From: Pseudobdellovibrionaceae bacterium
GTDB taxonomy: Bacteria; Bdellovibrionota; Bdellovibrionia; Bdellovibrionales; Bdellovibrionaceae
Reading direction: 5' to 3'
Assembly (NCBI GenBank): GCA_019637955.1
Contig: JAHBUS010000008.1
Location: 1-64,000 of the forward strand
DNA: 64,000 bases
The notes under the pieces were generated by a model that was not told the DNA's origin, did no database searches, and saw only the letters and a program-made list of their open reading frames with translations. Position 1 is the first letter of the stretch, and each line of letters opens with the position of its first letter. Both the position numbers and the translations under genes were made by a program. This document shows, piece by piece, positions 1 through 64,000 of the stretch.

Positions 1-827
1 GTCGACCGTAATTTTCTGTGACAAGTCGCCTTTCGCCACCGCCGTCGTTACTTTCGCGATGTTACGAACCTGCGCGGTCAGATTTCCGGCGAGACCGTTC
101 ACGTTATCGGTGAGATCTTTCCAGGTTCCCGAAACCCCTTTCACGTCTGCCTGACCGCCGAGCTTTCCTTCGGTACCGACCTCTTTCGCCACGCGAGTCA
201 CCTCGGCCGCGAAACTTCGGAGCGTATCCACCATCGTATTGATCGTGTTTTTCAGCTCGAGAATCTCCCCGCGCGCATCCACCGTAATTTTTTGCGACAA
301 GTCGCCGTTCGCCACCGCGGTCGTTACTTTCGCGATGTTACGAACCTGCGCGGTCAAGTTTCCGGCGAGACCATTCACGTTATCGGTGAGATCTTTCCAA
401 GTTCCCGAGACCCCTTTTACGTCGGCCTGACCGCCCAAGCGGCCTTCGGTTCCCACCTCTTTCGCCACCCGAGTCACCTCGGCCGCGAAAGAGGAAAGCT
501 GATCCACCATGACGTTGATGGTGTTCTTGAGTTCGTAAATTTCGCCTTTGGCATCGACCGTGATTTTTTGTGACAAGTCGCCCTTCGCCACCGCCGTCGT
601 TACTTTCGCGATGTTACGAACCTGATCCGTCAAGTTGGAGGCAAGACTGTTCACATTGTCGGTCAAATCTTTCCAAATCCCCGAGGCGCCTTTGACGTCG
701 GCCTGACCACCGAGCTTTCCTTGCGTTCCCACCTCTTTTGCCACCCGAGACACCTCGGCGGCGAAAGATGAGAGCTGATCCACCATCGTATTGACGGTCA
801 AACCGATGCGGTGATACTCGCCCTTCA
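1..827 (-). repeat. tandem 276-bp repeats encoding HAMP units
   Basis: Three consecutive units with a 276-bp (92-codon) period are readable at about 1-275, 276-551 and 552-827. Landmarks such as GACAAGTCGCC recur at 21, 297 and 573. The first two copies are nearly identical at DNA level over most of their length, while the third and the more N-terminal HAMP units (828-1200) have drifted. The period preserves the reading frame, so gain or loss of a unit would leave the protein in frame. Confidence 0.9.
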
Positions 828-1383
828 GCGGACGGCCGTCGATCTCCATCGACATTTTTTGCGACAAGTCCCCGCGAGCCACCGAGGTGATCACGCGCGC
901 GGCTTCATTCGTGGGTTGAACGAGATCGGCGATGAGGTCGTTCAAAGCGTTCACGCTGGAGGACCAGCTTCCCTTGATGTTTCCGATCGACACGCGCTCG
1001 GTCATCTTTCCTTCAAGGCCAACGATGTTGCGAACGCGCGTAATTTCATCGGCCCAGCTTTCGTTGAGTTCGATGATATCGTTGATGATTTCACCGATAT
1101 CCGAGACGATTCCGTCCCCTTCGATGGGCATCCGAACGCTGAAGTCTCCGGCGCGCGCCGATTTGACGACGAAGAGAAGCTTGCGCAGCTCCTCACGCGA
1201 GATTTCGGCACGTGCCGTGTAGTGCTGATCGGGAATCTCTTTGTAGACCGGAAAATTCTTATGTTCGGCTTTGGAAGAAACCGGCGCCGGCTTGTCTATT
1301 ATTTTGCCCGACACAGGTTGCTTCATGACCTTCGACTTTTTGCCGTTGGACGACACTTCGGTTTTTGAAGACGATGCCTTCAT
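1..1383 (-). CDS. poly-HAMP sensor histidine kinase, N-terminal part (runs off the window)
   Basis: The reading frame is open from an ATG at 1383 down to base 1 (461 codons) and continues outside the window. After a Lys/Ser-rich N-terminus of about 50 residues with no membrane segment, the protein becomes a string of HAMP-type units of about 92 residues. Each carries a version of [18 protein letters not shown] followed by [12 protein letters not shown] and [18 protein letters not shown]. This is the layout of soluble poly-HAMP (Nik1/group III-type) hybrid kinases, in which stacked HAMP units relay osmotic or other signals to a HisKA/HATPase core. The kinase core is not visible, so the kinase assignment is inferred from the HAMP array. 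A GAGGG lies 7 bases upstream of the ATG. It is divergent from the radical SAM gene. Confidence 0.85.
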
Positions 1384-1653
1384 AGTTGACCCTCGATTTA
1401 TACGGGAAAGGTGTTCCGACATTAATCGTGTGGAGCACCAAAAATGGGGTCAAAGAAACAAGTGACTAGAATTCTTAACAAGATTGTGTTGATTCCCTGT
1501 CCGTGCCTAACATGTTGAAACCCCATCTCATTTTCCGTAACGCGGTTTTGAAAACGCCATTTCAGCCACGCACCACAAAAACATGTTGGTCCTTGGACCA
1601 GGACCTGGGGTCCGGTCTTGTCGGTGCACCGCTTGGCCCTGTTTACTAGAACG
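1384..1653. promoter_or_regulatory. divergent intergenic region with stacked GGTCC palindromes
   Basis: This 270-base gap separates the divergent kinase and radical SAM genes and must hold both promoters, though I could not pick a convincing -35/-10 pair. At 1587-1600 there is TGGTCC-TT-GGACCA, directly followed at 1601-1613 by GGACC-TGG-GGTCC. The two adjacent inverted repeats use the same half-site and end 41 bases before the ATG at 1654. They could be an operator or an mRNA leader structure. Confidence 0.35.
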
Positions 1654-3135
1654 ATGGACGTGGTTTTTCTTGCCGGTGTCGTGGATCCTCAGCGACGCAA
1701 TTATCGACCTTTCGCGACTTACCAGCTTTCCTGGTACTTGCGTCAGCACGGCTATGAATCGCAAGTGGTGAATTTCATTCACCAAGCTCCCGAGAAACTG
1801 ATCCGCGAAGCCTTGGCCAAATACATCACCCCGAAAACTAAAATCCTGGGTCTGGGTTTGATGACTCACCCTAAAGATCAGCAGGCCACCATCAAGAAGG
1901 TGGAGTCCATTCTCTATTGGGCTAAAAAAACGTACCCGCACGTCAAGATCGTGGCGGGCGGGCCGCTCACTTCTTTTCTGGTGCGCCACTACCGAAACAA
2001 GATGCTCTTCGACTACATCTTCTACGGGCATGCCGAAAATACGCTGCTCGAACTTTGCGACCATCTCTGGCGCGGAGGCGATCACCCCAAAGTCACATCG
2101 ATCCAAGGCAATGATGTGATTGATGAAAATGCGGCGGACCCGAAGAAAATTCGCTTCAACATCGAGCAAAGCCGTTTCGAATGGCACGATTCCGATCATA
2201 TTCAAGAGGGCGAAACGCTCCCGCTTGAGTTGGGCCGCGGCTGCGTTTTTGCCTGCCGTTTTTGCTCCTACCCGTACATCGGCAAGAAGGTGAATGATTT
2301 CAATCGCTCGATGGACTGCATCGAGAACGAACTTCGACGCAATTATGACAAGTGGAAGATCACCAACTACTACATGCTCGACGACACGATCAACGCGTCT
2401 CATGAACGGAACGTCGAGTTCTATAAAATGACCCAGCGTTTGCCATTCAAGATCCAATTCGCCGGCTACTGTCGCATGGATTTATTGGCCAAGCGGCCCG
2501 ATTCCGAAATGATGCTCTTTGAATCGGGACTTCGCGGGGTTTACTTCGGTCTTGAGACCTTCAATCAAGACGCGGCCGACCTGATCAAAAAAGGCTGGAA
2601 CGCGCGCAATGCCAAACAATTCTTGCCCAAGCTTCACCACGAGATTTGGAAAAAGCGCGTGGGCGTGCAATGCGGCCTGATCGCTGGTTTACCGCCGCAA
2701 GGCTTTGAAGAACTAAAAGAAACAAACCGCTGGATGATCGATCATGAAATCAACCACTGGCAGTGGCACCGCCTCGGCATCAATCGCGAGAAAAATTCGC
2801 TTTTCACGAGCGAATTCGACCGCAATGCCGAAAGCTACGGTTTTGATTGGTACGTCGACAACGGACAGCTTTACTGGAAAACGCAGTACGCCACCCAGCG
2901 CGACGCCGAGAATTGGGTCAGCCAACTGGTGGCCGAGGCGACTCCGCACTTCAAATACGCTTGTTGGAACTTGATGGAGATCGTCCAATATCAACTCGAG
3001 CTGCCGGTGATGGTGAACGTCGTGCGCGCGAGCGATCCGTTCCGTAACAAGATCTCGCTCCGCCGCCGCGACTTTTTGACCAACTATTGGTCGCAGCTGC
3101 TCGGGCGCAAAGTCACGAACTTCGACTTTCAATAA
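1654..3135 (+). CDS. B12-binding-domain radical SAM protein
   Basis: The protein has about 493 residues. The N-terminal third resembles a cobalamin-binding Rossmann domain (GLGLMTH, IVAGGPLTS, FYGHAENTLLELC). It is followed by the radical SAM cluster motif CVFACRFC (Cx3Cx2C), preceded by LPLELGRGC, and a TIM-barrel region including YFGLETFN and CGLIAGLPPQGFEE. Such enzymes use a 4Fe-4S cluster and S-adenosylmethionine for radical chemistry, often methylation of unactivated carbons; the substrate cannot be told. The frame is open upstream to a TTG at 1618. I prefer the ATG at 1654 because MDVVFLAGV is the normal first strand of the family, although no strong ribosome site is visible. It converges on the DUF3050 gene with a 9-base gap. 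Confidence 0.85.
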   Translation: MDVVFLAGVVDPQRRNYRPFATYQLSWYLRQHGYESQVVNFIHQAPEKLIREALAKYITPKTKILGLGLMTHPKDQQATIKKVESILYWAKKTYPHVKIVAGGPLTSFLVRHYRNKMLFDYIFYGHAENTLLELCDHLWRGGDHPKVTSIQGNDVIDENAADPKKIRFNIEQSRFEWHDSDHIQEGETLPLELGRGCVFACRFCSYPYIGKKVNDFNRSMDCIENELRRNYDKWKITNYYMLDDTINASHERNVEFYKMTQRLPFKIQFAGYCRMDLLAKRPDSEMMLFESGLRGVYFGLETFNQDAADLIKKGWNARNAKQFLPKLHHEIWKKRVGVQCGLIAGLPPQGFEELKETNRWMIDHEINHWQWHRLGINREKNSLFTSEFDRNAESYGFDWYVDNGQLYWKTQYATQRDAENWVSQLVAEATPHFKYACWNLMEIVQYQLELPVMVNVVRASDPFRNKISLRRRDFLTNYWSQLLGRKVTNFDFQ

Positions 3136-3144
3136 TCATTTGAA

Positions 3145-3936
3145 TCAATTGTGGCGCCAAGTGCCTTTTTCATTTTGGATGACGTTCAAAACGTCGTCCC
3201 AGAGCTTGATGCGCGCGTCGATCGCTTCGAGCGCGGCCTGCTCGGCCTCATGAATGTGAACGGGATCGTGATTGCAAAGGCTCTCAACCAGTTCGATCGA
3301 GGCGGGGCCGTGCTCTTCGCCGTCAACCGCAATGTGCCGCTCGAGGTAATGGTGAAACTTCGGACAGTCGAGCTTCGAAATGTTGAGACTTTTCGTCAGC
3401 TTGGTGAACATTTCGGGAATAATCGTTTCGCGTCCAAAACAAAACGCCGCGGCCACGATGTGCGCTTCACCGCTGTCGATAAACTGAAAGGTCTTGCGCA
3501 TAAAGTGCGCGGACGCCGGCGGCACCGATGCCGAGTCGATCGCATCGCGAAAACCCAGATCGCGGACCTGCTCAACAAACTCTTCGAGTTGGTTGGCATC
3601 GGCACCAACTTCCAGCATGGCTTGGCAATAAAGGTCGTGGTGACTGATCGAGCTTTTGCCGTCGATATCGAGATCACTTTCTTCGGCCAAGATGATCTCA
3701 TTCACCAAACGGGCCGCGCCCGTGCGGATGTTGTGGGTCGGCACCCAGCAGGTGGTGCTGGGGCAAACATGATGCTGCAAAGTCTTAATAAGACTCATGA
3801 AATCCCAGACTGCAAAAACATGGTGCTCCATGAAAATGTGCAGCTCATCCAGAGACTTGATGACCCCGTCGGCGAACAACGGGTGATCGTACAAAGCCTT
3901 CTTGCGCGCCAAGATTTTGTTCTGTGGGAGTTTCAT
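3145..3936 (-). CDS. DUF3050 family protein (haem-oxygenase-like fold)
   Basis: The product has 263 residues. The hallmark of the family is present near the N-terminus: LHIFMEHHVFAVWDFMSLIKTLQ (residues about 32-54), followed by CWVPTHN. Conserved acidic and His residues follow (LVNEIILAEESD, HDLYCQAMLEVGA, FHHYLERHIAVDGEEHGPAS). These fit the helical haem-oxygenase-like diiron fold predicted for DUF3050; the enzymatic role is unknown. It is transcribed convergently with the radical SAM gene and divergently from exonuclease III. Confidence 0.85.
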   Translation of the reverse strand: MKLPQNKILARKKALYDHPLFADGVIKSLDELHIFMEHHVFAVWDFMSLIKTLQHHVCPSTTCWVPTHNIRTGAARLVNEIILAEESDLDIDGKSSISHHDLYCQAMLEVGADANQLEEFVEQVRDLGFRDAIDSASVPPASAHFMRKTFQFIDSGEAHIVAAAFCFGRETIIPEMFTKLTKSLNISKLDCPKFHHYLERHIAVDGEEHGPASIELVESLCNHDPVHIHEAEQAALEAIDARIKLWDDVLNVIQNEKGTWRHN

Positions 3937-4102
3937 ACTTCGATTTTAGGGGACAGGGATTTTCATGGCAAACATTGTTGGACGGGAGGTCTATTTCAAG
4001 ACAGACCTTGGGCGGTCTTCGACTCTGGCGTCACTTCCGAATCGGTGACTGCATGAATCAAACTGACTGCACTCAAGCCGAAATAAAGCTAAACTTAAAG
4101 CC

Positions 4103-4867
4103 ATGAAACTCATGAGTTGGAACGTGAATGGGATCCGCGCTTGCGGCAAAAACGGCTTTTTAAAATGGTTCGAGCATGAGGGTGCGGACATCGTCTGCGT
4201 CCAGGAAATCAAAGCCACGCCCGAGGTGGTTGAAGACAGCCTCCGCAACCCGCTCAAGTACCATGCTTTTTGGAATCCTGCGAAGAAGCCTGGGTACAGC
4301 GGCACGGCCGTCTTTTCGAAAAAAGAGCCTCTCGACGTCATCATGGGCCTTGGCGATCCGCAATTTGACAGCGAAGGCCGCGTGATGATCGTGAAGTACC
4401 CAAAGTTCACCCTGGTGAATTCGTATTTTCCGAACAGTCAGCGCGACCACGCCCGGCTCCCCTACAAACTCGCGTTTTGCAAAAAGTTCTTCCAGACGGT
4501 CGAGAAGCTTCGCACAAAAGGTGAGAATGTCATCATGTGCGCGGACTGGAATATCGCACATCAAGAGATCGATCTCAAAAACCCAAAGTCCAATCAAAAA
4601 AACGCGGGCTTTCTCCCGGAAGAGCGCGCCTGGATGACCAAGTTTATCGAGGCCGGTTACATCGACGCCTTCCGAAAATTTGAACCGGGACCCGGTCATT
4701 ACACCTGGTGGAGCTACCGACCGGGCGTTCGCGAGAAGAACGTGGGTTGGCGCCTCGACTATTTTATGGCCAATGACGAGTTCGGCGACCGTCTCAAGAC
4801 CTCGTACCACCGCCACCAAGTCTTTGGCTCGGACCACTGCCCCGTTGGCATTGAACTCAAAAGGTAG
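4103..4867 (+). CDS. xth: exodeoxyribonuclease III
   Basis: This 254-residue protein is a full-length member of the ExoIII/AP endonuclease family, which cuts abasic sites and degrades duplex DNA 3' to 5'. Visible signatures are MSWNVNGIRA at the start, the metal-binding Glu in VCVQEIKA (E35), NSYFPN, the catalytic CADWNIAH, and the C-terminal GSDHCPVGIEL. The ATG at 4103 is the first good start. The cupin-like gene begins 10 bases after the stop, so the two are probably co-transcribed. Confidence 0.95.
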   Translation: MKLMSWNVNGIRACGKNGFLKWFEHEGADIVCVQEIKATPEVVEDSLRNPLKYHAFWNPAKKPGYSGTAVFSKKEPLDVIMGLGDPQFDSEGRVMIVKYPKFTLVNSYFPNSQRDHARLPYKLAFCKKFFQTVEKLRTKGENVIMCADWNIAHQEIDLKNPKSNQKNAGFLPEERAWMTKFIEAGYIDAFRKFEPGPGHYTWWSYRPGVREKNVGWRLDYFMANDEFGDRLKTSYHRHQVFGSDHCPVGIELKR

Positions 4868-4877
4868 GCGGCCTCCG

Positions 4878-6137
4878 ATGAGCACCCAAATGAACGCTTT
4901 GTTCTGGAAGAGATTCGCGGCCCAGGTTTGGGAAAAAAAATCGATGGCGTTTCCCAATATTGATTCGCCCTTGCGGGACATCGATGCGGAACGTGTCTTC
5001 CACATGCTTGTCAGCTACGCCGATCTTTGCCGCAAAGCCAATGACGTCGGCGGATTCAAGCTTTTCCTTGAAGGCGTGCGCCAATACGATGACGAGACTT
5101 TACAGTTGTTACCGCAAAAAAAAGACAAGTCGCTCACCGGATATCATCAGCGCATGCAGAAGCTCTTTTCGGACTACTGCCTTGTTTGCGACGAACTTTT
5201 GCAGGTGAGCGAGCAAAACTGGGGACTTCTGTCCCGGTTCACCCATGAACTCTACAGACATGTGGGCTTTCCCCATCGGTTTTCCGAAATCGGCCTTTAC
5301 TTGGGAAACTATCAGAAAACGCCCTTTGGGGTTCATGTCGATAACTGCGGCGTCTTTAGTTTTCCGGTCGTGGGAACCAAGAAGTTTCGCATTTGGGACG
5401 GCTCTTACGTCAAAAAAAATCCCGACCTCGTCGAAGCCCACCAGTATGACAAATTTAAAAAGAACTCGCAGGTCTTAACCGCCAAACCCGGAGATATGAC
5501 TTATTGGCCTTCACGGGCCTGGCATATCGCGGAGTCTGACGGAAGCTTCAGTGCAACCTGGAGTCTTGGTGTGTGGGTGGACCGTCCCCACAAAGATGTC
5601 ATCGGCGAGACCCTCAAGTCCTTTCTCGAGCAGACAATGGGACCAGATGCCGATCGGGCCGTGGTTCCATTCAAGGATTTGCATGGGCCCTCAGGTGAAG
5701 TGAGCGCTCTTCCGGGTTTGTACCAGAAAACACAAAAAGCGCTTCAGGCGCTGGATGAAGACACTCTTCATGATCTCCTGACGCAAAACTGGCTCACGCA
5801 AATTTCAAAGCAGGGACTTAAAACGTCTCCTCGAGCGAAGATGAGGGCGCCTCTTTCCGCTCAAGACGCCATCTCTCTACGCTTACCGTCGCCCATCCTT
5901 TGGTCACCTCTTCAGAAAACGAAGAAAATTTGCGTGGCCTTTGCCGGAGAGACCTATTTTCATGAGGCCTCCGCCAGCTTTTTGAAACTTTTAAAGCACC
6001 TCAATGAGGGGCAGACTTGTCTGGTCGCAAAGTATCTCAAAGGGCCTGGTAAGTCCGCGGATCTACGACTCCTCCAAACTCTTCAATCAAGGGGCGCACT
6101 TGAAATCCGGTCCCGCTCCGCGAAATCGCTTCCTTAA
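4878..6137 (+). CDS. JmjC/cupin-like 2-oxoglutarate oxygenase homologue
   Basis: The product has 419 residues. The core, at about residues 120-235, has a cupin-type iron site. HVDN (HxD) lies in TPFGVHVDNCGVFSF, followed by GTKKFRIW, and the second His lies in WPSRAWHIAES after a Pro/Gly turn (LTAKPGDMTYWP). This matches Fe(II)/2-oxoglutarate oxygenases of the JmjC/cupin-8 kind, which hydroxylate proteins or small molecules. The C-terminal part of about 130 residues is not recognised; it could be a winged-helix-like accessory domain. The frame is open upstream into the exonuclease gene, but the ATG at 4878 lies just after its stop and is the sensible start. The substrate is unknown. Confidence 0.7.
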   Translation: MSTQMNALFWKRFAAQVWEKKSMAFPNIDSPLRDIDAERVFHMLVSYADLCRKANDVGGFKLFLEGVRQYDDETLQLLPQKKDKSLTGYHQRMQKLFSDYCLVCDELLQVSEQNWGLLSRFTHELYRHVGFPHRFSEIGLYLGNYQKTPFGVHVDNCGVFSFPVVGTKKFRIWDGSYVKKNPDLVEAHQYDKFKKNSQVLTAKPGDMTYWPSRAWHIAESDGSFSATWSLGVWVDRPHKDVIGETLKSFLEQTMGPDADRAVVPFKDLHGPSGEVSALPGLYQKTQKALQALDEDTLHDLLTQNWLTQISKQGLKTSPRAKMRAPLSAQDAISLRLPSPILWSPLQKTKKICVAFAGETYFHEASASFLKLLKHLNEGQTCLVAKYLKGPGKSADLRLLQTLQSRGALEIRSRSAKSLP

Positions 6138-6181
6138 ATGTTCGAAGCTCTGAATAATGACTCCATCTGGAGGAGTTTTTT

Positions 6182-6544
6182 ATGAGCACTTACGTTGATG
6201 GTTTTGTGATCCCGATTCCGAAAACCAAGGTGAACGCCTACAAGAAAATGGCCAAGATGGGCGCCAAAACTTGGATGAAGCATGGGGCTCTCGCCTACTA
6301 CGAGTGCGTCGCCGACGACATCAAAGCTCCTTACAGCATCAATTTTCCGACGATGACCAAAGCCAAAAAGAACGAAACGGTGATTTTTGCCTTCATCGTG
6401 TTCAAGTCAAAAGCTCATCGCAACAAAGTGAACGCCAAAGTTCACAAAGAATTCGGTGAAATGCCGGGCGCCGAAAACTTCGCGATGCCTTTCGACGTTT
6501 CGAAAATGGCTTTCGGCGGCTTCAAAACGCTCGCTCAGGGTTGA
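6182..6544 (+). CDS. DUF1428 family protein
   Basis: The product has 120 residues and starts MSTYVDGFVIPIPKTKVNAY, with GALAYYECVADD and a C-terminal FDVSKMAFGGFKTL. This is the standard pattern of DUF1428, a small ferredoxin-like alpha/beta-barrel fold of unknown function. A GGAGG sits about 10 bases before the ATG. It appears to be a single-gene unit. The sequence immediately downstream becomes clearly AT-richer. Confidence 0.9.
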   Translation: MSTYVDGFVIPIPKTKVNAYKKMAKMGAKTWMKHGALAYYECVADDIKAPYSINFPTMTKAKKNETVIFAFIVFKSKAHRNKVNAKVHKEFGEMPGAENFAMPFDVSKMAFGGFKTLAQG

Positions 6545-6600
6545 TGGTAGAGCTGCGTACAATAACATCAATGCCATAGACCTTTTGATAAAATAGAAAT

Positions 6601-6669
6601 CACTTGAATGATTTTACCTTCGCCCGAGTCGTCGAAGGTTTCATCTTCATTAGGTAAAATGTTGAAGTG
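6601..6669. repeat. nested imperfect inverted repeat
   Basis: The left arm CACTTGAATGATTTTACCT (6601-6619) is largely complementary to AGGTAAAATGTTGAAGTG (6652-6669), with 9 bp perfect at the inner end. Inside lies a second palindrome, CCTTCG (6617-6622) with CGAAGG (6633-6638). It sits at the boundary where composition changes. It could be a mobile-element end, a terminator for the DUF1428 gene, or an RNA structure. Confidence 0.5.
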
Positions 6670-6873
6670 TGTTCGCCAGCAAACTCCTCACTTTTGCATT
6701 TTACTCACAATCTTCCATATCAAGAATTTCAGATCAGTCACATTTATAATCATGAAACACTAGATCATGATCTACTGCTACTATGGCAAACAGTGCTTCA
6801 GAGGTCCTACTGTCGTAAAAATTCAGGTTACTCATCTGAAATATTGGAGCATACCCTCCGGAGTGAGTAAAAG

Positions 6874-7023
6874 ATGACCCGCAAGAACTCACCAAGAACA
6901 GAAAAGCCGGTTCAAATTCTTATTTGCGAAACACACAGGTGTTTAGGTCCATTCCTAATCCAAGTTGAGTCTGGACCTTTGGATAGATATGCGAATTTGC
7001 CATCTCACCAACGTACGGTTTAG
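6874..7023 (+). CDS. possible small ORF upstream of the restriction-modification gene
   Basis: This 49-codon frame starts with ATG (MTRKNSPRTEKPVQIL) about 12 bases after a GGAG, and ends with TAG 47 bases before the restriction-modification gene. It shows no helix-turn-helix signature, so I cannot call it a controller protein. It may be chance in AT-rich DNA. Confidence 0.2.
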   Translation: MTRKNSPRTEKPVQILICETHRCLGPFLIQVESGPLDRYANLPSHQRTV

Positions 7024-7070
7024 ATGTTCCTTGACTCACAAGGTCGAGGCAAAAATCCGACAATTTTGTT

Positions 7071-9608
7071 ATGGCAAGAAAAAGTGAAACTAGAATCGAT
7101 AAGTTTACATGGTCTATAGACAAGTTGAACGCGTATCTGCCAGATGACTGGCGGGATCAAGAGATCAACTTTTTGAGATCACTAAACAAATTCTGTCATA
7201 GCAAATATCACGATGAACCAGATTGCTATGCGCCTTTCGAAAAACTCCTAAAAGGTCTGTTTTCCTTTAAAAAATCACCTAACAATAGAATTAGCTCAGA
7301 ATTACAGTACCTCAGAAACCGAAATCCGAAATCATTTGCGAATTCAAAAGAATGCCCCGATTTTATATTCGGAAAAGACGAAAACGTATTTTTCGAGCTA
7401 AAGAACCGTGAGGATCTCGATAAAATAAATACTTCTCGCGGAAAAAGTCCTCACAAACAGATACAAGACTACCTTAAAGCATGCCAGGGTGATGCATTTG
7501 GTATCTTGTGTAATCTTGAGACATTTCGCTTTTACTTAAAAGCGGGAGAAGCAGTAAAAGTATCCAAAGACCTAAAAATCGATGAGGCACAGCAAAATGG
7601 TCTTTGTGTGGTTCTATTTACAATTTTTTCAGAATCATCTGCTTTTCGAGCTTCAAAGGACGTTCGAGCGCTTCTGCCTTTTGTCGCAAGCAAAGACGGC
7701 GATCTTCTCACCAAAGAGGTGGTGGAAATTCTCGTTGAGACATACATTAAAATGAGTCGGCTCGCCTCTCCAAGCGAAGATCACATCTGTCGACTACTAA
7801 TATGCCGGATAGCCTTTATATTCGTGGCTGAAAGCCGAGGCATTGTCGAAAAAGGTTTATCAGTTCGAATACTAGACGACATGAAGTGGAGCCCGCGAGC
7901 TTATCTGCAGTTTTTTGATATGTTCAATCGAGGCAGTAAGAAAAATAATATCCCCAAGTTTAACGGAAAGCTTTTTCACCTCAGAGGCGAGAAAACGATT
8001 GGTTCGAGAACTATTAGTGAACTCTACAACGGCATAAAAAGAGTTAATCATCTATTAAATTCTACTAATGCTGAGATTAACGACGAAATCCCAGGGTCTA
8101 TTTTAGAAACGCTATACTCAGCCGATCACAATTCAGAAAAGATAAAACTTAGCTCCATCTGCGATGATGCTCAAAAAAGAATTACAGACCGCATGGAGAA
8201 TGGCACCTTTTATACTGGAAAACTTATTTCAGAACTTGCTGCCGATGCGTTAGTGGGCGACCAACAATTTGACTTTATGCCTTCGATTATGGACTTATGC
8301 GCAGGCAGTGGTTCGCTTTTACTTCCCTGCATTAGAAAGCTTGCGATGCAGATAAGCCGAAAGAAAGGGCTATCATTTTATGATGCCTTAGAAAATGTCA
8401 TCGCAAATAATCTTTGGGCTGTAGACAAAGATAAAACAGCTATAGAGCTAATCAGACTGAACCTAGCGATCGAAACGGCACGTTTTGGCACCCCTTTAAT
8501 CGACTCCTCTCAACACTTAATCAGAGCTGACGCCTTAGGAAGTATCGACGCCCCTATGGGTAGTTTTGATCTTTGCATATCGAATCCACCATATTTGTTG
8601 TGGGAAAAACTCACCTCAGAACAAAGCGAATTGGATGGTGAATCCCTAAAAACAGGTAGTGAGCTTTTCTCCTCATCAAGCAAACCAGACCTATGGTACT
8701 TTTTTCTCGAGAAAGCTTTGAAGCTTGTAAAAATAGGTGGAAGGGTAGGCCTAGTTGTAAGTGATACCTGGATTAGTTCAGGCCGAGGTGCCGACGTCAG
8801 AAAGTTGTTCGAAAATACTCTAACTTTAGAAAAGGTGATCCATTTCGGATATCCCCTCTTTCCCGGGTCGTCATCATGTCCCTCTATTCTTATTATACGC
8901 AAAGAGGAGCCTGACGCAAATCATCAAGTCATTATCGAGTCCTATCGATCAGAGAGCAAACGCCAAACTACGAACGCGATTTTGCGAAAAACACCAGTGA
9001 ATCGATGGTTGTTGTCTCAGTCCGAACTTACACAATGGCTAGAGAAGTGTATCCCATTTGCCGGGGATCTGGAGGCAAAACGGTCTCGCTACCAAACCGA
9101 CAGGCTACCTAAATTTAAAGAAATAGGTTTGGAGGTAACGGAGTTCAGGCTGCAGGGAAAGGTTAACAAATCCAGTATTAAAAAATCATCCAGGCGGCGC
9201 AGTGATATTCCAGTTATGGCGGGAAGAGATTTCGGTAAGAATATGGGATTTATCGCCGCAAGCAAAGTTCCTGAGAGTTGGCTAACCGTCGGAAATCCAG
9301 CAATCCTTGTACAGAGGAAGGGTCCGTTCATTAACACAACCGTCGTTGATAAATGCCCAGCTCCCTTTGTGGGCTTGACCGTCGTTGGTTGCGCAAAACG
9401 ACTTCCCCTAAAGGTCTTAAAGGAACTCAATACTTATTTGAATTCCGATGATTTTCGCAAATGGTACATGATGAGATATTCAACAACATGGACTCAGGGC
9501 GGTTATTTGTTTCTTAATACCTTTATGTCTGACTATCCCTGCCCGAGAGATATTGCGGAAAAGATTTTAAAAATTACTAAAACCGAGAAAATTTTGAAGG
9601 CAGCTTAA
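7071..9608 (+). CDS. single-chain restriction-modification enzyme (type IIG-like, N6-adenine methylase fused to PD-(D/E)XK nuclease)
   Basis: The product has 845 residues. Near the N-terminus CPDFIF (P96-D97) and FELK (E109-K111) form a PD...ExK nuclease signature. The methylase half has motif I as DLCAGSGSLLLP (about residue 407) and motif IV as SNPPYLLWE (about residue 504), in the gamma-class N6-adenine order. The C-terminal region of about 250 residues, with ILVQRKGPF and WTQGGYLFL, would be the target recognition domain. Such enzymes cut and methylate DNA with one polypeptide and defend against phage. Codon usage is AT-rich compared with all neighbours and the gene lies beside a tRNA gene, both signs of transfer. 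No separate specificity or nuclease gene is present. A BREX-type methylase without nuclease activity is the alternative. Confidence 0.75.
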   Translation: MARKSETRIDKFTWSIDKLNAYLPDDWRDQEINFLRSLNKFCHSKYHDEPDCYAPFEKLLKGLFSFKKSPNNRISSELQYLRNRNPKSFANSKECPDFIFGKDENVFFELKNREDLDKINTSRGKSPHKQIQDYLKACQGDAFGILCNLETFRFYLKAGEAVKVSKDLKIDEAQQNGLCVVLFTIFSESSAFRASKDVRALLPFVASKDGDLLTKEVVEILVETYIKMSRLASPSEDHICRLLICRIAFIFVAESRGIVEKGLSVRILDDMKWSPRAYLQFFDMFNRGSKKNNIPKFNGKLFHLRGEKTIGSRTISELYNGIKRVNHLLNSTNAEINDEIPGSILETLYSADHNSEKIKLSSICDDAQKRITDRMENGTFYTGKLISELAADALVGDQQFDFMPSIMDLCAGSGSLLLPCIRKLAMQISRKKGLSFYDALENVIANNLWAVDKDKTAIELIRLNLAIETARFGTPLIDSSQHLIRADALGSIDAPMGSFDLCISNPPYLLWEKLTSEQSELDGESLKTGSELFSSSSKPDLWYFFLEKALKLVKIGGRVGLVVSDTWISSGRGADVRKLFENTLTLEKVIHFGYPLFPGSSSCPSILIIRKEEPDANHQVIIESYRSESKRQTTNAILRKTPVNRWLLSQSELTQWLEKCIPFAGDLEAKRSRYQTDRLPKFKEIGLEVTEFRLQGKVNKSSIKKSSRRRSDIPVMAGRDFGKNMGFIAASKVPESWLTVGNPAILVQRKGPFINTTVVDKCPAPFVGLTVVGCAKRLPLKVLKELNTYLNSDDFRKWYMMRYSTTWTQGGYLFLNTFMSDYPCPRDIAEKILKITKTEKILKAA

Positions 9609-9689
9609 GAACATTGCTACTCGCCCTGCATTTTAAAGCCGTCTTAAATAAACACGCTGGAAAAGAAAAATTAATAGTTGGAGATAAAA

Positions 9690-9766
9690 TGGTAGGGGCT
9701 GAGGGATTCGAACCCCCGATCCGGCGGTTATGAGCCGCCTGCTTTAACCAACTAAGCTAAGCCCCC
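9690..9766 (-). tRNA. tRNA with CAU anticodon (Ile2 or elongator Met)
   Basis: The reverse strand folds as a full cloverleaf: acceptor GGGGGCT paired with AGCCCCT, a D arm from TAGCTTAGTTGGTTAAAGC, anticodon loop CTCATAA with stem GGCGG/CCGCC, T arm GGGGG-TTCGAAT-CCCTC, and an encoded CCA. The CAU anticodon with an AGCAGGCGGCTCAT context resembles tRNA-Ile2, whose C34 is converted to lysidine by TilS, but elongator Met cannot be excluded. A weak promoter, TTGTGG-17-TAGCCT on the minus strand (9812-9784), is placed correctly upstream. The restriction-modification insert lies on its 3' side. Confidence 0.93.
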
Positions 9767-9854
9767 GCCGCGGGTTCAAAAAAAGGCTAGCAAACATCGC
9801 GTCTTGCCACAAACCAAAAACATCTGCGACCCTAGAGGGCCATCGGAGGTCCTC

Positions 9855-10427
9855 ATGCTCATGACACTACTGTTCTCACTCACCGTCTCGGCCGCACCGG
9901 TTGAATCGGTGGTCACCACGCCTCACGCACCGCGCGTGCAAGGCCTCTGGAAAAGCCTCGAACCCGAAAAGATCGGTGGCAATGTCTACGCCACCAAAGA
10001 GATCGAGTTCACCCTGAGCCGCTGGCAAGAGACCATCTTCTTCGCGCAAGATTCCGACATGAAGAAGGTCTTTTTGATCCACCGATCCGAAGGCCCTTTC
10101 GAACTCAAAGCGGGCGCCGAAGGTGCCCCCTGGAAGCTGGATCTCAAAGTCAGCCGCCGCGCCCTGAATCTGCAACGAGTGAACCCTGCACTTGCCGGCA
10201 CGCTCGGCATCCGCGGCTGTGGCTTGCTCCCCAAAAAAGAAGTCACGGTTGAAATCGACAGCTGTGGGCTCTTCCCGGCGACGTCGAAATGCCCCATCGA
10301 ATACGAGATCGTGCAGAACAAAGACGGACGCCTTTACCTTGGCGGTCACGGCATGCACGAGTTCAAATGCATTGAGGCCCAGCGGCCGAGCACTCTTGAG
10401 CCCATGGGCCTCAAGAAGGTCCACTAG
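9855..10427 (+). CDS. secreted protein of unknown function
   Basis: The product has 190 residues. A GGAGGT lies just upstream of the ATG at 9855, and the protein begins MLMTLLFSLTVSAAP, a short signal peptide with an AxA-type cleavage site. The mature part is predicted to be beta-rich and has Cys pairs (GIRGCG, IDSCG, TSKCPIEYEI, HEFKCIEA), compatible with disulphides in the periplasm. I do not recognise the family. The frame is open further upstream, but the ribosome site decides the start. A bidirectional terminator separates it from rpoD. Confidence 0.75.
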   Translation: MLMTLLFSLTVSAAPVESVVTTPHAPRVQGLWKSLEPEKIGGNVYATKEIEFTLSRWQETIFFAQDSDMKKVFLIHRSEGPFELKAGAEGAPWKLDLKVSRRALNLQRVNPALAGTLGIRGCGLLPKKEVTVEIDSCGLFPATSKCPIEYEIVQNKDGRLYLGGHGMHEFKCIEAQRPSTLEPMGLKKVH

Positions 10428-10442
10428 CGCATCCCCAAAAAA

Positions 10443-10482
10443 GAAAGGCTCCTTGCGGAGCCTTTCTTCAATCGTTTTTTCA
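10443..10482. terminator. bidirectional rho-independent terminator between the 9855 gene and rpoD
   Basis: A perfect 10-bp stem, GAAAGGCTCC (10443-10452) with GGAGCCTTTC (10457-10466), closes a TTGC loop. T-rich sequence follows on the plus strand (CTTCAATCGTTTTTTC). On the minus strand an A-rich flank gives TTTTTTGGGG after the stem. It fits termination of both converging units. Confidence 0.85.
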
Positions 10483-10491
10483 GTTTAAAAT

Positions 10492-12306
10492 TTATGTATC
10501 AACGAACGTCTTGAGTTTGTTCGAACGCGAGGGGTGGCGCAACTTGCGCAGAGCCTTGGCCTCGATCTGACGGATCCGCTCACGAGTCACGTTGAAATCC
10601 TGACCCACCTCTTCAAGGGTGTGATCCGACTCTTCACCGATCCCGAAGCGCATGCGCAGGACCTTCTCCTCACGAGGAGTGAGCGTCGAAAGCACGCGGC
10701 GGGTTTGCTCGGCCAAGTTCAAATTCACGATGGCCTCGGCGGGGTTGATGACCTTTTTGTCCTCGATAAAGTCGCCCAAGTGCGAATCTTCCTCTTCACC
10801 CACGGGGGTTTCGAGCGAGATCGGCTCTTTCGCGATTTTCAAGACTTTACGGACCTTGTCGACCGGCATGTCCATGCGCTCGGCGATCTCTTCGGGCATC
10901 GGCTCGCGGCCAAGCTCCTGAACCAAGTAGCGCGACGTGCGCACCAACTTGTTGATCGTTTCGATCATGTGAACCGGAATACGGATCGTACGGGCCTGAT
11001 CCGCGATGGCGCGGGTGATGGCCTGACGGATCCACCAAGTCGCGTACGTCGAGAATTTAAATCCACGGCGGTACTCGAACTTGTCGACGGCTTTCATCAA
11101 ACCGATGTTGCCCTCTTGGATCAAATCCAAGAATTGCAAACCGCGGTTGGTGTACTTTTTCGCGATCGAAACCACGAGACGAAGATTCGCCTCGACGAGT
11201 TCGGATTTCGCGTAGTCGGACTCTTTCTCACCTTTCCAGATCGCGGTGTAGGTCTCGCTGATCCAGCGGTGATTCATTTCGGTTTCTTCGAGCAGGCGCT
11301 GAACGCGGATGTTGGCTTCTTGAGCCTGCAGCGCGTACGTGCGGAAACGGGCAAAAGAAAGGCCCGTGTCCTTCGTCATTTTTTGCAGCTCTTTCTCGTT
11401 GCCCTCGATAAGTTTGAGGCGTTCAACGAGCGCGTTCGTGTCTTTGGAGAACGTGCGCTCATTGCCGTCTTTCACGCGGCGGCGGAGCGAGTTGAGGCGG
11501 TTCACGAGATTGCGGAACTTCACGACGATCCGGTTGATCGTCTTACGGTTGAAGTTGATGCTCTCGAAATTCGCCATGAGCACTTCGTTCAAAGCGGTGA
11601 GTTCTTTCCAGGCTTTGTCGCGCGAAGGAGAGTTGAGCTCCTCTTTACGCAAGGTCGCAAACAGCGGGCCCGCGGTGCGCTTGTACTCGTTTACGATCCC
11701 GATCAATTGGTGGATCTTCTCGATGTACTCTTTTTCGTCGTACTGAGTTTCTTCGTCCTCAAGACCGCGGAAGATCGATTTGACCTTGATGCGGCCTTCA
11801 TCGAGGCGCTTACCGAGATTGATGATCTCGATGGTTCCGATGGGCGACATCAAGATGGCGCGCACGATCTCGCGCTCGCCCTTCTCGATACGGCGGGCGA
11901 TCTCAACTTCACCCTCACGGGTGAGCAGCGAAACCGAGCCCATTTTGCGCAGGTAAAGACGAACGGGGTCATTGCCCTTGACGTCTTCGCCTTCGGATTC
12001 TTCGTCTTCGTCTTTCTCTTCGTCCTCTTTGTCGGGGTCGGCGAGGAAGGCGTCTTTTTCTTCATCTTTACCGGTTTCGAGTTCGGTGATGGTCACACCG
12101 CCAACTTCGAGACCGTGCATGAAAGCATCGAGCACGCTGGCCGCGATGATTTCGGGGGGGAGCAACTCGTTAATCTCCTCGATCGTGAGCGTGCCTTTTT
12201 CTTTGGCCAGCTTCACGAACTTCTGGACTTCTTCTTTGATCATCGCCTCTTGTTCGGCGACGGAAAGAATTTTAACGGGCTCTTTGGAATTCGGATTCAT
12301 CGACAT
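10492..12306 (-). CDS. rpoD: RNA polymerase primary sigma factor (sigma-70)
   Basis: This 604-residue protein directs RNA polymerase to housekeeping promoters. It has region 1.1 at the N-terminus and a very acidic linker (about residues 80-105). Region 1.2 follows ([18 protein letters not shown]), then a spacer and the classical region 2 ([57 protein letters not shown]). Region 3 ([13 protein letters not shown]) and region 4 ([35 protein letters not shown]) complete it. It is the last gene of the rpsU-yqeY-dnaG-rpoD cluster, 10 bases after dnaG, and ends at a terminator. Promoters called in this window show the expected TTGAC-17-TAGACT type elements. Confidence 0.98.
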
Positions 12307-12316
12307 CTGTTTCCCT

Positions 12317-14215
12317 TCACGATTCCTTTTGCAGATTCAGACGGTCACGCTGAACTTTCATCAAGCGTTCCATCAACTCAGGGCTCGGCGCGACTTTCAA
12401 CTGCTGCTGAATACGCGCGACTTCGGCCTTGAGGGCGAGATCACGAACACGTTTCAAAGAGTCTTTGAACAGTCCGCGCTCGCGCTCCTGCTTTTCACCC
12501 TCGTCGTCATCGGAGTTGGATCCGCCCGCGATTTCGCCGGCGCCGATCAGCATCTCTGGTTTGTCGACAATTGAAGTCAGCAGACCGGTCAATTTATCAA
12601 ACTTTTCAGGACCTTGTCGAGTGTGTTCTGCTGCCTTTTCCAGCAAGGCGCGAACCCCGGCGTGAGTCACCTGATCCAGAATCTGGGCGTCCATGGCCTC
12701 TTCAAAGTAGGCACGGTTTTTGAGCATGAGCCCAGCTAGTAATATTTCAACAGCTGGCGCACCTTCCAGGCGGATTTGACCTTCCACAAAGGCCTCGGAC
12801 GGGACCATGGGAGCCGGTTTTTCGGCGGCTTCGGAGCCGCGAGAGGACCCAGAAAAACTTGCATTCCGAGCTGGCGCAGCATTTTGCATAGGGGCCTGGT
12901 AACCGCTCCCACGAGGCGAAAACTTGAGCGCATCCATCAACCAACGCTCCTCAACCCCCAGTTTGGCCTGCACCTCACGGAAGTAAAGACCCTTCAAACG
13001 GTGATCGCGCATCGATTCGAAAATCGGGAGCAAACGGTCGCAGAGCTGAACTTTTTCCGAAGCTTCGCCGCGGAACTCTTGCGTCCACTGACCCAAAACA
13101 AGCGTGAAAAGATCGGGCGCGCGGTCAAGCATCTGCTTGAGCGCCTCGGGGCCTCTGGCCTTGATGAAATCGTCGGGGTCCATGTCGTCCGGCAAGACCA
13201 AACCCTTGGGGTGCAGTTCGCTCGCGAGCAAAATCGGCAGTGAGCGCTCCGCCGCCGTCAGCCCCGCCTGATCACCGTCAAAAAGCGCGATCACGTTCTT
13301 GGTCATGCGGCCCAAAATTTTGCCGTGCTCGGGCGTGAGCGCGGTTCCCATGGTGGCCACGCACTGGCTGATGCCCGACTGCGCGAGCGACACCACGTCC
13401 ATGTAACCCTCAACGATCAGCACCTGGTCTTCACTGCGCACATAGCGCGCGGCCTGAGACATCCCGTAAAGAATTTTGCCTTTGGTGAAAACCGGCGTCT
13501 CGGGGCTGTTCAAATATTTGGGCTCGCCTTGCAAGATCACGCGGCCACCGAACGCGATGGGCTCGCCCATCGGGTTCAGAATCGGAAACATCAAGCGGTC
13601 GCGAAACAAGTCGAAATGGCCGTTGCCTTCCTTGCGGGCTTTGATCAACCGGGCCTCTTCGGCCAGGCTCATCGAAACCCCCTTGGATTTCAGATAATTC
13701 GTGAGACCATCCCACTCTTCGCCCGCATAGCCGATTTGGAATTCTTGGATGGTCTCGGGCGTGAGTCCGCGTTTCGCCGCGTAGACTTTGGCGTGATGAT
13801 TCGAGGGCAAGCGGCGGAACGACTCGAAAAAATACTGGGCCGCGATTTTGTTCGCGTTCATCAGCTCTTTTTTCTTCTTCGAAATCAGGTCTTGTTGGTC
13901 ACGGTCGGCGCTGGTGTCCTCAGGGATCGCGATGTTCGCGCGATTGGCGAGGTACTCAAGCGCATCGCGGAAGTTCATGCCGTTGTAGTCGCGCAAGAAC
14001 GTGAAGATGTTCCCCTTTTTGCCGCAGCCGAAGCAGTTGTAAACCTGCTTGGCCTCGCTCACCGAGAACGAGGCGGTCTTTTCGGGGTGATCCGGAAACG
14101 GACAACGGCCCATAAACCCGCCGGCGGCGGGCTTGAGCTGTGTGTATTGAGAAATGACGTCCACGAGGTTGTTGGCCTCTTGGACCTTCTCGATGAAGTC
14201 CTGACCGAATCGCAT
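12317..14215 (-). CDS. dnaG: DNA primase
   Basis: This 632-residue enzyme makes RNA primers at the replication fork. The N-terminal zinc finger is present ([17 protein letters not shown], then [11 protein letters not shown]). The TOPRIM core has [13 protein letters not shown] and ALFDGDQAG, with the DMDPDDFI motif after it. The C-terminal part is the helicase-interaction region, preceded by a low-complexity Ala/Ser linker at about residues 440-475. It lies 10 bases after yqeY and 10 bases before rpoD, the classical cluster coupling replication, transcription and translation. Confidence 0.98.
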
Positions 14216-14225
14216 TCAGGTCCTT

Positions 14226-14672
14226 TTAAGTCAGTTTAGATTTGATCACTTCGCTGACGATTTTGTTGTCGGCCGCGCCGCCCGATTTGGCGATGACCGC
14301 CTTCATCACGGGGCCCATGTCTTTCACCGTCGAAGCTTTGAGCTCGGCGATGGTGGCGACAACAAGCGCCTCAATCTGCTCGCGCGACATTTGCGCGGGC
14401 AGGTAGTTTTCGAGAATTTTAAGCTCGGCCGTCTCTTTGTCGACGAGATCTTGGCGGCTGGCGGCTTGGTACTGCTCGATGGATTCTTTGCGCTGCTTCA
14501 CCATCTTCTTCACGACGCCGAGGACGTCATCGGGCGTGATGGGGTTGGGGCGCATGTCGATTTCGGTTTTCTTGATCGCGGCTTGCAAAAAGCGGATGGC
14601 GTCCAGACGAAGTGAGTCTTTGGCGCGCATGGCGTCTTTCATGTCGGCGGTGAGTTTTTCGCGGATATCCAT
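14226..14672 (-). CDS. yqeY: GatB/YqeY domain protein
   Basis: The product has 148 residues, MDIREKLTADMKDAMRAKDSLRL followed by the conserved TPDDVLGVVKKMVKQRKESIEQY, LPAQMSREQIE and DMGPVMKAV. YqeY proteins share the C-terminal helical domain of the GatB amidotransferase subunit and may contact tRNA; the exact role is unknown. The frame is open to 14744, but the ATG at 14672 follows a GGAAC-rich ribosome site and is the family start. It lies between rpsU and dnaG, a frequent position. Confidence 0.93.
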   Translation of the reverse strand: MDIREKLTADMKDAMRAKDSLRLDAIRFLQAAIKKTEIDMRPNPITPDDVLGVVKKMVKQRKESIEQYQAASRQDLVDKETAELKILENYLPAQMSREQIEALVVATIAELKASTVKDMGPVMKAVIAKSGGAADNKIVSEVIKSKLT

Positions 14673-14693
14673 GAGAGTTCCTTTCGGTGGGTC

Positions 14694-14731
14694 AAAAAAC
14701 AAAGGGAGATCCTGTGCGGATCTCCCTTTTG
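14694..14731 (-). terminator. rho-independent terminator after rpsU, inside the rpsU-yqeY-dnaG-rpoD cluster
   Basis: On the minus strand AAAGGGAGATCC, loop GCACA, GGATCTCCCTTT form a 12-bp stem, followed by GTTTTTTG. It is placed 23 bases after the rpsU stop. Partial termination here would make more S21 mRNA than primase or sigma mRNA, as known for the E. coli operon. Confidence 0.85.
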
Positions 14732-14753
14732 AAAAACAATTCAAGAGCGGAGA

Positions 14754-14948
14754 TCAATCTCCCCAGCTTTTGCGGGTTTTCTTCGCTGCACGCTTGCGTG
14801 CCGCGATCGATTTCTTTTTCAAACGAACGCTCGGTTTTTCAAAGTTCTCGCGCTTTTTAACTTCCGACAAGATGCCGGCTTTTTCGCACGATTTTTTGAA
14901 ACGACGGAAAGCGCCTTCGAAGCTTTCACCGTCTTTAATACGAACCAT
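14754..14948 (-). CDS. rpsU: 30S ribosomal protein S21
   Basis: This small basic protein of 64 residues ([21 protein letters not shown], then [21 protein letters not shown]) has the usual length and sequence of S21. S21 binds near the 3' end of 16S rRNA and helps translation initiation. A start 9 codons further upstream is possible but would add a hydrophobic run not found in the family. It heads the macromolecular synthesis cluster and is divergent from tadA. Confidence 0.96.
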
Positions 14949-14995
14949 TGCCACAAAAATCACCGGGCCTTTCAAGGTGGCGGAAAGATCAAGGA

Positions 14996-15044
14996 TGTAG
15001 CACCTCGCTTTGGGGCTGACAACACTGGAGACCTCCCCTAGGAT
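14996..15044. promoter_or_regulatory. overlapping divergent promoters for rpsU and tadA
   Basis: On the plus strand CTGACA (15016-15021), a 17-base spacer and TAGGAT (15039-15044) make a good sigma-70 promoter. Its start would fall near 15051, at the tadA ATG (15052). On the minus strand TTGTCA, a 17-base spacer and TGC-TACATC, an extended -10, face rpsU and end near 14996. The two core promoters overlap, so they may compete. Confidence 0.45.
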
Positions 15045-15051
15045 CTTTCAC

Positions 15052-15537
15052 ATGAGTTCAGAGACAAATGGTGTGTCGCGTCAGGATGAGTTCTGGATGC
15101 GCAAGGCGCTCGAATTGGCCCGAAAAGCCGGTGAACGGGATGAAGTCCCGATCGGGGCCCTTTTAATTGGATCTGACGGCACCACCATCCTTTCGCGGGC
15201 CATGAACCGCAAAGAGGAGTGGATGACCCCCTTGGGGCATGCCGAACTCATTGCCCTGCACCGGGCTTCGCAAAAAAAGCGGGCCTGGCGCCTGACCGGC
15301 AGCACCCTTTACGTGACGCTCGAGCCCTGCGTGATGTGCGCGGGCGCCCTTTGGCAGGCGCGCGTTTCGCGCGTGGTTTATGGCGCGAGTGATCCCAAAG
15401 GCGGCGGCGTGAAATCGCTGTACCAAATTTTGGAAGACCCTCGCCTGAATCACCGCTGCGAAGTTGTCGGCGGCGTTCTTGCCAGCGAGTGCGGCTTGCT
15501 TCTCTCGAACTACTTCCGCGAGAAAAGGAAAAAATAA
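15052..15537 (+). CDS. tadA: tRNA adenosine-34 deaminase
   Basis: The product has 161 residues. It carries the zinc deaminase signature: HAE (H63-E65) and PCVMC (C93, C96). EVPIGALLI and LYVTLEP are typical of TadA, which converts the wobble adenosine of tRNA-Arg(ACG) to inosine. It is a full-length match. The ATG at 15052 has AGGATC 8 bases upstream, but this overlaps a predicted -10 element (see findings). The stop TAA overlaps the next ATG (TAATG). Confidence 0.95.
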   Translation: MSSETNGVSRQDEFWMRKALELARKAGERDEVPIGALLIGSDGTTILSRAMNRKEEWMTPLGHAELIALHRASQKKRAWRLTGSTLYVTLEPCVMCAGALWQARVSRVVYGASDPKGGGVKSLYQILEDPRLNHRCEVVGGVLASECGLLLSNYFREKRKK

Positions 15538-16565
15538 TGTCTTTGATGTCGCCCGAGCGTGCGCTCGCAGAACTCGACCAGCTGCTCACAGAGTGGAACT
15601 CGACGCCGGTGGGGCGCCGGACTTTTCTGATGTCGATGGGCGTGATTCTGGCCAGCTGCGCGACGCCCGAAAAAACGCGCTTCCGCGAGGGCGACAATAC
15701 CGGGCAGAACACGGATCTCACCGTGGCGGATGAAAAGCGCATGACCCAAGAAGTGCTTCCGCAAATGCGCAAAGACTACCCGGCGCTGAAAAACGCCGAG
15801 ATGCAGGCGTACGTCAGCAACCTCGGCCGCCGCATTTCTTTGGCCAACAAAATCGAAGGCCATCCGTACAACTACAATTTCACCGTGGTCGATGTCGATT
15901 ACGTGAATGCGTTCGCGCTTCCCGCGGGAACCGTGTTTGTCACCACCCCGCTCATCGCGATGGCCGACAACGAAGCCGAACTCGCGGGCGTGATCGGGCA
16001 CGAGATCGGACACATCAAAGCGCGCCACACGGCCGAGCGCATGGATGCCGCCAAGCGGGCGCAAAGCAGCACCTGGAAATATGCGCTGGGCGGGGGTCTT
16101 TTGGGAGGCGTGCTCGGTTACGGTTTGGGACGAATCGCCTGCCCGCCGAGCGACAATGCCTGTTTGCAAAAGGCCACGCAGCTCGGCGCCGCCGCCGGCG
16201 CGGGCGGCGGACTTTTGGTGCAGAAATACGGCTTCATGCAAAACTCGCAAGAAGACGAAATGGAAGCGGACCGCATCGGCTTTCGCACGGCCTTGAATGC
16301 GGGTTACGACAAAGACAAAATCGGCACATTCTACTCCAAACTTCTGACGATGGAGCGCCAACGCAAAGGTGAATCGCCCGCGATCTTACAAAGCGTGCAA
16401 GACGCGATGAGCACGCACCCGCCGTCTCAGCGCCGCGTGGACCAAATGAATGAGATGGCCGCGCAAACGCCGCGCTCGGCGAAGTCGGTGGTGTCGTCTC
16501 GTGATTTTGACCGCATGAAAGCGATGGCCGTCAAAATCGGCGCCGCCAAAAAGTCGAAGGCCTAG
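15537..16565 (+). CDS. M48 family zinc metalloprotease, lipoprotein
   Basis: The product has 342 residues. The zinc site HEIGH (H155-E156-H159) is followed by a third ligand in EDEMEADRIG, and a small Gly-rich segment lies between, as in M48/BepA-like proteases that act on outer-membrane proteins. The N-terminus is unusual: about 25 hydrophilic residues precede GRRTFLMSMGVILASC, which looks like a twin-arginine signal ending in a lipobox (C41). That suggests Tat-dependent lipoprotein export. The start ATG overlaps the tadA stop, so translation is probably coupled. The C-terminus (STHPPSQRRVDQM) is typical of the family. Confidence 0.9.
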   Translation: MSLMSPERALAELDQLLTEWNSTPVGRRTFLMSMGVILASCATPEKTRFREGDNTGQNTDLTVADEKRMTQEVLPQMRKDYPALKNAEMQAYVSNLGRRISLANKIEGHPYNYNFTVVDVDYVNAFALPAGTVFVTTPLIAMADNEAELAGVIGHEIGHIKARHTAERMDAAKRAQSSTWKYALGGGLLGGVLGYGLGRIACPPSDNACLQKATQLGAAAGAGGGLLVQKYGFMQNSQEDEMEADRIGFRTALNAGYDKDKIGTFYSKLLTMERQRKGESPAILQSVQDAMSTHPPSQRRVDQMNEMAAQTPRSAKSVVSSRDFDRMKAMAVKIGAAKKSKA

Positions 16566-16719
16566 CTCGCAAAACTCCAGACAAACTCAAGGACCACTCA
16601 AGATCCCTCAATTGTGAAGGCCTCAGAGCGTTCTGGACTTCGCACGCTCAAAGCCGCTCCTTATCCTGCATAAACATAAAAAGCTGAGCCACCACATGGT
16701 TCCAAGGAAGGATTCACTT

Positions 16720-17724
16720 ATGCATTCTCGTTTGTGCCTTGCGATGATTGTCCCCGCTCTCGTTCTCACCGCTTGTTCCGGCGGAGGCGGAGGATCCAGC
16801 AGCTCCTCTTCAAAACCGGGAACATTGGTCCCCTCGGCGAGCGGCGGCGCGGCCTCGGCCTCAACCCTCTCGGGCGACTTCTCCGCGATGGCGGCTTCGA
16901 TCCCGATTTACTCGTCTTCGATTCCCGCAGATGTGGACGGCGCCGCGCCCGTTTTGAATGTCGCGCGAGGTTTCTTTCGAGGCGCCGGCGCGTTTGACAT
17001 GTACAGCTGCATGGCCGCGGTTTTGTCGGGCTCGGATTTGGCGGCGGGCCTTTTCGATGGCAGCACCCATATCATTTCGGGTGGAAGCGTCACCGAAAAG
17101 TACCGCGTAAAAGTCGTTAAATCCGGAAGCGAGATCACGTCCTTCGAACTCGACTCCGCAACGTCGGGTGTGGCGCAAACGGCGCTTCGCTATTCGGTCA
17201 CCGCCGGTACGGCCACCGCCACTTTCGCCAATGGCGCCGACTGGCTCACCGTTCAAGGAACGGTCGCGGGCGGCGCGTGGACCGGGACCAAAACGATGCG
17301 CTTTATCGGAACAGATCCCAACGCCTCCAATGCGGCGGTTGAGATGACCATCGTTCAGGCCGGCAACGCGATGTCCGTCGAAGGAACGCACGGAACTCTC
17401 GGGGATTTTTACGCGCGCACCAGCCTTGAAGGCACGACACTGTGGAATTTGAAGATGGGACACGGAGCCGCCAAGTCGGACTTCACGGTCACCAACAACC
17501 TTGGAATGTCGGGAGTCGTCGGTTGGTCGGATGCCGGCGCGGACGCGGTCGCAAACACCAGCTCCCACTACGCGAACGTCAATTCTCACTCGCTTTCGAC
17601 CATCGATCATACGGCCAACTTAACCGCGACCTGGGACGGAACGGGCACGGTTGAAGCGGCGCTCACCTCCTACCCCGTGCTGGCGCAAAAGATCCTCGCT
17701 TGCGAGGACGCCTATATTTTTTAG
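16720..17724 (+). CDS. lipoprotein of unknown function
   Basis: The product has 334 residues. AAGGAAGG precedes the ATG at 16720. The signal MHSRLCLAMIVPALVLTAC ends in a lipobox Cys and is followed by a Gly/Ser-rich linker. The rest is beta-rich and low in complexity (many Gly, Ala, Thr, Ser), with Cys only near the ends (MYSCMAAV and ILACEDAYIF). I do not recognise the family. It lies ahead of a secreted serine protease gene. Confidence 0.75.
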   Translation: MHSRLCLAMIVPALVLTACSGGGGGSSSSSSKPGTLVPSASGGAASASTLSGDFSAMAASIPIYSSSIPADVDGAAPVLNVARGFFRGAGAFDMYSCMAAVLSGSDLAAGLFDGSTHIISGGSVTEKYRVKVVKSGSEITSFELDSATSGVAQTALRYSVTAGTATATFANGADWLTVQGTVAGGAWTGTKTMRFIGTDPNASNAAVEMTIVQAGNAMSVEGTHGTLGDFYARTSLEGTTLWNLKMGHGAAKSDFTVTNNLGMSGVVGWSDAGADAVANTSSHYANVNSHSLSTIDHTANLTATWDGTGTVEAALTSYPVLAQKILACEDAYIF

Positions 17725-17868
17725 GCACGAAACTTGATCTTCGACCGTCCACCTGGATGATCCAAGGCTCTAAAGGTTTATAGGCCCTGCCGCCCCCGGC
17801 AAGGCCGCCCAAAAAGAGCCCGCGGCCATCCGATCGACACTTGATGCCGTGGACGGCAGGAGACTCAC

Positions 17869-18714
17869 ATGATGAAGACCCCCGCATTTTCGATTCTCTT
17901 TTTGACCGGGAGCTTGCTGCTGGCTGCTTGCCAAGGCTCGAACACCTCTTCGGCCCTGCAAATGGGCGAAGGCGACAGTATCGTCGGTGGGTCCGTGGCC
18001 TCGTCTCGCGATTTCGGCCGCAACACTCTTGTCAGTCTTCGTCGCAAGGCGACCGATGGCATCTTTTGCACAGGTTCTTTGATTCACTCACGGATCGTTT
18101 TGACCGCCGCTCATTGCTTGAAAGCATCGGGACTAACCGCTGAAGACATCGTGATTGGTTTTGCGGCCAATCCCGAGGCGCGCGTTGATGTCGATGCAGC
18201 GGAGTCTCACGACGGTTTTCAGATGAATGCTGAGCGCAGCTTTTTCGGCGGGTCGAAAATTCGAATCACGGGAGATGTGGCCCTGCTCCGCCTGGTTCGC
18301 AGCGCCCCCCAAGGCGCTCAAATCGCCGATCTTCCCCGCGCGGCCGTGAAGCCCGGTCAAAACATCCAGGTTAAAATTTTCGGCTACGGAAAAACCGACT
18401 ACCGCCAGACTGGCGTTGATGGAAATTTGCGCCTCGTGGACAAGGCGGCCTTCGTTGAATCCGAGACTCCCCATCTTTTGATTGATGACGAGACCGATGG
18501 CCACGGCACCTGCAGTGGCGACTCGGGCGGGCCTTCGTTCTTGATCGGCGCGAAGCGACCCACCGTGATGGCCGTCGTTTCGGCGACCCTCTCAATGGGC
18601 GGATTTCTCAGCGGACGCGGCCAGGACGTGTGCCGCCAGAAGAACGGTCTGACTCAGACCGGTTACTATCTCGATTGGCTCCTGCAGAAAAAAGCCGAGC
18701 TGCTCTCGCAGTAA
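17869..18714 (+). CDS. trypsin-like serine protease, lipoprotein (S1 family)
   Basis: The product has 281 residues. The signal ends LLLAAC (lipobox Cys21). The chymotrypsin fold is clear: IVGGSVAS at the mature N-terminus of the protease, TAAHC with catalytic H82, GDVALLRL with D136, and CSGDSGGP with S219. The IVGG sequence suggests activation by cleavage, as in trypsinogen. The site is the outer membrane or cell surface. In predatory relatives such proteases are abundant, but a predatory role is only inferred here. A strong terminator follows 25 bases after the stop. Confidence 0.93.
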   Translation: MMKTPAFSILFLTGSLLLAACQGSNTSSALQMGEGDSIVGGSVASSRDFGRNTLVSLRRKATDGIFCTGSLIHSRIVLTAAHCLKASGLTAEDIVIGFAANPEARVDVDAAESHDGFQMNAERSFFGGSKIRITGDVALLRLVRSAPQGAQIADLPRAAVKPGQNIQVKIFGYGKTDYRQTGVDGNLRLVDKAAFVESETPHLLIDDETDGHGTCSGDSGGPSFLIGAKRPTVMAVVSATLSMGGFLSGRGQDVCRQKNGLTQTGYYLDWLLQKKAELLSQ

Positions 18715-18738
18715 GGCCTTGGACGGCACTCACAAAAT

Positions 18739-18767
18739 AAAAAACCCAGCGCGAAGCTGGGTTTTTT
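18739..18767. terminator. bidirectional rho-independent terminator
   Basis: CCCAGC (18745-18750), a GCGAA loop, and GCTGGG (18756-18761) form the core stem, extended by A-run/T-run pairing on both sides. It ends both the serine protease gene and the small gene arriving from the right. Confidence 0.88.
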
Positions 18768-18794
18768 ATTTGTTCGATCCGAAGATCGAGCGAC

Positions 18795-19004
18795 TTACAT
18801 TGTTTTTTCTTTGATGCAAGTTTTGAGGTCTTTGCCTTTTTTGCCTTCCGATTTACAAGCTGCTTTCGCATCTTTTTTTGTCATTTTGGTTGTCGCTTCA
18901 GCTGTGTGGGCAGCGGGAGCTGCGGGCTGACCAGCTTCGTGCTGAGCTTGAGCGAAAGCCATTGTCGACATCATCAGAACTGCAGAAACTACGATCGATT
19001 TCAT
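18795..19004 (-). CDS. small secreted protein with a PsiF-like motif
   Basis: The product has 69 residues. AAGGAG precedes the ATG at 19004, and the signal peptide MKSIVVSAVLMMSTMAFAQ ends in AxA. The mature part is rich in Ala and Lys, with two Cys in AKAACKSEGKKGKDLKTCIKE. This resembles the short repeat of phosphate-starvation protein PsiF; the resemblance is short, so function is uncertain. It is the only gene of its unit. Confidence 0.7.
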   Translation of the reverse strand: MKSIVVSAVLMMSTMAFAQAQHEAGQPAAPAAHTAEATTKMTKKDAKAACKSEGKKGKDLKTCIKEKTM

Positions 19005-19122
19005 GGAAACTCCTTTTTTACTCTCACCTTGAGAGACCACAAAAGGTTAACAGCCCCTTTTCCTGAAGAAAAGAGCCTGGGGGATTAATTAATTTTCATG
19101 CTGCTGGACGCTGATAGCGGCG

Positions 19123-19494
19123 TTACATGCCCTTATAACGAATGCCTTTGGCTTCAAGGAGGGCTTTCAATTTGGGACGCTGATCTCCCTGGATCTCAAT
19201 TTGACCCGCCTTGTCCCCGATCTTGTGCGTTCCGCCAACACCGCATTTGGCCTTGAGCTCTTTCGCAAGGTCCTTGAGGTAAGTCTCGTGCTTCGGCAGG
19301 CCATCGATCACGGTGACCGTCTTGCCGCCCCGGCCCGACTTCTCGAGGCGAAAGATCGCGACGATCTGCGCCGGATCCACCGAACCTCCCGCCGACGCCT
19401 GGCACTTGCACTCGTCTTTCAGCTTACGGCAATGACGGCACAGAACTTGGTCGCGGGGGTCAGTGGAGTAAACAAGTCGGGTGTTCGCGCTCAT
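19123..19494 (-). CDS. yciH: eIF1/SUI1-like protein (YciH family)
   Basis: The product has 123 residues. The N-terminus has CRHCRKLKDECKC, a likely metal-binding Cys cluster. The SUI1 domain follows (IFRLEKSGRGGKTVTVIDGL, then CGVGGTHKIGDKAGQIEIQGDQRPKL). YciH acts on 30S initiation complexes and is linked to stress-dependent translation control. Its ATG overlaps the spoVR stop (ATGA), so it is the last gene of the prkA-yeaH-spoVR unit. Confidence 0.92.
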   Translation of the reverse strand: MSANTRLVYSTDPRDQVLCRHCRKLKDECKCQASAGGSVDPAQIVAIFRLEKSGRGGKTVTVIDGLPKHETYLKDLAKELKAKCGVGGTHKIGDKAGQIEIQGDQRPKLKALLEAKGIRYKGM

Positions 19495-21029
19495 GGAGTT
19501 TCGTCTTCTTTTTGACCTTCATCGGAAGAGGGCGCCGCAGGGCCAATCTTCATATTCTTGAATTCGTGACCATCATATCGATACAACTGACCCTCGTTGT
19601 CCATCACCGTCGTCAAAATGACGGGGCGCTGCCAAATCGCGTACACGTTTTTCATGGTTTCATTCATGAAATCCGGCTGCAAGTCGATGCCCTCCCAGAG
19701 ATGGCTCATCAACAGCTCGCCGCGGTTCTCGAAGTTGGCGTCCTCGATGCGGATGATCGGTTGGCCGAAGTTGGTCATCTGGAACAAAAGCTTCGCTTTG
19801 ATCGCCTTGAAGTCGCGAGTGTCGATTTCAAACGCCTGCGTGCGCTTATTGAACTTGTAGACGAACAGCTTGTGACGGACGCAGAAGTCCTCGGTCAAAA
19901 ACTCGTCGATAAACGTGACGTCATTGTAGACCTTGCGGACTTCAAAAATTTTATCGCGGCCCAAACCGGTTTTCTTATCCCAATTTTTTCGCTCGCGCAC
20001 ATCGTCGCACTCTTCCCAATCGCGTCCGAAGCGGCCTTTGTTCCATCGGTCTTCGATATCGCGCATCAGCTCGATTCCGACCTTGTAGGGGTTGTAGGAC
20101 TGCGGACCCATGTGGGTCGTTCCCGAATGGTGATCCGCGAAATCGATGATTTCCGAATCGGTCAGGATTTTCTGAGTCATGATTTTCGAGTGCCAGTACG
20201 AGGCCCAACCTTCGTTCATGGTCTTGGTCATGCCTTGCGGAGCGAAGTAGTAAGCCTCATCGCGAATGATCGACAAGACATCGACCTGCCAATCTTCGAG
20301 AGGCGCGTGGTCGATCAGGAACTTCAAGATATCACGCTGAGGCTCGGCCGGAAAACGCGCTTGCTTGGCGGCATTTTCTTCCATTTTGCGGCGCTGCTCG
20401 GCCACGAACTCAGGGGGGTTGATGTAATCGCGCATGTACTCGCGGTCGTACTTGAGCAAAAATCCCCGGTCGCGCGCGGGATCCGCCGCGGGCGTTTGCG
20501 ACTTCACGGTCGGGTTGATGGGGCTGTAAACCGAGTGCCGGTCGATCAAGTTTTCGAGCGAAAGACAGCGGTCGATGAACGCCTCAACCACGTCGACCCC
20601 GTACCGGTCGATGTAGCGACGGATACGCGTGCCGTGATTCGCCATCTGGTCCATCATTTTTCGGTTCGTCTTACTGAACCAGATGTTGTTCTTAAAAAAG
20701 TCGCAGTGACCATAGACGTGCGCCATGACGAGCTTTTGGTCCATCATCATGTTGCCTTCCATCAGATAGGCGTAACAAGGATCGGTGTTGATGACCATTT
20801 CGTAAATTTTAGACAAACCATACTCGTAAGACTTCGAAAGGTGCTCGTACTCCATACCGAACTTCCAGTGCGGATAACGCACCGGAAAACCGCCCAACGC
20901 GGCGAACTGATTGATTTGATCGTAGGTGATCAATTCAAAAATCGTTTCGAAAAAATCAAGGCCGTACTCTTTGGCGACGGCGCAGATTTTCTTGCGCTCA
21001 GCTTCGAGTTCAGGGGTGAGGTTCGCCAT
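19491..21029 (-). CDS. spoVR: SpoVR family protein (YcgB-like)
   Basis: The product has 512 residues and is full length. The start LELERKKICAVAKEYGLDFF-like region is followed by PVRYPHWKFGMEYEHLSKSYEYGLSKIYEMVINTDPCYAYL, the hallmark of the family. Further conserved segments are HVYGHCDFFKNN, MTKTMNEGWASYWH and DFADHHSGT. SpoVR/YcgB is genetically tied to the PrkA kinase system; its biochemical role is unknown. The ATG follows the yeaH stop directly (TAAATG). Confidence 0.95.
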   Translation of the reverse strand: MANLTPELEAERKKICAVAKEYGLDFFETIFELITYDQINQFAALGGFPVRYPHWKFGMEYEHLSKSYEYGLSKIYEMVINTDPCYAYLMEGNMMMDQKLVMAHVYGHCDFFKNNIWFSKTNRKMMDQMANHGTRIRRYIDRYGVDVVEAFIDRCLSLENLIDRHSVYSPINPTVKSQTPAADPARDRGFLLKYDREYMRDYINPPEFVAEQRRKMEENAAKQARFPAEPQRDILKFLIDHAPLEDWQVDVLSIIRDEAYYFAPQGMTKTMNEGWASYWHSKIMTQKILTDSEIIDFADHHSGTTHMGPQSYNPYKVGIELMRDIEDRWNKGRFGRDWEECDDVRERKNWDKKTGLGRDKIFEVRKVYNDVTFIDEFLTEDFCVRHKLFVYKFNKRTQAFEIDTRDFKAIKAKLLFQMTNFGQPIIRIEDANFENRGELLMSHLWEGIDLQPDFMNETMKNVYAIWQRPVILTTVMDNEGQLYRYDGHEFKNMKIGPAAPSSDEGQKEDETP

Positions 21030-22124
21030 TTATTTCCCCTTTCCTAAGAAGTCCTTGATGGAGTCCAAGATCTTATCGCGGTTTTCAATCTGACTGGTGA
21101 TGATCCGGTCATCCTCGGGGAACTCTTTCTGGAGGTCCTTTAAGAATTGACCGCTTCCGTACTTGGATTCGACCTGGCCGTAGCAGAAAACGTTCACGTT
21201 CGGCAGAAAGAATTCTTTCAAGAGCTGCACGCAAAGACGCGTGTCCTCACCGCTCCAATTGTCGCCATCCGAGAAATGAAACGGGTAAACATTCCACTCG
21301 TCCGTATTGTACTCGGCTTGAATCATCTCCATGCAGAGTTTATACGCCGAGCTGATCAGCGTTCCGCCCGATTCGCTCGTGCGGAAGAACGTGTTTTCAT
21401 CGACCTCTTTGGCCGCGGCATCGTGAATGATGAACCGGGTCTCCAGGCCCTTGTAATGCTTGCGCAGCCAAGCGTTGATCCAAAAGCTCTCCAGGCGCAC
21501 GATCTCTTTTTGCTCATCGCCCATCGATCCCGAGACGTCCATCATGTAAATGATGACGGCCTTGGTTTGAGGCTTGGTCACGGTTTTAAACGTTCGATAC
21601 CTAAAATCGCGGCGGATCGGCACGATGCGCGGATCTTTGGGATCGTAGGTCCCCGAGGTGATGTAGCGTTTGAGCGCCTGCTTATACACGGTTTTAAAAT
21701 GGCGCAGGCCTTCGGGTCCGACGGGCGCGATGCCCGAATAACGAGTTTTCTGAGTCTCGATATTTTTTGAACCTTTGGGCTGGATTTTCGGCAGCTCCAG
21801 CTTCTCGCCCAAGATTTCGGCGAGTTCATCGACCGACATTTCGGCTTCGAGCATGTGCTGACCGGCTTCGCTCCCGGCCTGGCCCTCGCCCTCACCGGGC
21901 TCGCCCACGCCTTCGCCAGGCTTTCCTTCGCCCTGCCCAACGCCGCCTTTTTGCTTGGGACCGTAGCGGAAGTTGGGGATGTCGATCGAAGGGAGCGGAA
22001 TTTTCACGTACTCATTTTCGCGCTTACCGATCATCTCTCCTTGAGAGACGTACTTGCGTAGATCGGCCTTGATCTTGCCTTTGATAATATTTCGGAACCG
22101 ACTCTGATCTTCTTTGATGGACAT
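21030..22124 (-). CDS. yeaH: DUF444 protein YeaH
   Basis: The product has 364 residues and a von Willebrand A-like domain with the MIDAS motif DVSGSMG at about residue 195. The N-terminal region has a Gly-rich hinge ([21 protein letters not shown]) and the family start [19 protein letters not shown]. YeaH works with the PrkA/YeaG kinase in stationary-phase and nutrient-stress responses. It lies 79 bases after prkA, with a stable hairpin between them, and directly abuts spoVR. Confidence 0.94.
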
Positions 22125-22142
22125 CCGGGTCCCCCTCGTTTG

Positions 22143-22166
22143 GGCTCTCTTCTCGCGAAGAGAGCC
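22143..22166 (-). other. intercistronic hairpin between prkA and yeaH
   Basis: GGCTCTCTTC (22143-22152), loop TCGC, GAAGAGAGCC (22157-22166) form a perfect 10-bp stem. On the transcribed strand it is followed by CAAACG, not by a T-tract, so it is unlikely to be a simple terminator. It could stabilise the upstream message or set the prkA:yeaH ratio. Confidence 0.65.
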
Positions 22167-22203
22167 ATTCCCATCATCAGCGAGCCTCCCTTAAAGCGGC
22201 CGC

Positions 22204-24276
22204 TTACTTGTTTTTGACGTCGCCACGGGCGTAAATGCTCGCCACGTAGTGCAAAACGTCCGTCGCCGAAATCTCGTCGTAACCGAAGTCCTTGATCAGA
22301 CGGGTTTTGACGATATCGATTTTCTCTTGCGTGTCCTTGTCCGTGACCGAACTGACCAGCGAGGTCAGCTTGATCGTGTCTTTCTGGTCTTCAAACAACT
22401 TGAGCTCGAGCGCCTTGTGCAGGCGATCGTTCATTTTGTAGTTGAACTTCTTACCTTCAAGAGACTGTGCGCCGATGTAGTTCATAATCTCGCGGCGGAA
22501 ATCGTCTTTACGCGACTCGGGGATTTCGATCTTCTCCTCGATCGAACGCATCAAGCGCTCATCGGGCTCCTCGTCCATCCCGGTAAAGGGATTGCGCACG
22601 CGCTCGCGCTGCGTGTAGGCCTTGAGATTGTCGATGTAATTCGCGCACAAACGCTGCAGGGCGCTCTCGTCCGCACTGATCGCACGCTGCACCTCGGCCT
22701 TGATGATCTCTTCGTACTCTTGACGGACCACGCCCAAGAGCTCCCGGTACTCGGCCTTGAGGTCCTCGTTCGACAAGAGCGAGTGGTTCTTCAGACCCGA
22801 ATCCAGCTCGTTCAGAATCATGAACGGGTTCACCGATCCCCGGTTGTTCTGCTGGGCATTGACAATCGCGTTCGACAGTTTGTCTTGAATATAGCGCGGC
22901 GAAATCCCCTCAAGGCCCTCGCGCATGGTTTCTTTGCGCAGCTCGCGAACGTTATCTTCCGTGTAGTTCGGCAGAGTCTTGCCGTTGTACAGTTTGAGCT
23001 TTTGCAGACGCGTGAGGTTGGCTTTCTTGGGTTTTTCAAGACGGGTCATGATCGCCCACATCGCCGCCATCTCGATGGTGTGAGGCGCGATCGAAATGCC
23101 GCGGATTTTCTTGGAGTTGAAATCCTTTTTATAGATATTGATCTCATTGCTCCACTTGGTGATGTAAGGAATGTCGATCTTCACCGTCCGGTCGCGCAGG
23201 GCCTCCATGAACTCGTTGTCCTGCAGGCGGCGGTACTCCGGCTCATTCGTGTGACCAATGATCACTTCGTCGATATAAGTTTGCGCGAACTTCTTGGGTT
23301 TCACGCGGTGCTCTTGCGAAGCGCCGAGCAAGTCGTACAAGAAGGCCACGTCCAACTTCAAAACTTCGACGAATTCGATCATGCCGCGATTGGCGACGTT
23401 GAACTCCCCGTCGAAGTTGAAGGCACGAGGGTCCGAGTCCGATCCGTACTCGGCGATCTTGCGGTAATTGATATCGCCCGTGAGCTCGGTCGAATCCTGA
23501 TTCTTCTCGTCTTTAGGTTGAAACGTGCCGATCCCAATGCGGTCGGACTCTGACAGCACCAAGCGCTTCACGCGCACGTGCGAGAGAACCTTCATCAAGT
23601 CGCCATCGTAACGCTCCATCAAATGACGGAAGATAAAACGACTGGGAGGCGAAAGCTCGCCCTCGACCGCGACGCGGAAGGTGCCTTCCTGACCGCGGTT
23701 GATTTCGTCGTAGACCTGCGCGCGCAAGCCCTCGGGAATCAAGAGCAAGGGCTCTTCGTTCATCGGGCTCGGAAAGGTGCGCGCCTCTTTACCGAAGAGA
23801 TCGCCAAGCTCCCCTTTTTCATCGATCCACTCGAAGGTGTAGTGAGCGCCTTCTTTGGTTTTCGAGTAAGCTTCGAGGCCCTTTTTGATCATGCGGCACA
23901 CGGTCGATTTGGCCGAGCCCACGGGACCGTGCAAAAGGATCACGCGCTTTTCGGTGCCGTAACCCAAAGCCGCGGCCTTCAGAACGTTGACCAGCTTCAT
24001 GAGGGGAACGTCCATGCCGAAAACGGCATCTTTGCCGTTGTTTTTTGCGTCGTCGAAAAATTTGTAACGAACCACCGGCTTTTTAAAATCGATGTAATCC
24101 TCGGTACCCGCTTCGACGATCATGTCGAACATGCGCTGAAACGCATTGCGGGTGATGCGAGGATCGGCTTTGACGAGATCCAGATACTCATTGAAAGTCC
24201 CGCTCCAGTTCGCATGGTAGATCCCATGCTCTGTCTGCCAATTGCTAACGATTGATTTTAGATCAACGCGTGCCAT
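22204..24276 (-). CDS. prkA: PrkA/YeaG serine protein kinase
   Basis: The product has 690 residues. An AAA+ domain has Walker [10 protein letters not shown] at about residue 116 and [10 protein letters not shown] in the core. The C-terminal region is the PrkA domain ([28 protein letters not shown]). The family phosphorylates or degrades target proteins during stress and pairs with YeaH and SpoVR. AGGAGGT sits 5 bases before the ATG, a strong ribosome site. A promoter is visible upstream (24327-24357). Confidence 0.95.
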
Positions 24277-24326
24277 GGGACCTCCTCATCGTGGTTCTCG
24301 GGGACCGACCTTGGTCCTCTAGTCTC

Positions 24327-24357
24327 ATTATGACAGTCCAGAGTAAAAAATGGTCAA
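24327..24357 (-). promoter_or_regulatory. sigma-70-type promoter of the prkA operon
   Basis: On the minus strand TTGACC (24357-24352) and CATAAT (24332-24327) are separated by 19 bases, slightly long. The predicted start is about 45 bases before the prkA ATG. No alternative is as close to consensus in the 128-base gap. Confidence 0.45.
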
Positions 24358-24404
24358 ATGCGGCGTAAATTATTCTGAAAACGGCGCTTTTTGGTCCAGT
24401 CCCA

Positions 24405-25055
24405 TCACGGGAGCTTATGCCTCGAATAGCCATCGGGAATTGTCATGGCAAAAGTGTCCGGTTTGGGCTGGACATTGGTCTTGATATCCGTGGGCAGGAA
24501 CACCAAAGAAAACTTCTCGCCCTCCACGCGCCACTTCGACTTTTTCATTTCGGGACGTGGATCGCGCGTCAACATCAGCCCCAGCTGTTTTTGAACGCAC
24601 ACCTGTTTATCGGGAGCCTCAAAGACGCACTCCCAATCCCGCGGCACATCTCCCATCAAAAAGCTCATCAAGGCCCGCGGATGCAGCGTCATCGGAAGCA
24701 CGGGCTTAAAGCTGTGCTCCGACACCGCGCCGATGTAGGCCTTCTTCTGCTGCGGGACCAACAAGCCCATCGAATCGCCGCGAATCACCACTTTGCCGAG
24801 AGGCTTACCGAAGGGGCCATTGATGTCCAAGCGCAGATTGGACGGTTCGACGACGACCGCCGCCATCGTGAGGGTGAACGTTTTCTTTTCCTCTTTGTTT
24901 TGAACCTGCAAACGGCCCTCAATCGCAATTTGACGAGACCCCTCCTGAGGCGCTGCTTTTCTGGAGTCATTCGCCGGGGGCGCGCTGGCGCAAGAGGCGA
25001 GGAGGGCGGCTGTCAAAAGAGTAGACAATATTTGCAAGGCTTTCATAGACTTCAT
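24405..25055 (-). CDS. LolA/LolB-like outer-membrane lipoprotein
   Basis: The product has 216 residues. The signal MKSMKALQILSTLLTAALLASC ends in a lipobox. The body (IAIEGRLQVQNKEEKKTFTLTM, LRLDINGPFGKPLGKVVIRGDSMGLL, KKAYIGAVSEHSF, WRVEGEKFSLVFLPTDIK) has the strand pattern of the LolA/LolB fold, an open barrel that handles lipoproteins. Identity to classical LolB is too weak by eye to claim the lipoprotein-insertion role, so it is called LolB-like. It stands alone, divergent from the lipoprotein pair. Confidence 0.6.
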   Translation of the reverse strand: MKSMKALQILSTLLTAALLASCASAPPANDSRKAAPQEGSRQIAIEGRLQVQNKEEKKTFTLTMAAVVVEPSNLRLDINGPFGKPLGKVVIRGDSMGLLVPQQKKAYIGAVSEHSFKPVLPMTLHPRALMSFLMGDVPRDWECVFEAPDKQVCVQKQLGLMLTRDPRPEMKKSKWRVEGEKFSLVFLPTDIKTNVQPKPDTFAMTIPDGYSRHKLP

Positions 25056-25122
25056 TCTGTTCGGCGAGACGATCGAAAATCAATTATAAATGTCGTCTTG
25101 ACGTGTATCTCTCGGAGGAACC

Positions 25123-25989
25123 ATGAAAGCTTGGACACTCTTGCCAATTTGCTTCGCGCTCGCGGCCTGTAATCCAAAAAAGGCGAGCGATGGATCCGTT
25201 CGCCCACGTCAGCCCATGACTTCGAACAAGCCCCTGACTCTCGAAGAAGAAGACGCCTTCGTTCAAAACCTTTCGGGCGCCGGGCGCCTTGAATGGGCGC
25301 TCTCCGCCAGCAACCTTCGCGATAGCGATCCCCTCGTCAAAGAAATGAAAGAAGCCATTGCCGCCGCCGGCTCGAAGTGCGCGAGAAACGGCCGCTATGA
25401 CGACACCCTCTCGATCCAAAGCGAAGAGCCCGTCAGCGACAACGCCCGATCGACGGCATCTCCCACCCCGTCGGCCACGCCCGCTCCCGATGAGATCGCC
25501 AAAAAAGAATTTGTGATGAGAGGCTCCGCCTGCCCCGTTGACGTTAAGATCACCTCCACCATCAACAAAACTCGTCGCACCTTTTCGAAGGATATGACGA
25601 TCCTGTTGAATGACGAAGCCTTGGTGCAAAAAAACGGTTTCAGCAAGATCGTCATGCGCATCCGGAACGGTAAGATCGTGATCAGTGGCAACAAGCGCAC
25701 GGTTCTTTACCAGGTCAAATCACAAGTCATGCGTTCGAACAAAACCAACCTTGGCATTTCGGTCAATGCCGACTACCAAACCGAGACGATGAGCACCGGC
25801 GAAGTCCGTATTCGCGGAAGCAAGACGATTTTCTCCACGCTCGCCGCGACCGGCGCCAGCTTGCGTATGACCGGCGACGGAAGCGCGAACGTTCAGTTTC
25901 ATCTCAATTCGGAACCCATCAATGCGCCGACTTACGAGGGCATGACCCAATTGCTGGGGCCTTTGATGTCGGGATTGGGTTTTGAATGA
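25123..25989 (+). CDS. lipoprotein of unknown function, first of a paralogous pair
   Basis: The product has 288 residues. The ATG follows CGGAGGAACC; the signal MKAWTLLPICFALAAC ends in a lipobox. It shares with the next gene an N-terminal stretch (here LTLEEEDAFVQNLSGAGRLEWAL), a central GxAC motif (MRGSACPVDVKI) and a C-terminus (INAPTYEGMTQLLGPLMSG). No known domain is recognised. Its stop overlaps the next ATG (ATGA), so the two are co-translated. Confidence 0.75.
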   Translation: MKAWTLLPICFALAACNPKKASDGSVRPRQPMTSNKPLTLEEEDAFVQNLSGAGRLEWALSASNLRDSDPLVKEMKEAIAAAGSKCARNGRYDDTLSIQSEEPVSDNARSTASPTPSATPAPDEIAKKEFVMRGSACPVDVKITSTINKTRRTFSKDMTILLNDEALVQKNGFSKIVMRIRNGKIVISGNKRTVLYQVKSQVMRSNKTNLGISVNADYQTETMSTGEVRIRGSKTIFSTLAATGASLRMTGDGSANVQFHLNSEPINAPTYEGMTQLLGPLMSGLGFE

Positions 25990-26786
25990 TCCGCGCGCTC
26001 TGGCCCACCTTGATCTTGTCCTTGACCCTCACCGCCTGCTCCAGCAGCAAAGACGACAATGGCACGACGAGCACGCGCAATGACTTTGCGAGCAAGCCCC
26101 TGACTCCCGGCGATCTTCAATCTTTTGAATCGCTCATCCAGGCGGTGGGCCGCTTCGAACACTCTTATTTGGGAACCACGACCGCCGACGAGACTCTGCT
26201 CCGCCTGCAAGCCGCTGTTCGGGGCGCCTGCACGGCCACGGGATCTTACGAGCGTCCTCTCGACAGCGCCCAATTGGGCGCCGACGGCAAGCCCCGCCGG
26301 CAAGCCTTCACTTTGAACGGCCCGGCCTGCCCCGTGTACGCCAATCTGTCTCTGAGCCAGTCGAAACCCACGCCGACTTTGTGGATGGGCGGCGGCGATT
26401 GGATCATCGCCAACGCGGACCTCGCTCAAGAGAACGGACTCAAAAAAATCAGCGTGCGGGTGCAGCGTTCGGATGTGCGTAAATCCACAGCGTCCACCCG
26501 CATCAGCTCGCTCCAAGACACTTGGGTGTACGACAAAGACGGTGTTCAGCGCTACACGATCCGCGCCACTTCGGAATTGACCGTGACGGCGACCGGAGCA
26601 ACGGGAACGCGTTCAATCGAAGTGTTCGCCGCGAACGGCGATCGCTTGGTTGAAATGAAAACCGTCGGTCAGGGACCGACGGCTGATTATTTTCTGAATA
26701 GCAGCCGGATCCCGGCGGCCACTTATGAAGCTTACTTGTCGGCCTTGGGACCTTTGGTCTCGGGCACCGGCAACGAAGCCGGCTGA
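25986..26786 (+). CDS. lipoprotein of unknown function, second of a paralogous pair
   Basis: The product has 266 residues. The signal MIRALWPTLILSLTLTAC ends in a lipobox, followed by SSSKDD. It is paralogous to the upstream gene: LTPGDLQSFESLIQAVGRFEHSY, NGPACPVYANL and IPAATYEAYLSALGPLVSG match the corresponding parts. The last 55 bases overlap the 3' end of the convergent TPR gene, so both C-termini are encoded by the same DNA. Function is unknown; a surface or periplasmic partner pair is plausible. Confidence 0.75.
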   Translation: MIRALWPTLILSLTLTACSSSKDDNGTTSTRNDFASKPLTPGDLQSFESLIQAVGRFEHSYLGTTTADETLLRLQAAVRGACTATGSYERPLDSAQLGADGKPRRQAFTLNGPACPVYANLSLSQSKPTPTLWMGGGDWIIANADLAQENGLKKISVRVQRSDVRKSTASTRISSLQDTWVYDKDGVQRYTIRATSELTVTATGATGTRSIEVFAANGDRLVEMKTVGQGPTADYFLNSSRIPAATYEAYLSALGPLVSGTGNEAG

Positions 26787-28624
26787 CGTCCCGAAAATCC
26801 CACGACTTCTTGTTTTTCGATCGCGGTGATCTTCAAACGGATCTCGCGAATCTTGCTTTCGTCCGACGTGTATTCGGCGGCCTTTTCGTACATACGGCGC
26901 GCTTTGTCCATCAGCTGAGACCGGTAGTAAGCGTCGCCCAAGTGTTCGGCGATGATGCTTTCTTTGGGCTGGTGCGAGTGCGCGGTCTCAAGAACCCGAA
27001 TCGCATCGCCGGTTTTTCCCTGCTTAAACAAGATCCAACCGTAGGTATCGAGGATGTAGCCATCTTTGGGCTCCATCTCCAGGGCGCGCTTGACGAGAGT
27101 TTCGGCTTCTTCAAGACGCACGCCCATGTCGGCGTAGCTGAACGCAAGGTAGTTCAAGCCTTGAACGTGGTTGGGATCCATCTCCACCACTTTTTTCATC
27201 TCTTCAACGCTCTTCTCTTTTTCACCTTTGCGGTCAAGCAGCGTTCCCATGAAGAAGCGCAGCTGAACGTAATCGGGGAATTTTTCGATGCCCTCTTTCA
27301 AAAGCGCGAGCGCGGGGTCCACTTGTCCCACATCGTCCATCAGCGAAGCGTATACCGCGTAGAACTGAGGAATGTCTTTGCGCTCTTTGAGGGCGCTTTC
27401 GACAAGCTTCACGGCATCTTTGGTTTTTTTCATTTCCTTCAAGAGATAGGCGGCATGCACGATCGAGTCTTGATAGAAGGATGAAGCGGCCGGAACTTTT
27501 GAGAAGTGCTCAACGGCTTTGTCCGCAACGGCCATCTCTTCGTAAACCGCGGCCAAGTAGAAGCGGATTTTATCCGAATCGGGAGCTTGCTTCAGAACTT
27601 CGTGCAGTTTCGAGGCCGCCTTGGGAAATTGCTTCTGATCGATGTAGATCAGCGCCATTTTGACCTTCACGTTGAGCGCCTCGTCCGGATCGGACTCCAA
27701 GATCGAGAGCTGCTCGAGCGCGAGATCGTATTTTTCTTCTTGCAGATACAGCGCCGACAGCAAGTCGGCAATTTTCATATTGGGACCATGATCGCGCTGG
27801 AACTTGCGCATCACATCGATCGCCATCGAGGTTTTCTTTTGGCGGATGTAGAACCCGCCCAAGCCCACGGTGGCTTCGACGTAGTCGGGTTTCATTTCGA
27901 TCGCTTTTTTAAAGGCCGACTCCGATGCTTTCAACGCCGGTTTCGTGCCCTGATCTTCGCGGATGCGGCCGATGTAGTAGTAGGCGGTTTGAGGCGTGGC
28001 GTAGTCGTCATTCTTCGCCAAAGCTTCGAAATACTTCACGGCTTTGTCGAAGTCTTTGCGCTCAGCATACACCGCGCCGAGATACATCAAGGCGTCGTTG
28101 TTCTTGGCATCAAGTTTCAAGGTCGTCTCGTAAGAGTCGATGGCCTTGGGGTAGTTTTTCAAATTCGAGTACAGACCGCCCAGCAAGAGGTGCACGTCGG
28201 GATTCTTGGGTGCCAGCGTCGCGGCCTCTTCGGCCTGACGGAGCGCTTCGCTCATCGAACCCATTTTGACGTACTCGGCGGCCAAGCGCAGTCGCACCTG
28301 AACCGAGTCCGCGTCATAGATCAGCACGGTTTTGAATGATTCGATCGCTTTGCTGTGGATGCCGTCGAAAGAGTAGGCCTCACCCGCCGCGAAGTGGTAG
28401 TCGGCTTGAGCGCGGTTGCTCCCCGAATCAATGCGCGCCGCCAGGTCGCCGGCATTCTGCGGCGGCGTCATCGACGCGGGTGCACGGTTGCGATCGTTGT
28501 AAGCCGCATCGAAGTAAGGGGCACGGTCTTGATCGACTCCGCTCGTCGCGCAAGCCAGCATGGTGAGTGCCGAGAAAGCCACAAGCGTCGATTGAACCAT
28601 GATACCGAGAGTCGCACGGGACAT
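26732..28624 (-). CDS. long TPR-repeat lipoprotein
   Basis: The product has 630 residues. GGAGGA precedes the ATG, and the N-terminus VQSTLVAFSALTMLAC gives a lipobox. From about residue 75 to 600 it is a chain of tetratricopeptide repeats (for example NPDVHLLLGGLYSNLKNYPKAIDSY and NNDALMYLGAVYAERKDFDKAVKYF), about 14-15 helical pairs. TPR lipoproteins of this size scaffold protein complexes at the outer membrane; the partner is unknown. The C-terminal tail (about 20 residues, rich in Pro and Lys) falls in the overlap with the convergent lipoprotein gene. Confidence 0.85.
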   Translation of the reverse strand: MSRATLGIMVQSTLVAFSALTMLACATSGVDQDRAPYFDAAYNDRNRAPASMTPPQNAGDLAARIDSGSNRAQADYHFAAGEAYSFDGIHSKAIESFKTVLIYDADSVQVRLRLAAEYVKMGSMSEALRQAEEAATLAPKNPDVHLLLGGLYSNLKNYPKAIDSYETTLKLDAKNNDALMYLGAVYAERKDFDKAVKYFEALAKNDDYATPQTAYYYIGRIREDQGTKPALKASESAFKKAIEMKPDYVEATVGLGGFYIRQKKTSMAIDVMRKFQRDHGPNMKIADLLSALYLQEEKYDLALEQLSILESDPDEALNVKVKMALIYIDQKQFPKAASKLHEVLKQAPDSDKIRFYLAAVYEEMAVADKAVEHFSKVPAASSFYQDSIVHAAYLLKEMKKTKDAVKLVESALKERKDIPQFYAVYASLMDDVGQVDPALALLKEGIEKFPDYVQLRFFMGTLLDRKGEKEKSVEEMKKVVEMDPNHVQGLNYLAFSYADMGVRLEEAETLVKRALEMEPKDGYILDTYGWILFKQGKTGDAIRVLETAHSHQPKESIIAEHLGDAYYRSQLMDKARRMYEKAAEYTSDESKIREIRLKITAIEKQEVVGFSGRQPASLPVPETKGPKADK

Positions 28625-28681
28625 AAGCTGTCCTCCCTGTTAAGGGTCTCTTCGGCGCAATTCGAGACACTCTTGATCGAA

Positions 28682-29074
28682 TCAGAGTTGATCTTTATGA
28701 ATTCGGACTTCTGTCTTGTGATCGGCGTCCGACTCGCTCCAGACTTGGATTGCCCAGTGGGTCGAGTCTTCTTGAACTTGGTAGAAATAGGGCTTTCCGT
28801 CGGGTGCTTTTCCGATCCGGCCTTCGCCTACAAAAGAGGCAACTGAGGCCGGCCCACGGTCGGGGGTGGCCTGAAGAGACTTCCGTCGGATCTCGAGGAC
28901 TTGGTAAGCAATGCCCTGTGCTTTGGCGACCTGACGTTCGTCGGGTCCTCGCTTCCAGGTGGCCCAAACCGGGCCAATCACTAAACAAAGACCCAAAACA
29001 AGACTCCACAGGCGGGCCCTTGCTCTAGGCGTAAGTTCCTTATCTGACTGAGTATTTTCAGAACCAATAGGCAT
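28682..29074 (-). CDS. single-pass membrane protein of unknown function
   Basis: The product has 130 residues. AGAGGGG precedes the ATG. A short cytoplasmic N-terminus (SDKELTPRARARLW) is followed by one membrane span (LVLGLCLVIGPVWATW) and a periplasmic domain of about 90 residues. KPYFYQVQEDSTHWAIQVWSES looks like a beta hairpin. It lies just upstream of the TPR lipoprotein gene on the same strand and may share its transcript. Confidence 0.65.
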   Translation of the reverse strand: MPIGSENTQSDKELTPRARARLWSLVLGLCLVIGPVWATWKRGPDERQVAKAQGIAYQVLEIRRKSLQATPDRGPASVASFVGEGRIGKAPDGKPYFYQVQEDSTHWAIQVWSESDADHKTEVRIHKDQL

Positions 29075-29213
29075 CCCCTCTTCTTTCGGCTAGGTCTTGA
29101 ATTTCCTAAAGGGGGGTTCGAAAATTCTGACCGAAAATAAAGATTGGTGTGTCATGTCAGAAGGGGGTGGAGCCTTTTGACCCCGCGTCAAAATGCCCGG
29201 GATTTGTTCACTT

Positions 29214-29242
29214 GACAACATGTGGCGCCCTGTTTAGTTTCC
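29214..29242 (+). promoter_or_regulatory. probable promoter of the PhaR-like gene
   Basis: TTGACA (29214-29219), a 17-base spacer, and TAGTTT (29237-29242). The -35 is perfect and the -10 is weak. A start near 29249 would give a leader of about 50 bases with an AAGGGGAGG ribosome site. The rest of the gap from 29075 holds nothing recognised. Confidence 0.45.
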
Positions 29243-29297
29243 CGCCCATCACAAAACCCAAAAGTTCTAGGGACTTAACGAAGGGGAGGCCACTTTG

Positions 29298-29849
29298 ATG
29301 AACCAAAACGAAACCATGGTGAAACCCGCCAATGGTAAGGTGAAAATCATTAAGCGATACCAAAACCGCAAGCTCTACGACACTCAGCAGAGCTGCTATG
29401 TGACTTTGGACGACATCGCGAAAATGATCCGCACGAATGAAGAAGTGATGGTTATCGACAACAAGTCGAAAAACGACATCACGGCGGCGACTTTGACACA
29501 GATCATCTTCGAAGCTGAAAAGAAAGCGTCGCAATACGCTCCTCTCTTCACACTGCGCGAGATCATCCAGAACGGTAACGGCAGCATCTCGAACTACCTG
29601 GCAAAACTGGGCGCGTTCCCTGCTGACTACATGACGAAGCAAGCCGCAGCTCAACAAGCTCAGGCCGAAAAAGCTTCGACTGACAGCGTGAAAGAAAATC
29701 TCGAACAGCGCGTAGCTAACGCAGCTGCTCGTGCGTCGGTTGACTCGACTGCTAAAGTTGCCGCTGAAAAAGCGACAATCTTGCCCGGTCTGCAAGACGA
29801 CAACGCACCGATCTTGCCCAGCTCCAACAACGGCAACTTCAACAACTAA
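29298..29849 (+). CDS. PhaR-type regulator with polyhydroxyalkanoate-regulator N-terminal domain
   Basis: The product has 183 residues. The N-terminal 60 residues match the PHB/PHA accumulation regulator DNA-binding domain: VKIIKRYQNRKLYDTQQSCYVTLDDIAKMIR, then VIDNKSKNDITAATLTQIIFE. The C-terminal half is Ala/Gln-rich and helical, then disordered (LPSSNNGNFNN). Homologues bind PHA granules and DNA to control storage polymer genes. No PHA genes are in the window, so the target may be different here. The ATG at 29298 is preferred to the TTG one codon earlier. A terminator follows. Confidence 0.85.
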   Translation: MNQNETMVKPANGKVKIIKRYQNRKLYDTQQSCYVTLDDIAKMIRTNEEVMVIDNKSKNDITAATLTQIIFEAEKKASQYAPLFTLREIIQNGNGSISNYLAKLGAFPADYMTKQAAAQQAQAEKASTDSVKENLEQRVANAAARASVDSTAKVAAEKATILPGLQDDNAPILPSSNNGNFNN

Positions 29850-29873
29850 GACATTCTCTTAGTTTGAAGATCA

Positions 29874-29904
29874 AAAACCCGGGTCCAAACCCCGGGTTTT
29901 TTTT
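29874..29904 (+). terminator. rho-independent terminator of the PhaR-like gene
   Basis: AACCCGGG, a short loop (TCCAAAC), and CCCGGGTT form the stem, followed by seven or eight T. It lies 25 bases after the stop and just before the end of the convergent TPR lipoprotein gene, which it may also terminate. Confidence 0.88.
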
Positions 29905-29905
29905 G

Positions 29906-31177
29906 CTACAGGAGTGGGCGCCAGAGGTAGAAGACTTTGCGGCCGGCTTTGGGCGAAAGCACCGGGCTTTCTTTGATCTCGGACGTGACGGCGCCGCCCG
30001 CCTCAACCCCGCGCAAGTTCAATCGGTAATCTCCCGGCGACACCCAGAATCGTGCCAGCTGCACCGTTTCCGGTAGCGTCGACCACTGCCGGAGATCCGC
30101 GCGGTCCGAGACGTGCATCCCGATCCAAGCCACCAACCCGAGAAGTTCATTTTGCTGCCGGATTTGATCGGCCACGACCTCTTTAGCGGCAAACGCGCCG
30201 ATTTTTCGGGCGATCATCCAGCCGTAGTCGGCCTCGAGCGTGCGAATCGCGACCTGTTCGATGTTGTAGACCGGCTTCGACACCTGAGTTCGCATTTGAT
30301 CGCTCGTCACGGCCGACACCATCGGCGAAAGCTGAGCCTGCACGGCAAAGGTTTGCGAAGCCACCGGGTACAAGCGCGGCACGCGGCGGTTCTCGCGGGC
30401 AAAATCTTTGCGCGGGCCCCAACCTTGAAGAGCGACCACGATGATTTCGGCTTTGTTCTTGTCGTACCAGTCCGGATTCTCTTGAACCTGCGGAAACTCT
30501 TTCTTCCAGCGCTTGTAGTCGTCATCCCGGCGCGATTTCTTGGCCAGACGGATGAGGTCTTCGCCGATAAAAGGAATGCGCGGGTCGATCTTGTACGCGT
30601 TTTCATAGGAGATGTAGGCGTTATCGAAATTGCGGTCCGCCTCCCATAAAAGGCCCGAAAGGTACTCGGCGAACGAGTTCTTCTCGTAGTCTTCGCGGCC
30701 TTCGAGGCGGATCTTATTGATCTTGTCGTTGATCCGGCGGGCATCCACGAGGGCATCGTTGAAATCGCCCATCATGGTCGAATTCAAAGCGGTGTTGGCG
30801 TTAATCAGAAGCTTCTCGAACGAGTCGCCCTTGTATTGGATCATCTCTTCGCTGCCGAGGGCGGCCAACGTGACATTCGAGACCGACGTGTAATCGACCT
30901 GATCGGCCAACCGGTCGGCCTGAATCAAAACTTCGTTCGATTCTTTGTACATTCCCGCCATCTGGTAGGCCGACCCCAGTTCCATCAGGTAGACCAACCG
31001 GTCATCCGACGGTTTTTCGGCCAGGGGCTTGAGTTTTTCGATGGCTTCAGTGAATCGCCCCTGCTTCAGAAGCGAGCGGGGCTCGGCGAGCTTACTCTGA
31101 TAGGTCGCGCAGGAGGCGAAACACAAAAGGACTCCGATCCAGATCACGACCGATCGAATCTTTGCCCTTTTGTTCAC
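29906..31177 (-). CDS. TPR-containing lipoprotein (COG3014-like), partner of LpoB
   Basis: The product has about 423 residues from a GTG at 31177, which has GGAG 6 bases upstream. The frame is open to 31249, but this would run into lpoB. The signal VVIWIGVLLCFASC ends in a lipobox. Helical repeats follow (LLKQGRFTEAIEKLKPLAEK, YLMELGSAYQMAGMYKES, AYISYENAYKIDPRIPFIGEDLIRLAKKS), then a C-terminal domain with AEIIVVALQGWGPRKD. The layout matches the COG3014 family, which travels with LpoB in other proteobacteria. It begins 14 bases after the lpoB stop, suggesting a role in envelope or peptidoglycan synthesis control. Confidence 0.75.
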   Translation of the reverse strand: MNKRAKIRSVVIWIGVLLCFASCATYQSKLAEPRSLLKQGRFTEAIEKLKPLAEKPSDDRLVYLMELGSAYQMAGMYKESNEVLIQADRLADQVDYTSVSNVTLAALGSEEMIQYKGDSFEKLLINANTALNSTMMGDFNDALVDARRINDKINKIRLEGREDYEKNSFAEYLSGLLWEADRNFDNAYISYENAYKIDPRIPFIGEDLIRLAKKSRRDDDYKRWKKEFPQVQENPDWYDKNKAEIIVVALQGWGPRKDFARENRRVPRLYPVASQTFAVQAQLSPMVSAVTSDQMRTQVSKPVYNIEQVAIRTLEADYGWMIARKIGAFAAKEVVADQIRQQNELLGLVAWIGMHVSDRADLRQWSTLPETVQLARFWVSPGDYRLNLRGVEAGGAVTSEIKESPVLSPKAGRKVFYLWRPLL

Positions 31178-31191
31178 ACAATCTCCGTGCG

Positions 31192-31797
31192 CTAGAGACC
31201 GATGGTCTTTTTCTTGAAGGTTTTGCGGATTTGTTTGTCGTCGGTCCAAGTGATCACGCTGGTTTTGAGATTGGTCATGTTGAGCGTGAGTTTGTAGTAG
31301 ACAGTTTTATCTTTGCCCACCTCTTGAACAATCGAATCCAAGCGTCCGTTGACGATGTAGTCCGCGCCCACTTGGCCGCCAGGACCTTTTTTGGTTTTCT
31401 CTTCGGTCATGCCCGAGTCTTGGTAGTTGTACTCATCGGCGATGTCACTGCGGGCCTCTTTATCGATGAACCCGACTTTACCCGATTTGGTCAGCTGAAC
31501 ACGAACCATATCCATAATGCTTTGGGTGTCGATGCGCTCGCTGGTCTTATTTTGCAGGTTGGTGACCATCAAGATCGGAGGATTTGCGGACTTCGCGATG
31601 GCCGGGTGCTGAACCATGCTGTCGACCATCGACTTGACGGCGTTTTGCATGTCGGTCTCCGACCATTGATCGTTGAGAAGATTCTCACGATTCGGATCGT
31701 CGTAGGTTCCTTTGACAAAGGCTTTGGGTCCACACGAGACCACGCCTGCGAGAAGCAAACCGAACATCGAGAGCAGAGCTAGCTTTTGCAATTTCAT
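31192..31797 (-). CDS. lpoB: penicillin-binding protein activator LpoB family lipoprotein
   Basis: The product has 201 residues. The signal ends GLLLAGVVSC (lipobox). The body has the LpoB/CsgG-like features: PPILMVTNLQNKTSERIDTQSIMDMVRVQLTKSGKVGFID, GGQVGADYIVNGRLDSI and VYYKLTLNMTNLKTSVITWTDDKQIRK. In E. coli LpoB reaches through the periplasm to stimulate PBP1B. It heads a two-gene unit with the TPR lipoprotein. Confidence 0.88.
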   Translation of the reverse strand: MKLQKLALLSMFGLLLAGVVSCGPKAFVKGTYDDPNRENLLNDQWSETDMQNAVKSMVDSMVQHPAIAKSANPPILMVTNLQNKTSERIDTQSIMDMVRVQLTKSGKVGFIDKEARSDIADEYNYQDSGMTEEKTKKGPGGQVGADYIVNGRLDSIVQEVGKDKTVYYKLTLNMTNLKTSVITWTDDKQIRKTFKKKTIGL

Positions 31798-32006
31798 TTT
31801 GAATCCTATCTCCCCGGCGCACGTTCGCGCGCACGTCTATGGGATGTGAGCTTGGAATCATTCTAGAAAGATCGTTTCACGATGCCAAGGCCAATCATGT
31901 CACGGACGTCCGCCCCGGATTTCGTCCGAAACGGGTTATCTCCTCGAAAAGACACGGACTCCTTGCTTGCACGCGCTTTCGGTGACGGTCGACACAGGAG
32001 GTTAAT
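31798..32006. promoter_or_regulatory. divergent spacer between lpoB and the RadC-like gene
   Basis: The 209-base gap must carry both promoters. I see a small perfect palindrome ATCGT-TTC-ACGAT at about 31868-31880 and a GC-alternating run near 31815-31835, but no convincing core promoter. A strong AGGAGG ribosome site lies at 31995-32001, serving the gene to the right. Confidence 0.3.
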
Positions 32007-32414
32007 GTGTTTCAGTTCCAAATCAGAAACAGCCAATCGGCGCACTCATTTCTCAAAGATCGCTTTTCGGTCGATCAAGAGGAGTTTTGGGTCTTGGCTT
32101 TAGGCTCGGAGCTTCAGGTGCTCGATTGCAAGATGCTTTTTCGCGGGACCGTGCATTCGTGCCCCGTTCATCCCCGAGACGTGATCCGTTTCGTGGCGGG
32201 CGCGAATGCGACGTCCTTCATGATCGCCCACAATCATCCTGAGGGCCAGGCGCTCCCCTCGCGTTCCGACTTGGCGGTGACCCGCCAACTCTGGAAGGTG
32301 GGCGGGCTGATCGAGATTCCTTTGACCGACCACCTGATATTGGGAAAAGAGGGTTACTGCAGCCTGGCCGACCGGGGATTCTTTTTGAAAATGAGCTTGA
32401 AAGGTGCCGTCTAG
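32007..32414 (+). CDS. short RadC-like JAB/MPN domain protein
   Basis: The product has 135 residues. The JAMM-type metal motif is present (MIAHNHPEGQALPSRSDLAVTRQL, that is HxHPxGx(n)PSxxD), preceded by VLALGSELQVLDCKMLFRGTVHSCPVHPRDV. It matches the C-terminal half of RadC/YeeS without the helix-hairpin-helix half. The role of RadC is unsettled; the metal-binding residues are intact. The GTG at 32007 is the start, with AGGAGG 6-7 bases upstream. The final stop shares CTAG with the opposite gene's stop. Confidence 0.85.
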   Translation: MFQFQIRNSQSAHSFLKDRFSVDQEEFWVLALGSELQVLDCKMLFRGTVHSCPVHPRDVIRFVAGANATSFMIAHNHPEGQALPSRSDLAVTRQLWKVGGLIEIPLTDHLILGKEGYCSLADRGFFLKMSLKGAV

Positions 32415-33100
32415 CGGCCGTCGAAAATGCTTTTTTGCGCGGCTTTGATTTTGCGAACTTTGGTCACGACGAAGTTGTCGTCAAGTTCGATTTCGTAGCC
32501 GCCGGCACGGGCGTTGGCGATGAACTGGCGCGCGTACTCGTCGCGGTAACGGCGTTCGCCTTCAGCGACGGCCTGCTTGTCGGCCATCTCGGCCTGAATC
32601 ACCGCATCCGGAGAACTGATGTTGATATCGGGAGCTCGCTCCAAGTCGCGAACGGCGTTGAGTTCGTTGCGATCCGAACCGTGGTCCACGCCATAAAGGG
32701 TGTTCGGACGCGAGCGGGGCAGGATGGAGTCGCCAACCTCGGGCGTGTCCGCCAGGTGCTCAAGCCGGGCGCGCTCGCGCTCCAGCTCGATTTTCTTATT
32801 GGTCATGATCAAGTGGCGGTTCACGACGCTTTCGATTTTAGAAAGATCTTTGGGTTTTTTTGAGGCCTGCTCGGTCATTCCCGGAAGCGGAAGACGGTCG
32901 GCATTCCAAACCATCCAAAGCAAGCCAGCCGCGGCAATCACGAAGATCAAACCCAAATAAGCGGGCGCTTTTTTCTTGGGCGGAGGTCGATGGCGAGGAG
33001 CCGCCATCGGCATCGACACGGGCCCACCCGTTCGCGGATCGCGAATCGGCGGCAACGTCTTCGTTTGTGTAAAATCATCGGGGTGTCGGCTCACGACCAC
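32411..33100 (-). CDS. single-pass membrane protein of unknown function
   Basis: The product has 229 residues. A Pro/Lys-rich cytoplasmic N-terminus (RHRPPPKKKAPAYLG) is followed by one membrane span (LIFVIAAAGLLWMVW) and a charged, mainly helical periplasmic part (NKKIELERERARLEHL, EGERRYRDEYARQFIANARAGGYEIELDD). No family recognised. It follows the sensor kinase on the same strand by 75 bases and may belong to that unit. Confidence 0.65.
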   Translation of the reverse strand: MVVSRHPDDFTQTKTLPPIRDPRTGGPVSMPMAAPRHRPPPKKKAPAYLGLIFVIAAAGLLWMVWNADRLPLPGMTEQASKKPKDLSKIESVVNRHLIMTNKKIELERERARLEHLADTPEVGDSILPRSRPNTLYGVDHGSDRNELNAVRDLERAPDINISSPDAVIQAEMADKQAVAEGERRYRDEYARQFIANARAGGYEIELDDNFVVTKVRKIKAAQKSIFDGR

Positions 33101-33175
33101 TTATCGGATTTTCGCCGGTTTTCTCGACCGTAAAACGGCGTTTTCAGGACCCCGAGTTGTTTCAGCTTGAGACGA

Positions 33176-35134
33176 TCACGAAAAGAAATCGAGATTTTTG
33201 GGCGGATCGGCTTTCACCGGAATGGTGACGATGAACTCGGTGCCGATCCCAACCTGGCTTTTCACCTGGATGTCACCGCCGTGATTCTGCACGATCCCGT
33301 ACGAAATCGAGAGGCCCAGCCCGGTTCCCTGGCCCACACCTTTGGTGGAGAAGAACGGATCGAAGATTTTTTCGATGATTTGCGCGGTCATTCCTTTTCC
33401 GGAATCTTGAATCGAAACCTGCACCATGGGTTTTCCGCCCGAAGAGGTGAACGTCTTGGTAGCGATCCAGATGTTTCCGTTCGTTTCGATCGCCTGCGCG
33501 GCGTTCGAAAGAATGTTCATGAAGACTTGATTGATTTGGCTCGCGAAACAGCTCACCAAGGGCAGGCTTCCGTATTGACGGTGGATCTGAACGCGGTTCT
33601 TCAGCTCGCCGGCCAGCAGATTGAGCGTGTTATCGAGCGCCTCATGAAGATCGATTTCTTTGAGCTTGGCCTCTTCGAGTCTCGAGAAATTGCGCAGCCC
33701 CAAGACGATATCGCGTGTGCGGCGAGCCCCGTCCTCGCAGGAGGAAATCAGCTTGGGCAAATCTTTTTTGATGTACTCGAGATCATACTCTTGAATCAAT
33801 TTTCCCACGCTTTGCGGATTGCGCTCGGCCGCTTCGGCCAATTTGATCAAACGGCCCGCGTAGTCGCTGAGATGGGACATGTTGGAGTAAATGAACCCGA
33901 TCGGGTTGTTCAATTCGTGCGCGACGCCCGCGACCAGCTGGCCCAAGCTGACCATTTTTGAAGAGTGCACCAGACGTGACTGCGTTTCGCGCAGCTCCTG
34001 GTTGGCCTTCTCAAGTTCGTTGATCTTGGCTTTCAGATCGGTCCGGGCCTTCGAGACGTTGCGGCTCATCAAATTGAAGCTCTCGGCCAAGAGCCCAATT
34101 TCGGTTTCGGACTTGATCGGAATTTCGACCGGCTGATCGGACTGCTGCATGTTCTGGATCGCCTCGAGCAGATCGTTGAGCGGCTTGAGGACCGCGTTCG
34201 AGGTGAACAGGATCGTGATGATCAAGAGCAAAATGATCGCGCCGACGACGGTGTAAAAGGCGTAGTTGACGTTTTTCAGAACCGCGATCGCCTCGCCCTT
34301 GGACGCTCCCATGGCGATGAAAAAATCGGTGTTCCCCCATTGCAGCGGATAAAAAATGAATCCGTACGGCTCCCCGCGCAGATGCAGCTCAAAGAATTCG
34401 GGCGATGTCTTGTCGAGCTTTTCTTGGAAGAATTCTTTCTTGTACAACGCAAAATCCGGGTGCGTTCCGACGGTGACCTGTCCGCCCGCCTTCAAGAAAA
34501 TCAGCTCCAGCTTCATGCGCTCCTGCAGCTTTTCGAGAAAGTTCTTATCCAGGTCGATCAACTGCTCAAGGTAGCCCACCACGCGGCCCGATTTTCCGAC
34601 GACTTTGGTGAATGTGATCAGTGAGAGCTTTTGATTCGGGGCGTGCTCGGCGAACGAGTATTCTTTCACATTTTTGAGCTTTTCGATGTTCTGTTTCGAA
34701 AGATAAAGCGCGCTTCCCGCCGCCGGATTGAAATCACGCACTTCGCCGCGCTCGTCTTTAAAGACCGAGGTGATCATTCGCCCCGTGCGGGTGAAGAACG
34801 TGAGGCTTGTCGCCAGATCGGAGCGGATCCAGGTGGTGGCCAGCGAACGAAGGGCGGTGCCGTCACCGGTCGAAAGGTGATAAACCAGGCCCGGATCGGC
34901 CAGGTAACGGTCGCGACGCTGCTGAAGCGTCGTCTTGAAGTCCGTGAGGATCACGCTGACCTCGCGGCCATTGCCGGCCAAACGCTGAGACAACTCGTGG
35001 TCAATCGCCTTTTCGTATTTAAAAACCGAATAACCCGTCACGAAGGCGAGAGGAACCACCGAAAATAACAGAAACCAAACGATTAGAATCGTTCGCAGCG
35101 ATCTCGATGGTTTTCGTCTCGCCCGGTTTGCCAT
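33176..35134 (-). CDS. membrane sensor histidine kinase
   Basis: The product has 652 residues. A first membrane span (residues about 15-35) precedes a periplasmic sensor domain of about 240 residues. A second span (AFYTVVGAIILLLIITILF) leads to a HAMP domain (LKPLNDLLEAIQNM), a coiled coil, and HisKA with the phospho-acceptor His at about 405 in LGQLVAGVAHELNNPIG. The HATPase domain has N (ILSNAAQAI), G1 (IQDSGKGM), F (IFDPFFSTK) and G2 (GTGLGLSISYGIV) boxes. HELNNPIG is typical of kinases without an adjacent regulator. It starts 14 bases after the DUF4349-like gene. Confidence 0.93.
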   Translation of the reverse strand: MANRARRKPSRSLRTILIVWFLLFSVVPLAFVTGYSVFKYEKAIDHELSQRLAGNGREVSVILTDFKTTLQQRRDRYLADPGLVYHLSTGDGTALRSLATTWIRSDLATSLTFFTRTGRMITSVFKDERGEVRDFNPAAGSALYLSKQNIEKLKNVKEYSFAEHAPNQKLSLITFTKVVGKSGRVVGYLEQLIDLDKNFLEKLQERMKLELIFLKAGGQVTVGTHPDFALYKKEFFQEKLDKTSPEFFELHLRGEPYGFIFYPLQWGNTDFFIAMGASKGEAIAVLKNVNYAFYTVVGAIILLLIITILFTSNAVLKPLNDLLEAIQNMQQSDQPVEIPIKSETEIGLLAESFNLMSRNVSKARTDLKAKINELEKANQELRETQSRLVHSSKMVSLGQLVAGVAHELNNPIGFIYSNMSHLSDYAGRLIKLAEAAERNPQSVGKLIQEYDLEYIKKDLPKLISSCEDGARRTRDIVLGLRNFSRLEEAKLKEIDLHEALDNTLNLLAGELKNRVQIHRQYGSLPLVSCFASQINQVFMNILSNAAQAIETNGNIWIATKTFTSSGGKPMVQVSIQDSGKGMTAQIIEKIFDPFFSTKGVGQGTGLGLSISYGIVQNHGGDIQVKSQVGIGTEFIVTIPVKADPPKNLDFFS

Positions 35135-35148
35135 GGGTTCTAGGTCCC

Positions 35149-36147
35149 TTATTTGTTCTCTTCAACCGTGACGATCAAACGGATGATTCCGTCGGGCATC
35201 ACGCGCGGATGGGGCTCTTTCTGGATCTTCAGCGTGCCGAAAGCGCCGAACTGCTCGGTCATCGCTTTGTAATTGGCTTCAGGAATCGTGAAGTGGAAGT
35301 AGCTGCCCGTGCCTTTTTTCCAGCCGAGCTCAACCTCTCCGGCTTTGCGACCGCCATTGGTGTTGACGATTTCGATGAGCTTCTCGGTGACGGCAGGCGC
35401 ATTGGTGACCGACATCGTTCCGCGATAAATAATGCCCTGGCGTTTTCCGGAATCGGGCGCCGACTTGCCCGAGGCCACCGCCGCGGCGGCCGCGGTTTCT
35501 TGGGCGGTCCTGTCCGAGGGCGAAGGAGCATCCAAAGGAACTTTCGCGGCCACGGGTCCCGGTGCGGGTGTCGCTTTGGCGGCCGGAGTCGGCGTCGGTT
35601 TAGCCGCGGTCGTTTTGGTTCCTGCCGGTTTGTTCTCGTCCTCGAAGACGACCCGGTTGTCGGTTTCCTGACGAGGAGACGTCTCAGAATCGGGGTCCGC
35701 CGGAGGATTCTTGGTCACTTCACTCAACGTGATCGTCGTGTGCTCAAGCTCATTCTTCCAATCGAGAACGCGCCCCCAAGGAATCACGGCGATCAACACG
35801 AGCGAAGCGCCGCCGATGATCAGGCCTTCGGCCGCCAGCTTCACGCCCTCGGGCCAATCGCCGAACTTGGTTTTCTGAAGCAGCACCTGAAAATAGGTCG
35901 AAGGCGTGCGGATGCTCTCCACCAGCGTCGCCGAAACCTGCGTCTTTTGCAGATCGGTGACGTAGTGGAGGCCTTCGCGGATTTTTTCGAGTTCAACTTT
36001 GAGATCGCGGTTCTCTTGCAGCGTTTGCTCCAGAGCGCGCACGCGGTCTTTATCGAGTTCTCCGCGCAGGTAATCGTAAAGCATCTCCTGCCCCACGAAT
36101 TGGGACACTTGGCGCGAGCCTTTTTTGGAGAGCTTGATATCGGTCAT
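35149..36147 (-). CDS. membrane protein with DUF4349-like periplasmic domain, probable anti-sigma factor
   Basis: The product has 332 residues from the ATG at 36147. The N-terminal cytoplasmic part of about 115 residues (MLYDYLRGELDKDRVRALEQTLQENRDL) looks like a sigma-binding helix bundle. One membrane span follows (EGLIIGGASLVLIAVI), then a long Ala/Pro/Thr linker and a C-terminal domain (YRGTMSVTNAPAVTEKLIEIVNTNGGRKAGEVEL, then FHFTIPEANYKAMTEQFGAFGTL) with the DUF4349 pattern. Its start overlaps the stop of the upstream sigma-like gene (ATGA). This coupling suggests it holds that sigma factor, but the assignment is inferred. Confidence 0.7.
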   Translation of the reverse strand: MTDIKLSKKGSRQVSQFVGQEMLYDYLRGELDKDRVRALEQTLQENRDLKVELEKIREGLHYVTDLQKTQVSATLVESIRTPSTYFQVLLQKTKFGDWPEGVKLAAEGLIIGGASLVLIAVIPWGRVLDWKNELEHTTITLSEVTKNPPADPDSETSPRQETDNRVVFEDENKPAGTKTTAAKPTPTPAAKATPAPGPVAAKVPLDAPSPSDRTAQETAAAAAVASGKSAPDSGKRQGIIYRGTMSVTNAPAVTEKLIEIVNTNGGRKAGEVELGWKKGTGSYFHFTIPEANYKAMTEQFGAFGTLKIQKEPHPRVMPDGIIRLIVTVEENK

Positions 36148-36617
36148 GTCGACTTCACCACTTTGAGCGGACGCCCGGTCGCGGCCAAAAAAGTTCCGAG
36201 CTTGCGAAGCCCGCGGCCCACGCGGTAGCGCAGGGTGCCTTCGGTTAAGCCCAGAGCTTTCGAGACCTGCTCTTCCGAAAAACCCAAAAGGTGAACCCAA
36301 ATGACGGCCAGAAGCTCATCTTCGGGCGCGGTCTTTTGAAACTCTTTCCAGTGACCGAGATCCACGCGTTCGGGAAAGAGCCATCCCGACTCATTGGAGT
36401 ATTGTGGACGGCCACGGGAAATCTTGGACTTGAATTGATTCCAAATCTTGAACGAAGCCAAGATCACGCCAACAGCGGGATCCAGTTTCGGATCTTTTTT
36501 TAAGAGCCGCTCATACTCGTCTGCAGCTTTGGAAGCTGTTTCTTTCGCTCGATACTCATCGAGGCTCGCAAAAAAGAAAAACAGAGCGAGGGCGCGGACT
36601 TCGGAGTCGCCCATCAT
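36144..36617 (-). CDS. small sigma-70-like factor (region 4 clear)
   Basis: The product has 157 residues. The C-terminal third reads as a sigma region 4 helix-turn-helix: DELLAVIWVHLLGFSEEQVSKALGLTEGTLRYRVGRGLRKLG. The N-terminal part (LALFFFFASLDEYRAKETASKAADEY) could be a reduced region 2; it lacks an obvious -10 recognition motif, so a truncated ECF factor or a DNA-binding regulator are both possible. It starts 10 bases after mreB and overlaps the membrane-protein gene. Confidence 0.65.
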   Translation of the reverse strand: MMGDSEVRALALFFFFASLDEYRAKETASKAADEYERLLKKDPKLDPAVGVILASFKIWNQFKSKISRGRPQYSNESGWLFPERVDLGHWKEFQKTAPEDELLAVIWVHLLGFSEEQVSKALGLTEGTLRYRVGRGLRKLGTFLAATGRPLKVVKST

Positions 36618-36627
36618 TCCTAAAAGT

Positions 36628-37692
<1,065 letters not shown>

Positions 37693-37700
37693 TCAGCAAA

Positions 37701-37729
37701 AGTCTAGACCTCGCAAAAAAAGGAGTCAA
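37701..37729 (-). promoter_or_regulatory. strong sigma-70 promoter of mreB
   Basis: On the minus strand TTGACT (37729-37724), a 17-base spacer, and TAGACT (37706-37701). The predicted start is near 37694, giving a leader of about 23 bases with GAGAGAAC before the ATG. The -10 is identical to that of the 6S RNA promoter in this window. Confidence 0.7.
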
Positions 37730-37798
37730 TGCGCGAAGTTAGCTAAAATTCCAAGGCCGAGTCTGGGAAATTATTGCCGCGCATTACTATTGGACCCG

Positions 37799-37816
37799 GC
37801 GCGCAGCGATGCGCGC
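37799..37816 (-). terminator. GC-rich hairpin after glpD
   Basis: GCGCGCA, loop GCGA, TGCGCGC form a 7-bp stem 4 bases after the glpD stop. No T-tract follows on the transcribed strand, so it may act as a 3'-end stabiliser or a factor-dependent stop. Confidence 0.4.
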
Positions 37817-37820
37817 TCGT

Positions 37821-39464
37821 CTAGGCGAACGATCGGCGCCAGGAGAACTCGCGCTCAAGGTAGGACTCGAGAGCCGCGATTTCGCTGCGGCTCTGCTCGG
37901 CCGTCCAACCAAGACGCTGAACAAAATGCGGCAGCACTGAGGGCAAAACGCTCAGACCGTGATCGGCGCGTGAGAGCACGAGCGGCACCCGGCGCGTGAA
38001 GAAATCCACGAGATGCAGGCACATCGTCTGATCAATCGCGTGCAGAGCTTCGTACTCCCAATAAGAGAGTTGATTGCCATAACGGCGCAGAATCTCATTG
38101 GTTTCTCCGCCATGACGGTCGACAAGCCAGGTCACCTCGTCGTCGCTCAGTTTCGTGTACTGGCGGAGCCAGTCCTTGCGCTCGTCGTTGTCTTCGATGG
38201 ACTCTTGGGTCACCAGAGGATTGAGGGGCTGGGCACTGTCGCCCGCGCGGTAGCGCACTCGGTCTTCGATGGGGCGGGCCTTGAGGCAATGATCGACCGC
38301 CTGCTCGGCGATCAGGCGGTAGGTCGTGTATTTGCCGCCTGCCACGAAAACGACACCGCTCTCGTCGGTCCAAATGGTGTGCTCACGCGAAGTTTTGCCC
38401 TCGGTTTCGGCCTCATCTTTCACCAATGGACGCACCCCTGCATAAGTCGCGACGATGTCTTGGGCCGTCAGTTTCGCTCCGGGAAAGTACTGCTCGACCA
38501 CACCCAGCAGATAACGCACATCTTCGGGCGTGGCGGAAACTTGGGAGGGGTCGCCTTCGAAGTCCGTGTCGGTTGTTCCGACGATCACCATTTCGTGACG
38601 GGGAATTCCAAAAACGATGCGGCTCTCGGCACCCATCACCACCGCCGAAGACAGCGGAAACCGCTTTTTCTCGAAAGTCAGATGCACCCCTTTGGTGGGG
38701 CGCAAAACTTTTTTCCAATGTTTGAAGAAACTCTCGCCAAGTTCGTCGGTCCAGGCGCCGACGGTGCTCATCACTTGTCGGCCACGCACCGTGAACGTCT
38801 CGCCGGTTTTTTCGTCGCGGCATTGAACGCCCGCGATTTGCTTTTCTGCCGATGAACCGTTCGAAAATTCGGCACCGATCGCGCGGACGTAATTGGCGCA
38901 GGCCAAATTCGGGCCGCGCGCGGCACGTAAAGTTTCAAACACGAGGCGGTCATCGTCCATGTAGGCATCCGAGTAAACGTAAGATCCCAAGAGATCTTTG
39001 GTTTGCAGCATCGGCTGACGTTGGGCGCTTTGCGCGGCATTGAGACGCTCGTGCAACTCGGGCATTTCAAAGAGCGCCAGCGCATCGTAGAGCCACATTC
39101 CCAATCCCACTTTGAACATGCCGACGCGGCCCTGTTCATAGAGGGGCATCATGAAACGCAACGGGTGCACCAGATGGGGCGCCATGCGAAACAATTTCGT
39201 GCGTTCGTTCAAGGCTTCGAACACCAAATGGAATTCGAGGTTTTCAAGATAGCGAATCCCGCCGTGAATCAGCTTGCTCGACCGGGAGCTCGTTCCGGAC
39301 GCAAAGTCCGAAGCTTCGATGAGAGCGACGCTCATGCCGCGCAAAACCGCATCCCGTGCGGCGCCCGCGCCATTGATGCCGCCGCCGACGATCACCAAAT
39401 CAAAATGACGTTCCCGCAAATCGCTCAAAGCCTGTTTTCGGTCTTCAAACGAAAAGGTCATCAT
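37821..39464 (-). CDS. glpD: aerobic glycerol-3-phosphate dehydrogenase
   Basis: The product has 547 residues. The N-terminal FAD motif is DLVIVGGGINGAGAARDAVLRG, followed by SSRSSKLIHGGIRYLE. VIVGTTDTDFEGDPSQVSATPEDVRYLL and TYAGVRPLVKDE are conserved. The C-terminal GlpD helical domain is present. It oxidises glycerol-3-phosphate to dihydroxyacetone phosphate and passes electrons to quinone at the inner membrane. The start overlaps the stop of the GNAT-like gene (ATGATG), so either ATG may be used. Confidence 0.96.
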   Translation of the reverse strand: MMTFSFEDRKQALSDLRERHFDLVIVGGGINGAGAARDAVLRGMSVALIEASDFASGTSSRSSKLIHGGIRYLENLEFHLVFEALNERTKLFRMAPHLVHPLRFMMPLYEQGRVGMFKVGLGMWLYDALALFEMPELHERLNAAQSAQRQPMLQTKDLLGSYVYSDAYMDDDRLVFETLRAARGPNLACANYVRAIGAEFSNGSSAEKQIAGVQCRDEKTGETFTVRGRQVMSTVGAWTDELGESFFKHWKKVLRPTKGVHLTFEKKRFPLSSAVVMGAESRIVFGIPRHEMVIVGTTDTDFEGDPSQVSATPEDVRYLLGVVEQYFPGAKLTAQDIVATYAGVRPLVKDEAETEGKTSREHTIWTDESGVVFVAGGKYTTYRLIAEQAVDHCLKARPIEDRVRYRAGDSAQPLNPLVTQESIEDNDERKDWLRQYTKLSDDEVTWLVDRHGGETNEILRRYGNQLSYWEYEALHAIDQTMCLHLVDFFTRRVPLVLSRADHGLSVLPSVLPHFVQRLGWTAEQSRSEIAALESYLEREFSWRRSFA

Positions 39465-39913
39465 ACTTTAGTCGTCTTCAGAAAAAGGGTTGGCGAGGCC
39501 CAGTCTTCGGGTTTCATGGGGCGGATTGAATTTTGAATATGCGGCTGGTTGGGGAAATAGACGCGCTGAAAATGTTTTTCGCGCGCGAGACGGTACGCGA
39601 GATCGGTCAAAGCATCGCGCGCTTGGAGCGAAGACGATTGCAAATGCTCGATCCAGAGCGACTGGGTTTGGCCATCGAAGAACAAAAGCGGCTGACCGAG
39701 AAAATAACCGACGAGCTGATTGTCTTGATCGAGCGCCAAAAAGCTCCAACCCAATTTCAGATAGTGCTCGAGCGATTCTTTGCGCCAGCGCGCATGCCAA
39801 GCCGCAAAGGTGCGATCGGCTTCGTTCACGATCGTTTCTTGCAAACGCTTTTGCTCGAACTCAAGGATCTTGTCGGCTTCGGAGGCTTCGATGATTCGCA
39901 AATTCAGTGACAT
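39461..39913 (-). CDS. GNAT-like acetyltransferase
   Basis: The product has 150 residues. The order of elements (RIIEASEADKILEFEQKRLQET, then YLKLGWSFLALDQDNQLVGYFLGQPLLFFDGQTQSLWIEHL, then ALTDLAYRLAREKHFQRVYF) fits a GNAT fold, but the acetyl-CoA loop (Q/RxxGxG/A) is not obvious. It could be a divergent or inactive member. It is translationally coupled to glpD. Its start lies 29 bases from the divergent HAD gene. Confidence 0.55.
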   Translation of the reverse strand: MSLNLRIIEASEADKILEFEQKRLQETIVNEADRTFAAWHARWRKESLEHYLKLGWSFLALDQDNQLVGYFLGQPLLFFDGQTQSLWIEHLQSSSLQARDALTDLAYRLAREKHFQRVYFPNQPHIQNSIRPMKPEDWASPTLFLKTTKV

Positions 39914-39942
39914 GATTGTATTCTAATCCTAGGCTGCGATTT

Positions 39943-40689
39943 GTGAAGTACAAAAACTATCCTTCTGAAGTCTGGGACCAAATTCGTCAAGCCTTGAGTG
40001 AGGAGCGAAAATCCGGCCGAACGCCCGTCGCCGCTTTCGATGCCGACGGAACCTTGTGGGACACCGACCTGGGCGAATCCTTTTTCAAATACCAAATCGC
40101 CCAAAAAGTTTTGACCGGATTGCCCGCCGATCCCTGGCGCCACTATCGCGACTGGAAAGAAAGCGGCGATCCCCGTCCGGCTTATCTCTGGCTTGCGCAA
40201 ATCAACAGCGGCCGACGCCTCGATGAAGTTCGGGGCTGGGCCGAAGACGCGGTCAAATCCCGCGAACCGCTCCCGATTTTTGCCGAACAAAAGAAATTGA
40301 TCGAGTACTTGCTCCAAGAGGGTGCCCAGGTCTGGATCGTCACGGCCTCGGTCAAGTGGGCCGTTGAACCGGGAGCCTTGCGGTTGGGACTGACCCATGA
40401 TCACGTCATCGGCATCGAAACCGCGATTCGCGGAGGATTGGTCACCGACGAAGCGGCAGGCCACATGACTTACCGTGAAGGCAAACCGATGGCGGTGCTC
40501 GCCAAAACCCACGGGCAACGGCCCTTTTTGGCCTCGGGAAACACGTTGGGAGATCTGTCCCTGCTCGAAAGTGCCAGCCGCATCCGTCTCGCCGTCGGCG
40601 CCTCCACGCCCGGACACGAAATGTTTGAAGCCGAAGAAAAACTTCGCGAACAAGGCCGCCAGCGGGGCTGGATTGTCCATCAATTTTAA
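39943..40689 (+). CDS. HAD-superfamily phosphatase (type IB-like)
   Basis: The product has about 248 residues. Motif I is FDADGTLW (D33, D35), motif II is IVTASVKWAV, and the C-terminal motifs III/IV are in FLASGNTLGDLSLLE. The helical cap between them is of the phosphoserine phosphatase type. The substrate is unknown. The annotated frame reaches a TTG at 39916, but the GTG at 39943 with AGG 10 bases upstream looks better; the 5' end is uncertain by nine codons. Confidence 0.82.
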   Translation: MKYKNYPSEVWDQIRQALSEERKSGRTPVAAFDADGTLWDTDLGESFFKYQIAQKVLTGLPADPWRHYRDWKESGDPRPAYLWLAQINSGRRLDEVRGWAEDAVKSREPLPIFAEQKKLIEYLLQEGAQVWIVTASVKWAVEPGALRLGLTHDHVIGIETAIRGGLVTDEAAGHMTYREGKPMAVLAKTHGQRPFLASGNTLGDLSLLESASRIRLAVGASTPGHEMFEAEEKLREQGRQRGWIVHQF

Positions 40690-40747
40690 GAGAGACGACG
40701 CCCGCGAGCGCGCCGGGGAGCGGCGGTGAAATCTTGCACCATAGTTT

Positions 40748-41230
40748 TCACGACTTGCCCTTCCACATCCGCAGAAGTCTTTCTGCGGATTTTTGAATAT
40801 AGGGCTTCGGATCGTCCGCGAGAGCGGCGACCCGGCCCGCATACTCCTTCGCCTCGAAAGCCTCCAGTGCCTCGAGCGCGTTCTGGCGGATCCCGCCGCT
40901 TTCGTCTTTGAGCAACAGGGCGACGTCACCCGCCGCCTCGCGGTGATTCATGCGGATCAATCCGCGCAGGGCATGCAGACGGATGGTCATCTTTTCATCT
41001 GTCAGTGCTTTGATGAGAATTTTGGCTGCCTTCGGGTGGGCGATCTCACCCAGCGCCTCGAAGGCCCACTTGCGAATTTTCGGTTTCTTTTTGTCGTTGG
41101 ACGCTTTGATCAAATCGGCGACTGCGGGCTCGCCGATTTGCTTCAAGCGCTTGATCACCACCGCGGCCTTGAGGTCGCTGCTCGTATCCAGCTGCTCGAT
41201 CAAGAGCTTCCAAACGGGTTTCTCAGCCAT
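40748..41230 (-). CDS. HEAT-repeat protein
   Basis: The product has 160 residues with about four HEAT repeats (for example KIRKWAFEALGEIAHPKAAKILIKALTDEKMTIRLHALRGLIRMN and GIRQNALEALEAFEAKEYAGRVAALADD). There is no signal peptide, so it is cytoplasmic. HEAT repeats bind other proteins; the partner is unknown. The ATG at 41230 overlaps the pepP stop by one base (TGATG). Confidence 0.8.
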   Translation of the reverse strand: MAEKPVWKLLIEQLDTSSDLKAAVVIKRLKQIGEPAVADLIKASNDKKKPKIRKWAFEALGEIAHPKAAKILIKALTDEKMTIRLHALRGLIRMNHREAAGDVALLLKDESGGIRQNALEALEAFEAKEYAGRVAALADDPKPYIQKSAERLLRMWKGKS

Positions 41231-42564
41231 CAAAGGCTCGAGCCGCGTCCGATGGCTGCTTCGAGGTCCGAAACCTCTTTAGGACACGCCTGGGTCATGT
41301 TTTCGTGGCCGGTGTTGGTCACCAAAATGTTGTCCTCGATGCGCACACCGATTCCTCGGTACTTCGCCTCGGCATCGGTGTCATTCGCGGGAATGTACAA
41401 GCCGGGCTCGACGGTGAAGACCATGCCCGCTTCGATCTTGCGGGGTTCTTGCGTTTTTTTGTCCATGTAAAGACCCGCATCGTGAACGTCCATGCCGAGG
41501 TAATGGCCCACGCCATGGGGATAGTACTTGCGGTGCTTGTTGGTCTGAATCAAGTCGTCGCGACGGCCTGAGAACAGGCCCAGCTCCAACATCAGGTCGG
41601 TCAACTGCTCGGCCGCCATCTTGTGCAGATCCATGAAGGGAACACCGGGACGAACGATGTCGATGATCGACTTCTGAATTTTGAGAACACCTTCGTACAC
41701 TTCCGCCTGCGCATCCGTGAACTTGCCGTTGATGGGATAGGTGCGCGTGATGTCCGACGTGAAATAGTTGAACTCACCGGCGGCATCGATCAAAAGAAGT
41801 TCGCCCTCTTTTAAAGGTTCATCGTTAAAGACATAGTGAAGCGTGCAGGCGTTCTTGCCGCCGGCCACGATCGAGCCGTAACCCTCGCGGGCTGCGCCTC
41901 GCTTCATGATCTGATAAATGAAAAACCCGTGCAGCTCGCGCTCGGTACGGCCGGGACGCGTGAAGCGCATGGTTTCAAGGTGCGCTTCGCTGGTGAGTTG
42001 GCAGGCCTTGCGGTGGTTCTCAAGCTCGGCCGGGCCCTTGATGACGCGGAACTCGCCCAAGAATTCGTCGGCATCGTGAACCGCGAGCAGGCCGTAGCCC
42101 GTGCGTCCTTGCGCCACGCGCAGATCTTGAAGAGCGCGTTCGATTTTGGCGTCCATCTCGCGATTTTTGTACTGGCGGTAGTAAAGACTGTCTGCGCCTT
42201 TCAAAAGACCGACGATTTGTTTGTCGAACTCTTCAACGGGATAAACGGCGTCAAGACCGAACAGCTCCTGCGCCGCTTCGGGACCGAAACGAAAGCCATC
42301 CCACGTCTCGCGGGTCTCATCTTTTTGACGAACGAATAAAACGGTTTCAGGTTTTTTACCAGGGCGGAAAACAAACACCGACTCCGGCTCTTCGAATCCG
42401 GTCAGGTAGTAAAGATTTGAATCTTGACGGAACGGAAAATGAACGCTGCCGTTGCGGATGTACTCTTCGGGCGACGAGCAGATCAAAACACTGTCACCCA
42501 AAGCTTTGGCGACGCGCGCGCGGCGTTCGGCGAAAATTTTGATGTTCTCTAAAGGCTTTCTCAT
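41230..42564 (-). CDS. pepP: Xaa-Pro aminopeptidase (aminopeptidase P)
   Basis: The product has 444 residues. It has an N-terminal creatinase-like domain and the pita-bread metallopeptidase fold with metal ligands in LLLIDAAGEFNYFTSDITRTYP (two Asp), YYPHGVGHYLGMDVHD (His), GMVFTVEPGLYI (Glu) and GVRIEDNILVT (Glu). It removes an N-terminal residue next to proline. GAGG 8 bases upstream supports the ATG at 42564 over a TTG at 42576, which would overlap the upstream gene. Confidence 0.95.
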   Translation of the reverse strand: MRKPLENIKIFAERRARVAKALGDSVLICSSPEEYIRNGSVHFPFRQDSNLYYLTGFEEPESVFVFRPGKKPETVLFVRQKDETRETWDGFRFGPEAAQELFGLDAVYPVEEFDKQIVGLLKGADSLYYRQYKNREMDAKIERALQDLRVAQGRTGYGLLAVHDADEFLGEFRVIKGPAELENHRKACQLTSEAHLETMRFTRPGRTERELHGFFIYQIMKRGAAREGYGSIVAGGKNACTLHYVFNDEPLKEGELLLIDAAGEFNYFTSDITRTYPINGKFTDAQAEVYEGVLKIQKSIIDIVRPGVPFMDLHKMAAEQLTDLMLELGLFSGRRDDLIQTNKHRKYYPHGVGHYLGMDVHDAGLYMDKKTQEPRKIEAGMVFTVEPGLYIPANDTDAEAKYRGIGVRIEDNILVTNTGHENMTQACPKEVSDLEAAIGRGSSL

Positions 42565-42572
42565 CTCACACC

Positions 42573-43538
42573 TCAAAATCCGTACTTCGTTTGAAGGACC
42601 TGAACGAGCCGGCGGCCCGCCTCTTGTCCCTTTTGCAACATCTCACGGCGGCGTCCGAAATCACGAAATCCTCCGAGGCCCGAAACTTTAACAACCTCGT
42701 TCACTTTCGAAAAATCCGCCTGCAACGCCGACTGGTACACGCCCCACATCATGCCGCTTTCGTTCAGCGGCAGCGGGTTGTCGGCCAGCAGATCGATGTA
42801 AACGACCAGCTGCGTGCCTTTTTGCTTCAGCGTTTGCACCACTTGCGCCAGCGCCACCGGGTTGGCGCCGCTTCCCTGCTGATCTTCAAACAAAGGCAGC
42901 GAGGGCAAACAGTACAAGAGCATCTGCGCGAAGGGCCCCCGGTTCATCATAAACGTCTGCTTCTTTCCCGACGAATAGGAGGGGCATACAAAGGGGATTT
43001 TCGCATCTTCGGCCTTGGCTCCGCCATACATCAAACTCAAAGAACCCGAAAAATCCCCCGCTTTCTTGGGAGAGGGTCCCGAAAGGAGGCCTTTCTGGAG
43101 CCAGTCGTCGTCTTTGAGTTTCATCATTTGCCACTCAGGCTCAAAGGGCTGGCCCTTCATCGCAAACAAGGCGGCGGGAATGGCGCCGGTTTCCAAGCCC
43201 GCGATGGCGAAGATCGGGATCTTGGCCTTTACCAGCTCCTGGATCAAACCCGCATGGGCGTAGGCTCTAAGGCCGCCGGCGCCGAGCACGATCGACAAGC
43301 GGGGCTTCTTGAGATTGACCGCCACGGGCGCCGTTTCGGTGGGCGCCGCTTGGTTGGCGGGAGTTTCGATCGGCGCCATGGTCGGCTCGGGCGTTTGAAT
43401 GACGGGGCCGTGAGGCGAAGGTGTCGCATCGGGGGCTCCCGCTTCGCGCGTGGGTGCTTTGCGCATGGATTGGCAAGCGGTGATCAAAAGCAGCGACGGG
43501 AGCAGCAGCCAAGGCTTCATCGAACGTGTCATCGGCAA
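42573..43538 (-). CDS. patatin-fold lipoprotein lacking the catalytic serine (pseudoenzyme)
   Basis: The product has 321 residues. The signal MKPWLLLPSLLLITAC ends in a lipobox (C22), then a Pro/Thr/Ala linker to about residue 75. The patatin/RssA N-terminal pattern follows: LSIVLGAGGLRAYAHAGLIQEL, which aligns to the oxyanion loop LxLGGGGxRGxAHIGVL, and IFAIAGLETGAIPAALFA, which aligns to the nucleophile elbow IVAGTSxGAIVGALYA. At the nucleophile Ser there is Glu116 (GLETG instead of GxSxG). An active phospholipase is therefore unlikely. It lies between ispA and pepP. Confidence 0.72.
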   Translation of the reverse strand: MPMTRSMKPWLLLPSLLLITACQSMRKAPTREAGAPDATPSPHGPVIQTPEPTMAPIETPANQAAPTETAPVAVNLKKPRLSIVLGAGGLRAYAHAGLIQELVKAKIPIFAIAGLETGAIPAALFAMKGQPFEPEWQMMKLKDDDWLQKGLLSGPSPKKAGDFSGSLSLMYGGAKAEDAKIPFVCPSYSSGKKQTFMMNRGPFAQMLLYCLPSLPLFEDQQGSGANPVALAQVVQTLKQKGTQLVVYIDLLADNPLPLNESGMMWGVYQSALQADFSKVNEVVKVSGLGGFRDFGRRREMLQKGQEAGRRLVQVLQTKYGF

Positions 43539-43550
43539 CCCCTTCGGTGG

Positions 43551-44399
43551 TCAGTAGGTGCGATCCAAATTCATCTGGATCAAATCGGCAAGAGGCCCTT
43601 CAGTGAGCTCCAACCGCTTTAAACACTCGCGTGCTTGGGCCGAGACCTCAAGTAGTTTTTCCTTGGTCTTTTCGAGACCCAGTTTGTCGGGGTAGGACCC
43701 CTTTTCGATCGTTTCGCTCGAATCGAGCAGATCGTCTTGAAGCTGAAAGGCAAAACCCAAGTGAGCGCCAAATTCTCGGCACAGTTGGCGCTTGGGCTCC
43801 GGAAGCCCGCAGACCAAAGCGGCACCTTCGGCGGCGACGCGGATCAAGGCGCCGGTTTTCATGGCGTGCATGCGCATGAGTTCGCTCAACTCGAGGTCGG
43901 CGGTCTTCGCGTTCATGTCAACGGCTTGGCCGCCGATCATCCCGCGAAATCCCGCCGCTTCGGTGAGCAGACGGATCAGGTGAACGGCCGTTTGCGGCTC
44001 ACTCTCGTAACCAAAAGCAACGACCCCAAAGGCCTCGGTTAAGAGCGTATCGCCCGCGAGGAGCGCGGTCGACTCGCCAAAGACGACATGATTGGTGGGC
44101 TCGCCACGGCGGACAGTGTCGTTATCCATGCAAGGAAGATCGTCATGGATCAGAGAATAGGTGTGGATCATTTCGACGGCGACCGCCCAAGGCAGAAGCC
44201 TCTTCGGCGCGACGGCGAAGGCTTCGCCCACCAAAAGCGAAAGCACGGGGCGAAAGCGTTTGCCGCCGCGGGTGAGCGAATACTCAACGGACTTCTTGAG
44301 CGAAGTCAGCCCCAGGCCCCCTTGCGACTCTTCGAGATGCCCGATCCAGTTGACCAAGGCTTCGTCGACCCACTCTTTGCGCTCACCGAGAAAAGACAT
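43551..44399 (-). CDS. ispA: polyprenyl (farnesyl/geranylgeranyl) diphosphate synthase
   Basis: The product has 282 residues. The first Asp-rich motif is HDDLPCMDND (residues 85-94), followed by VRRGEPTNH; the second is FQLQDDLLDSSE. GGKRFRP and MIHTYSLIHDD are standard. It condenses isopentenyl diphosphate with allylic diphosphates for quinones and undecaprenyl carriers. Product length cannot be fixed by eye. It starts 2 bases after the xseB stop, the usual xseA-xseB-ispA order. Confidence 0.93.
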   Translation of the reverse strand: MSFLGERKEWVDEALVNWIGHLEESQGGLGLTSLKKSVEYSLTRGGKRFRPVLSLLVGEAFAVAPKRLLPWAVAVEMIHTYSLIHDDLPCMDNDTVRRGEPTNHVVFGESTALLAGDTLLTEAFGVVAFGYESEPQTAVHLIRLLTEAAGFRGMIGGQAVDMNAKTADLELSELMRMHAMKTGALIRVAAEGAALVCGLPEPKRQLCREFGAHLGFAFQLQDDLLDSSETIEKGSYPDKLGLEKTKEKLLEVSAQARECLKRLELTEGPLADLIQMNLDRTY

Positions 44400-44401
44400 G
44401 C

Positions 44402-44623
44402 TTAATCTTCGGCTTTGAAGGGTTCGGTCACGGCTTGGCCGTTGCCATCGAAACCGACGAGCTTTTTGACTTGGGCTTCGGCCTCATTGAGGCGCGTTTG
44501 ACATTCGCGCGAAAGCTTGATGCCCTCTTCGAACAGTTTCAAAGAATCTTCGAGCGCCAGATCGCCGCGCTCCATTTTTTGTACGATCTCTTCCAGCCGA
44601 CCCAACTTTTTTTCAAAGTCCAT
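44402..44623 (-). CDS. xseB: exodeoxyribonuclease VII small subunit
   Basis: The product has 73 residues, MDFEKKLGRLEEIVQKMERGDLALEDSLKLFEEGIKLSRECQTRL, the complete XseB helical hairpin. It binds XseA to make the single-strand nuclease. The ATG at 44623 with a GGAGATG-type site is preferred to the upstream ATG at 44644. It lies 33 bases after xseA. Confidence 0.94.
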   Translation of the reverse strand: MDFEKKLGRLEEIVQKMERGDLALEDSLKLFEEGIKLSRECQTRLNEAEAQVKKLVGFDGNGQAVTEPFKAED

Positions 44624-44656
44624 GACATCTCCATGTCGCACCAAAAGTGCGCAAAG

Positions 44657-46006
44657 CTATTGTATCACTTGCGTTTTAATTTCGCCGTCGGCAAGGCGGA
44701 TCGACAGCTCGTCGCCCACCTTGACTTGCTTGACCGACGTCACCACGGTCTTTCCTTTGCGGGTGACCGAATAGCCGCGCTCGACGGTCTTGAGCGGGCT
44801 CAGGGTTTCGAGCATCGACATCTGCCGGTGCACCGACGCGCGCGCGCGCTCGAGCAGAGTTTGCATGCGGCCGCGGCTCACGATTTGATATTTTTCAATG
44901 CGCGATTTCAGGCGCTGAATCACCACGTCGGGCGAGACCAGCTTGCTCTCGTTCAGACGGACGCGCAAACGGCGCTTTTCAAAAAGCTTCAGCACCTCTT
45001 GTTGAAGACGCGTGCTCAGCTCATCCCGGCGCTGCATGAGATCTTGCAGCCGGCGCTTGGGATCCACGAGCCGCACCTGCAGCGAGACCAGTTTCTGCTT
45101 GTCGTGAGTGAGGTGCTTTTGCAGCGAGTTCCACAATAGGCGCTTCAGTGATGACAAGCTCTGAACCAAGTCCGCCGTGTTCTTGACGACGAGTTCAGCC
45201 GCGGCCGAGGGAGTGGGGGCGCGGACATCCGCGACAAAGTCCGCAATCGTAAAATCGATTTCGTGTCCCACGGCCGAAATGACCGGCACGGGGCTCGCGG
45301 CGATGGCGCGCGCCAGTGTTTCGTCGTTGAAGGCCCAAAGGTCTTCGATCGAACCGCCGCCGCGACCAACGATGATGACATCAACGTCAGGAAGTTTCAG
45401 CGCCTGGCCCAGAGCGGCCGTGATTTTTTCGGCGGAGCCGTCGCCTTGCACGATGGTCGGAATCAAGGTCACCGGCACCATTTTATTTCGGCGCGCAAGA
45501 ACGTTCATCATGTCGCGAATCGCGGCGCCTGTTGGCGACGTCACGATGGCGATATGGCGGGGAAACGCGGGCAAGGGGCGCTTGCGGGAGGGATCAAAAA
45601 GACCTTCGGCTTTGAGTTTGGCTTTGAGCTGCTCGTAGGCTTTTTGCAGGGCGCCGGCGCCGACAGGCTCCATCATCTCGGCGGCGATCTGATAGTTGCC
45701 GCGAGGTTCGTAAACGGTCACACGGCCGCGCACCAAGACTTGCAGGCCATCGGTGGGCCGGAATTTGAGCCGCGAATTGTGGCCGCGAAACATGACCGCG
45801 CTGATCTGAGACTTGGCGTCCTTGAGCGAGAAATAATAATGCCCCGACGTGTGCGCTTTGAAATTGGAAATTTCGCCCTGCACCCATACCAATGACAGTT
45901 CGCCCTCGATGAGTTGGCGGATATGACGGTTGAGTTGTTCAACGGTCAAAACCTGACTCTCGGACTGATCGGTCGAAGATGGCGGTGCGCTAGGGGATTC
46001 GAACAT
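44657..46006 (-). CDS. xseA: exodeoxyribonuclease VII large subunit
   Basis: The product has 449 residues. The N-terminal OB domain is present (LTVEQLNRHIRQLIEGELSLVWVQGEISNFK, then SGHYYFSLKDAKSQISAVMF). The catalytic core has VTSPTGAAIRDMMNVLARR, VDVIIVGRGGGSIEDLWAFNDE and PVISAVGHEIDFTIADFVADVRAPTPSAAAE. A long coiled coil and ERGYSVTRKGKTV close the protein. It degrades single-stranded DNA with XseB. Confidence 0.97.
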   Translation of the reverse strand: MFESPSAPPSSTDQSESQVLTVEQLNRHIRQLIEGELSLVWVQGEISNFKAHTSGHYYFSLKDAKSQISAVMFRGHNSRLKFRPTDGLQVLVRGRVTVYEPRGNYQIAAEMMEPVGAGALQKAYEQLKAKLKAEGLFDPSRKRPLPAFPRHIAIVTSPTGAAIRDMMNVLARRNKMVPVTLIPTIVQGDGSAEKITAALGQALKLPDVDVIIVGRGGGSIEDLWAFNDETLARAIAASPVPVISAVGHEIDFTIADFVADVRAPTPSAAAELVVKNTADLVQSLSSLKRLLWNSLQKHLTHDKQKLVSLQVRLVDPKRRLQDLMQRRDELSTRLQQEVLKLFEKRRLRVRLNESKLVSPDVVIQRLKSRIEKYQIVSRGRMQTLLERARASVHRQMSMLETLSPLKTVERGYSVTRKGKTVVTSVKQVKVGDELSIRLADGEIKTQVIQ

Positions 46007-46039
46007 CCCTGTAAGGGGTATTCAATTCGGGGGGGCGAA

Positions 46040-46252
46040 TCAAGCTAAAACCAGATTTTGGAGGCTCCAAGCCGCACCCACACAGAGACAAATCCAGGCG
46101 AACTTCCGCTTTGGCTCGAGGTGTTGCAAAAGCATCTGTCCCTGCGCCGTCCGGGGACGGGAAAGGACCGGGATTTCCAGCACAAAAACAACCAGAAAAC
46201 CATACAAAAAAACGATGAAGGGAAAGAAAAAGTCGAGTTGTTCCGTGTTCAT
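46040..46252 (-). CDS. small membrane protein of unknown function
   Basis: The product has 70 residues. Two hydrophobic segments are visible: FFFPFIVFLYGFLVVFVLEIPV near the N-terminus and FAWICLCVGAAWSLQNLVL at the C-terminus, with a basic loop (RPRTAQGQMLLQHLEPKRK) between. The gene is the head of the xseA-xseB-ispA run, 33 bases upstream of xseA. No family recognised. Confidence 0.6.
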   Translation of the reverse strand: MNTEQLDFFFPFIVFLYGFLVVFVLEIPVLSRPRTAQGQMLLQHLEPKRKFAWICLCVGAAWSLQNLVLA

Positions 46253-46327
46253 GGTTTTTGCATCGGCATTATTTCGTTTGGGCGCAACTGGACGCTCGAC
46301 AAGAAATCTTAATTTCGCCGCGAAAAA

Positions 46328-46356
46328 GTGACGAAACCAGCCTTCTTTGCTAGACT
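46328..46356 (+). promoter_or_regulatory. promoter of the 6S RNA gene
   Basis: GTGACG (46328-46333), a 17-base spacer, and TAGACT (46351-46356). Transcription should begin about 46363, exactly where the RNA's closing stem starts. The -10 hexamer equals that of the mreB promoter. Confidence 0.7.
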
Positions 46357-46362
46357 GATTTT

Positions 46363-46529
46363 GGGTTCCAGGAAGTGTAAGAAAAATAACCCGACAAGCA
46401 TTAGATTAGGGGACTGTCCCTGGCGATGGTGAGCAAGCCCAGCCCGTACTGGGAAGCCTAAAGTTGTCAAATGGTCACCCACCTTAAACAGCGGGGTTAT
46501 TGTTTCACACCTTTCTGGAACTTTTTTTT
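46363..46529 (+). ncRNA. ssrS: 6S RNA
   Basis: 6S RNA mimics an open promoter and binds the sigma-70 holoenzyme, lowering housekeeping transcription when cells stop growing. The long closing stem pairs GTTCCAG (46365-46371) with CTGGAAC (46515-46521), and GTGT/ACAC and AATAACCC/GGGTTATT further in. The central part GGTGAGCAAGCCC, CCGTACTGGGAAGCCTAAA matches the E. coli 6S segment GGTGAGCATGCTC...CCGTCCGAGAAGCCTTAAA. A well-placed promoter precedes it and a C-T8 tract follows, so the unit is about 160 nt, slightly shorter than the E. coli RNA. It is a free-standing gene between a small membrane-protein gene and the metalloprotease gene. Confidence 0.88.
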
Positions 46530-46730
46530 GCCTTTCGCCTGATCTAAAAACCAACTCCCCATTTTCAAAAAAGCTTTAAAACTCAATTTTGTTTTCTCGT
46601 TTTGATCCGCATTCCCAGAATGAGAATTGTGGAGCAGACCGTCTCTTTGTTTGCCAGTTCAAGCGAAACAACGTTTTGAATTTGCGGCGATTTGCGTTCA
46701 GCCCACCCCTCGAAGTTCCGAAAAGACGGT
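46530..46730. other. spacer between 6S RNA and the metalloprotease gene
   Basis: About 200 bases, T/A-rich at its left end. It must carry the promoter for the metalloprotease unless transcription reads through from 6S RNA. I see no strong core promoter and no ribosome site better than weak GACGG before the ATG at 46731. Nothing else is recognised. Confidence 0.3.
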
Positions 46731-48821
46731 ATGGGTTTTCAGGCTCCTCAGACCGCTTTTTGGATTTCGCGACTGGCGTCGGCGACCGCGCTGGCCTTGT
46801 CGCTCGCGGCCTGCGGACCCGCCGGGACCTTGATTCAAAACAATTCCGGCGGCGGCGCCAGCATCCGGCCCGAGGGGACCGAAAAGCCCTACTCGTCACC
46901 CGTGAGCGTGACGGGTTCGTACTTACGCCTCCAGGTTCAAGCGAACTTCGTGCGCTTCAACGATGACAGCAACGGCGGCACGCGGACCGGTACGGGGTCC
47001 TCCGGCAATCCCTACAAGCAGGGCCTCGTGACCACGGAAACGCGGCCCATCCGCCGCGCCGAAGCCGTCGTGATCAACAATGCCAACGAAAACGTTGTTC
47101 AGGCGGGTCATACCGACAATCTCGGTCAAACCGATTTGCAAATTCCGAATGTCCCTGGAACCTACCGCATCGAAATCCGCTCGCGCGCCGACAACACGTA
47201 TTTGAAGGCCAGCATCCTGGACAACCCCTATGACAAAAACTACTACCGCCTCTACCGCAACTTCACCATCACCAGCGGAGTTCCGAGCGGAACCATCGTT
47301 GGCGTTTTGGGCGGCGCGATCGTCGCGCCCCACAACGGCGCAAGCGAGGGTGGGGCGTTCAATATTTTAGACAACATTTTGATCGCCAACGATTACCTCA
47401 GAACACACGTTCAGGTGAACGACAACGCTGGCACCGCCGACTACTGCCCGTCCTCGATCTGCAATGTGAACTTCACGGTCGCTCCCAAAGTTCAGGTTTA
47501 TTGGACCAAGGGTCTTTCCCCGGCCGCTTACTACGGCTCGCCCTCCTCGGCGATCAGCTTTTTCGCGTCGAGCTCGGGTGGAGGCATCTATACGGGTCTC
47601 TATATCTTGGGCGGCATTGAGGGCAGCGTTTGTGCCGATACCGACCATTTCGACAACTCAGTGATTCTGCACGAGTACGGTCATTTCTTGGAGCATGTCT
47701 ACGCGACGAGCGACTCGCCGGGCGGCTCGCACAATGGCAACAAAATCATCGACCCGCGTCTCGCGTGGTCGGAGGGATGGGCCAACTTCTTCCAGGCCGT
47801 GGCTCTCGGGCGCCCCTTCTACCGGGACACGCAACGAAATGCCGAGTGCCCCGCATTGTACTCGAGTGGAACCGCAAGCTACTACACGGCTCGCTTGAGC
47901 TTCACCGACTTCGACATGGAAGTTCAGCAAGGAACTCAGGACGCGCCGTCGCTCACGGGCGAGGGGAACTTCCGCGAGATTTCCGTGAGCCGTGTGCTTT
48001 GGGATTCGATCACCGGGGGCACGCAGTCCGCTCCTTACGGCAGCGCGGGCAATACCGATGGCACGGCGGCGGACCTTGGCTTTGCCGTGATTTGGAATGC
48101 CTTCACCTCTCTGACGTCGTCGTCGATCTCGGCGCGCAGCGTGGGCCATTTGCATTCTTCACTCTTTACGATGCTGACGACGATGGGATCGAGCTATCTC
48201 AACGCTTGGCGCGACGACAGCTACGCGGATTCGTCAAAGCCCTTGGTTCGCGAAAAACAGCACCGCGATGTCCGTGATTTCGCCTTGCCCTTGACTCCCC
48301 AGTCGGTCGCTCACGGCAGCTGCGTGGCAAATCCGAATTTGGCCAACTACACGCAGCCCGATTGGATTTTCACCAGCACGGGACCGAAACGCGACACCAC
48401 CAATAGTCAGGGCTATATCGACTGGTCGGACCTCTTCAATACGAACGACGTGTACCGTTACTATTATGACGGCTCCGCCAACCGCCGCTATGTCCGTCTT
48501 TTCTATAAGAAACTTGTGGGTGACAGCTCTGGAATCACCAACCCATGGGATTTGGATGTGTACGTCTACAATGAAGGATTTGTCTTCATGAACAGCTCCG
48601 ACATCGTCAAGAAGAGCGAACGCGATTACCCCGAAGCGGTGATCTCGGGCCATGCGCTTCCGGCGACCTATACGGGCTCTGAGGTCATTGATTTTAGCGG
48701 CCTTTCACCCGGATTCTATTACCTCAACGTCAAAGCTTACTTCGTCGGTTCGACCGCGCCGGTGCGCGCGGGTGCTCAGTATTACCTGGAGAACGGAAAC
48801 GGAGATCAATTATGCCCGTAA
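46731..48821 (+). CDS. secreted gluzincin metalloprotease lipoprotein
   Basis: The product has 696 residues. The N-terminus WISRLASATALALSLAAC gives a lipobox. A domain of about 200 residues (carboxypeptidase-regulatory-like: VNNANENVVQAGHTDNLGQTDLQIPNVPGTYRIEIRSRADNTYLKA) is followed by the catalytic zinc motif HEYGH in NSVILHEYGHFLEHVY. The third ligand lies in LAWSEGWANFFQA, about 35 residues later, the gluzincin arrangement. The C-terminal part (VRLFYKKLVGDSSGITNPWDLDVYVYN) looks like a beta-sandwich. No match to a named peptidase family is claimed. The last 10 bases overlap the next gene. Confidence 0.82.
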   Translation: MGFQAPQTAFWISRLASATALALSLAACGPAGTLIQNNSGGGASIRPEGTEKPYSSPVSVTGSYLRLQVQANFVRFNDDSNGGTRTGTGSSGNPYKQGLVTTETRPIRRAEAVVINNANENVVQAGHTDNLGQTDLQIPNVPGTYRIEIRSRADNTYLKASILDNPYDKNYYRLYRNFTITSGVPSGTIVGVLGGAIVAPHNGASEGGAFNILDNILIANDYLRTHVQVNDNAGTADYCPSSICNVNFTVAPKVQVYWTKGLSPAAYYGSPSSAISFFASSSGGGIYTGLYILGGIEGSVCADTDHFDNSVILHEYGHFLEHVYATSDSPGGSHNGNKIIDPRLAWSEGWANFFQAVALGRPFYRDTQRNAECPALYSSGTASYYTARLSFTDFDMEVQQGTQDAPSLTGEGNFREISVSRVLWDSITGGTQSAPYGSAGNTDGTAADLGFAVIWNAFTSLTSSSISARSVGHLHSSLFTMLTTMGSSYLNAWRDDSYADSSKPLVREKQHRDVRDFALPLTPQSVAHGSCVANPNLANYTQPDWIFTSTGPKRDTTNSQGYIDWSDLFNTNDVYRYYYDGSANRRYVRLFYKKLVGDSSGITNPWDLDVYVYNEGFVFMNSSDIVKKSERDYPEAVISGHALPATYTGSEVIDFSGLSPGFYYLNVKAYFVGSTAPVRAGAQYYLENGNGDQLCP

Positions 48822-49444
48822 ACTCAAGAGCTCTCCTGTTTCTGGGCGTGGCCGTCATCACCGGACTGGGCCTTGGCGGCTGGCTTCGCAAGATCGAAGC
48901 TTCGCGCTCGGTTGCGAGCGAGATGAATCCCGCCAAGTCCGCACTCTTCAAAACTCAGCAACTGCGCATGGGTAAGCCCAATCAAATGGCCGACATTCAG
49001 ATCGAAGTCGTGGGTGGTTTTCCGAACACCAATGATCAAGAAGCGACTTTACGGGCCACGGTCACGCTGGACCGCCCCTTCGATGGCGACGTGAATTTTG
49101 AATGGGTGCTCCCTCCCGGCGTCGAGCACGTCGCGGGCGAACTCAAAGACTCGGTGCCCGGTGTTCAGCCTGGACAATCCTTCACGCGCGAAATCGCGGT
49201 TCTTGGCTTTAGCTCCGAGGGCATGCCTCGCAATGTCACTCTTGAAGTTTCAGGAACGGCGCGCGGCTCGATCGTCGGCAGCTCTTCGGTGATCAGCTCG
49301 CACCCCACCCGCTCCGACTTGAGCTTGGGCTTCCGCCCGAACAAGCAAATGGTGGATGAGAACCGCATGCAACAAAAAGCCATGGGTTCCGATGATGACG
49401 AGGGCGAAGTACGCCCCACCCTCCCGAAAGGCCTCAAGCTCTAA
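48812..49444 (+). CDS. membrane-anchored protein coupled to the metalloprotease
   Basis: The product has 210 residues. A short N-terminal segment is followed by one membrane anchor (ALLFLGVAVITGLGLGGWL) and an extracytoplasmic Ig-like domain (IQIEVVGGFPNTNDQEATLRATVTLDRPFDGDVNFEWVLPPGVEHVAGEL) with an acidic C-terminus. The start overlaps the metalloprotease gene by 10 bases, so the two are produced together. It could be a chaperone, an inhibitor or an anchor for the protease; no direct evidence. Confidence 0.75.
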   Translation: MPVNSRALLFLGVAVITGLGLGGWLRKIEASRSVASEMNPAKSALFKTQQLRMGKPNQMADIQIEVVGGFPNTNDQEATLRATVTLDRPFDGDVNFEWVLPPGVEHVAGELKDSVPGVQPGQSFTREIAVLGFSSEGMPRNVTLEVSGTARGSIVGSSSVISSHPTRSDLSLGFRPNKQMVDENRMQQKAMGSDDDEGEVRPTLPKGLKL

Positions 49445-49457
49445 CGCAAACGCTTCG

Positions 49458-49474
49458 AAGGTGCCAGGCACCTT
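49458..49474. repeat. short palindrome at the nfu stop codon
   Basis: AAGGTGCC-A-GGCACCTT is a perfect 8-bp inverted repeat with a one-base centre. It overlaps the stop of the Nfu gene and lies 14 bases after the stop of the convergent gene. It may be a terminator-like or REP-like element. I did not see a second copy in the window. Confidence 0.55.
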
Positions 49475-50042
49475 AGAGGGGGATGACTTCGATTTCGGGG
49501 TTGAATTCGTCGCGCAGGATGCCTTCGATGGCCATCAGTGTTCCTGAGGTGGCACTCGGGCAGGTGCCGCAGGCGCCTTGATAGGTCACGTAGAGCTTGT
49601 TTTCTTCGAAACGCACCACCTCAAGATCACCGCCGTCGCCTTGCAGGCCGGGGCGGATGGTGCGATCCAAAATCTCTTCGATTTTTTGCATTTCGGGCGA
49701 GAGTTCGCCGCGCTTGGCGACTTTGGACTCTTTTTGTCCCATGGCTGGATTGTGCACCGGCATGCGCGTCTGGATGACCGACACGCACGACTCTTGAACC
49801 GCATCGGGATCGGCATCAAAACGTGCGGTGATCGTGATCACGTTCTGGAAGAAGTGAACCTGCTTCACGCTGTCGACGTTCAAGAGATCAAGCGCCAAGC
49901 GGTTACCGAACGCCTCATCGGGCGTTGAATAAGTCGCCTTACCTTCAAGAAGCACGGGGCGGTCCAAAATGAACTTCCACGCGTTGGGATTGGGCGTGGG
50001 CTGCACGCGGATCAGAACGTCACTGGAGGGAGTTTCGGTCAT
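49473..50042 (-). CDS. Nfu-type iron-sulfur cluster carrier
   Basis: The product has 189 residues. The N-terminal Nfu domain (VQPTPNPNAWKFILDRPVLLEG) is followed by the NifU C-terminal domain with the cluster-binding CxxC in GACGTCPSATSGTL and the typical IEEILDRTIRPGLQGDGGDLEVV. It receives Fe-S clusters from the SufBCD scaffold and passes them to apo-proteins. The ATG overlaps the sufS stop (ATGA), so it is the last gene of the suf operon. Confidence 0.93.
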   Translation of the reverse strand: MTETPSSDVLIRVQPTPNPNAWKFILDRPVLLEGKATYSTPDEAFGNRLALDLLNVDSVKQVHFFQNVITITARFDADPDAVQESCVSVIQTRMPVHNPAMGQKESKVAKRGELSPEMQKIEEILDRTIRPGLQGDGGDLEVVRFEENKLYVTYQGACGTCPSATSGTLMAIEGILRDEFNPEIEVIPL

Positions 50043-51262
50043 AACAGCATCTCCTTGGCCTTGATCACGGCTTTCACCAATTGCTCAACATCCGCGGCCG
50101 AATTGAAGACCGAGAACGAGGCTCGCACGGTGCCGGTGATTCCGAGCACCTTCATCAAAGGCTGCGTGCAGTGGTGGCCCGCACGAACCGCGACATTTTC
50201 TTGATCCATGATCTGGCCGACATCGGAGGGGTGAGCCCCTTTGAGGTTGAACGACAAAATCGCCACCTTGTTGGCGCTGGTGCCGACAAGTTCAACTTCG
50301 GGAATCTCGGACAGCTTTTGCGTGGCCAAATCGAGAAGCGCCTTTTCGTGCGCCTCAATCGCGGGCCAACCGAGCTTTTGCACATACTCCAAGGCTGTCG
50401 CCAAACCGACCGCGCCCTCGATATTGGGCGTCCCCGCTTCGAAGCGGAACGGAACGTCGTGGTAGGTCGTCCCTGCAAAAGCCACCTCTGAGATCATGCT
50501 GCCGCCGCCTTGGTACGGGCCCATCGCATCCAGCACGTCTTTCTTTCCGTAAAGAACGCCGATTCCGTAAGGACCAAAGATTTTATGTCCCGAAAAGGCG
50601 TAGAAATCGACATCGAGCTTTTGCACGTCGACCGGGTGGTTGGCGATCATCTGCGCGCCATCCACCAAAATCAAAGCACCGACCGCGTGGGCCTTTTGCG
50701 CGAGCAGCGCCACATCGTTGATGGTTCCCAACGTGTTGGACGCATGGGTCACGGCCACCATCTTGACGTTCGGTGTGAAAAAGTCATCAGCGCGCGACAG
50801 ATCGAGATCGCCATTCGGTTTAACCGGAAGCGCGCGGACCTCGGCACCGATCTCTTTGGCGATCATTTGCCAAGGCACGATGTTCGAGTGGTGTTCCATC
50901 TCGGTGAGAAGGATCACGTCGCCTTTTTTTAGATTGGCGCGGCCCCAAGCCTGCGCCACGAGATTGATCGACTCGGTCGTTCCACGCGTGAAAATCACCG
51001 ACGAGGGCGAAGGAGCATGGATGAATTCGGCCACCTTCTGGCGGGCCTGCTCGTACGCGACGGTCGCTTGGTCCGACAGAAAGTGGGCGCCGCGGTGAAC
51101 GTTGGAGGTTTGATACGTCAGAAAGTGGCCCACGCGCTCAATGACCGGCCAGGGCTTCAGACCCGAGGCGGCGCTATCAAGATAAACCAGATTCTTGCCG
51201 CGCACGCGGTTCGTGAGCAGCGGAAAATCGACGCGGGCTTTGCTTAACGGAAATTCGCTCAT
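50039..51262 (-). CDS. sufS: cysteine desulfurase SufS
   Basis: The product has 407 residues from the ATG at 51262. PLP-binding Lys lies in FYAFSGHKIFGPYGIGVLYGKK, and the active-site Cys in VRAGHHCTQPLM. DSAASGLKPWPVI and NVHRGAHFLSDQAT are standard for group II desulfurases. It removes sulfur from cysteine for cluster assembly. No sufE or sufU is visible; a separate sulfur acceptor would be expected elsewhere. The start overlaps the sufD stop. Confidence 0.96.
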   Translation of the reverse strand: MSEFPLSKARVDFPLLTNRVRGKNLVYLDSAASGLKPWPVIERVGHFLTYQTSNVHRGAHFLSDQATVAYEQARQKVAEFIHAPSPSSVIFTRGTTESINLVAQAWGRANLKKGDVILLTEMEHHSNIVPWQMIAKEIGAEVRALPVKPNGDLDLSRADDFFTPNVKMVAVTHASNTLGTINDVALLAQKAHAVGALILVDGAQMIANHPVDVQKLDVDFYAFSGHKIFGPYGIGVLYGKKDVLDAMGPYQGGGSMISEVAFAGTTYHDVPFRFEAGTPNIEGAVGLATALEYVQKLGWPAIEAHEKALLDLATQKLSEIPEVELVGTSANKVAILSFNLKGAHPSDVGQIMDQENVAVRAGHHCTQPLMKVLGITGTVRASFSVFNSAADVEQLVKAVIKAKEMLL

Positions 51263-52503
51263 GACAGCAACCTTTGATCGGCTTCGGTCTGCAAAGTGAG
51301 GAGCCATTCGCGAACGGAGTCGTTCGTCACTTGCATCAGCAGATCGCGTGTAAAACCCTGCCGGATCATGGACTCGGCTTCGGGGCGCGGAATCGCGCGG
51401 CTCGCGAGATAGAAAATTTCGTCTTCGTTCATTTGACCGACCGTCGCACCGTGAGTGGCTTTGACATCATCAGCCCAAATCTCGAGCTGGGGCTTGCTGT
51501 CGACTTCGGCAGTGCCGCTCAAGAGCAGGCTTTGGTTGAGCTGGTCCGAGTTCGCTTTCTGCGAATCGTGACGGATGATCACGCGGCCGTTGAAAACGAC
51601 GCGCGACTGACCGCTCAAAACCGATTTGTAGAGCTGCTGCGTCTGACAGTGACCCACGACGTGATCCACAGTCGTGTGGTGATCAATCACCTGATCGCCG
51701 CCCGCAACTGAAAGTCCGTGGAGCCGTGCGGTGGCGTTTTCGCCGACGAGGTGCAGATCAGAATTGTCACGCACGAGTTTTGAGCCCATGGCGAAAACCA
51801 GCGATTCGAGATTGGCATTCCCGCGCAAGAAAACGCGGCTGCGGCCGATGCGCGAGAAACCCTCGCCGCCACGGTCCACCCGCGTGAGCGCAAGGTTGGC
51901 CGAGTCGGCCAACTCCGCCTCGATGACCGGCAGAGTCAGGCGGTTCAGAACAGTGGCGCCTTCGTAGACTTCAACAATCGAAGCTTTTGAGCGCTTGCTG
52001 GCCGAGATCCAAATACGAGGGGCGCGAACGCCTTCGCTGCTGGTCGAAATAAAACGAAGCACGATGGGCTGCGCGATCACTTCGCCGTCCGGGATCTGCA
52101 AAAAGAGAGCTTTGTCCCAAAGGCGCGCATTTTGGTCTTCAAAAACGTCGATCTGTTCGAAGCCAAAACCTTTGGCCGCAAAAGTCTTTTGTTTCAAAGC
52201 GGCGAAAGCCTCAAACCAAGACTGAAAAACCGCGCTGGGAGCCTTGGAACGGTCGATCAATTCAGCCGCAAACGGCAGGTCCGTCGCCGGGACTTGCGGC
52301 ACGCCATCAACGAACACGATCTCGTGAGCGCCGCTGGGGATCGAAGACGACGAGGTCGCGGGAGCCGTGGCGATAGCCTTGACGAAATCGGTGTGACCCA
52401 AGAACTGGAGCGACACGTACTTCCACTCCTCATCCCGCCTTGTGGGCAGAACGGGGGTGGTTGTCACGTTCGCGGCATGGTTCAGGTAGGTTTGCCAGCT
52501 CAT
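51259..52503 (-). CDS. sufD: Fe-S assembly protein SufD
   Basis: The product has 414 residues. The N-terminal half is variable, the C-terminal half is the SufBD beta-helix (GQSRVVFNGRVIIRHDSQKANSDQLNQSLLLSGTAEVDSKPQLEIWADDVKATHGATVGQ, DEIFYLASRAIPRPEAESMIRQGF). It pairs with SufB and SufC as the scaffold complex. The ATG at 52503 overlaps the sufC stop. Confidence 0.95.
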   Translation of the reverse strand: MSWQTYLNHAANVTTTPVLPTRRDEEWKYVSLQFLGHTDFVKAIATAPATSSSSIPSGAHEIVFVDGVPQVPATDLPFAAELIDRSKAPSAVFQSWFEAFAALKQKTFAAKGFGFEQIDVFEDQNARLWDKALFLQIPDGEVIAQPIVLRFISTSSEGVRAPRIWISASKRSKASIVEVYEGATVLNRLTLPVIEAELADSANLALTRVDRGGEGFSRIGRSRVFLRGNANLESLVFAMGSKLVRDNSDLHLVGENATARLHGLSVAGGDQVIDHHTTVDHVVGHCQTQQLYKSVLSGQSRVVFNGRVIIRHDSQKANSDQLNQSLLLSGTAEVDSKPQLEIWADDVKATHGATVGQMNEDEIFYLASRAIPRPEAESMIRQGFTRDLLMQVTNDSVREWLLTLQTEADQRLLS

Positions 52504-53258
52504 TGCACCAGCCAATCGTAACCGCGCTCTTCGAGTTTGAGAGCGAGCGAGGCATCACCGGTCTCGATGATCTGACCATTGGCCAAAACGTGCACGTAAT
52601 CGGGTTTGATGTAATCAAGCAGGCGCTGGTAGTGCGTGATCAAAAGAATCGCGTTGTTCTTGTTGCGCAGTTTGTTCACGCCGTCAGCGACGATGCGAAG
52701 AGCATCGATATCGAGACCCGAATCAGTCTCATCCAAAATCGCCAAGCGGGGCGACAAGACGGCCATCTGCAGGATTTCGTTGCGCTTCTTTTCGCCGCCC
52801 GAGAAACCCACGTTCACGGCACGGTCCAAAAAGTCTTCGCGCATCTGCACGATTTTCATCTTCTCTTTCAAGAAAACGCGGAACTCCGGATCTTCCATCT
52901 CGGTCGAGCCCTGATGCCTCAAAATTGAATTGAGCGAGGTCTGCAAAAACTTGAAATTCGATACGCCCGGAACTTCGATCGGGTACTGCATCGCCAAGAA
53001 CACGCCTTCTTTGGCGCGCTCGTCGGTTTCAAGATCCAGCAAGTTCTTCATCTGAAAGTTGATGTCGTAGAGAACTTCGCCGCCGGTCACCGCGTACGCC
53101 GGGTGCCCCGCGATGACTTTCGAAAGCGTGCTCTTGCCCGAGCCGTTCGGCCCCATGATCGCATGGACCTCGCCAGGCTTGATGGTGAGATTGATGCCCT
53201 TGAGCACCTGTTTGTCTTCGATGTTGGCCGTCAGGTTTTTGATTTCAAGCAAGTTCAT
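52500..53258 (-). CDS. sufC: Fe-S assembly ATPase SufC
   Basis: The product has 252 residues. ABC ATPase motifs: Walker A GPNGSGKST, signature FSGGEKKRNE, Walker B LAILDETDSGLDIDAL. It is the soluble ATPase of the SufBCD complex. It starts 2 bases after the sufB stop. Confidence 0.97.
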   Translation of the reverse strand: MNLLEIKNLTANIEDKQVLKGINLTIKPGEVHAIMGPNGSGKSTLSKVIAGHPAYAVTGGEVLYDINFQMKNLLDLETDERAKEGVFLAMQYPIEVPGVSNFKFLQTSLNSILRHQGSTEMEDPEFRVFLKEKMKIVQMREDFLDRAVNVGFSGGEKKRNEILQMAVLSPRLAILDETDSGLDIDALRIVADGVNKLRNKNNAILLITHYQRLLDYIKPDYVHVLANGQIIETGDASLALKLEERGYDWLVQ

Positions 53259-53260
53259 AC

Positions 53261-54676
53261 TTATCCCACCGAGTTTTCGAGTTTCATTTCGATCAGTTTC
53301 ACCGCTTCGACCGAGAATTCGAGCGGCAGCTCCTTGAAGACCTCTTTGCAGAAGCCGTTCACCAGCATCGAGATCGCCGATTCTATGTCCAGGCCGCGCG
53401 ACTGCAAATAGAAAATCTGATCTTCGCTGATCCGGCTCGTCGAGGCTTCGTGCTCGAGGATCGCGGTTTTATTTTTAACTTCAATGTACGGAAACGTGTT
53501 CGCGCGCGAGTTGGACCCGACCAGCATCGAATCGCACTGCGAGTAATTGCGCGCGTTCTCGGCCGACGGCAGGATTTTCACTTGGCCTCGGTACGAGTTC
53601 ACCGAGTGGTCCGCCGAAATTCCCTTGGAGATGATGGTCGATTTGGTGTTCTTGCCGATGTGGATCATCTTGGTGCCCGTGTCGGCCTGCATGTAATCGT
53701 GCGTGAGCGCGACCGAGTAGAATGCGCCTTCCGACGCCTCCCCTTGCAAGATCACCGAGGGGTATTTCCAAGTGATGGCCGAACCGGATTCGACTTGTGT
53801 CCAGGAGATCTTGGACTTCTTGCCCGCGCATTTTCCACGCTTGGTGACGAAGTTGTAGATCCCGCCTTTGCCATTTTTGTCGCCGGTGTACCAGTTCTGA
53901 ACCGTCGAGTACTTGATCTCGGCGTTTTCGAGCGACACCAGCTCGACGACCGCGGCGTGCAGCTGATTCTCATCGCGCTGAGGCGCCGTGCAGCCCTCCA
54001 GATAATTCACGAAGCTTCCTTCGTCGGCCACGATGAGCGTGCGTTCGAATTGGCCGGTCTCTTGGGCGTTGATGCGGAAATAGGTCGACAGGTCAATCGG
54101 GCAGCGCACGCCTTTCGGCACGTAAACGAACGACCCATCCGTAAAGACGGCGGCGTTGAGAGCGGCGTAGTAGTTGTCGGTCAAAGGAACGACCGAGCCG
54201 AAGTACTTTTTCACGAGGTCGGGGTGCTTATGCAAGGCCTCCGAGATCGAGCAGAAAATCACGCCGGCTTTTTCGAGAGTTTCGGTGTGCGTCTGACCAA
54301 TCGAAACCGAGTCAAAGACGACATCGACCGCGATCCCCGAGATGCGTTTTTGCTCTTGCAGCGGAATGCCGAGGCGTTCAAACGTTTTGAGCAGCTCGGG
54401 ATCGAGCTCATCCAAGTTTTTGGGATTGTCCGGCAGTTTCTTGGGCGCGGAGAAGTAGCGCAAATCTTGAAAATCGATTTTCGGGTAATCGACCATCGCC
54501 CAATGGGGCTCTTCCAAGGTTTGCCAGTAGCGAAACGCCTTGAGGCGCTGCTCGAGCATCCACTCGGGCTCGTTCTTTTTCGACGAGATCAAACGGATGA
54601 TGTCTTCATTCAGACCTTTGGGAACGTCTTCGGTCTCGAGTTCGGTCACGAATCCGTATTTGTACTCGCCGCTCAT
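53261..54676 (-). CDS. sufB: Fe-S assembly protein SufB
   Basis: The product has 471 residues. Conserved SufB segments: [62 protein letters not shown] and [17 protein letters not shown]. It is the main scaffold on which clusters are built. The ATG overlaps the iscR stop (ATGA). Confidence 0.97.
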
Positions 54677-55092
54677 ACCGCCACCTCAGGTCCACGCAAG
54701 ACGTCTTGAACCGAGAGGCCACGGTAAAAATTGGTCAGGCGGTTGTTCAAATTTTGGATCGGAGAAATGATATTGCACGACGAATGGATGTCGCATGTCT
54801 CGCCGGAGTTCAGGCATTTGGCGATCGCGGTCGGACCTTCCATCATCTCGATGATTTCGAGCAGCGTGATCTGGTCCAGGGCGCGGGTCAGCTTGTAGCC
54901 CCCGGTTTTGCCCTGTTCGGAGCGTAGAAGGCCCTTCTGAGCCATGATCTGAAGAGCCCGGGCCACCGCCTCAAAAGGCGCGTGAAAGGCGTCTGCGACC
55001 TCTTTGGCGGTCGTCAGGTCCTCATTGGCCTTGGCGCCCATGTGTTTGAGCGCCATGAGCGAATATTCAACTTTGCGGTGAACCTTGTTCAT
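54673..55092 (-). CDS. iscR: Rrf2-family Fe-S cluster regulator (IscR/SufR-like)
   Basis: The product has 139 residues. An Rrf2 winged helix ([49 protein letters not shown]) is followed by three Cys (C93, C100, C106) in [15 protein letters not shown], the cluster ligands. The spacing is 7 and 6, against 6 and 6 in E. coli IscR. It probably senses Fe-S status and represses its own operon. The ATG is directly preceded by the T-tract of a terminator-like hairpin; no separate ribosome site is visible. Confidence 0.9.
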
Positions 55093-55126
55093 AAAAAAAA
55101 CCCCGGAAGTGGATGCTTCCGGGGTT
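55093..55126 (-). terminator. terminator-like hairpin abutting the iscR start codon
   Basis: On the minus strand CCCCGGAAG, loop CATCCA, CTTCCGGGG form a 9-bp GC-rich stem followed by eight T and immediately ATG of iscR. It sits about 70 bases after the stop of the 55194-56843 gene, whose transcript it can end. The only SD-like sequence for iscR, GGGG, is inside the 3' arm of the stem. Confidence 0.85.
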
Positions 55127-55158
55127 CTAGATGAAAACTGATTGAAAGGAAAGCTAAA

Positions 55159-55177
55159 TACGTCGGTTTCTGACGTA
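55159..55177. promoter_or_regulatory. inverted repeat upstream of iscR, candidate operator
   Basis: TACGTC-GGTTTCT-GACGTA is a perfect 6-bp inverted repeat with a 7-base spacer, 67 bases before the iscR ATG. It does not look like an E. coli IscR site. It may be an operator for the suf operon or an RNA hairpin in the upstream transcript. Confidence 0.4.
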
Positions 55178-55193
55178 CATCACGGACCCGGAC

Positions 55194-56843
55194 TTACCTC
55201 ACGGGAGGTGTGTACGGAGGTCCAGGAACCGGGACCGGCACGGGAACCGGAATCGGGTTCGGCACAGGAACCGGGACGGGAACTGGGACATTGGGTCCCG
55301 GAACCGGGTAAGGGTTGGGAACGTTGATGTACTGAGTCTCTTTCTTTCGGGGAAGTAAGAGCCAAGCCAGCAATCCACCGACGACCAAGCCGCCGATTCC
55401 AAACACCCAAGGAGAGATTCCGCCTGAATCACGTTTGTTTTCGTTGGGCGGGGGACCTTGAGGCGGAGGCACGTCACGGATGGGCTCGGGAGGACGAGGC
55501 TCGCCTCCGCCCACGCGAGGACCGCAACCGCGCTCGAACTGACCGTCACCGAATTGAGGCTCTTGGTTGTCGTTACAAACGCAGCGGAAGTGATTGGGGC
55601 ACTGATCAACGGCCTTGCGTTGACCTTCGGGGCAGGTCAGTTGATCGCGAGGACAACCTTTGCTGCCGCACTGATTGTCAGTCACGGGAGGCGTGCTGGG
55701 AACCGGAACCGCGTCGTTCGGGTTCGAACGGCAGTTCAAGCTCGCAAAGCGGCCGGGCGTGCGTTTGACAAGATCTTTACACTGAAGAGCCGCGAGATCG
55801 GCGTAACGGTTGCGAAGATCGGCACACGCCTGGGTCTGCGCCGCGGAAGGCGAGCGTCCGCCCGACTTCATCGTTTCACACGTGCGCTTCACGCTTTCGA
55901 GAGCCTGCAAAGCACTGGTTTGATGGCGGGTGAAATCGTCATTGTTGCGAATGTCCCGGGGGAAGGCCGAGTCCACATCGCGGTGAGCGGCGGTACAGGC
56001 TCCGGCCGCGGCCGTGGTCGACACCCACTGAGCCTGCGAACCGAAGATCGCAGGATTACACTGAATTTCGTTTCCTTGGCGGACTTGCAAATTCGAATCG
56101 CCTTTACCGCAAACGCCGTCTTTGAAGGTCGATGAATAACCGGCCACGATACAGCCCGTGCCGTCAGCGGCGCGGTTGCCTGCGGCCGCCTGAGCCGGGT
56201 CTAAGAGCACTTCCCAGATCGAGGCCGACTGAGCGGGGCCATACCAAGCGGCTTGAACTTTCTCGGCCGCTTCCATCATATCTTGGAGTTTGCGGAAGTA
56301 CTGCTTCTTCTCTTGAAGGGTCAGACTTTGGATCTCGTCCACTTTCAAGATTTGGAACGAGGGTTTGGCCGCGGCGAAAGCGCCGTTCTCCTGCAGAAAC
56401 TGGGTGATCTGCTGATACATCACCTGCTGACCGTCGGCCGTGTTCAGGCGCAGGGTCACGGGTTTTTTGTTCAACGTGGTCACGATCTTGACGACCGAGT
56501 GGCCCTCTTCTTGGGTCACGTCGATGGTCGACGATTGTCCGCCTTCGGACGAAATGATCTGGAGGTCTTCACCGCCACGGTTGTTTTTGATTTTGTTGAT
56601 CTGCACTTTCGGAACGACCAAGCCGGGCATTTTATCCGACAGGTCTTTCCACATGTGGTAATCGCTCTTGGACATCTGGGTCTGCGCATTGCGGACCAGG
56701 TCCTCGAACTTGCGGCTCTTCTGGGTGAGTTTGGTTTTCTTGATAAAATCGAGAACCAAACCTTGCGAAGACGCAGTTCCGGGCGCGGCGAAAGACGTGA
56801 CCGTTAAGATCAACGACAAACTAAGTACGAGGAAACGAAACAT
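55194..56843 (-). CDS. exported membrane protein with Cys-rich region and Val-Pro tail
   Basis: The product has 549 residues. A signal peptide (MFRFLVLSLSLILTVTSFAA) is followed by about 200 residues rich in charged helices, then a Cys-rich part from about residue 235 (GTGCIVAGYS, DGVCGKGD, DNQCGSKGCPRDQLTCPEGQ, CPNHFRCVCND). A single membrane span near residue 490 (SPWVFGIGGLVVGGLLAWLLL) is followed by RKK and a tail of alternating Val-Pro (PVPVPVPVPNPIPVPVPVPV). The topology suggests the Cys-rich part outside and the VP tail inside the cytoplasm. No family recognised. The start codon lies in the loop of a perfect hairpin. Confidence 0.75.
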   Translation of the reverse strand: MFRFLVLSLSLILTVTSFAAPGTASSQGLVLDFIKKTKLTQKSRKFEDLVRNAQTQMSKSDYHMWKDLSDKMPGLVVPKVQINKIKNNRGGEDLQIISSEGGQSSTIDVTQEEGHSVVKIVTTLNKKPVTLRLNTADGQQVMYQQITQFLQENGAFAAAKPSFQILKVDEIQSLTLQEKKQYFRKLQDMMEAAEKVQAAWYGPAQSASIWEVLLDPAQAAAGNRAADGTGCIVAGYSSTFKDGVCGKGDSNLQVRQGNEIQCNPAIFGSQAQWVSTTAAAGACTAAHRDVDSAFPRDIRNNDDFTRHQTSALQALESVKRTCETMKSGGRSPSAAQTQACADLRNRYADLAALQCKDLVKRTPGRFASLNCRSNPNDAVPVPSTPPVTDNQCGSKGCPRDQLTCPEGQRKAVDQCPNHFRCVCNDNQEPQFGDGQFERGCGPRVGGGEPRPPEPIRDVPPPQGPPPNENKRDSGGISPWVFGIGGLVVGGLLAWLLLPRKKETQYINVPNPYPVPGPNVPVPVPVPVPNPIPVPVPVPVPGPPYTPPVR

Positions 56844-56868
56844 GGGTGAACCCCCTCGTACTTAGTTT
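56818..56868 (-). promoter_or_regulatory. perfect 15-bp inverted repeat enclosing the start codon of the 55194-56843 gene
   Basis: AAACTAAGTACGAGG (56818-56832) and CCTCGTACTTAGTTT (56854-56868) are perfectly complementary, separated by 21 bases. In the minus-strand mRNA this makes a 15-bp stem whose loop contains the ATG (56843-56841). The SD-like GAGGGGG is half in the stem, seven bases before the ATG. The 3' arm codes for residues 4-8 of the signal peptide. It could control translation. Confidence 0.85.
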
Positions 56869-56873
56869 ATGGA

Positions 56874-58838
56874 TTACTGGACGTGAAGGAAGTCCTGTTC
56901 TTTCAAAAGAGGCAGAATATCGACGTTTTGGAAGACAGGATCGAAGTCAAACTTGAATCGGGGCGTGTTGTTGGGACCCAGACCCAGACCCATCAAGCTG
57001 ATTTCGGAGATGATCGAGCCCGTGAACCCGCCGGTGTACCGACTATGGACGAGGGGCGCGTTCAGCAGCAGGCGGCTGTAAGCCACGCCACGGCCTTCGG
57101 GTCGGCAGGCGGCATCTTGTTGTTGTTCACCCACCGTCGACTTCATTTCGGCGTAGATATTACGCGAGTAGTCCGCACCGCTCATCGGCGACGCACGGAA
57201 GTGGTAAGCGCCCACGACGACTTTGGCATCGGGAACAGAACCCACTTGGTATAGACGCCATTTCGCCGAGTTGGCGATCGCCGCATAGTAATCGGTAGTC
57301 TGAGTGGCGTTAAAGCCCGAGCCTTGCGCATTGGCCGCTTGAGTTTGGTAGTAGCCCCAATAGCCGGCATCCGATGACCCTTGCTCGCAATGATTTCCAT
57401 TTTTCCAGAGTGAACCCAAGCCCATGAGGATCGAACGCGTGCTCGAAATCTGCAGGTTGCGCTTGCTGTAATCGCCGGAACCGCTCGAGACGTAATTGAT
57501 GTTGCCGTAAACAAACACCGAGCCAGTCGCGTAAATGCGGCAGCCTTTGTGCGTGTTGATCGTGACGTTATCGAGCATTAATGCGCCATAAATCATCAAG
57601 TCGCCTTCGCACGTGAGCGTGGCGTTCTGAACGCGGAAGTAAGGCGTAGACGCATTGACCTTGGTCAAACCGGATAAGCCCGCGCCGCCCGCATCGGCAA
57701 TGTATTTATACCCATTAGCGGTGTCGGTGCCGTTCCAGTTGAATACGGTTTCCAAGCGCGAAACTGTAGGCGCTCCGATAAAGAAGTTTCCTTTTTCGAT
57801 CACGGTCGAAAGCGGAGAATCGGGATAGTAGGAATGCGCCAAGCGGTGCTGAATATACCCTTTGAGGGTCGAAGCACCCGTGGCGGCCGCAGGACCTGCA
57901 GGGATGTTCGCGACGGGGACGTAAACTTTCTGTCCCGAGCCATCAGCATTTTTCACGAGATTCAAGTAAGCCCATGAACCGACGCCTTTGGGATTATTCT
58001 GTCCATGATCCTTGAGAGAATCTTGGTCACCATAAACCATGTCCGTCTGCCAGTTGTAAGAAGAGTCCGGAGCCAGGCCGCCGAAGAAGTAGTTGCGGCT
58101 CGAGCCGTCACCACCGTAACCGAAGTCGGTGATGATGTTCGAGTGAACTTCGGCGTGACACGTGATACAGCCAGTTCCGCGAACCGCGAGAGCGGGCTGG
58201 AGCAAGTTGACGGCGTTACCGACTTGCAGAGTCAGACGCGCGGTCTTCACCGTTCCGTCCGCATGACGAGCGTAAACCCAGACGATCGCCTCACCGCGGA
58301 AGCCGAACTCGGGTGTAAATCTGAGGCCCCAATTGGCGGTATCAATGACTTCCACACGGCCGATGCCGGCGTTGTCTTTTGAAGTCACGTTCGAAGCGAA
58401 ATCAAAACTAAAGACGAAACCCGTGCGATTTCCCGTGTAGGCGGCGGGGAAATCTTTGGCTTCGCCAAAGTTGGTACGGATGAGTTGATCTGTCAGAACA
58501 AGGTCATGAGTGGGTGTGGGGTTGGTCGCCGTTGCGGAGGCCGTCGCGGTCGCCGTCGCCGTGGCGGTCGCAGTTGAGGTGGCCGTCGCGGTGGCAGTTG
58601 CTGTGGAGGTTGCTGTTGCCGTCGCGGTCGCGGTGGCTGTTGCGGTCGCAGTTGCCGTGGCCGTGGCGGTCGCTGTTGCGGTGGCCGATGCCGTCCCCTG
58701 AACGATGTTGGAGCTGTCGCTCGAAACGTCGAAGGCTACTGGCGCACAGTTTTGGAAAGAGACCGAAACCAGCGGCAACACGAGAAAAATCAACACGAGG
58801 TTGGTGATAACCCAGCGTTTAAACGACTTTTTCTCCAT
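56874..58838 (-). CDS. secreted lipoprotein-like protein with Ala-Thr stalk and one CxxCH haem site
   Basis: The product has 654 residues from the ATG at 58838, which has GGAGGT 5 bases upstream; longer frames lack this. The N-terminus FKRWVITNLVLIFLVLPLVSVSFQNC suggests export, with FQNC as a likely lipobox. Residues about 46-105 are an (Ala-Thr)n stalk. An Ig/cadherin-like region follows, then GTGCITCHAEVHSN, a c-type haem-binding CxxCH. The rest (FRVQNATLTCEGDLMIYGALMLDNVTINTHKGCRIYATGSVFVYGNI) reads like a right-handed beta-helix. Function is unknown; a surface redox or adhesion protein is possible. Confidence 0.75.
   Translation of the reverse strand: MEKKSFKRWVITNLVLIFLVLPLVSVSFQNCAPVAFDVSSDSSNIVQGTASATATATATATATATATATATATATATSTATATATATSTATATATATATASATATNPTPTHDLVLTDQLIRTNFGEAKDFPAAYTGNRTGFVFSFDFASNVTSKDNAGIGRVEVIDTANWGLRFTPEFGFRGEAIVWVYARHADGTVKTARLTLQVGNAVNLLQPALAVRGTGCITCHAEVHSNIITDFGYGGDGSSRNYFFGGLAPDSSYNWQTDMVYGDQDSLKDHGQNNPKGVGSWAYLNLVKNADGSGQKVYVPVANIPAGPAAATGASTLKGYIQHRLAHSYYPDSPLSTVIEKGNFFIGAPTVSRLETVFNWNGTDTANGYKYIADAGGAGLSGLTKVNASTPYFRVQNATLTCEGDLMIYGALMLDNVTINTHKGCRIYATGSVFVYGNINYVSSGSGDYSKRNLQISSTRSILMGLGSLWKNGNHCEQGSSDAGYWGYYQTQAANAQGSGFNATQTTDYYAAIANSAKWRLYQVGSVPDAKVVVGAYHFRASPMSGADYSRNIYAEMKSTVGEQQQDAACRPEGRGVAYSRLLLNAPLVHSRYTGGFTGSIISEISLMGLGLGPNNTPRFKFDFDPVFQNVDILPLLKEQDFLHVQ
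58522..58702 (-). repeat. hexanucleotide microsatellite encoding (Ala-Thr)n
   Basis: About 30 imperfect copies of a 6-base unit (GCNACN on the coding strand) occupy this stretch, with occasional Ser in place of Ala or Thr. Slippage by whole units keeps the reading frame, so stalk length may vary between strains without loss of the protein. Confidence 0.9.
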
Positions 58839-59050
58839 AAGACCTCCGTCAATAGCAAGGCGCACGTCGTCCCGACGCACAATTCCCCTGCATTTATTAT
58901 CGGCACTTGTGTCTAGTTTCGGGAGTTCTTTTTTACAGAATCTCAGACTGGAATATCCTCGAGCCAGAATGAGACAGTTTCTTTGACAAGCGGGCCTCTC
59001 ATGGGGTTTGTAGTAGACGAGCGCGCCTATGCGCACCGGGGTCAAGAGCA
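58839..59050. promoter_or_regulatory. divergent spacer between the Ala-Thr protein and the tol operon
   Basis: The 212-base gap has a perfect -35, TTGACA, on the plus strand at 58983-58988, with a weak -10 (TTTGTA, 18-base spacer), about 40 bases before the ATG at 59051. On the minus strand GATAAT near 58904 could be a -10 for the other gene. A GCGC-CTAT-GCGC hairpin lies near 59025. Confidence 0.4.
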
Positions 59051-59797
59051 ATGCGAATCATCGGTCTTTCGGCCGTCTGTCTATTTATTCTCGGAATGAT
59101 ACTGTCTTCCGCTCATTTTTGGGGTTTGTCCCAAAAGCCCAAGACCTTTGAACATGCCTGGTTTCAGCTCGATCGCCCCTGGCGGATCGCCCCCCTGTCC
59201 TTATTAGAGAAGACCAAGCCCAGCGATTTTATCTGGATTGATGTGGTCCGTTCGCAAGAGCAAAACCTGTTTGCGGCCACCTCCCCGATCGATCTCACCA
59301 AAAAGTACTGGTCGGACCGGGAGCTCCAAGAACTCGGCTTTCCGCAATTAAAGGATGCTCTGACCCGCGTGGAGGGCCGCCGCTTGGTGCTGAATCTTCT
59401 GTCAAATGTGGAAGGGCTTGATTTGCAGCTGTCAGATTTGATCGGCGCCTCGGGCAAGGACCGCATCTTGGTGCAGTCCGAGTTCGACAATCTTATGAGG
59501 GCCCTTAAAAAGTTGCAGCCGCTCTGGCTCTACGGCTCCAGCCAGGCCGAGCGCGTGCGCTTTCGAACCTTTGAATCGCTTTGGATTCTGACCGCGACTC
59601 CTTTTCAGGGCGACGTCTACGTCGGGCCCCTGAAACAGAAAAACGTGGAATTGCTCACCGAACAGGTGGCCGCCGAAATCAAACGCCGTGGCCAGCATCT
59701 CATTGTCGGACCGCTTGAAAATAAGGACGAATGGGACCAAGCCCTTCGTCTGGGCGCTGACGGGGTGTTCATTGATCATGAGGAGCTTCTTCACTAG
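59051..59797 (+). CDS. GDPD-like TIM-barrel protein, membrane-anchored, probably inactive
   Basis: The product has 248 residues. An N-terminal anchor (IIGLSAVCLFILGMILSSAHFWGL) precedes a barrel whose strands resemble glycerophosphodiester phosphodiesterase: RLVLNLLSN, RILVQSEFDNLMRALKKLQP, WLYGSSQAE and, at the C-terminus, EIKRRGQHLIVGPLENKDEWDQALRLGADGVFIDHEELL. The catalytic HRG near the N-terminus is missing and replaced by an unrelated stretch, so it is probably not an active GDPD. It starts the tol run, 12 bases before tolQ. Confidence 0.6.
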   Translation: MRIIGLSAVCLFILGMILSSAHFWGLSQKPKTFEHAWFQLDRPWRIAPLSLLEKTKPSDFIWIDVVRSQEQNLFAATSPIDLTKKYWSDRELQELGFPQLKDALTRVEGRRLVLNLLSNVEGLDLQLSDLIGASGKDRILVQSEFDNLMRALKKLQPLWLYGSSQAERVRFRTFESLWILTATPFQGDVYVGPLKQKNVELLTEQVAAEIKRRGQHLIVGPLENKDEWDQALRLGADGVFIDHEELLH

Positions 59798-59809
59798 GCT
59801 GGAAAGCCT

Positions 59810-60532
59810 ATGAATTACGCGTGGGCTGCTCCAATCCAATCGTCGTCTGTTGCCGTGAACACCAATGCCTGGGACGCCATTCTGTCCGCGAGCCCAGTTG
59901 TTCAGCTGACTCTGTTAATTTTGGTGGGTCTTTCGATCTTCTGTTGGGCCGTGGGCTTGGCGAAGTACGCTCAGCTCCGGCAGCTCGCGCAGGCGAATGA
60001 GCCCTTCATCAACCGTTTCTGGAAAGCCTCGTCGCTCGAGTCCTTGAATGAGGACCTCGATCAATACCTGAAAAAGAGCAGCGTTGCGCGCGTTTTCCGC
60101 GCCGGTTACATGGAGCTGCAAAAGCTCGCTGATCAACGCGGCGGCAACGGCCCCTTGCAACTTTCAGGAAGCGACAACTTGGAGCGCGCCCTGCGCAAGG
60201 CGATTGATCTTGAGATCTCGGCCATGGAAAGCCGGCTGACTTTGCTGGCAACCACGGGTTCAACGGGCCCCTTCATCGGTCTTTTCGGAACCGTTTGGGG
60301 GATCATGGGCTCGTTCCATAAAATCGGTGCCTCGGGTTCGGCAAGCCTTGCGGTCGTGGCCCCCGGAATCTCGGAGGCCCTCATCGCCACGGCGATCGGC
60401 CTGGCCGCGGCGATCCCCGCGGTCGTTCTCTACAATAATTTCGTGGCGCAAATCCGCCGACAAGAAATCGATCTGAACAACTTCGCGAACGATTTCTTGA
60501 ATATCTCCAAACGCAACTTCTTCAAAGAGTAA
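59810..60532 (+). CDS. tolQ: TolQ (MotA/TolQ/ExbB proton channel)
   Basis: The product has 240 residues with three membrane spans: ILVGLSIFCWAVGLAKYAQL, then GSTGPFIGLFGTVWGIMGSFH and EALIATAIGLAAAIPAVVLYNNF. The proton-path motif GLFGTVWGIM is intact. TolQ with TolR converts the proton gradient into force on TolA, which constricts the outer membrane during division. It sits 6 bases before tolR. Confidence 0.93.
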   Translation: MNYAWAAPIQSSSVAVNTNAWDAILSASPVVQLTLLILVGLSIFCWAVGLAKYAQLRQLAQANEPFINRFWKASSLESLNEDLDQYLKKSSVARVFRAGYMELQKLADQRGGNGPLQLSGSDNLERALRKAIDLEISAMESRLTLLATTGSTGPFIGLFGTVWGIMGSFHKIGASGSASLAVVAPGISEALIATAIGLAAAIPAVVLYNNFVAQIRRQEIDLNNFANDFLNISKRNFFKE

Positions 60533-60538
60533 CCGCGC

Positions 60539-60961
60539 ATGGGTATGGGAACCGGAGCTTCAGGCAAAAGCCGTATGGCCCTGAGTGAAATCAACGTCAC
60601 TCCGCTGGTCGACGTCATGCTCGTGCTCCTGATCATGTTCATGGTAACCGCGCCGCTGATGCAGCAGGGCCTTGAAGTCGAAGTTCCAAAGACTTCGGCC
60701 TCGGGCGTGGAGCCGCAAGAAGATCCGTTCCGGCTGGTGATCACCGCCGACAAACGCATCTTAGCGGCCAAGCAACCCATTAAAGTGAATGATCTGAAGA
60801 ACAAGCTCAAAGCGATTTTCGAAAAGCGCAAGAGCAAACAGATCTACATCGAAGCCGATGCCCGGGTCGATTACGGTTTTGTCGCGGAAGTGATGGCGGA
60901 AATCCGCGCGGCCGAAATCTACAGCATCGGCTTGATCACGCAGCCCAAAGCCAGCCCTTGA
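60539..60961 (+). CDS. tolR: TolR (ExbD/TolR family)
   Basis: The product has 140 residues. The conserved INVTPLVDVMLVLLIMFMVTAPLM carries the proton-binding Asp and the single span. The periplasmic domain is the usual alpha/beta dimer (FRLVITADKRILAAKQPIKVNDL, KQIYIEADARVDYGFVAEVMAEI). The stop overlaps the tolA TTG start (TTGA). Confidence 0.94.
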   Translation: MGMGTGASGKSRMALSEINVTPLVDVMLVLLIMFMVTAPLMQQGLEVEVPKTSASGVEPQEDPFRLVITADKRILAAKQPIKVNDLKNKLKAIFEKRKSKQIYIEADARVDYGFVAEVMAEIRAAEIYSIGLITQPKASP

Positions 60962-61761
60962 GCAGCACCGTTCCGATTCCCAAAAGCGATCGTCTTAACC
61001 GCTTCGTCGGGCTCTCTATTGCCGCGCACGCGGCGATCTTGTTGATCTTCACGGTCAAAGCTTTTTTGGCCGGCGATGCGATCGAGTATCAATCGGCCGT
61101 GCGCGTGGATCTGATCGGTCTGCCGGATAAGATCACCCCCGAGCAGGCGCCGCCCGCTCCCAAGCCCGAACCCGAAGCCAAAAAGGACGCGGCTCCTCCC
61201 GAGCCTCCCAAGGCCGAAGAAAAAACCGCCAAAATGGATCTGCCGAAAAAAGAACCCAAGGTCGATCCCGACGCCGTGAATTTGGATAAAACCAAAACGC
61301 GCCAAAAAGATGCGCTCGCCAAACTCAAACAGATGAGCGCGTTCGAAAAGATTCAGCAACAAGAACAGGAAGAGGAGCGCAAACGCCAAGAGGCGGCCGC
61401 CGCCGCGGCGGCGGCGAAAGCGCGCCAAATCAAAGGCAATCAAATTTCATCCGGTTCGCAGCTCACCGGAATTTCGCGCATCCAAGCCGACAACTACATC
61501 GGCGATGTCGAACGTCAAATCCGGCAGAACTGGGTGCTGCCGCAGTACCTGGCGAAAAAGAATCTCAAAGCGCAGGTGCGCGTTCGCTTCGACGAGAAGG
61601 GGCAAATCATCTCGGCCCAGATCGTGAAATCCAGCGGCAATCCCACCTTCGACGAAATTGTCATCGACACAGTCCAGAAATCCTCACCTGTTCCTCCTCC
61701 GCCGGAGAAGTTTGTGAGACTCTTCAATCTTGAGGGAGTTCTGTTCGGATTCCCGGAATAA
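60958..61761 (+). CDS. tolA: TolA-like periplasmic linker protein
   Basis: The product has 267 residues. A TTG start overlaps the tolR stop. One membrane span (GLSIAAHAAILLIFTVKAFL) is followed by a Pro/Glu/Lys-rich helical rod with an Ala-rich stretch, then a TonB/TolA C-terminal domain (YIGDVERQIRQNWVLPQYL, LKAQVRVRFDEKGQIISAQIVKSSGNPTFDEIVIDTVQKSSPVPPPP). It links the TolQR motor to TolB/Pal. It is shorter than E. coli TolA (about 420 residues). Confidence 0.9.
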   Translation: MSSTVPIPKSDRLNRFVGLSIAAHAAILLIFTVKAFLAGDAIEYQSAVRVDLIGLPDKITPEQAPPAPKPEPEAKKDAAPPEPPKAEEKTAKMDLPKKEPKVDPDAVNLDKTKTRQKDALAKLKQMSAFEKIQQQEQEEERKRQEAAAAAAAAKARQIKGNQISSGSQLTGISRIQADNYIGDVERQIRQNWVLPQYLAKKNLKAQVRVRFDEKGQIISAQIVKSSGNPTFDEIVIDTVQKSSPVPPPPEKFVRLFNLEGVLFGFPE

Positions 61762-61785
61762 TCGCCCAGTTTGTGAGGAGGCCCG

Positions 61786-63174
61786 ATGAAACGCCTGATC
61801 CTACTTTGTTTGACTATCGCCTCGCTGAACGTGTTCGCCCAAGATGCCGGCAAAGGCTCGGTGTACATCAAAGTCGGCGAAGCCAAAGCACAAAAGAGCT
61901 TGGTGGCTTTTCCCGCTCTGCAATTTATGGGAAGCCCGGGAGCCGCGCCGAACTACCAAACCATCGGCAGCGATATTTTTAAAGTCGTGCTCAATGATTT
62001 GACCGTGACTGGCTACTTCCAATTTATCGCCCAAAGCGCTTATCTCGAAGATCCCGCGAAAACCGGTCTTCGCCCTCACCCCACCGACGCCAACGGTTTT
62101 AAATTCGAAAGTTGGAAACAGATCGGCACCGAGTTCCTGATCCGCGCCAGCTTTTCGGTGGCCGGCGATCAACTCACGCTCGAGACTTACGCCTACCACG
62201 TTCCCAAAGCCAATCTCGTGCTGGGAAAGCGCTACAAAGGCACCGTTTCGGGCGCGCGACGGATCGCGCACACCTTTGCGAATGACTTGATGGAAGCGCT
62301 CACGGGACAGAAAAGCATGTTCTTGTCGAAAGTCGTCGTGTCTTCGGACCGCGGCGGCAATGCCGGTTCGAAAGAGATCTACGTGATGGACTGGGACGGC
62401 GTGAACGTTGAAAAGATCACCAACCACAAGTCGGTTGCGATCTCGCCCGCATGGTCGCCCGATGGAACCAAGGTCGCCTACACCGCGTTCGTGATGCGCG
62501 CCAAAACCAAAACGCGCAATGCCGATATGTTCATCTACGAGCTGAACACCGGTAAACGATGGCTCGTTTCTTACCGCCAAGGCATCAACTCGGGAGCCAA
62601 CTTTGACCCCGACGGCAAAAATATCTACCTCACGATCTCGCAAGGCGGAAATCCCGACATTTTTAAAATGTCGACCGACGGCGAGCTCGGAAAAAAACTC
62701 ACCAACGGACCCGTCGGCGCGATGAACGTGGAGCCCGCGATCAGTCCCGACGGCACGAAGATGGCCTTCTCCTCGGATCGCAGCGGATCGCCGATGATTT
62801 ACATCATGAACGCCGACGGCACGAACCCCAAGCGCGTCACGTTCGCGGGCCGTTTCAACGCGACTCCGGCTTGGTCGCCCGACGGCAAGAAGATCGCCTT
62901 CTCGGGATGGCAAGACGATCACTTCGATGTTTTCACCATGGACACCGATGGCACCAATATGCAGCGAATCACCCAGGCGAAGAAGCCGAACGGCAAATGG
63001 TCGCGCAATGAAGACCCGGTCTTCTCGCCCGATGGCCGTTTGTTGATGTACACGTCGGACCGTACCGGCTCGAGTCAGGTTTATATCTCGAATCTCGATG
63101 GGTCTGAGGAACGCCGAATCACCAACGACTCGCACAACTACTTCAAACCCAAGTGGTCCAAGAATCTTGAGTGA
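61786..63174 (+). CDS. tolB: TolB periplasmic beta-propeller
   Basis: The product has 462 residues. The signal peptide [19 protein letters not shown] ends in AxA. The N-terminal TolB domain is followed by six propeller repeats with [10 protein letters not shown]-type motifs ([53 protein letters not shown]). It binds Pal and TolA. No pal gene follows in the window; glnE does, overlapping by 8 bases. Confidence 0.95.
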
Positions 63175-64000
63175 TCTGGCGAAGACCCTTCGGCAAGAAA
63201 GGGCCCGCGAGTGGGCCGAGTGCGCTCGGCTCACTTTTGAAAGATCGGTTTCCACGCAAGAGATCTGCAAGCGATGGTCCGACTTTGCCGACCTCTCGTT
63301 AACCCGGGCCTTCGAAGACTGTCAGGCCCAAACGCCCGTGGGCACCAAAATCGCTCTCTTCGCCTACGGCAAGCTCGGCTCGCACGAGCTGAACCTCAGT
63401 TCCGATGTCGATCTTGTCTTGGTCAGCGAGAGCGAGGACCCCTCGCTCAAAGCGTGGCTCCGCCGTTTTCGCGCTCTCTTGCAGGACTTCACCGAAGATG
63501 GTTTTTGCTTTCGACTCGATTTCGATTTGCGGCCTGGCGGTCGCATGGGCTCGATCATCCCAACGCTCTCTCAGTTTGAAGACTACTTTTCGAATTACGG
63601 CGAGGCGTGGGAACGCCTGGCCTTCGTGCGCTTTCGTGGCATCTGCGGCGACGCGGAACTTCTGAAGACCGCGGCGGCCACCGCGCACAAGTTCACGTAC
63701 CGGCGCCATCTTGATTTTGGCCTGATGGAAGACCTCAAAGATCTTCGCCAGCGCATTCATGAGCAGAACTGGCGGCGCTCCGAAAATGGCGCCATCGACT
63801 TGAAGCTCGGACTTGGCGGTATTCGCGATCTCGAACTGTTCGTACACACGCTGCAGGTCATTCACGGCGGACGCGACAAAGAGTTTCGAATCGAATCGAC
63901 GACCGATGCGATCAAAAAACTCGCTCAAGCCGGCTTGATCGGTGCGCCCGACAGTCGATTTCTTCTCGATCATTACTGGACGCTTCGTCATTTTGAAAAT
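63167..64000 (+). CDS. glnE: glutamine synthetase adenylyltransferase, N-terminal part (runs off the window)
   Basis: The frame is open from a TTG at 63167 to the end (278 codons). It carries the first nucleotidyltransferase domain: [27 protein letters not shown], the metal motif in [43 protein letters not shown], and [24 protein letters not shown]. GlnE adds and removes AMP from glutamine synthetase in response to nitrogen supply. Only about 65 residues precede the catalytic motif, against about 100 or more usually, and the start overlaps tolB. The true start could also be within tolB. Confidence 0.85.

Follow-up and report, generated by a model that had tools for sequence, protein, structure and literature searches.

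A hairpin predicted to bury the ribosome-binding site of a second cistron in a Pseudobdellovibrionaceae bacterium

What might a perfect inverted repeat do around the start codon of a gene when one of its arms lies inside the coding sequence? The question is raised by a 64,000-nt window, the whole stretch of DNA analysed here (positions 1 to 64,000 of contig JAHBUS010000008.1, assembly GCA_019637955.1). On its minus strand the leader and first codons of one gene read TAA TCCAT AAACTAAGTACGAGG GGGTTCACCC ATG TTT CGT TTC CTC GTA CTT AGT TTG, the first TAA being the stop codon of the gene upstream on the same strand. An inverted-repeat search placed the arms at exactly the coordinates given in the preliminary description, each of 15 nt, 100% complementary and separated by a 21-nt spacer that contains the ATG. 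In the mRNA, the 5' arm, AAACTAAGTACGAGG (56854-56868, minus strand), is untranslated and includes the GAGG of the Shine-Dalgarno (SD) sequence. The 3' arm, CCTCGTACTTAGTTT (56818-56832, minus strand), consists of signal-peptide codons, among them the rare GTA and AGT, and takes in the third base of codon 4, the whole of codons 5-8 and the first two bases of codon 9 (TTC through TTG above), rather than codons 4-8 as first described.

Folding of the mRNA-strand leader, a check that the preliminary description had proposed, gives a single dominant hairpin of -25.9 kcal/mol for 71 nt (naked-RNA energies), against a mean of -12.3 for shuffled sequences (z -5.24; 0 of 200 shuffles equally stable). 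The 15 Watson-Crick pairs of the stem are extended at the foot by U-G and A-U to 17 bp, and at the top by three inner GGG/CCC pairs that form a mini-hairpin, GGG-UUCA-CCC (56844-56853, minus strand), on the main stem. The SD region, GAGGGGGT (56850-56857, minus strand), had been thought to lie half in the stem, but its GAGGGGG is almost completely paired, the GAGG in the long stem and the following GGG with the CCC ahead of the ATG. The start codon (56841-56843, minus strand) and the 8 or so nucleotides that follow it are unpaired, in an 11-nt single-stranded stretch of the loop. Modelled in a 211-nt context, the SD core has an unpaired probability of at most 0.01 at 37 C. The element thus has, in the model, what defines a hairpin sequestering a ribosome-binding site (RBS): an SD paired in a stable local structure that includes the start region.

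Such a structure is rare in this genome. The sample comprised 2.38 Mb of the 3.77 Mb (14 contigs; 63%), with a simple ORF-based gene list, and helices with loops of up to 40 nt were counted at 2,210 predicted starts, one per gene. A perfect helix of at least 13 bp around a true start occurs in this case alone; the longest after its 15 bp are one of 12, one of 11 and four of 10. When leaders were shuffled, and downstream codons shuffled among synonyms, a helix of at least 15 bp arose once in 240 whole-sample replicates, so that the earlier claim of a match unlikely to arise by chance holds for this genome: the hairpin is real, rare and beyond chance, if less extreme given the many windows and kinds of feature that were scanned. 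With the peptide fixed, the codon choice needed to complete the arm has p 3e-5 under genome codon usage and 4-6e-5 under early-codon or signal-peptide usage. The two rare codons of the coding arm (GTA, 4.8%; AGT, 7.6%) would be uninformative on selection if the leader was copied from that arm.

If every candidate start is counted and loops may be larger, two longer helices appear, both of them GGTGCCTGGCACC-type repeats across TTG codons at which translation probably does not begin. No second case was found among the other long perfect inverted repeats of the sample, which are terminators, GGTGCCTGGCACC-type repeats or intergenic palindromes, with an ATG in a long helix in none of them; neither the arm nor the loop is a repeated element by any excess of matches in the genome. 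The GGTGCCTGGCACC sequence is itself a repeated palindromic (REP-like) element of this genome, on which the long perfect inverted repeats at C7:120045-120115, C7:267763-267823 and on C1 (minus strand, at gene 662380-665100) are built. Elsewhere, C7:7401-7472 carries a 29-bp perfect inverted repeat, ATTCACAAAAGATACCATATTTTGTGAAT, with a 14-nt spacer, a possible operator upstream of two minus-strand genes which, from their resemblance, we presume may be an AbiEii-like toxin-antitoxin pair. Nested inverted repeats are present at C7:48791-48846, the GTTCCTGACCACT arms being enclosed by a longer CTGCCCCTTGCCCAT / ATGGGCAAGGGGCAG pair.

The gene that begins in the hairpin (55194-56843, minus strand) encodes a secreted or membrane protein of 549 amino acids without a named family, with a signal peptide, a Cys-rich region, a C-terminal hydrophobic segment and a Pro-rich tail. 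The upstream gene encodes a lipoprotein-like product with an Ala/Thr repeat and one CxxCH motif, and is kept in several relatives; its longest open reading frame spans 56874-59051 (minus strand), with the true start probably internal to it. The low-complexity Ala/Thr repeat (58514-58807 in the window, minus strand) lies just past the lipobox region. Searches of Pfam and NCBIfam gave a confident family for neither protein. The upstream TAA stop (56874-56876, minus strand) is 30 nt ahead of the ATG and 5 nt ahead of the perfect arm. This 30-nt gap, the shared strand and the lack of any promoter-like site between the two genes on the minus strand (in a scan for sigma-70-like sites) suggest from sequence that both are carried on one transcript, and their occurrence together in a relative, described below, makes co-expression plausible. 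Downstream of the pair lie rrf2-sufB-sufC-sufD. An operon shared with these genes is not favoured: rrf2 is preceded by a motif of its own, CGTATTT followed by TTTCA-type and CTTTC-type elements, which is seen in many relatives, and we infer from this that the pair stands as a separate unit. A terminator-like hairpin, ACCCCGGAAG-CATCCA-CTTCCGGGGT and then a T-tract (55097-55128 in the window, minus strand), leads straight into the rrf2 ATG at 55092; by eye it is absent from the compared relatives, which share the CGTATTT/TTTCAATT-type motif further upstream.

Homologues were sought in 66 genomes of the family and 141 of the order, none of which shares the genus; contig scans with the 549-aa gene or with SufD found no close relative. 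Homologues of the 549-aa protein in the family and order searches show 21-31% identity over most of its length, with higher values solely in short C-terminal matches. The upstream gene is better conserved, at 47% identity in genome G011 and 44% in G007. The one syntenic pair found is that of G011, of another genus, where the upstream homologue (on G011:C154) is followed after a 72-nt gap by a same-strand signal-peptide gene of 669 codons whose C-terminal part matches (48% over residues 471-544). Its SD region, TAGGGGGTTACTTCATG, resembles the GAGGGGGTTCACCCATG found here, with AGGGGGTT at an equal distance from the ATG, and its start region lacks an inverted repeat and is not unusually stable (z 0.19). 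The upstream gene likewise precedes rrf2 in G007, where no homologue of the 549-aa gene was found in between. Across the start regions of 24 homologues, the syntenic one included, spanning helices reach 0-10 consecutive pairs, against 17 here, and no such hairpin is present. From these comparisons the SD core looks ancestral and the hairpin lineage-specific; absent from syntenic and distant homologues alike, the hairpin gives the idea of a maintained switch no backing from conservation.

The explanation that we consider best, though held at somewhat below even confidence, is that the hairpin acts in cis to restrain translation of the second cistron, with coupling to the first as the likeliest but unproven release. 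Any transcript begun upstream of 56868 would fold its leader onto codons 4-9 as the mRNA emerges, burying the SD, and free 30S subunits would then initiate the 549-aa protein inefficiently. Indeed, the model leaves the SD core no more than 3% open between 10 and 75 C, which predicts that free 30S subunits would initiate very poorly. Most of the protein would come from ribosomes that have terminated on the upstream gene and scan across the 30 nt, or else from initiation during the brief interval that precedes transcription of the 3' arm; its level would accordingly be low and would follow translation of the operon partner.

Many downstream cistrons are silenced by structure at the RBS, and coupling is maintained up to a spacing of +25 nt (PMC12548453). 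The same review notes that coupling tends to be weaker where structure lies just past the upstream stop (PMC12548453); this, together with the absence of the hairpin from the sole syntenic relative, counts against the two-cistron explanation. When the RNA was blocked to 10-12 nt past the upstream stop, about the reach of a terminating ribosome, the SD stayed shut in the model, and it opened, in part, once about 17-18 nt after the stop were cleared. A ribosome halted at the upstream UAA would thus leave the SD closed, so that coupling in its simple unfolding form is insufficient. The routes of release that remain, as far as the model goes, are scanning over 30 nt by a terminated ribosome and initiation before the 3' arm emerges. 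The nearest known counterparts are the coupled pairs in which structure silences the second RBS, namely MS2 coat-lysis, f1 VII-IX and E. coli rpmI-rplT (PMC12548453), which share with this locus the burial of the second RBS by a hairpin and the close spacing of the two genes on one strand. They differ from it in that the hairpin here lies wholly past the upstream stop, where the translating ribosome does not traverse it, and in that its partner arm is made of the downstream gene's own signal-peptide codons; the coupling here is, moreover, putative. A further version, to which we give little weight, is a lineage-specific gate: with the leader paired to the signal-peptide codons, a first ribosome would enter, its successors would hold the hairpin open, and once traffic stopped it would close for good. 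If that were true, a given mRNA would either yield the secreted partner protein at full rate or not yield it at all.

The main rival, second to a restraining hairpin, is that the structure is a young and roughly neutral relic of mutation, left when one template switch during replication (a quasipalindrome event) copied the signal-peptide coding start, as its reverse complement, into the leader, or perfected a weak inverted repeat already there. This is a possibility to be taken seriously, if a distinctly less probable one, and it allows that the hairpin may slightly lower expression. Template switching can make a perfect hairpin in one event (PMC8794818), and the arms here are indeed perfect, with no mismatch or compensatory change, and missing from the syntenic relative and from all homologues. 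If steady expression of the gene is needed, selection should nevertheless act against a buried SD, and coding-region inverted repeats with arms of at least 11 bp and spacers of 12-60 nt number 12, against 17 expected from synonymous shuffles, so that no general process of that kind is visible at that spacing. Transposase genes offer another model for the geometry. In IS10 and IS50 an inverted repeat flanking the start hides the RBS in read-through transposase mRNA when both arms are transcribed; by analogy, read-through transcripts with both arms would be silent here, and a shorter transcript from an internal promoter, begun inside the hairpin, would be translated. In favour are the matching geometry and a weak -10-like hexamer, TAAACT, at 56869-56864, but the scan for sigma-70-like sites found no promoter-like pair, no properly spaced -35-like hexamer is visible by eye, and no transposase or other mobile element is involved. 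A modelled transcript from 56860 still hides the SD, and one from 56855 frees it partly. With no convincing internal promoter, we regard this as improbable.

The preliminary description had favoured a translational switch, controlled by temperature, a protein or a small RNA. Folding bears out the part of this proposal in which a hairpin occludes the gene's ribosome site; control by temperature it does not support. RNA thermometers use marginal, imperfect stems, and in the ROSE and fourU types the SD lies in a hairpin near the AUG, so that the presence here of start codon and SD in one hairpin is the usual anatomy. The stem at this locus is perfect, neither bulged nor U-rich, and very stable, with no melting predicted in the physiological range: even the AGG of the SD core does not open with warming in the 211-nt model, and we consider a thermometer extremely improbable. 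A switch opened in trans, by a small RNA, an RNA-binding protein or RNase III cleavage, would suit the long stem (17 bp and three inner pairs) and the exposed AUG loop, and is about as improbable as the transposase-type arrangement. Allowing up to 3 mismatches, the loop has no second match in the genome, matches to the arm within 2 mismatches are not in excess over a reversed control, the Rfam search gave no match at the hairpin, and conservation is lacking. An inverted repeat is symmetrical in DNA as well, which leaves a two-half-site operator or a transcription terminator to consider in place of an RNA element; this is very unlikely, genome matches to the arm being no more frequent than in the control and the stem being followed by no T-tract on either strand, which agrees with the earlier rejection of a terminator for the upstream gene.

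These comparisons place the hairpin within a kind of element that is already known, the example here being seen in one genome. If the hairpin is neutral, a start region in this bacterium tolerates a structure of -26 kcal/mol. If it does have a function, the locus offers a small natural system for studying initiation at an almost completely buried RBS of a second cistron, and would bear on whether coupling proceeds by unfolding of the RNA or by ribosome scanning.
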